Shown one piece after another: positions 1 to 20,405 of a DNA stretch of 20,405 bases. Below the pieces are notes generated by a model that worked only from the letters and a program-made list of their open reading frames with translations, had not been told where the DNA came from and ran no database searches. The position numbers and the translations under genes are program-made. The stretch is from the IMG/VR virus record IMGVR_UViG_3300033145_001205, positions 1 to 20,405 of that record; one strand, 5' to 3'. The stretch comes from a virus. Position 1 is the first letter of the stretch, and each line of letters starts with the position of its first letter.

Positions 1-3000
1 CCAAGCGGATCATATAACCCGGCGTGATCACCCCATCGGTATGCTGTATCATAATTATCGTGATTATAGGTGCTCAGATGTCCTCCATCTAAATACCCTG
101 CCACGCCATGATCACCCCAACCAAACGCAGCATCCCATTGGCTCATAAGCTCCGAGGTAACATCAGCAGCGTCTGACGCTAAAAATACAGGATCCGTTTC
201 ACTCTCAAGAGGCTGAGCTCCCATAGATCCAAGATAGCCCCATTGGTCAGGACTAATGTCATGTTCGAAAACGCTGTCAACCTCAAGGTCGTCATAGTGC
301 GATGTAAACACTGCACCATAAACCGGATCGCTAAAATTTAAATCAGCAGTCGCGTGCCCATACTGCTGCGCTGCCACTTTGAAACTATGTACCGTTGTTC
401 CATCCATAACCAAATCTACAAGGTGAGCATTTGGCACTCCCTCTAATGGCGCATCCTCTCGCCAAATAATATTCCCATCTGACGCGACAAATTCCCCTCC
501 CCCATCTGGCTCATCTGAATAACAAATAATATAGGATACCGCGCCTCCCACTGGCGCCCAACTAATCATCACGCCCGTGTCAAGCCGATCCTCAAACTGC
601 GTATCCATTGGCGCATCAAGCGCTACCAAAACTTTATTTTCTATGGCAGGAACAGATTGTTTGGCATCTACAACCGCCCAAACATATATATCAAATTCCG
701 GCCATGGACCATCTAATTCAATTATTTGATCGGTAGATAATAATGCAGACTCCGTGGACACGGCCAATTCGGCTACCTCTACATCATTGACATAAAGCCC
801 TGCCAGATAATATTCTGCACCTACATACGCATCCCACGTCACATAAATTCCGCCCTCCATTCCGTCTACATCTACAACTACCCCGGTGGGAGCAGGAGGA
901 GTGGCGATTTCTGTGACCGACTGCTTGTCTGTTCGAATCCCCTCAGCATCATATGGGGTAACTCTTATATCAACATCAACCGTGGACGAATGAACAACAT
1001 ACGATGGATCAGTGTATTCGTCTACCAATTGCACATACCCAGAACCCTCATCTTTTTCGATCCGAACGCTAACAGCCGAACCGCCCCACGTCACATTGTA
1101 ATCATATGTACCTTCCCCCGGATCACCGACATATCCCAAGTCCTCAACGCTCACGGCTGCGAGGAGTGCGGCGCCACCATACAACCCATCAATTGCCGGA
1201 GCAGAACCGGGGTCGTCATATATAGCATCAGCAACCATTGAACCAGATATTTGGATTGAATCGCGTCCCTGCGGATTGATGGAACTCACTCGCACCATTA
1301 ACGGTTCATCCGTTTCTATCCCGAACATCCAACGAGTTGCTTTTAATCCGTCATCCTCCAGAGTATTAAGATTTTCAATGTCTCCATCAACACAATGAGA
1401 ATGATCCGTGGGAGTGACTACATATGGACCAAGAACAGTTCCGTCTTCATCGGTAATATATAGATGCCCTTCAACCTCTTCCCCGAAATCAACAGGCTCG
1501 GTCAACCAAATACTATCACTATCAACGGCGGCAATCAAACCGCTTGCTCCCCAGACGGTCATTTTATTCGGGACGACAACTTTTGATAGGAGGGCTGGAA
1601 TATATCCAGATAGATCAGTTGTAAATTTAATCGTAGCTCGCTCAAATCTTTCCTGCCAATACGCAAACATACCTACCTCATACGCCTGCTGTCTATCCGT
1701 GCACCCCTCAAGAGTAATATCTAATGGATTATCCTCAGACCCATCCCCGTCATAACACAGCACAGTTTCCTCATCCCATGTGTCCGGATCAATATACCTC
1801 ACCTCTACGCATGTAGGACTGTCCGGGGTACGAGGTGCAACCGTTATTTTTAAATCACTAATATTGTCATGCGTGTACATACATGATGGAGACGCCTGTT
1901 CTTCGTGCATCACTAATGCAAACTCACCTCCCGGCATACACGGAGCACACAGACCGCAAGCAGCGGCCTTGGCGCAGGCATCCATTACCGACAAGCGAGA
2001 GCCAAAACGATAATCAAAATAATACTCCGCAGTTGCTAAGTCCGTACGTACAGAATACAGCTCGCTAAAATTGAGCAAACTATTACTCTGCTGCCCTCCG
2101 TTATCAGCGGTAACCATATACGCAACTGCATCAACAATTGATCGAGTCGATGTCAATGTCACACCAAAACCAGTATCACCCACCTCATATAATTTACGAG
2201 TCGCCACAACATTTATTTGAGATGCTGCGCTACTGCTGAGCTGATCCTGAGCTTTTATTTTTGCCTCAACTAACGTAACATCTCCATAGTTAGGATGCAC
2301 AGCACCATAACCACGGAGCCCAGCCAGTGTTGCCCTATCAACCGTTTTCGAATCCTCACTGGGTTCTGTTGTTCTGTGTATCCTAAATTGATACCGATCA
2401 GCCCCTAACGGCACAGCAAGTTTGCGAGAATATCTGAGCGGATCTTTACTGGCAGCGGAAAAAGGTTTTGCTTCCAGTACAACCCATTCGGAAGTAGGAG
2501 CACCGGCATTATCAACTGTTCGCACCTCAGCGATGACCTTAACGTTTTGAGTTTTTTTACGCCCATCGTCATTGTACCGAACCAACCCATTTGGAAAAAA
2601 TATATCATATTCGATGTTGTATATTTCAGTCAGAGGAGGGGTAATGATATAAGTAATATTATCGGTACCGAGCGCTTGCCCTGTTGCTTCGTTGCATGTC
2701 CAAACTAAATCGGGGACTAAGGAAAAAGAACCTCCGGGCTCTACAATATTATAGGAACTATCCGCGTAGTCTGTTAGTGGGGTATTGTCGATATAAACCT
2801 CTTCAATGTCAAATTCCCCGACACCAAGAATGCCAAGAAAATAAAGATACTGATCGTTGTCATCGTTTTGAACCCACGGTTGCTGAGCTAAATCAGGATA
2901 CGCACGGAATCGCCCGAAATGCTCGGGGAATGGTTGCCCTAACCTAAGCCGATTATTCCCTGTTGAAAATGAAGAAAGCAAATCAGGCGTACCATATTCC

Positions 3001-3305
3001 TGTACCGATTTATCCATCCTACTAAAATAATAATATGAGTACACCGCGAGTAAAATTGATATAACACCCAGCACTACCCCGGCACCCTCTGGCAACTCTA
3101 CAAATATAGCATTGGCAGATCCGGGGATATCATCATCCCACTGAGATCGTCCCCATGCCTCTCCATCCACCAGCAACACAGTCGGACTGGCAAAATTAAA
3201 CCCCAACTCGCTTACTGCTTCGTTAGGTGTTGCACCGTCAGATACATCAAACGACTTTGCATGTAAACCGGGTGATAACGGATTAATGCTATAATATATT
3301 TTCAT
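1..3305 (-). CDS. TipJ-like central tail fibre / host specificity protein, partial
   Basis: Open from ATG 3305 to the left edge (1101 complete codons, no stop), so the C-terminus is outside the window. The N-terminus (MKIYYSINPLSPG...) has a hydrophobic segment around 73-92 (VVLGVISILLAVYSYYYF), then RLRLGQPFPEHFGRFRAYPD and QYLYFLGILGVGEFDIEEVYID, which are typical of TipJ/gpJ-type proteins. DRYQFRIHRTT and LAGLRGYGAVHPNYGDVTLVEAKIKA follow. A cysteine cluster lies at 444-456. FnIII-like beta domains fill roughly 690-980. The window ends in WGDHG/WGDHA repeats of tail-fibre stalks. AGGA is about ten bases upstream of the ATG. It determines host binding and plugs the tail tip. Confidence 0.9.
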   Translation of the reverse strand, partial: MKIYYSINPLSPGLHAKSFDVSDGATPNEAVSELGFNFASPTVLLVDGEAWGRSQWDDDIPGSANAIFVELPEGAGVVLGVISILLAVYSYYYFSRMDKSVQEYGTPDLLSSFSTGNNRLRLGQPFPEHFGRFRAYPDLAQQPWVQNDDNDQYLYFLGILGVGEFDIEEVYIDNTPLTDYADSSYNIVEPGGSFSLVPDLVWTCNEATGQALGTDNITYIITPPLTEIYNIEYDIFFPNGLVRYNDDGRKKTQNVKVIAEVRTVDNAGAPTSEWVVLEAKPFSAASKDPLRYSRKLAVPLGADRYQFRIHRTTEPSEDSKTVDRATLAGLRGYGAVHPNYGDVTLVEAKIKAQDQLSSSAASQINVVATRKLYEVGDTGFGVTLTSTRSIVDAVAYMVTADNGGQQSNSLLNFSELYSVRTDLATAEYYFDYRFGSRLSVMDACAKAAACGLCAPCMPGGEFALVMHEEQASPSCMYTHDNISDLKITVAPRTPDSPTCVEVRYIDPDTWDEETVLCYDGDGSEDNPLDITLEGCTDRQQAYEVGMFAYWQERFERATIKFTTDLSGYIPALLSKVVVPNKMTVWGASGLIAAVDSDSIWLTEPVDFGEEVEGHLYITDEDGTVLGPYVVTPTDHSHCVDGDIENLNTLEDDGLKATRWMFGIETDEPLMVRVSSINPQGRDSIQISGSMVADAIYDDPGSAPAIDGLYGGAALLAAVSVEDLGYVGDPGEGTYDYNVTWGGSAVSVRIEKDEGSGYVQLVDEYTDPSYVVHSSTVDVDIRVTPYDAEGIRTDKQSVTEIATPPAPTGVVVDVDGMEGGIYVTWDAYVGAEYYLAGLYVNDVEVAELAVSTESALLSTDQIIELDGPWPEFDIYVWAVVDAKQSVPAIENKVLVALDAPMDTQFEDRLDTGVMISWAPVGGAVSYIICYSDEPDGGGEFVASDGNIIWREDAPLEGVPNAHLVDLVMDGTTVHSFKVAAQQYGHATADLNFSDPVYGAVFTSHYDDLEVDSVFEHDISPDQWGYLGSMGAQPLESETDPVFLASDAADVTSELMSQWDAAFGWGDHGVAGYLDGGHLSTYNHDNYDTAYRWGDHAGLYDPL
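33..119 (-). repeat. WGDH tail-fibre repeats (two copies seen)
   Basis: Residues 1063-1066 and 1091-1094 of the TipJ-like protein are both WGDH, 28 residues apart, in the contexts AFGWGDHGVAGYL and AYRWGDHAGLY. This motif is common in tail-fibre stalks just before receptor-binding or S74 chaperone domains. More copies may lie beyond the left edge. Confidence 0.7.
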
Positions 3306-3693
3306 ATGTCCAGCTTCCTGTTATTTTTAAATTATTCATTTTCAACGCCAATACATCACTCACAACTACCCCGGTATTTTTTCGAGCATGAACAACCAGA
3401 AATTTCCCTTTGATGTATGTCGCAACTCCAATGTGCGAAGAACGTTTGCCCTCCGCAAGAAATACCGCATCTCCCTCGCGTGGAGTTTTAGACAGAACCC
3501 ACCCATGTTGTTTTACAGCCTCGTTCGCAAATTCCCTCATAGCTAAACGCGCTGAGCTTTTTTCGTCAACTACGATATTGGGAGGTAATCCATCCCGCCC
3601 GAACTGTTCGATCATAATCTGCCTAAACCAATAATAACAATTCCGCTCAGGCGTCCACGGTTGTCCTAAATATTTCAGCGTCCAATGACTCAT
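3289..3693 (-). CDS. NlpC/P60 (C40) peptidase, tail tip lysin
   Basis: The 134-residue product has the catalytic Cys in RNCYYWFRQIM (C19), GDAVFL (74-79), the catalytic His in SSHIGVATY (H87) and the third polar residue in LVVHA (H102). Such tail-tip enzymes cut peptidoglycan cross-bridges locally during DNA entry; in lambda the same activity is the C-terminal half of gpK. Here only the peptidase domain is present. The start ATG 3693 overlaps the DUF1833 stop (ATGA). The end overlaps the TipJ-like gene by 17 bases. Confidence 0.88.
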   Translation of the reverse strand: MSHWTLKYLGQPWTPERNCYYWFRQIMIEQFGRDGLPPNIVVDEKSSARLAMREFANEAVKQHGWVLSKTPREGDAVFLAEGKRSSHIGVATYIKGKFLVVHARKNTGVVVSDVLALKMNNLKITGSWTYENIL

Positions 3694-4214
3694 GTTCTCG
3701 CTCCGGGCAAATTAGTCGCAGTCATAATTCTACGCCCAAAAGGGATATTTACAAGATCAGGATAGAGAGCGTTTATTATTGTTTGCTCATCATCAAAATT
3801 AATGCTGTTGACAACGAGAGGAACAGGTAATTCAGCGGCAGCAGTTTCTTCTGCACCTGCCCCTGTGTATTGCCGATAATATAAATATACTGGATCGGTT
3901 TCTGGCGATTGTGAGGCGTCCCAGAGCATCCCCCTATATGTTTTTGGCAGGAATGAAATTGTTAATTTAAGTTGACCGCGCACACTGCTTTCGGTCTCAG
4001 GCATAGACGCATCAAACGTGACCGGTGAAAATATTCCGTCCTCTGTGAGCAACGATCTGGAGGAATTGACCAGCCGAACTGAACTATCATAATCAGAGTC
4101 GGAATCGGAATCATATTCAGCCCACGCAGAATGTACCAATTCAAAAGTTTCATAAATTGTAACATCATGATCTGCGTACGCATACGCTTCCTGTACTGCT
4201 TCACTCATATCCAT
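3690..4214 (-). CDS. DUF1833 tail protein
   Basis: The 174-residue product has the DUF1833 layout: a short helical start (SEAVQEAYAYADHDVTIYETFELVH), VRLVNSS, a FSPVTFDASMPETE segment, QLKLTISFLP, later ELPVPLVVNSINFDDEQTII and a C-terminal IPFGRRIMTATNLPG. DUF1833 proteins sit between the distal tail proteins and the NlpC peptidase, the place of lambda L. ATG 4214 is chosen because GGAGGTGA lies upstream and it begins one base after the previous stop; the longer frame from 4301 lies wholly within the upstream gene. Residues 35-44 are an Asp-Ser repeat insert (DSDSDSDYDS). The stop overlaps the next start as ATGA. Confidence 0.82.
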   Translation of the reverse strand: MDMSEAVQEAYAYADHDVTIYETFELVHSAWAEYDSDSDSDYDSSVRLVNSSRSLLTEDGIFSPVTFDASMPETESSVRGQLKLTISFLPKTYRGMLWDASQSPETDPVYLYYRQYTGAGAEETAAAELPVPLVVNSINFDDEQTIINALYPDLVNIPFGRRIMTATNLPGART

Positions 4215-4215
4215 A

Positions 4216-4596
4216 CTATATCCATTCACCTCCGTCAACGCAATACGCCGACGGATAGACCAAAAGAGTAACAGCGAAATCAGACCACTGTATGTCAACA
4301 CCTTTACGGCGCGGGTATCCCAGTATGCGAGCTTTATGATCCGTATATCCCATAGAGGTCAACCACTCAGCCGTAAACCATGTTACATCCATACCCACAC
4401 GATGCCAAAAATAATTAAACTCGGATTCTAAATCCTTGTTGATGCGAAATTGAACAGTCACACGATCTGCCGAAGCATGACCCCAATTACGAATAATTCT
4501 ACGACCAGACAATGAATCCTGACTCAAAGATTTATCACCCGGAGTTATACTGACAGCCCTCAACGGTGATGGTAAAAGCGTTGGCCAAGCATTCAT
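4216..4596 (-). CDS. Small tail protein B (distal tail region, unnamed)
   Basis: The 126-residue product begins MNAWPTLLPSPL, close to the start of the preceding gene. It has RVTVQFRINKDLESEFNYFWHRVG, MDVTWFTAEWLTSMGY and the final strand segment IQWSDFAVTLLVYPSAYC. It is probably a divergent paralogue of the protein at 4596-4991, with a related structural role at the tail tip. It overlaps that gene by one base (TGATG); GAGGA lies upstream. Function inferred from position only. Confidence 0.72.
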   Translation of the reverse strand: MNAWPTLLPSPLRAVSITPGDKSLSQDSLSGRRIIRNWGHASADRVTVQFRINKDLESEFNYFWHRVGMDVTWFTAEWLTSMGYTDHKARILGYPRRKGVDIQWSDFAVTLLVYPSAYCVDGGEWI

Positions 4597-4991
4597 CAGG
4601 ATTCCTCTAACGGAAAAATATCAATATCAGATCCATCCATCTCAACCCCTGCAATAATTTCTAATGGCAATGTTAATATCCAGTTACAGGGAGACTGACT
4701 ACTGCGCCAGCTCGGAGTATTTAAAAACCTGACAAAATGAAAATCAAATCCTAAATCATCAAGCCATGGACATTCAAATTCTCCACTCTGCGCTATAGTA
4801 GTATCATAAAAAGCTCGAAACGTTGCAAGCTGTGCGGTTGTAATAACCATTGAAAAAGTGGCAGCCCATTCGGGATAAGTGCGATTGCGCGTTGGATTAC
4901 GCTCCTCTGCCGTACTCATCAAACCCGATCGAGGTTGTAGCTCATAGTCAATACTAACACTCTGCGGCAAAGTTGATGGCCAATTATTCAT
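4596..4991 (-). CDS. Small tail protein A (distal tail region, unnamed)
   Basis: The 131-residue product, located directly after the tape measure, starts MNNWPSTLPQSVSIDYELQP and continues with RNRTYPEWAATFSMVITTAQLATFRAFYD, an ECPWLDDLGF segment and a strand WILTLPLEII. It is similar in layout to the next protein (MN-WP-LP start, F-rich middle, W before the last strand), so the two may be paralogues. The position suggests a distal tail or baseplate hub ring subunit, in the place of lambda M/L. GGAGG lies eight bases before the ATG (TGATG overlap with the tape measure). I cannot name the family. Confidence 0.75.
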   Translation of the reverse strand: MNNWPSTLPQSVSIDYELQPRSGLMSTAEERNPTRNRTYPEWAATFSMVITTAQLATFRAFYDTTIAQSGEFECPWLDDLGFDFHFVRFLNTPSWRSSQSPCNWILTLPLEIIAGVEMDGSDIDIFPLEES

Positions 4992-7639
4992 CAGCCACGC
5001 CTCCCATATCTACTATCCAGCGCGGTTGCCATTCCTGTCCCTCGGCTCATTCTCTCAGTCAACTGTTCCTCTATCAGCGCGATCTGAACATCTAATCCGT
5101 CTGAACGCTGAAGAACTTGCGCAGTTGTTCCGGGCGCTTCGTGAATATTTACATTCATACCGCCATTCCCAAACTGTAATCGAGAAAGCGTGTCATCAAG
5201 TTTTTTTGATGTGCGCTCCGCAACTACTCGCTCCCCTTTTTGCAACAGCCATGTTCCTGTTTCGGGAACGCTATCAATGCCGTCATGCGCTAAACCCACG
5301 GCCTGCGCAGACTGTACGATGGTAAGCATTCCCCCGGCGACTATGCTCGCAGCGGCCAGTTTGTCTGCCACTGTCGCCCCAGTGGCCCACGCATCTGAAA
5401 CCGCATTATACATATTTAGTGTTGTTTCCGCAACCGTAAACGCCTTGGAAATAGCAAACAATGTTTTAAATGTAGAGTCCTGTTCATTCGTAAATGCTTT
5501 TTGTATGTCCGCGAGACTCTGAAACATGCTTACGCTGGTAGTCAACATAAATGATGTCCGAGCCTGCTGTATTCGAGCGAGCTGAGTTGAGTGCTCCTGT
5601 TCTATCTGCCGCTCCTTTTCATTCCATTTCTCATTCAGATCGGCATGATCTTTTCTTGCTTGATCCAGCAACGATTTTTGTTCATCATACCATTTCTTAA
5701 GATTGTCACGCTGTTGTTCCAGCATACCTAACTCACCTGACGCGCCCCCCGTTCCTGCGAATCCAGGCGCCGAGGCAAACTGCGGAAGCAACCCCGCCAA
5801 ATCTTTATCTTTCTTTGCTGTCAACTGATCTACCAGCTTAGCAGCGCGAGTATGATCAGCAACATTGTCCTCAATTAATTTCTTACGCTTATTATATGAT
5901 TTAATTATTGCTTGCTCTTCGGTTTGAAGAGAATCAACAACAGGTTTTAATGTAGCCCCGATCAAAGCCGTTTTCTGAGCATCATGCAATTTCAGCAATT
6001 CGACAATATCAGCCCCGGCATCAGTATATTTTTTTATCTCTTCTTTTTGTTTTTGTTCCAACGCCTTCAACTGTTTTTGATATCCGTCCAGATGTATAAG
6101 CTCAAGAGATTGCTGTACCTGTTTATCAAGCGCCATTATTTTTTTACCCTGATCCTCCCACACAACAAACTCTTGCTTACGCATGGATGTCAGTTGCTTT
6201 AAAAAATCTTTCTGGGCGGCAATTTCACCTTGAGCTTTTTGCTTCGCTCCTGAATCCATGGACGCGTTTAGCATACCCTCCATATCTTTAATTGACTTGC
6301 GCACATCAGCAATTTTATATACAAGAGCATCACCAGACATGCCTGCCATATTTGCCGACAAACGTTCATAAACATCGGCCTGTATTTTAACCACCTCGGC
6401 CGCTTCTCTTTCTATCAGCGTTTTTTCTCTGGCGGCCGCAGTAATGTCACGTTGCGCCTGTGCTATATTTTCATATTCCGCGAGTTCTTCTTTTACTTCT
6501 TCTATGCGAATTTTGACATCTCGTTTGCCACTGATAAACATTGTCGAATACATCGGCGCTGTTTTTAAATCATTATTTAATTCAGCGAGTTCTTCCCTCG
6601 ATTCGCGTATTTTCTCTGGCAGGGTTTTTTCAAAATATTCCGCCAAGTCCGAATAAATGGAAAGTCCTGCCCCTCCTGTTGCTCCAATAAGAGCACCAAT
6701 TGGACCCGCAACAGCAAGGCCTGCAAGTCCCCCCGCAATAATTTCCCAATATTCTTTGAACAATTTAAACGCAGGGGAATTGACAAACGACTGCACCGCC
6801 TCACCAATACCTTTGATATATCCGGGCAGATCCTGAGAAAGGATGTCTTTGTTCGCTTTCACCCACTCGGTCAGATCGGTTGCTATACTTTGAATATACG
6901 GAGCAAGTTCCAGGAGTCCAGACGTCAATTGCGTTTTGACTATTGTAACGAGAGTCGTCATTTGATCGTTCGTTTTCTCAGCGCTCCGGATCAAATGCTC
7001 ATCAATAACCAATCCAAGTTCCTTGGCTTCCGCACGCAAATCTTTATAGCTCTTGGACAGTATCCCCATTTTCTGGCCAGAGCGTCCAAACGCCGCGACA
7101 GCAAGAGCGGCACGGTCAGCATCATCAGCAGTGCCCGCCATTGCGTCCATAATCATATTGAGAGCAGCATCTACATTTGGCGCTGTCTGGATCTGCGCCA
7201 TAAGCGTTTTATTAGTTTTGTTAAGCAGGGTGTATAATGCACCGGTTCCGGCACGCAATTCTCCGACACGTTTGCCAAAGCCCATCATATTTTTGTCAAG
7301 TTCCGATATTGCCATGCCGGAAATTTCAGCAGCGTAACGTACCTCCTGCAATGTGTCAGTTGTTACCCCTGCTGCGTCTGCGGTTTTACCAATAACGTCA
7401 GCTGCCGCAAAACTCGCTTTTGTCATTGCGACTGCACCAACCGCGGCAGCGGCAGCCATAGCAGCGCCCCACTTACCAATTGACACCATAGATCTCTTAA
7501 AATCGTCGCGCATCTTTTTCTGTTCGCGAGCAATTTGCTTGGCAGTCTTTTTATGGTGTCGCCCTGCTTTGTCAAGAGGTTTTGTAAATCCACCAACTTT
7601 TGCAACGAGATCCAACGTCAATGTTCCCAGATTTGCCAT
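4991..7639 (-). CDS. Tail tape measure protein
   Basis: The 882-residue protein sets tail length and travels down the tail at ejection. Its N-terminal part has a basic helix (30-50), a hydrophobic stretch (51-80, MAAAAAVGAVAM) and a globular helical region with VAAFGRSGQKMGIL (181-194). A second glycine-rich hydrophobic segment lies at 299-328 (AGGLAGLAVAGPIGALIGA). Long charged coiled-coil-like helices fill 335-700. Near the C-terminus is AHDGIDSVPETGTWLLQKGERVV (784-806), a hallmark of lambda-type tape measures. At the usual 1.5 angstrom per residue the tail would be about 130 nm (inference). AGGA lies seven bases before the ATG, which directly follows the T stop. The gene ends in a TGATG overlap. 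Confidence 0.94.
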   Translation of the reverse strand: MANLGTLTLDLVAKVGGFTKPLDKAGRHHKKTAKQIAREQKKMRDDFKRSMVSIGKWGAAMAAAAAVGAVAMTKASFAAADVIGKTADAAGVTTDTLQEVRYAAEISGMAISELDKNMMGFGKRVGELRAGTGALYTLLNKTNKTLMAQIQTAPNVDAALNMIMDAMAGTADDADRAALAVAAFGRSGQKMGILSKSYKDLRAEAKELGLVIDEHLIRSAEKTNDQMTTLVTIVKTQLTSGLLELAPYIQSIATDLTEWVKANKDILSQDLPGYIKGIGEAVQSFVNSPAFKLFKEYWEIIAGGLAGLAVAGPIGALIGATGGAGLSIYSDLAEYFEKTLPEKIRESREELAELNNDLKTAPMYSTMFISGKRDVKIRIEEVKEELAEYENIAQAQRDITAAAREKTLIEREAAEVVKIQADVYERLSANMAGMSGDALVYKIADVRKSIKDMEGMLNASMDSGAKQKAQGEIAAQKDFLKQLTSMRKQEFVVWEDQGKKIMALDKQVQQSLELIHLDGYQKQLKALEQKQKEEIKKYTDAGADIVELLKLHDAQKTALIGATLKPVVDSLQTEEQAIIKSYNKRKKLIEDNVADHTRAAKLVDQLTAKKDKDLAGLLPQFASAPGFAGTGGASGELGMLEQQRDNLKKWYDEQKSLLDQARKDHADLNEKWNEKERQIEQEHSTQLARIQQARTSFMLTTSVSMFQSLADIQKAFTNEQDSTFKTLFAISKAFTVAETTLNMYNAVSDAWATGATVADKLAAASIVAGGMLTIVQSAQAVGLAHDGIDSVPETGTWLLQKGERVVAERTSKKLDDTLSRLQFGNGGMNVNIHEAPGTTAQVLQRSDGLDVQIALIEEQLTERMSRGTGMATALDSRYGRRG

Positions 7640-8298
7640 TTACCATTCCTTTCGTGCACGGTCAATTGTCCACTCAGGCGCTTCCTCGTGCGGAGTAAAA
7701 TCATACATATCGTATCCGCCATCCTTGCTATGCGCGTTCGCATACAATGCCATCCATGACGCTATCATCATTTCCGTTCTCCGACCAACAAACAAACTAC
7801 CGCGTTTATTCCGATACGCAATCCAATCCATAAACTCAGCGTGCGGCATATTCCGCTTCGCCTCTGCTATCGTCCGACCTCCAACCCCATTCAAAACCAA
7901 CTCATGCCAGAACTCATCGAGGTCAGTTAATCCTTGGGTTCCGGCTCCGATCCCCCCAAGCGGTTGACCTCTGCAATAACCGTAAGCAATGCAATTGTCA
8001 AACTACCATCAAGTGGACCACGCTCAGGATCAGCCGCACCAGTGATATCTTCCGGGGCAAAAATTGCCTTGCCTTTCGCATCACATATGCAAGCTGCAAT
8101 CCGCCCGGCAACCGCGTCGGAATGTTCATCCGAAAACGCATTTAACTCCGCAACAGTACTATGATAACTGAGCATGCGAACGTGCACTATCGCAGAGAAT
8201 TCGTTATCGCCTTTTTTCCATGTGATAGTTTTTTTAATGGGTGCGCCCGTAAACGCACCCATTTTAGTTAGCCCATCAATTGATAGATCATCTACCAT
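7640..8298 (-). CDS. G-T tail assembly chaperone fusion made by -1 frameshift
   Basis: Zero-frame translation of 8298-7951 (116 codons) followed by a -1 slip on GGGGGGA continues from ATC 7951 to the stop at 7640 (103 codons), giving 219 residues. The -1 frame is open across the G stop and reads LTDLDEFWHELVLNGVGG straight into RTIAEAKRNMPHAEFMDWIAY. That matches the Phage_tail_T family (HK97/lambda gpT-like). The T part has no credible start of its own: its first usable codon is TTG 7900 with no ribosome site. The T portion is thought to contact the tail tube protein while G coats the tape measure. Confidence 0.85.
7927..8298 (-). CDS. Tail assembly chaperone, G-like (short product)
   Basis: The 123-residue zero-frame product lies between the tail tube and tape measure genes, the fixed place of the lambda G/T chaperones. 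It has a beta-rich N-terminus (ITWKKGDNEFSAIVHVRML) and a helical C-terminal half ending in LTVIAEVNRLGGSEPEPKD. It binds the tape measure during tail assembly but is absent from the finished virion (family knowledge). Ribosomes that slip at 7957-7951 leave this frame seven codons before the TAA. No strong Shine-Dalgarno is visible; coupling from the tail protein stop (TAATG) is likely. Confidence 0.85.
   Translation of the reverse strand: MVDDLSIDGLTKMGAFTGAPIKKTITWKKGDNEFSAIVHVRMLSYHSTVAELNAFSDEHSDAVAGRIAACICDAKGKAIFAPEDITGAADPERGPLDGSLTIALLTVIAEVNRLGGSEPEPKD
7951..7957 (-). other. Slippery heptamer for -1 frameshift (GGGGGGA)
   Basis: In the G frame the codons are TTG GGG GGA, giving the X XXY YYZ form G GGG GGA. 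After a -1 slip both tRNAs re-pair on GGG GGG, a perfect P-site and near-perfect A-site match. It lies seven codons before the G stop, at the position where tailed phages shift from G to G-T. Confidence 0.85.
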
Positions 8299-8774
8299 TA
8301 TGTAGTCTCAACCCAAGTAGCCTCACCTGTTCGCTGAATGGAAATAGTTGACTTGACAACGGCATTGATGCTGAAATCAAACGGGAAGTCAGCGATATAG
8401 CCGTCAAAATAATACATGGTCCGTGCCACGGGCGTCTCATCAAAAATGCCGTCAGAGTCAGCCGTTGGAGCTGCTGTTCCATCAGACCAGCCAACACAAA
8501 AAGGGATGGATGTGACTGTGTCGTCAAGAAACAATTCGTGCAGTCGCAGGTGCGATGCGTTCCCCGGATCAGGATTGACCTCAATCGACGCTGTGCCCGG
8601 AGTGCGCATGCCACGCATAAACTCTTTGGCATCATCATCAAGTGCCGTGACATCAATCTGGTCAGACGGTGCTCCACCCGGATTAAATCCGGTGACCTCT
8701 GTGATTTCCGTTACAGAATCATCATCAGGGTCAATAAAATAAAGTTCCGTTCCCTTGGTTAATTTGGCTCCCAT
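8298..8774 (-). CDS. Major tail (tube) protein
   Basis: The 158-residue product begins MGAKLTKGTELYFID, with ITEVTGFNPGGAPSDQIDVTALDDDAKEFM, RTPGTASIEVNPDP and a C-terminal YFDGYIADFPFDFSINAVVKSTISIQRTG. This is the pattern of siphovirus tail tube proteins, which stack into the hollow tube. AAGGAG seven bases upstream is one of the best ribosome sites in the window, fitting a protein made in high copy. The stop overlaps the chaperone start as TAATG. Confidence 0.92.
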   Translation of the reverse strand: MGAKLTKGTELYFIDPDDDSVTEITEVTGFNPGGAPSDQIDVTALDDDAKEFMRGMRTPGTASIEVNPDPGNASHLRLHELFLDDTVTSIPFCVGWSDGTAAPTADSDGIFDETPVARTMYYFDGYIADFPFDFSINAVVKSTISIQRTGEATWVETT

Positions 8775-8801
8775 AAGTAATCTCCTTTTTTAAAAAGCCG
8801 T

Positions 8802-9164
8802 TTATCGAGCGGTTAAAAATTCGACATCAAAAGAATATCGAAAAATGTTATTATCTTCTTTGCTCTCACCACGCCATGCGGTGATATACGCCTCTGGTTC
8901 AATCGCATCTCTCAGTGCCTCTGCTACTGTACGCGAGGTTGATCCTTTCTTCGCATAAACATCAACTTGTACCAACCAGCTGTCGATGCTCGGAGTTCCA
9001 GATAAATAATTATCGGGACTCCCGGAAACCGTTTGCCAAACCGCATACGGCATATCCACATCATCAGGCGCTTGACCGAAAGGAAAGAACCTGACAGGGT
9101 CTGTACCAAGCAAGGTCGTCACTGCGGAAACAGCCGACACAATTGTAAAAATTGGCGGGTTCAT
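8802..9164 (-). CDS. Tail terminator / tail completion protein, DUF3168
   Basis: The 120-residue product shows the DUF3168 features: an N-terminal IFTIVSAVSAVTTLLG, FFPFGQAPDDVDMPYAVWQTVSGSP, a strand SWLVQVDVYA, helix TSRTVAEALRDAIEP and a final FRYSFDVEFL. Such proteins cap the tail tube at the head-proximal end. It is followed by a 27-base gap that holds the Shine-Dalgarno of the major tail protein. Confidence 0.88.
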   Translation of the reverse strand: MNPPIFTIVSAVSAVTTLLGTDPVRFFPFGQAPDDVDMPYAVWQTVSGSPDNYLSGTPSIDSWLVQVDVYAKKGSTSRTVAEALRDAIEPEAYITAWRGESKEDNNIFRYSFDVEFLTAR

Positions 9165-9697
9165 TTATTTCCTTTCGCCGCTTTCTTTACAGCGCGCTCA
9201 ATAGATTTTTTCGCCTGCTTTACAAACTCTACCGTAGCTGCCTGTGAGTATCTCGCCAGCGCCGGACGCATAAAAGGAGTGGCTCTTGTATTGATCGTAC
9301 CAAACTCCAAAAACCTCCAGTACCATGTGTCACCTCCGGGATTGTTTTTTCCTTTCCCCGCAAGCTCACCCAATTCCTCGAGAGTCCTTTTACCTCTACG
9401 TTTTTTCACAGAAGTATTCAAGGATCGCGCTCCGCCAAGAAGCCCAACACGAAACATTAAATCACCTGAGTGTTTAAATTGCTTGGAACTCCAACGGACC
9501 GCAACATTTTTTGATATTTTTTCTGTTGTCTCGGGATCGTCCAATCTCAAAGCGCTTTTTTTGACTGCATCCGCAATTAAATTGGCTGCTTTGCGCAAAG
9601 CGAATCTCCCCCCTTTGTAACTGACCTCATGACCGACAACTTTCATCATTTTGTTAAGAGCATCAACGCCCTCAAGACTATATCCAACATCAAACAT
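9161..9697 (-). CDS. HK97 gp10-like tail component / neck protein
   Basis: The 178-residue product has the family layout: VGYSLEGVDALNKMM at the start, a helix RFALRKAANLIADAVKKSAL, a SGDLMFRVGLLGG strand region, then the diagnostic WYWRFLEFGTINTRATPFMRPAL segment (about 128-150) and a basic C-terminal helix. Proteins of this type act in tail completion or the head-tail joint. It overlaps the head closure gene by 8 bases and the DUF3168 gene by 4 bases (ATGA type). Confidence 0.9.
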   Translation of the reverse strand: MFDVGYSLEGVDALNKMMKVVGHEVSYKGGRFALRKAANLIADAVKKSALRLDDPETTEKISKNVAVRWSSKQFKHSGDLMFRVGLLGGARSLNTSVKKRRGKRTLEELGELAGKGKNNPGGDTWYWRFLEFGTINTRATPFMRPALARYSQAATVEFVKQAKKSIERAVKKAAKGNK

Positions 9698-10025
9698 TGG
9701 CTATCTCCGCAAGCATTAGTGTCATATATTCATTTCCGCTTTCTGGATCCGGCAATGGCGGCCCATCAATTTTATAAATTCGACTCCGAAACGATACACG
9801 CATGTCAGACGTTACCGCATCATCATACCTAATCACTGACCGCGCAGAAGATTGCTCTTGTACACTCCGAGCCAGCAATACGTCTTTTGTACTGTACGGC
9901 TCAAACGATCCCCACACTGTATCATACTCCTCCCATGTCTCAACCATTTCGCCATCCGAGTCCTGCTCAGATGTCAGAACTAAGAATGTCAATCGGTGTC
10001 TCAGTTTCCCTGCGTCAAGCGACAT
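9690..10025 (-). CDS. Head closure / head-tail joining protein (Phage_H_T_join)
   Basis: The 111-residue product has the typical opening MSLDAGKLRHRLTF. It then shows DGEMVETWEEYDTVWGSFEP, RSVIRYDDAVTSDMRVSFRSRIYKI, and a C-terminal MTLMLAEI. This matches SPP1 gp16/HK97 gp7-like head closure proteins that sit below the connector. GGAGG lies six bases before ATG 10025, which overlaps the GT9 gene by 11 bases. In most phages this gene directly follows the gp6-type connector; here the four-gene cassette separates them. Confidence 0.88.
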   Translation of the reverse strand: MSLDAGKLRHRLTFLVLTSEQDSDGEMVETWEEYDTVWGSFEPYSTKDVLLARSVQEQSSARSVIRYDDAVTSDMRVSFRSRIYKIDGPPLPDPESGNEYMTLMLAEIANV

Positions 10026-10803
10026 TCATCCCCTCCAATCGTTTTAGCGATTCCGCGCGAACCTGTTCTGGTGTTATCATCTCCATTGCCCTTTTGCAAT
10101 GTGGACAGGGATCGTATCGACCGCACGGACTCCCATCAATGTCAGCATAAAAATTTGCGTGTGAATCATACCCGGTAATTTTAGGATCACAGAACCCGCC
10201 AAACACCACAACAGCATCAGTTTCCATACTCGCAGCGAGATGATGTGTCCCCCCGTCAACAGTTAAAACCAATGCGGCAAGTTTTACAATCCCGGCGGAT
10301 ATTCGGAAATCAGTTGACTGAACAACGCCGACACCTTCAAGCAATGGCGTTCTATCACCAATATCAAATTGGTACACTGGCACAGGGAAATCACGAATCA
10401 CTTCTGCCCATCGTTCCATCCCCCAGTCTTTATTCCGACTACTCCGCAAACTAATCCGAGTAGCTGGCTCTATAATTACAAACGCCCCTCCCGGTGCGAG
10501 CGCACGTGATATAGATTCCTCCTGCTGAGATAAATGTATCCTACCTGCTCTTGCGCGATGATCAAGTACAAATTCTGTACGGCGTGGAGCAGATTTCCAT
10601 TGTTTAATATATGACCGTTTCCCTGGACAATTAATAATAGTATCAATACCGTTTCCGCTCTCCCGACTGACAGCAGGGTTATTATTCCATGCGGCATGCC
10701 AACGCGGTTTATTGAGTTTGTCACAAATAGCTACAGGTCTGCCTGTGCTCTCACAAAGAGTTTCAGCTTCGCCCATTGCCATTATTTCATCGCCAAGACC
10801 CAT
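10015..10803 (-). CDS. GT9-like glycosyltransferase (heptosyltransferase-like)
   Basis: The 262-residue product begins MGLGDEIMAMGEAE, the glycine loop of GT9 enzymes, without the usual hydrophobic first strand in front; an in-frame TAG lies only five codons before the ATG. The second half has NKDWGMERW (124-132), DIGDRTPLLEGV, AGIVKLAALVLTVDGGTHHLAASM (acceptor/nucleotide-sugar site, D183, G184, H187), VVVFGG, and then CGRYDPCPHC (C227, C233, C236), a possible metal site. Known GT9 enzymes transfer heptose or similar sugars to lipopolysaccharide core; other substrates are known or likely. It starts one base after the previous stop, with only a weak ribosome site, so it may be translated by coupling. 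It is the last gene of the cassette. Confidence 0.75.
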   Translation of the reverse strand: MGLGDEIMAMGEAETLCESTGRPVAICDKLNKPRWHAAWNNNPAVSRESGNGIDTIINCPGKRSYIKQWKSAPRRTEFVLDHRARAGRIHLSQQEESISRALAPGGAFVIIEPATRISLRSSRNKDWGMERWAEVIRDFPVPVYQFDIGDRTPLLEGVGVVQSTDFRISAGIVKLAALVLTVDGGTHHLAASMETDAVVVFGGFCDPKITGYDSHANFYADIDGSPCGRYDPCPHCKRAMEMITPEQVRAESLKRLEGMNVA

Positions 10804-10804
10804 G

Positions 10805-11344
10805 TCAATCTTTCTTCTCTATAAGCCAATCTGCGAGATGCATTGGCCCATCCACAGTTCTCGGTGGCGCCCACGTGCGAACATCAAGACCATTCTCTTC
10901 GCAGAAATTATCAACTGCGCGCATTACTCCGATACTTGCACTATAATCATGTCCAGCAAAATACCCTCCAGACTTCACCTTCGGCCACCACGCCTTTAAA
11001 TCTTCTGATGCGGCAGCCAATGTGTGATCGCCATCAATATAAACATAATCGAAATATCCGTCATCAAAAAGCATAGCTGCCTCAACAGATTCCTTTCGAA
11101 TAAAACTTGTTTTATAAGCATTTGGATGTGAAGCGATTTTCGGTAAAGCAACTCCCATGACCTCATTCAACTCTTCCTGAGAATGACGCTTATATTCCTT
11201 ATAAGGATCAATCAGAAAAAGATGATCCAAATTCAATTCCATCAAGTGCCGAGCGTTGTCCCCCATCCACACCCCAATTTCAGCGACCAGCAAAGGTTTG
11301 TTTGTATTCTCTCGCACATAAACCATGGACATTCTATCTTCCAT
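10805..11344 (-). CDS. Class I SAM-dependent methyltransferase (Methyltransf_24 type)
   Basis: The 179-residue product has motif I AEIGVWMGDNARHL (21-34), an acidic strand end LIDPYKEY (45-52), and the motif YVYIDGDHTLAAASEDLKAW (100-119). These are followed by GGYFAGHDY and GVMRAVDNF. This is the Methyltransf_24 pattern seen in sugar and glycopeptide methyltransferases and in glycan clusters. Three starts are possible: GTG 11353, ATG 11344 and ATG 11332. ATG 11344 is chosen because AAGGG lies about eight bases upstream. It overlaps the FkbM fusion gene, whose stop is at 11334-11336. Substrate unknown; the context suggests a glycan. Confidence 0.8.
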   Translation of the reverse strand: MEDRMSMVYVRENTNKPLLVAEIGVWMGDNARHLMELNLDHLFLIDPYKEYKRHSQEELNEVMGVALPKIASHPNAYKTSFIRKESVEAAMLFDDGYFDYVYIDGDHTLAAASEDLKAWWPKVKSGGYFAGHDYSASIGVMRAVDNFCEENGLDVRTWAPPRTVDGPMHLADWLIEKKD

Positions 11345-12782
11345 TCTTGTCACCCTTTGTCATGATATAATCCCCAACCAGTACGCGCTGAACGACATAC
11401 CCAAATGATTTTAGATATTCAACTGCCCCCTTGGATGGCAAACCAAAACGCTCATTTTCTTTTTTCTGCTCAACAACAATCACCGGGCTATTCTCTCGCA
11501 ACGTCTTTTCGGATCCTTTCAGAACAGCCAGCTCAAACCCCTCGCAGTCAATCTTCAAAAACTTCACATTCTCAAAACCATAACTATCAAGAGTGTTGCT
11601 TTTAGATTTTACTCTAGTGAATGTTTCTCCCGGCCTTGGGTGATCCTGATTAATGTGTGTTGCTCCGCAATCCCCATCGTACACAAGCATTTCAACATCA
11701 CACTTTTTGTCGCCCAGCGCTTCTTCATAAATGCTAATATTATCCACCCCCCGAGAATTAAGCCTCAGACATTCATTGTGCATCGGAACAGGCTCAAAAC
11801 AATGAACATGTTCAAACTCGCGCGCGAGATGCCACGCCCAAAATCCAACGTTAGACCCAACATCAATAGCGATGCCCTTTTTATCTTTGACAAGTTCCAC
11901 CGCCGGAGAAAGTTTTTGATATTGATACGTTTTCCGACCATGTGCTGGACGGCTTTTCCGAAGCATCATTCTAAAATGTTTCTCGCCTTTCGGAAGCCAC
12001 CAACCGCCAAAATAATCCTTGTCTTTAATCGCCCCTACAATATCTTCCAAAGGCAAATATTCAACTTCGTCAAGCGCACTCCCCGGAGTCGCGTGAATGA
12101 TATCGGCATTAAATTTCTGCTGTACCTGTTTTCTAATACCGCGCCACTCATCAAGCATTGTCTCGCAAGATTTCGGTTTTGATGGATGCGTGTAGCCTTC
12201 GTGATGATGTTTTCTACCGCCAATCTCACATAGATCCATACCCATCAAAACAACCAATTTACAACCTCGATGCAGGAGATAATTCAACGACATTATCCCA
12301 GAGTTGCTACTAATAAGATGCCCCGGTATTTTCTGTAAATTTTTCCTATTTGATGTTTTATGCAAAACATTCATGCCCGGAAAATCCTTGAGCTGATTCT
12401 TTATGGTGATTTTCGGAATATCAAGCGCCTTAACCCTATCGCCAAACTCTTCGAAGAAAGACATGTCACCGAAAAACAATTCCGTGCAAGGATAAGTTTC
12501 AAATGAACGATTGACCGCTACAACATGCTGGCCGTCCAATGCGCTCAAATCTAAATCAGAAACACTTGAACCGCCACCCAGAATGAAAGCACACTCAACA
12601 GCAGAACCCTTTAATATTTCAGGGACATCTCCGGAGAATACAATATTGTCAACCGCATCAGCCCATCCCATTTTCCGTAAAAACTTAATCAGTCCCGGCT
12701 TCACTTTATAAGTAGATCCTTCGGGATGTTTCTTTCCTGCAAACTTATGAGCACGCAAAGATATGACATCAATCTTATTCAA
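11334..12782 (-). CDS. DUF115/Maf-like domain fused to FkbM methyltransferase
   Basis: A 482-residue bifunctional protein. Residues 4-40 are a small module (LRAHKFAGKK, EGSTYKVK, LRKMGW). Residues 64-240 are a Maf/DUF115-like domain: FILGGGSSV (67), SNSGIMSLNYLL (159), LMGMD (179-183) and a His cluster (192-194). Residues 303-470 are an FkbM SAM-dependent methyltransferase: IDVGSNVGFWAW (SAM loop), HCFEPVP, and LDSYGF followed by VKFLKIDCEGFELAVLKG. Known FkbM enzymes O-methylate sugars or macrolides, so this protein may both transfer and methylate a sugar (inference). Start: TTG 12782, which overlaps the upstream TGA and has GGAGG seven bases upstream. The longer ATG 12839 frame would overlap the previous gene by 61 bases. 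Confidence 0.75.
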   Translation of the reverse strand: MNKIDVISLRAHKFAGKKHPEGSTYKVKPGLIKFLRKMGWADAVDNIVFSGDVPEILKGSAVECAFILGGGSSVSDLDLSALDGQHVVAVNRSFETYPCTELFFGDMSFFEEFGDRVKALDIPKITIKNQLKDFPGMNVLHKTSNRKNLQKIPGHLISSNSGIMSLNYLLHRGCKLVVLMGMDLCEIGGRKHHHEGYTHPSKPKSCETMLDEWRGIRKQVQQKFNADIIHATPGSALDEVEYLPLEDIVGAIKDKDYFGGWWLPKGEKHFRMMLRKSRPAHGRKTYQYQKLSPAVELVKDKKGIAIDVGSNVGFWAWHLAREFEHVHCFEPVPMHNECLRLNSRGVDNISIYEEALGDKKCDVEMLVYDGDCGATHINQDHPRPGETFTRVKSKSNTLDSYGFENVKFLKIDCEGFELAVLKGSEKTLRENSPVIVVEQKKENERFGLPSKGAVEYLKSFGYVVQRVLVGDYIMTKGDKNGR

Positions 12783-13321
12783 AGCACATCCTCCAGACTC
12801 GCTACGGCAAAACAGCCAAGCTCCGTATACCGACTGCAATTATATATTTTAACCCCTGCCCGGCGCGCTTGTTTTTCAGCTTTAAGAAAATGCAAATGCC
12901 AATGCTTGATTTTCTGTACAGTCAACTGCCGGGCTTTTGGAAAATCGTGATCGCCGTGGTAATGACTTCCGTTTTTTATTGAGCAGTCATAACCAAGCAA
13001 ACCAATCTTTTTAAATCCCTGAGTAATTGCCCATTGTATTGCTCGCATCCCCGAGTTAAATGGACCGTTGGCTCTATGCAGATTTACATTATATTCTTTT
13101 GATGCTGTTTTTGCGCATGTCCATTTGTTGCCGACAGGAATGCTAATCTTATCATGATACGCTTTCCACCATTTGCAATCTCCCGCGTACAGACAGTCAA
13201 TCCGATCAAACATCTCCCAAGCATTATTGACGCAGCAAATCTTAGCCCCGGACTGAGCAACAAGATCGCAATCAGCTTTCGTCAAGCTTGGGCCAGATGC
13301 TACGCAGAATATATCAATCAT
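12779..13321 (-). CDS. Maf/DUF115-like glycosyltransferase-fold protein
   Basis: The 180-residue product starts at ATG 13321, whose A is the last base of the connector's TAA stop; a longer frame from 13336 would only add MGNIL and is unlikely. Motifs: VASGPSL (7-13), VNNAW (31-35), FNSGMRAIQWAI (88-99), IGLLGYD (106-112) and a histidine cluster SHYHGDH (119-125). This pattern (GPSL, NSG, LxGxD, H) is shared with DUF115/Maf motility-associated and GT42-like glycosyltransferases. Similar phage proteins are often left as morphogenesis-associated unknowns. Likely role: sugar transfer or nucleotide-sugar binding; not proven. It is the first gene of the four-gene cassette. Its stop is shared with the next start as TTGA. 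Confidence 0.65.
   Translation of the reverse strand: MIDIFCVASGPSLTKADCDLVAQSGAKICCVNNAWEMFDRIDCLYAGDCKWWKAYHDKISIPVGNKWTCAKTASKEYNVNLHRANGPFNSGMRAIQWAITQGFKKIGLLGYDCSIKNGSHYHGDHDFPKARQLTVQKIKHWHLHFLKAEKQARRAGVKIYNCSRYTELGCFAVASLEDVL
12790..12794 (-). promoter_or_regulatory. Shine-Dalgarno deciding a TTG start
   Basis: GGAGG seven bases before TTG 12782, inside the last codons of the preceding gene. The TTGA stop/start overlap and this site together favour the rare TTG start. Confidence 0.65.
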
Positions 13322-13710
13322 TAATATGTTCCCCAACTTTTAATCGGGTATAATAATGCACGTACAGGAGATGGCAGAGTTGCCTCCCCATAATTCGGAC
13401 TGCCTCCATCGCGATACCGATGCATGTCTCCCAGTAATAGCAATGTCGCAAACTTAAGAGTATCAAGATAATCTTCATCACCCAGCCAATCGGAATCCCA
13501 ATCATCATCCCAGTCTGAGTCAATCTCATAATCTGAATCAAGGTCATCAATTTCATTTGCAGCAACATACCTATCTGGAGTCCACTCAATATAATCCAAA
13601 ACAACGGCCGAAGCCGCTTGTATTTTTAGATCAAGATCGGCAGCCTCGTCAGTTGAATCATCAATCCTGAGATGTGCGGCCGCCTCCGTACGAGTAACAA
13701 TCATAGTCAT
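13321..13710 (-). CDS. Head-tail connector, gp6-like (Phage_connect type)
   Basis: Adaptor ring between portal and head closure protein. The 129-residue product starts with MTMIVTRTEAAAHLRID, then helix LDLKIQAASAVVLDYIEW, and ends with FATLLLLGDMHRYRDG and LPSPVRALLYPIKSW. This is the arrangement of HK97 gp6-type connectors. Unusually, residues 53-83 form a very acidic insert rich in Asp, Ser and Trp (DSDWDDDWDSDW) between the helices. AAGGAG lies eight bases before the ATG, which overlaps the collagen gene stop (ATGA). The stop overlaps the next ATG as TAATG. Confidence 0.85.
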   Translation of the reverse strand: MTMIVTRTEAAAHLRIDDSTDEAADLDLKIQAASAVVLDYIEWTPDRYVAANEIDDLDSDYEIDSDWDDDWDSDWLGDEDYLDTLKFATLLLLGDMHRYRDGGSPNYGEATLPSPVRALLYPIKSWGTY

Positions 13711-14684
13711 TGCGAAAGCTCCTTAGCATCACGCCCACGTTTTACTGCCAAACGCCATTCATCGCCAGACCCCGGTTTTTGATTCGGACTGTTCTTTTGA
13801 GCAATCCAAAAAGACCCACTCCACGTCACACCGTCCCCCTTGCTATATGTATTCCCCGGCCTATAAACTCCCCGGTCTATAAGAATTGGCATATCTATCA
13901 CAAACTCTTTTTTACGACCATCTTTTTCAAAAACAATTTGAAGGCGCTTTTCGTCTAACTGAACAACGTTTAAATCATCAAACCCAAATCCGTCTACGCC
14001 ATCCTTACCATCTAATCCCGAAGCACCATCTATACCATTGCTGCCGGGGGTACCGTCCCTTGGCTCTGGAATTTTATCAATAGCTTTCTGTACCATGTCA
14101 ATAGTACGGCGCTCCAAATCTAATACATGTTTTGATATCACACGATCAATAAGTTTTTCAACATCTTCCTCTGTGATGCTCTCCCCGTCCTGACCCGGTT
14201 CGCCTTTTTCGCCAAGTTCTCCCTGCAGACCGTCCTGACCTTTCTCTCCCTGCTCTCCACGTTCGCCTTTTTCGCCAAGCTCACCCGGTGAACCGTCCTG
14301 ACCCGGCTCCCCTTTTTCTCCACGTTCGCCTTTTTCGCCAAGTTCACCATGTGAACCCGGTTCGCCTTTCTCTCCCTGCTCGCCACGTTCGCCCGGTTCG
14401 CCCGGTTCGCCCGGATCGCCTTTTTCGCCACGCTCGCCCTGATCGCCCGGCTCGCCCGGATCGCCATCAATGCCCTGATCACCCGGTTTCCCTTGCTCTC
14501 CTTTTTCTCCCTGCTGTCCTTGCTCGCCCGGTTCACCACGTTCACCCAGTTCCCCGCTCTCTCCCGGTTCGCCTTTTTCTGGTTGACGATCCTCAATGTC
14601 TTTTATCCGGCGGAGAACAGGCAAAAATTCCTTTGCTAAATACTCATGTATCCCAGATACAAATTTCTCAACATCAAATTCCAT
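13707..14684 (-). CDS. Collagen-like phage protein with C-terminal carbohydrate-binding-like module
   Basis: The 325-residue protein has a short N-terminal anchor (1-35), then 44 uninterrupted Gly-X-Y triplets (G38-G167) rich in GE, GEK and GEP, predicted to form a trimeric collagen helix. A helical spacer (170-205) follows, then eight more triplets (G211-G232), a small domain (235-270) and a C-terminal segment (272-315) with YRPGNTYSKGDGVTWSG and a following WIA. That last segment resembles the small aromatic chitin-binding type modules (CBM5/12) common in phage fibres. GGAGGAG seven bases upstream gives a strong start. It lies between the portal and connector genes, so it may be a head- or neck-attached fibre; function is inferred. 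The stop overlaps the next start as ATGA. Confidence 0.85.
   Translation of the reverse strand: MEFDVEKFVSGIHEYLAKEFLPVLRRIKDIEDRQPEKGEPGESGELGERGEPGEQGQQGEKGEQGKPGDQGIDGDPGEPGDQGERGEKGDPGEPGEPGERGEQGEKGEPGSHGELGEKGERGEKGEPGQDGSPGELGEKGERGEQGEKGQDGLQGELGEKGEPGQDGESITEEDVEKLIDRVISKHVLDLERRTIDMVQKAIDKIPEPRDGTPGSNGIDGASGLDGKDGVDGFGFDDLNVVQLDEKRLQIVFEKDGRKKEFVIDMPILIDRGVYRPGNTYSKGDGVTWSGSFWIAQKNSPNQKPGSGDEWRLAVKRGRDAKELSQ
14178..14573 (-). repeat. Collagen (Gly-X-Y)44 repeat region
   Basis: About 396 bases of degenerate 9-base repeats encode 44 consecutive Gly-X-Y triplets. The repetition creates long open frames on both strands (for example the 14138-14596 minus and 14288-14839 plus frames), which are artefacts. 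Confidence 0.9.
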
Positions 14685-16038
14685 TTATAATCTCCTCCCC
14701 CAAACTTTTGCGAAATAGTAAATGCAGCGCTTTATCTGTTTGGTCTTCATCCTCTGAATCACCAACACGCGCAACCGGTTCTGTCGTCTTTTCAAATGGG
14801 TTGTTCCTGTCCCGCTCATCCAACGCAGACAAGCTATAATTCTGCTGTTGCAAGTATGGAGTATCTCCTCCTTTAACGGCAGGCAGGTCGAACTTTTTAC
14901 GTGCCTCGTTTGGTGCATAAACACCACCTTTGACTCCATCTGTTGCCACCTGCATCTTGAGATGAAGATCCATGCGCATTAAATCCTCAAGGTTAAACTC
15001 TGTTCCTAAATTCTGGGGAAGTTCAAGCCCCTCATCAAGTAAAACCTCAATCGCTTCAATGTGGCGTTGGAGACAGTCAGAATAATATTTTCTATCCAAA
15101 GTTTCTGACTGCTGATAAGTTGGCATAACGCCAACGTGAATTTTATAGGGGGGCACTTTATATACTGAACATATTTTTTCATCTGTCCATCGCAACTGTT
15201 CGATCATTGCGGAATCTGTCGCATTGACCGACATCGGCGCATACGCTAACCCGTCACCCAATACAGCAACTTTCCCAACATGCTCTCCTGTATAATTATC
15301 TCCCCAGTGCGTTTTGATGCGCTCAGCAGTTTCATTTTTAATATGACCCGGAGCAGTTAAAAGTCCACCCGGCTGCGCGTTATTTTGAAAAAATCGCGCA
15401 CTATTCTGTTGCATCGCTAATCCCTGCGCTGTCGCCAAACTCGCAGCGTAAAGTGGCGGGACGCCAACCAACGGATGGAATAAACAATCCATCATGTCGT
15501 GTATTATCTCATAAGCGGGTATCGCCGGGAGGTCCTCACTTATGCGTGAGAGGTGATCCTTTTTCGCCCTGTAAAATATGTCTCCATTATCTGAAACAAG
15601 GGGGGACACTTTTTGAGGATCGAGAATATAGAGCGCAACGACGCGCCCTAATTCGTTTCGCTGTTTGAGGATGTATGTATTTCCATGCGTGAGTTTACTA
15701 ATCATCCACGCCTCTATAAATTTCTGGCGCGTCTGAAACGGATTTGGCTTGCGAAAAACAGGATTATACGCAGGGATCTCTTCATGGATTCCATTTTTCA
15801 ATTGCGTTAACCGTAGCCGGAGTTTCCCGATATCGGATGCAATCTGCGTCACACAGGCATAAACTGTAGGATGTGCCAGGGCGTCGCCAAGACTCACCGG
15901 ATCGTCAATCTGAAACGCGCCCATATAAGATTCTTGGAACACAGGTATCCATCCGCGCGACTGATCCGCCGGGAATAGAGACTTAACAGCCATACGGCGC
16001 AACCAGTGTTTTGTTTTGCTTGTTATCGTTTTAAACAT
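14674..16038 (-). CDS. Portal protein, HK97 family
   Basis: Forms the twelve-subunit ring at the capsid vertex through which DNA enters and leaves. The 454-residue product shows typical HK97 portal segments: HPTVYACVTQIASDIGKL near 56, ISKLTHGNTYILK near 123, a GVPPLYAASLA segment, QNNAQPGGLL and the C-terminal QRHIEAIEVLLDEGL helix with a NLEDLMRMD segment. Its position is unusual: downstream of the capsid gene instead of between TerL and the protease. No convincing Shine-Dalgarno precedes ATG 16038, in contrast to its neighbours, which would suit a protein needed in few copies. The stop overlaps the collagen-like gene by 11 bases. Confidence 0.93.
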   Translation of the reverse strand: MFKTITSKTKHWLRRMAVKSLFPADQSRGWIPVFQESYMGAFQIDDPVSLGDALAHPTVYACVTQIASDIGKLRLRLTQLKNGIHEEIPAYNPVFRKPNPFQTRQKFIEAWMISKLTHGNTYILKQRNELGRVVALYILDPQKVSPLVSDNGDIFYRAKKDHLSRISEDLPAIPAYEIIHDMMDCLFHPLVGVPPLYAASLATAQGLAMQQNSARFFQNNAQPGGLLTAPGHIKNETAERIKTHWGDNYTGEHVGKVAVLGDGLAYAPMSVNATDSAMIEQLRWTDEKICSVYKVPPYKIHVGVMPTYQQSETLDRKYYSDCLQRHIEAIEVLLDEGLELPQNLGTEFNLEDLMRMDLHLKMQVATDGVKGGVYAPNEARKKFDLPAVKGGDTPYLQQQNYSLSALDERDRNNPFEKTTEPVARVGDSEDEDQTDKALHLLFRKSLGEEIINGI

Positions 16039-16044
16039 AATATT

Positions 16045-16326
16045 TTATTCTGCAACAAGGTCTTTGCGATTATAAGTATTACCCGTTTTTTTCTTCGTTG
16101 TTTTTTTCTTCGTTGCTTTCTTTTTCGTTGTTTTTTTCTTCGTTGCTTTCTTTTTAATGGGTGTCGAATATCCTTTCGGAGGAGCAGGGATCACTACAGG
16201 AACGCGCTTAACCTTACCAATAGCCTCAAGCACCCTAACATGTTTCTCTTTTTTTATTTCATATTCATCGCCTGGTATCCGTATCTGTTTAGCATATCCA
16301 TGACGTCTCAAAGTTTTGACCAGCAT
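16045..16326 (-). CDS. Small phage head-region protein with lysine-rich tail
   Basis: The 93-residue product belongs to no family I can name with confidence. Residues 1-40 form a compact module (LRRHGY..., IPGDEYEI, VRVLEAIGKV) of a type seen in small proteins of phage head operons. Residues 41-56 are proline-rich, and residues 58-80 are a tandem KKKATKKKTT repeat resembling a histone H1 tail. It is strongly basic and could bind DNA or the negatively charged capsid interior; this is inference. GGAG lies eight bases before the ATG. The gene sits between the capsid gene and the portal. Residues 2-40 resemble the N-terminus of the FkbM fusion protein encoded at 11334-12782. Confidence 0.75.
   Translation of the reverse strand: MLVKTLRRHGYAKQIRIPGDEYEIKKEKHVRVLEAIGKVKRVPVVIPAPPKGYSTPIKKKATKKKTTKKKATKKKTTKKKTGNTYNRKDLVAE
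16087..16155 (-). repeat. 30-bp tandem repeat encoding KKKATKKKTT
   Basis: Just over two copies of a 30-base unit encode residues 58-80 of the small basic protein. A near-identical in-frame repeat of this kind can expand or contract by slippage, so the length of the tail may vary between relatives. Confidence 0.8.
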
Positions 16327-16340
16327 TTTTCAAACTCCAG

Positions 16341-16375
16341 AAAAAAGTAATGGGGTGACCCCGAAAGGTCACCCC
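16341..16375 (-). terminator. Hairpin plus T-run after the capsid gene
   Basis: On the minus strand a 9-bp perfect stem GGGGTGACC/GGTCACCCC (16375-16367 with 16360-16352) can extend by a U-G pair to close a UUCG loop. After ATTAC it is followed by six Ts (16346-16341). It lies between the capsid stop and the next gene's Shine-Dalgarno. It fits a leaky rho-independent terminator or an mRNA-stabilising hairpin that keeps capsid transcripts above downstream ones. The five-base gap before the T-run makes it weaker than a textbook terminator, and the downstream genes must still be transcribed. Confidence 0.65.
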
Positions 16376-16386
16376 AACAACTTGGC

Positions 16387-17739
16387 TTATGACGAACTGT
16401 TGTCATAGGCTGCGTCACTAACGTAGCCTACACAATAAGAGTCTGTACGCCGTCTCTCAAAATTGATCGAACGAACAACCTTGATGGCGGTTGACTCAGT
16501 CTGGAACATATTCACGATGTTCCCGGCCATGGTCGTACCACCCTGCGATTCATTCGCAGGGGCATCGCTCATCTCGATTGTAGCTTCACGGCTAACCGAA
16601 ACCTGAACACCCGTGTCACCGATTTTATAAATCTCACGAGGGTTAAGCAGAATCAGGTGAGCTGCAGTCACATTGTCGCCCGTGATAACTGGGTCACCAA
16701 GCAATGAACCACCAGAAGAGTTGATGTCAACAAACTCAGGCTGACCCAGTGCGTTGTAAAGCATCTGGATGCTCTTCGCCAGCGCAGGATTCATCACAAA
16801 CATCAAACCAGAAGCGGTTTTGCCAGCAATGAAGTTTCCATAAAGGGTTTTGATGTCCGCGCGCAGCGCGTCAGCATCAGTCCCGGAAGCACTGTCTGCT
16901 GCAATCCCTTGCAGGATACCTTCAGGAGATACGGCTCCGACAGCAGCAGCATCACTCAGAAACGTATCATCAACGCGTTTGCTGGATGCTTCTGCCAACG
17001 TGTCACGGATGAGCGCTTCAGCAGTCGGGGAAGAATCCCGGAGCAGTTCATTTGAAACAATCGCAAGAGCTGCGACTTTCAGCGGAGCCAGATTGACCGA
17101 GCTGAAAGACTGCGCACTGGGAGCAATGGCGTTGTTTTCACCAACCCAGTACCCGGTTGCTGTGCCATCCTGACCTTTAATCTGGACGTTGGCCGGAACT
17201 TCACGCAGAGGCAGTCTATCATAGACAGTCATGCCGTGCAGATACTCAATAAAATCTCCAGTAAACCGAGCATCAGCTGCAACCAGCTCAGCGCCCCAAT
17301 CGCTGGTTCCTGACCCACCACCTTCAACGGCACTCTTAATCACATCAACAAGCATGGGATTGCTTTTACCCCAGCGTTTCTGCGCAACGGCTATCGGGGA
17401 AACGCCATCCAATTGAGCGATGGCCTTGGCAATGACCTGACGGACATAACCCTGACCCTCAAATTTGTCATCTGGATCCTCTTTTTTGACAAGGACAATC
17501 GGTGCAGTTTTGACAACGGGTTTTGGTTCAACTGCGGTCTGGGAATTAAAAATCTCAGCCTGTTTCACCCGGATATCATTATCAAGCGCTTCGATCTCGG
17601 CCACAAGCTGATCAAACTCTGCGCTATCTTCGCCAGTTGCCGTTTTCTGCTGAATTATTTCAGCAATCTCGTTCATGCGTGCAACTTTGGTGCCGCGTGA
17701 TTCTTTCAGCGCTGCGAGCTGTTCTTGTAAAGTTTTCAT
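16387..17739 (-). CDS. Putative nested scaffold-capsid product from internal start
   Basis: In-frame ATG 17739, codon 178 of the fusion gene, begins MKTLQEQLAALKE exactly where the delta-like scaffold begins. GGAG at 17751-17748 lies eight bases upstream. The product would be 450 residues without the protease domain and would supply the large excess of capsid over protease needed for assembly. Nested head genes with internal starts are known elsewhere (lambda C/Nu3). What is seen is the start and the ribosome site; actual use of the start is inferred. Confidence 0.6.
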   Translation of the reverse strand: MKTLQEQLAALKESRGTKVARMNEIAEIIQQKTATGEDSAEFDQLVAEIEALDNDIRVKQAEIFNSQTAVEPKPVVKTAPIVLVKKEDPDDKFEGQGYVRQVIAKAIAQLDGVSPIAVAQKRWGKSNPMLVDVIKSAVEGGGSGTSDWGAELVAADARFTGDFIEYLHGMTVYDRLPLREVPANVQIKGQDGTATGYWVGENNAIAPSAQSFSSVNLAPLKVAALAIVSNELLRDSSPTAEALIRDTLAEASSKRVDDTFLSDAAAVGAVSPEGILQGIAADSASGTDADALRADIKTLYGNFIAGKTASGLMFVMNPALAKSIQMLYNALGQPEFVDINSSGGSLLGDPVITGDNVTAAHLILLNPREIYKIGDTGVQVSVSREATIEMSDAPANESQGGTTMAGNIVNMFQTESTAIKVVRSINFERRRTDSYCVGYVSDAAYDNSSS

Positions 17740-18270
17740 ATTTCTATCTCCATAAAAATTAGGTTTGCCCGCAACGCCGGATTTAATTTGACGGCCAGAC
17801 GCGGCCTTAACAGTTAATATTGTCGCTTCTTGATTCGCGGGAATTGTCACTGCGGACAGCTCCAGCCAATCCCATTTAATATGATGCTTGCCCCAGCTTG
17901 ATCCCTCAATATCTAATGACTCAATGGGGAGAAACCCAATCGACAGACCGCGTACAAGCTTGTTCTTGATCATCTGCCATGCTTTGAGTAAACGATTTTT
18001 CAATTCGCCTTCTTCCGGGATGTCCGCCACTTCTCCTTCGATAGCAACACCGTCTTTACTGGGAGTCGCTTTTGTGATCCAACCGACAGGGTCAGCATGA
18101 TCGTGCTGCCAGAGAAACGGCAACGGCAATTTAAATACCGCGCCCTTAGGCTCCATGATATCCTCGACCCGATCTGAGGTAGGTGTCGATGCTATGCCGG
18201 TAAAAGTGCGTTTACCATTGGATTCACTGACACTCTTAATTTTAAAAATCGAATATGCTTTATTTAACAT
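16387..18270 (-). CDS. Fused prohead protease and HK97-fold major capsid precursor
   Basis: One 627-residue frame encodes two functions that are often separate genes. Residues 1-160 form an HK97-type prohead protease (herpesvirus-protease-like): LWQHDH (H56 as catalytic candidate), LVRGLSIGF (S110) and a WLELSAVTIPAN segment. Residues 178-250 are a helical, charged scaffold (delta-domain-like) region, then a linker, and from about 275 an HK97-fold capsid protein (GYWVGENNAI, LAPLKVAALAIVSNELL, RVDDTFLSD). The protease would cut the scaffold away during maturation. An internal ATG at codon 178 with its own strong Shine-Dalgarno suggests that a shorter 450-residue scaffold-capsid product is also made. 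The main start has AAGGA six bases upstream. The domains are recognised; the cleavage site is not located. Confidence 0.92.
   Translation of the reverse strand: MLNKAYSIFKIKSVSESNGKRTFTGIASTPTSDRVEDIMEPKGAVFKLPLPFLWQHDHADPVGWITKATPSKDGVAIEGEVADIPEEGELKNRLLKAWQMIKNKLVRGLSIGFLPIESLDIEGSSWGKHHIKWDWLELSAVTIPANQEATILTVKAASGRQIKSGVAGKPNFYGDRNMKTLQEQLAALKESRGTKVARMNEIAEIIQQKTATGEDSAEFDQLVAEIEALDNDIRVKQAEIFNSQTAVEPKPVVKTAPIVLVKKEDPDDKFEGQGYVRQVIAKAIAQLDGVSPIAVAQKRWGKSNPMLVDVIKSAVEGGGSGTSDWGAELVAADARFTGDFIEYLHGMTVYDRLPLREVPANVQIKGQDGTATGYWVGENNAIAPSAQSFSSVNLAPLKVAALAIVSNELLRDSSPTAEALIRDTLAEASSKRVDDTFLSDAAAVGAVSPEGILQGIAADSASGTDADALRADIKTLYGNFIAGKTASGLMFVMNPALAKSIQMLYNALGQPEFVDINSSGGSLLGDPVITGDNVTAAHLILLNPREIYKIGDTGVQVSVSREATIEMSDAPANESQGGTTMAGNIVNMFQTESTAIKVVRSINFERRRTDSYCVGYVSDAAYDNSSS
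17748..17751 (-). promoter_or_regulatory. Internal Shine-Dalgarno for the scaffold-capsid start
   Basis: GGAG followed by eight bases and ATG 17739, inside the linker between the protease and scaffold domains. At least as good a ribosome site as that of the full-length frame. Confidence 0.6.
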
Positions 18271-18279
18271 AGTTTTTCC

Positions 18280-19860
18280 TTACACAAAAAATAATTCATG
18301 CTCTGGTTCTTCAACGCTCAATAATCGAGCCTTTAGACCTAACGCCATTGCAGTTGCAACAGCACCGTCAATTCGAAACCGAGCTTTTGATTTATCGAGT
18401 TTTCGATTCCCGGACGGATCTTTTAAAACAACAGCATTCGAAAAGTTCCATGTCATACATGGATTGCCGTTATGTTTAAAATTGCGCTCTAAAATAGATA
18501 TCTCTAAGGCATCTATTGCGGGAGCCATGTCTTTATAACCCTGTCCCCACGGACACAGCCTCAGACCATCAGATGTCTCCGTATCTTTCCCGTCTACCCA
18601 TGCCTCAATTCCGATTGCATCCAGTTCGCGAAGAAAATCATTAATACGCCAACGGTCATAAGCTAATCCCATTACCCTGTACTGACTCATTATTTCGCCT
18701 ATCTGCTCTGCAACAAATCCATAATGGATTGTTCGCCCGGGTGCTGAGTGTATAACCTCCTGTTTAACCCAGAGAGTATACGGGACCCTATCCCGATCCT
18801 CGTGATCTTGCAACGCTTCCTCTGGTTTCCAAAACCAACACTGAGTCCGTTCACCATCATGTGCGCTAACCGCGACCAAACACGTAAGGTCGGTTACGGC
18901 CGACAAGTCAAGTGCTAAATAAATTTCTTCTCCATCTTCAAATTTACAATCTTTATCTAAACACCCCAACCACTCAGCTCGTGGAATCAGGGGGGATACT
19001 ACGCTAATGCGCTGGTTTAAATATAAGTTTCGGAATGTTGACTCAAAAGAAGGCATACGTTTTGCTCGCTGCGCCAACGCGCGGATATCATCCCATGTTC
19101 GAAAATCACCGAGCGCAGGATTCGCCTTGCCCCAAACCGATTCATCAAAAACGTTTTCCTCATCATCCGGAACCGCATATAGATGTACAACTGTGGTCGG
19201 ATCTTTACCTCGTACTCCGTCATCAATTATCAAACTCAATGTGTGTTGCGGATCTGCGCTCTGCGTACTAATGATGATAAATAGCGGTTCTGCGCGCGCT
19301 CCCATTGACGTATCAAGTACGTCAAACAAGTCCCTATTCGGAGCCTGCGCCAATTCGTCATAAATAACAACAGTCGGATTTAATCCGTGTTTTGTCCCAG
19401 CTTCAGCGCTCAAGGCTTTATAAAAACTACCAGTTCGATAGCATGCGATTGTTTTTGTTGAGTCAACCATTTTCAGCGCACCCAACAGGAAAGGCTCTGC
19501 TTTGATAATCTGACAACAGAATTTATACACCTGCGCGGCCTGTTCGCGTTCGTTCGCTGCTGAATAAATCTCTCCGTTATCTATGGACTCTGGACCGTGC
19601 AAATGGACCAACACAAGCGCGGCAATCAATGCAGTTTTTCCATTTTTGCGGGCAATAGATAGCACGGCACGCCGCACAAGGCGACGCCATTCTTTGCCGT
19701 GTTTTTTATGCGGACCATACACATCCGTGATAAATTTTATTTGGAACGGGCGAAGCTTAAATGGCTTGCCTGCTCCCTCACCGGAGGGGACTTTTAATTT
19801 TTGAATATAAGCAATAACTTTTTTGACACGAATGTCAATGCTTTTCGACTTAACGGCCAT
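18280..19860 (-). CDS. Terminase large subunit (TerL), Terminase_1 type
   Basis: Motor and nuclease that pumps DNA into the procapsid and cuts it. The 526-residue product has an N-terminal ATPase domain with the Walker A-like SIARKNGKT (R71-T76), a Walker B ending in IYDE (D168, E169) and an ISTQS coupling segment near 199. The C-terminal RNase H-like nuclease shows LALDLSAVTD (D318, D324) and a last acidic residue in RIDGAVATAMAL (D498). ATG 19860 is preferred because it gives a TGATG overlap with TerS; GTG 19863 directly before it would add one residue. The gene ends in TAA only a few bases before the capsid precursor start. The length is normal for the family. Confidence 0.95.
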   Translation of the reverse strand: MAVKSKSIDIRVKKVIAYIQKLKVPSGEGAGKPFKLRPFQIKFITDVYGPHKKHGKEWRRLVRRAVLSIARKNGKTALIAALVLVHLHGPESIDNGEIYSAANEREQAAQVYKFCCQIIKAEPFLLGALKMVDSTKTIACYRTGSFYKALSAEAGTKHGLNPTVVIYDELAQAPNRDLFDVLDTSMGARAEPLFIIISTQSADPQHTLSLIIDDGVRGKDPTTVVHLYAVPDDEENVFDESVWGKANPALGDFRTWDDIRALAQRAKRMPSFESTFRNLYLNQRISVVSPLIPRAEWLGCLDKDCKFEDGEEIYLALDLSAVTDLTCLVAVSAHDGERTQCWFWKPEEALQDHEDRDRVPYTLWVKQEVIHSAPGRTIHYGFVAEQIGEIMSQYRVMGLAYDRWRINDFLRELDAIGIEAWVDGKDTETSDGLRLCPWGQGYKDMAPAIDALEISILERNFKHNGNPCMTWNFSNAVVLKDPSGNRKLDKSKARFRIDGAVATAMALGLKARLLSVEEPEHELFFV

Positions 19861-20339
19861 CACGCACCAACCCTCAATGTTTTTCTTCCGATCAATCCCT
19901 CAAATTTGCTCTCAAGTTTTATCCCAGAGGGCATTATGATTGATGACCGAGACGACGGATCTAATCCCAACCGAGCGCCTAATATTGATATAGCGTTCAA
20001 TGCTTTGGTCTGAGCCTGGAGCGCCGGGTGCGGTTTTTCGTCTCCGCTGTTTTTAGATTTAAGGGTCAACCCCTCACGATCGAGCTGTTCTGTCGCGGTA
20101 CGATATTGCCCGGCTGCAACACAAAACGCAGATAAAATGACAGAATCCACAGCCGTATACAAATTTGGGGGCATTGAGCTTATAATTTGATTCCAGACGC
20201 CGGCCGCGTGTCCTGTTACGTATGGGGGTTTTTCTGGCCTACCTGTTGGCACCGGGGCGTTTCCGTTCAACGGACGTTTGCCCGGATTTCCTTCAATTCG
20301 TTTTAATTCGTCTGGCTTTTTTTTCCGACCTCTACCCAC
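19860..20339 (-). CDS. Terminase small subunit, P27 family (TerS)
   Basis: Recognises the phage DNA and hands it to the large terminase subunit for packaging. The 159-residue product opens with a basic GRGRKKKP stretch followed by LKRIEGNPGKRPLN, the hallmark start of P27-type small terminases, then a PYVTGHAAGVWNQI helix region. The start was set at GTG 20339: a GGAGG lies at 20352-20348, eight bases upstream, and the resulting N-terminus (MGRGRKKKP) matches the family. A longer frame from TTG 20354 would place that Shine-Dalgarno inside the gene and is less likely. The stop overlaps the TerL start as TGATG. Family identity comes from recognised sequence features, not a search. Confidence 0.9.
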   Translation of the reverse strand: MGRGRKKKPDELKRIEGNPGKRPLNGNAPVPTGRPEKPPYVTGHAAGVWNQIISSMPPNLYTAVDSVILSAFCVAAGQYRTATEQLDREGLTLKSKNSGDEKPHPALQAQTKALNAISILGARLGLDPSSRSSIIMPSGIKLESKFEGLIGRKTLRVGA

Positions 20340-20347
20340 AGCGAGAA

Positions 20348-20352
20348 CCTCC
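20348..20352 (-). promoter_or_regulatory. Shine-Dalgarno deciding the GTG start of TerS
   Basis: GGAGG on the minus strand, eight bases before GTG 20339. It supports the shorter GTG start over the upstream in-frame TTG at 20354. The rest of the right-hand edge (20353-20405) shows no gene and no promoter I can support. Confidence 0.7.
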
Positions 20353-20405
20353 AAAACAACGAGTATTAAGGTGACGACCCAAAAACGCGGAAATTAACGT
20401 GTGAC

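Follow-up and report, generated by a model that had tools for sequence, protein, structure and literature searches.

Gene content and position of the cassette

The window, 20,405 nt at positions 1–20,405 of the viral record IMGVR_UViG_3300033145_001205, contained a cassette of four minus-strand ORFs at positions 10015–13321 (Table 1). Re-reading of the ORFs agreed with the initial annotation, according to which they were co-directional, with junctions overlapping or one base apart, and the profile matches of the flanking ORFs likewise agreed with its gp6-like connector and head closure protein.

Table 1. Features of the cassette and of the surrounding head locus.
Feature	Coordinates	Strand	Description
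gp6-like head-tail adaptor (Ad1)	13321..13710	-	Upstream flank; phrog_40, E = 1.3e-12
Maf1	12779..13321	-	Cassette gene 1; 180-aa GT42/Maf-fold glycosyltransferase, phrog_4603, P1 PmgO family
Maf-FkbM fusion	11334..12782	-	Head-protein-like N-terminal domain (~45 aa), Maf-like domain and C-terminal FkbM methyltransferase
Methyltransf_24 (MT24)	10805..11344	-	SAM-dependent methyltransferase, TylF-like; PF13578, 58.7 bits
GT9	10015..10803	-	Heptosyltransferase-like glycosyltransferase; PF01075, 31.1 bits
Head completion/closure protein (HCP, Hc1)	9690..10025	-	Downstream flank; PF05521, E = 2.2e-23; phrog_25
Small head-locus protein	16045..16326	-	93 aa; Lys/Thr-rich tail; N-terminal ~45 aa homologous to the Maf-FkbM N-terminus

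Reading of the sequence placed the start of Maf1 at an ATG at 13321, which overlapped the gp6 stop (TAATG), and that of the Maf-FkbM fusion at position 12782, where the TTG codon is accompanied by a GGAGG ribosome site and forms a TTGA overlap; the latter was preferred to a start at 12839, which was dropped. MT24 probably starts at the ATG at 11344, GT9 started at 10803, one base past the end of MT24, and the overlap between HCP and GT9 was 11 bases. Judging by synteny, the cassette is presumably co-expressed with the late structural genes; promoter-like sites occurred at chance level.

The Maf-like, FkbM, Methyltransf_24 and GT9 assignments made initially were all matched by Pfam or phrog profiles. 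The FkbM domain scored 56 bits against PF05050 (cut-off 22.7; profile positions 1–172 of 173), and the Pfam cut-offs for MT24 and GT9 were 26.3 and 22 bits, respectively. The N-terminal G-x-G-D motif of GT9 (GLGD, residues 2–5) was invariant in the relatives. Maf1 matched phrog_4603 over its full length (E = 3.2e-47, profile positions 1–173 of 178), and its score against PF01973 (MptE-like, formerly DUF115) was 24.4 bits, below the gathering cut-off of 34.6. The Maf part of the fusion matched phrog_4603 with E = 2e-21 and Maf1 itself with 97.5% in hhalign, while the N-terminus of the fusion was homologous to that of the small head-locus protein (hhalign 97%, E = 8e-11, separately built alignments), a relationship also recovered with a joint HMM. 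No membrane segments were found in the four cassette proteins (no hydrophobic stretch above KD19 1.5), and the gene lists of the window contained no flippase, nucleotide-sugar synthesis or base-modification genes. A sequence search of the PDB returned no relatives for Maf1, the Maf-FkbM fusion, GT9 or MT24, and genome scans aimed at host assignment gave no close relative.

Fold of Maf1 and distribution of its partners

The proposed Maf-like folds were recovered for one of the two domains. The AF2 model of Maf1 had a pLDDT of 91.8 and matched the Magnetospirillum Maf glycosyltransferase 5mu5 (Z = 14.7 across 164 residues) and the GT42 sialyltransferases CstI/CstII (Z = 11.3–13.4), so that by its predicted fold, shared over nearly the whole chain, Maf1 is a GT42/Maf-fold glycosyltransferase; structure prediction of the Maf-FkbM fusion was unsuccessful (five sequences, pLDDT 31). 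Among 33 homologues, the invariant positions of Maf1 were GPS, N32, D48, S90-G91, GYD and H120/H122/H125 (HxHxxH), which are putative counterparts of the nucleotide-binding and catalytic residues of CstII. It should be noted that Maf1 is not peculiar to this phage: it belongs to phrog_4603, annotated as "alpha-2,3-sialyltransferase", together with P1 PmgO, PAJU2 ORF010 and Yuavirus proteins.

The co-occurrence of the four genes between the connector and closure genes, suggested as a check in the initial annotation, was seen at part of the loci. All four genes were present in the same order in L013; L016 carried one gene more, and L009 carried two more and had its GT9 cut; partial cassettes were found on the truncated contigs L011, L014 and L015. 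At other loci the cassette was located between HCP and the neck gene, before terS or outside the structural block. The identity of the cassettes among relatives was ~66–88%, and dN/dS of the cassette genes was ~0.05–0.15, indicating purifying selection, with synonymous sites near saturation. The insertion between normally adjacent genes was confirmed by the cassette-free relatives L115, L118 and L129, in which gp6, HCP and the neck gene adjoined each other; thus, the cassette is an optional insert. The connector block also hosted unrelated inserts, including homing-type endonucleases, so the location speaks more strongly for late expression than it does for a target in the virion.

A glycosyltransferase-type gene was located just downstream of Maf1 in 25 of the 27 distinct Maf1 lineages, accompanied by a methyltransferase in 20, and the partner families differed from one lineage to another, so that a constant Maf1 was combined with interchangeable transferases and methyltransferases. 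When loci were anchored on HCP, partner families were found at all 32 Maf1-positive loci and were lacking at 29 of the 36 Maf1-negative loci; three of the seven exceptions were contigs cut inside a cassette. Pfam confirmed GT2, TOD1/MUCI70, GT9 and Methyltransf_23, 24 and 11 as partners, and support for the capsule-type, GT4-like and GT8-like families was weak or absent. Maf1 was naturally fused to a GT9-like enzyme in L033, had no partners in L032, and was accompanied by a second Maf1-like copy in L018, as by PmgP in P1. In Eowyn the trio of Maf1, GT9 and methyltransferase lay outside the structural block, and it was also present in two bacterial genomes. The GT9 label of phrog_6804 derives from a GxGD motif and from a single member that exceeds the Pfam cut-off (22.6 vs. 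22); its likeness to the GT9 of this phage in hhalign was weak (3–11%).

Proposed function and alternative explanations

According to the reading that we favor (probability of roughly 0.52), the locus is a late-expressed cassette for assembly of a glycan, with a methylated product and most likely a virion protein as the acceptor. Late building and methylation of a glycan, as initially proposed, are supported because the association of glycosyltransferases with methyltransferases recurs across lineages. The enzymatic activities, their order and donor sugars, the acceptor and the benefit are inferred as follows: soluble Maf1 would start or cap the glycan with a sugar taken from a nucleotide sugar of the host, GT9 and the second Maf-like domain would attach further sugars, and the FkbM and Methyltransf_24 domains would O-methylate the glycan. 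The acceptor would be modified in the cytoplasm during particle assembly, and the N-terminal domain of the fusion may tether this enzyme to the particle or to a partner that it shares with the head-locus protein. The possible benefit would be masking from antibodies or defences, or altered adsorption or stability. The Maf1 fold and its invariant positions, the recurrence of partner genes beside Maf1, the Maf1-GT9-like fusion in L033, the trio in Eowyn and in bacteria, the late structural operon, the lack of membrane segments and a flippase, the head-protein-like domain of the fusion and the precedent of cluster O mycobacteriophages speak for this reading; the dispensability of the P1 genes, the omission of their products from the P1 virion-proteome paper, the lack of a covarying acceptor, the unrelated inserts in the connector block, the poor Pfam support for several partner families and the location of the Eowyn trio outside the structural block speak against it.

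No acceptor covarying with the cassette was found among the candidates compared. The tail-tube C-terminus, suggested by the mycobacteriophage precedent, was rejected: Ser/Thr-rich TTP ends occurred in 9 of 21 Maf1-positive vs. 1 of 8 Maf1-negative cases in the first sample (p = 0.20), and in 1 of 9 vs. 3 of 10 in a fresh independent sample evaluated with the same metric. The collagen-like protein (13707–14684) was unsupported, its relatives being present both with and without the cassette, and the Lys/Thr-rich tail of the small head-locus protein was absent from the cassette-positive L028–L030 and was discarded as a general acceptor.

Heptosyltransferases of LPS core synthesis constitute the GT9 family, which is in line with the alternative, rather unlikely in our estimation, that the nascent LPS core or another envelope glycan of the host is changed near lysis by the cytoplasmic enzymes, and that released progeny is thereby kept off debris and already infected cells. 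The annotation of P1 PmgQ as a glycosyltransferase, the laboratory dispensability of the P1 genes and the occurrence of the trio outside structural operons are consistent with such late remodelling, whereas late timing allows little time for a surface change, genes for a flippase, membrane anchor and nucleotide-sugar synthesis are absent, the cassette is strongly embedded in head-tail operons across many lineages, and the fusion enzyme bears a head-protein-like domain. It is considerably less probable that Maf1 has taken on a structural role or one in assembly of the neck, with the adjoining enzymes as a separate passenger set. PAJU2 ORF010 is annotated as "structural protein", a label shared there only with the capsid ORF003, the tail tube ORF015 and ORF023, the Eowyn homologue is annotated likewise, and Maf1 is the constant gene and stands alone in L032; however, its catalytic-type positions are invariant, phages free of Maf1 have complete, adjacent neck genes, and the second copies in L018 and P1 as well as the fusion in L033 fit a neck protein poorly. 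Modification of a nucleic acid or a small molecule, i.e., hypermodification of DNA or a pyrophosphokinase activity of the pterin/thiamine type, is the least probable reading. The Maf1 fold is common to HPPK (Z = 10.3) and thiamine pyrophosphokinase (Z = 10.6), and glycosyltransferases with which phages hypermodify DNA are cited in PMC12619734, but whole-chain matches to Maf and GT42 are stronger (Z = 13–15), base-modification genes are missing from the window, and the partners are sugar and O-methyl enzymes in a late position rather than in that of replication genes.

The constant first enzyme with interchangeable partners across many phages suggests a widespread way of decorating their own particles with custom sugars. 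Tentatively, and at somewhat less than even odds, these loci may form an unrecognised class of phage particle glycosylation, P1 pmgO-Q included, in which the constant Maf1/PmgO marks a structural acceptor and the interchangeable downstream modules (GT9, GT2, TOD1/MUCI70, capsule-type transferases and several methyltransferases) vary the outer glycan. If so, the dispensable, unexplained P1 pmgO-Q genes would gain a function and offer a directly testable system. Should a virion protein prove to be the acceptor, particles bearing sugars would be known not just from a few mycobacteriophages but from many phages that infect Gram-negative bacteria, and a glycan that can be swapped would matter for evasion of antibodies, for adsorption and for phage therapy. 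One constant enzyme with variable partners also provides an annotation rule for genes labelled "alpha-2,3-sialyltransferase" or "structural protein".

Comparison with known systems

The cassette was not found as a described system in the open-access literature searched. The gtr seroconversion cassettes (GtrABC) of temperate phages also consist of phage-encoded glycan-modifying genes; they rely on a flippase together with a membrane-bound transferase, and their target is the O-antigen in the lysogen. This comparison was ranked lower since, unlike GtrABC, the cassette proteins have no membrane segments, and neither a membrane flippase nor a membrane-anchored transferase is present. Flagellin glycosylation by bacterial Maf was ranked lower as well: the fold of 5mu5 and CstI/CstII is common to nearly the whole Maf1 chain, but Maf1 is a 180-aa central-type domain alone, ~15% identical, located in a phage head-tail operon where genes for flagellin or sialic acid are absent from the neighbourhood, and not a multi-domain protein.

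In PMC11600133 and PMC12363180, three glycosyltransferase genes beside an O-methyltransferase are described as modifying the capsid and tail tube of cluster O mycobacteriophages, and virion glycosylation is reported for Corndog, Che8 and Myrna (Freeman et al. 2023, cited there and in PMC12619734). The common feature is the combination of phage-encoded glycosyltransferase and methyltransferase genes; unlike in mycobacteriophages, the cassette lies inside the connector block and begins with a GT42/Maf-fold enzyme. No Mycobacterium match was found for GT9, and none for Maf1 among the organisms listed, so that the enzyme families, as searched, are different. The likeness of MT24 to methyltransferases of Mycobacterium phages was weak, and in Malthus the latter was not beside annotated glycosyltransferases.

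Related gene orders are those of P1 pmgO-pmgP-ppp-pmgQ, in which a second Maf-like protein and a glycosyltransferase come after the Maf1 homologue, and of PAJU2 ORF010–ORF012, in which its successors are a GT9-like protein and a methyltransferase. The P1 and PAJU2 genes are annotated with "putative morphogenetic function". P1 pmgO, pmgP and pmgQ are non-essential (PMC10695390; PMC9024508, which describes a library of single-gene knockouts), and the P1 virion-proteome paper does not mention their products by name. Unlike this phage, P1 and PAJU2 have no FkbM fusion, and the location differs: in PAJU2 the cassette separates HCP from the neck gene and in P1 it is found beside tail genes, whereas here it extends from gp6 to HCP.

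Organization of the cassette and predicted fold of Maf1

The window is a virus record of 20,405 bases. Nearly all its genes belong to one late block on the (-) strand, which begins at terS (20354) and extends as far as a J-like tail protein. All four ORFs of the cassette proposed in the initial annotation (10015-13321) were present, with the gp6-like adaptor on one side and the head completion protein (HCP) on the other. The co-directional junctions were as tight as described, with overlaps or a one-base gap at every boundary, flanks included: the Maf1 start overlapped the gp6 stop (TAATG); the Maf-FkbM fusion, whose refined TTG start is preceded by GGAGG and lies 57 bases downstream of the initially listed ORF start, overlapped the Maf1 stop; and GT9 had an 11-base overlap with HCP. 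The FkbM, Methyltransf_24 and GT9 assignments were all confirmed above the Pfam cut-offs; Maf1 fell below the MptE-like Pfam cut-off (PF01973, former DUF115) but matched phrog_4603, the PmgO family of phage P1.

Coordinates and assignments of the window features discussed
Feature	Coordinates	Strand	Location	Assignment
Maf1	13321-12779	(-)	first cassette gene, after gp6	phrog_4603, 3e-47
Maf-FkbM fusion	12782-11334	(-)	start at 12782	FkbM above Pfam cut-off; Maf part aligns to Maf1
MT24	11344-10805	(-)	reading frame overlaps fusion	Methyltransf_24 above Pfam cut-off
GT9	10803-10015	(-)	one base after MT24	GT9 above Pfam cut-off
93-aa protein	16045-16326	(-)	between capsid and portal	
Collagen-like protein	13707-14684	(-)	between portal and gp6	C-terminal domain matches phrog_1289 (annotated portal)
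Tail assembly chaperone gene and next gene	8298-7640	(-)		
Two tandem paralogues, separate in window	4216-4991	(-)		both phrog_384

The AlphaFold2 model of Maf1, with 33 homologues as input, had a pLDDT of 91.8 and glycosyltransferase-type matches, in agreement with the Maf-like domain proposed. Among the Foldseek candidates, the top-ranked structural match was Maf glycosyltransferase 5mu5 (Z = 14.7, 164 residues); sialyltransferases came next, with CstII and CstI at Z = 11.3-13.4 and one from Pasteurella at Z = 10.8, whereas thiamine pyrophosphokinase (Z = 10.6) and archaeal HPPK (Z = 10.3) scored lower with smaller coverage. Invariant positions of Maf1 included the GPS loop, N32, D48, S90-G91, GYD, H120, H122 and H125; the Maf part of the fusion had similar motifs (hhalign probability of 97.5% against Maf1).

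Elsewhere in the window, the tail assembly chaperone gene has a slippery heptamer, GGGGGGA, in frame at its end (~7955-7949), and the -1 frame continues without a stop through the downstream gene (7900-7640), so that programmed frameshifting of the lambda G/GT type is probable. The PAJU2 counterpart of the collagen-like protein was without the long collagen repeat, and one continuous ORF of the related locus L013 (12112-12909) corresponded to the two phrog_384 paralogues.

Conservation, distribution and partner genes

The order gp6, Maf1, Maf-FkbM, MT24, GT9, HCP was conserved among IMG/VR relatives, being complete in L013, accompanied by one extra gene in L016 and by two in L009, where GT9 was cut, and partial in L011, L014 and L015. 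The extra gene common to L016 and L009 had a weak GT29-like match (sialyltransferase family), and L009 carried a second MT24 copy. The dN/dS of cassette genes was 0.05-0.15, a constraint similar to that of structural genes and only approximate because synonymous sites were near saturation.

Maf1 had 42% identity to P1 PmgO, of whose family it is a member, and 45% to PAJU2 ORF010; Yuavirus proteins were also homologous. Relatives were encoded on 553 IMG/VR contigs and in 3 of 349 bacterial genomes sampled from one phylum, two of which had Maf1 within the same trio of Maf1, GT9-like and methyltransferase genes. PAJU2 ORF010 (L002/L100) is one of only four proteins named 'structural protein' by the depositors. 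The suggested co-occurrence between connector and closure genes was found in the window's clade (between gp6 and HCP), but PAJU2-like phages had the cassette between HCP and neck, L061 carried it ahead of terS and L027 behind J; in P1 it adjoined tail genes, and in Eowyn it lay away from the structural block. In the cassette-free relatives L115, L118 and L129, gp6, HCP and neck were directly adjacent, and Maf1 was present at 18 of the 80 loci found via the tail-tube protein. Thus, the cassette is an insert that phages can lack, and it was either gained repeatedly or relocated.

Clustering Maf1 at 70% identity, with 2.5 kb or more of downstream sequence required, gave 27 lineages. A glycosyltransferase-type gene lay within 5 kb of Maf1 in 25 of them and a methyltransferase gene as well in 20, a descriptive tally because the partner families were gathered from the same neighbourhoods. 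The exceptions were L033, with Maf1 fused directly to a GT9-like phrog_6804 protein (L033:1548-3002), and L032, without partners. As a partial control, loci were anchored on HCP: partner families occurred in 32/32 Maf1-positive versus 7/36 Maf1-negative loci, three of the seven (L103, L111, L112) being contigs cut inside a cassette. Partner families varied between lineages, with Pfam support for GT9, GT2, TOD1/MUCI70 and Methyltransf_23, 24 and 11 and weak assignments for capsule-type, GT4-like and GT8-like partners. The large cassettes of L136, L138, L141, L143 and L145 had Maf1 followed by about five genes of these weakly supported types and a methyltransferase gene. In one cassette-positive phage, the insert following HCP encoded an 865-aa protein of no clear family (L021:3486-6110). 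PmgP of P1 was a second Maf-like protein (hhalign 96%); P1 therefore also has a tandem Maf pair.

Putative acceptor and mechanism

From gene content, fold, conservation and association, we infer steps of transfer, extension and methylation. Maf1 would use a host nucleotide sugar as donor, possibly CMP-linked by analogy with GT42, and add either the first sugar or a cap; GT9 and the second Maf domain would lengthen the glycan, and FkbM and MT24 would methylate it. The cassette proteins showed no membrane segments, and the window contained neither a flippase gene nor genes for nucleotide-sugar synthesis, which favours a cytoplasmic protein acceptor and host donors.

The first 45 residues of Maf-FkbM and the N-terminus of the 93-aa head-locus protein shared homology (hhalign 97%, E = 8e-11, separately built alignments), and L009 and L013 also carried both copies. 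This may be a docking domain recruiting the enzyme to the particle. The 93-aa protein has a Lys/Thr repeat tail (KKKATKKKTTKKK...), variable or absent in relatives.

Predicted late expression, the domain shared with a head protein and the precedent of mycobacteriophages together make the virion the likeliest acceptor. The initial annotation had likewise taken expression with the late structural genes as a pointer to a virion target. By itself, position says little, because HNH and GIY-YIG-like genes occupy the same junctions in other phages. Such homing-type endonuclease-like genes, recognized by eye, were seen in the connector/neck junctions of L034, L050, L067 and L149. The dispensability of P1 pmgO, pmgP, ppp and pmgQ (PMC10695390, PMC9024508) counts against this reading, and no acceptor co-varied with the cassette. 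As a candidate acceptor, the tail-tube C-terminus seemed encouraging in a first sample, with Ser/Thr-rich ends in 9/21 Maf1-positive versus 1/8 negative loci, but a new sample did not bear this out (1/9 versus 3/10).

Virion glycosylation by phage enzymes is already known; the enzyme set, its recurrence and the connector-block site appear to be new, no description of this cassette having been found in the open-access literature searched. In the mycobacteriophage precedent, glycosyltransferases encoded next to an O-methyltransferase modify the capsid and tail tube (PMC11600133, PMC12363180, PMC12619734).
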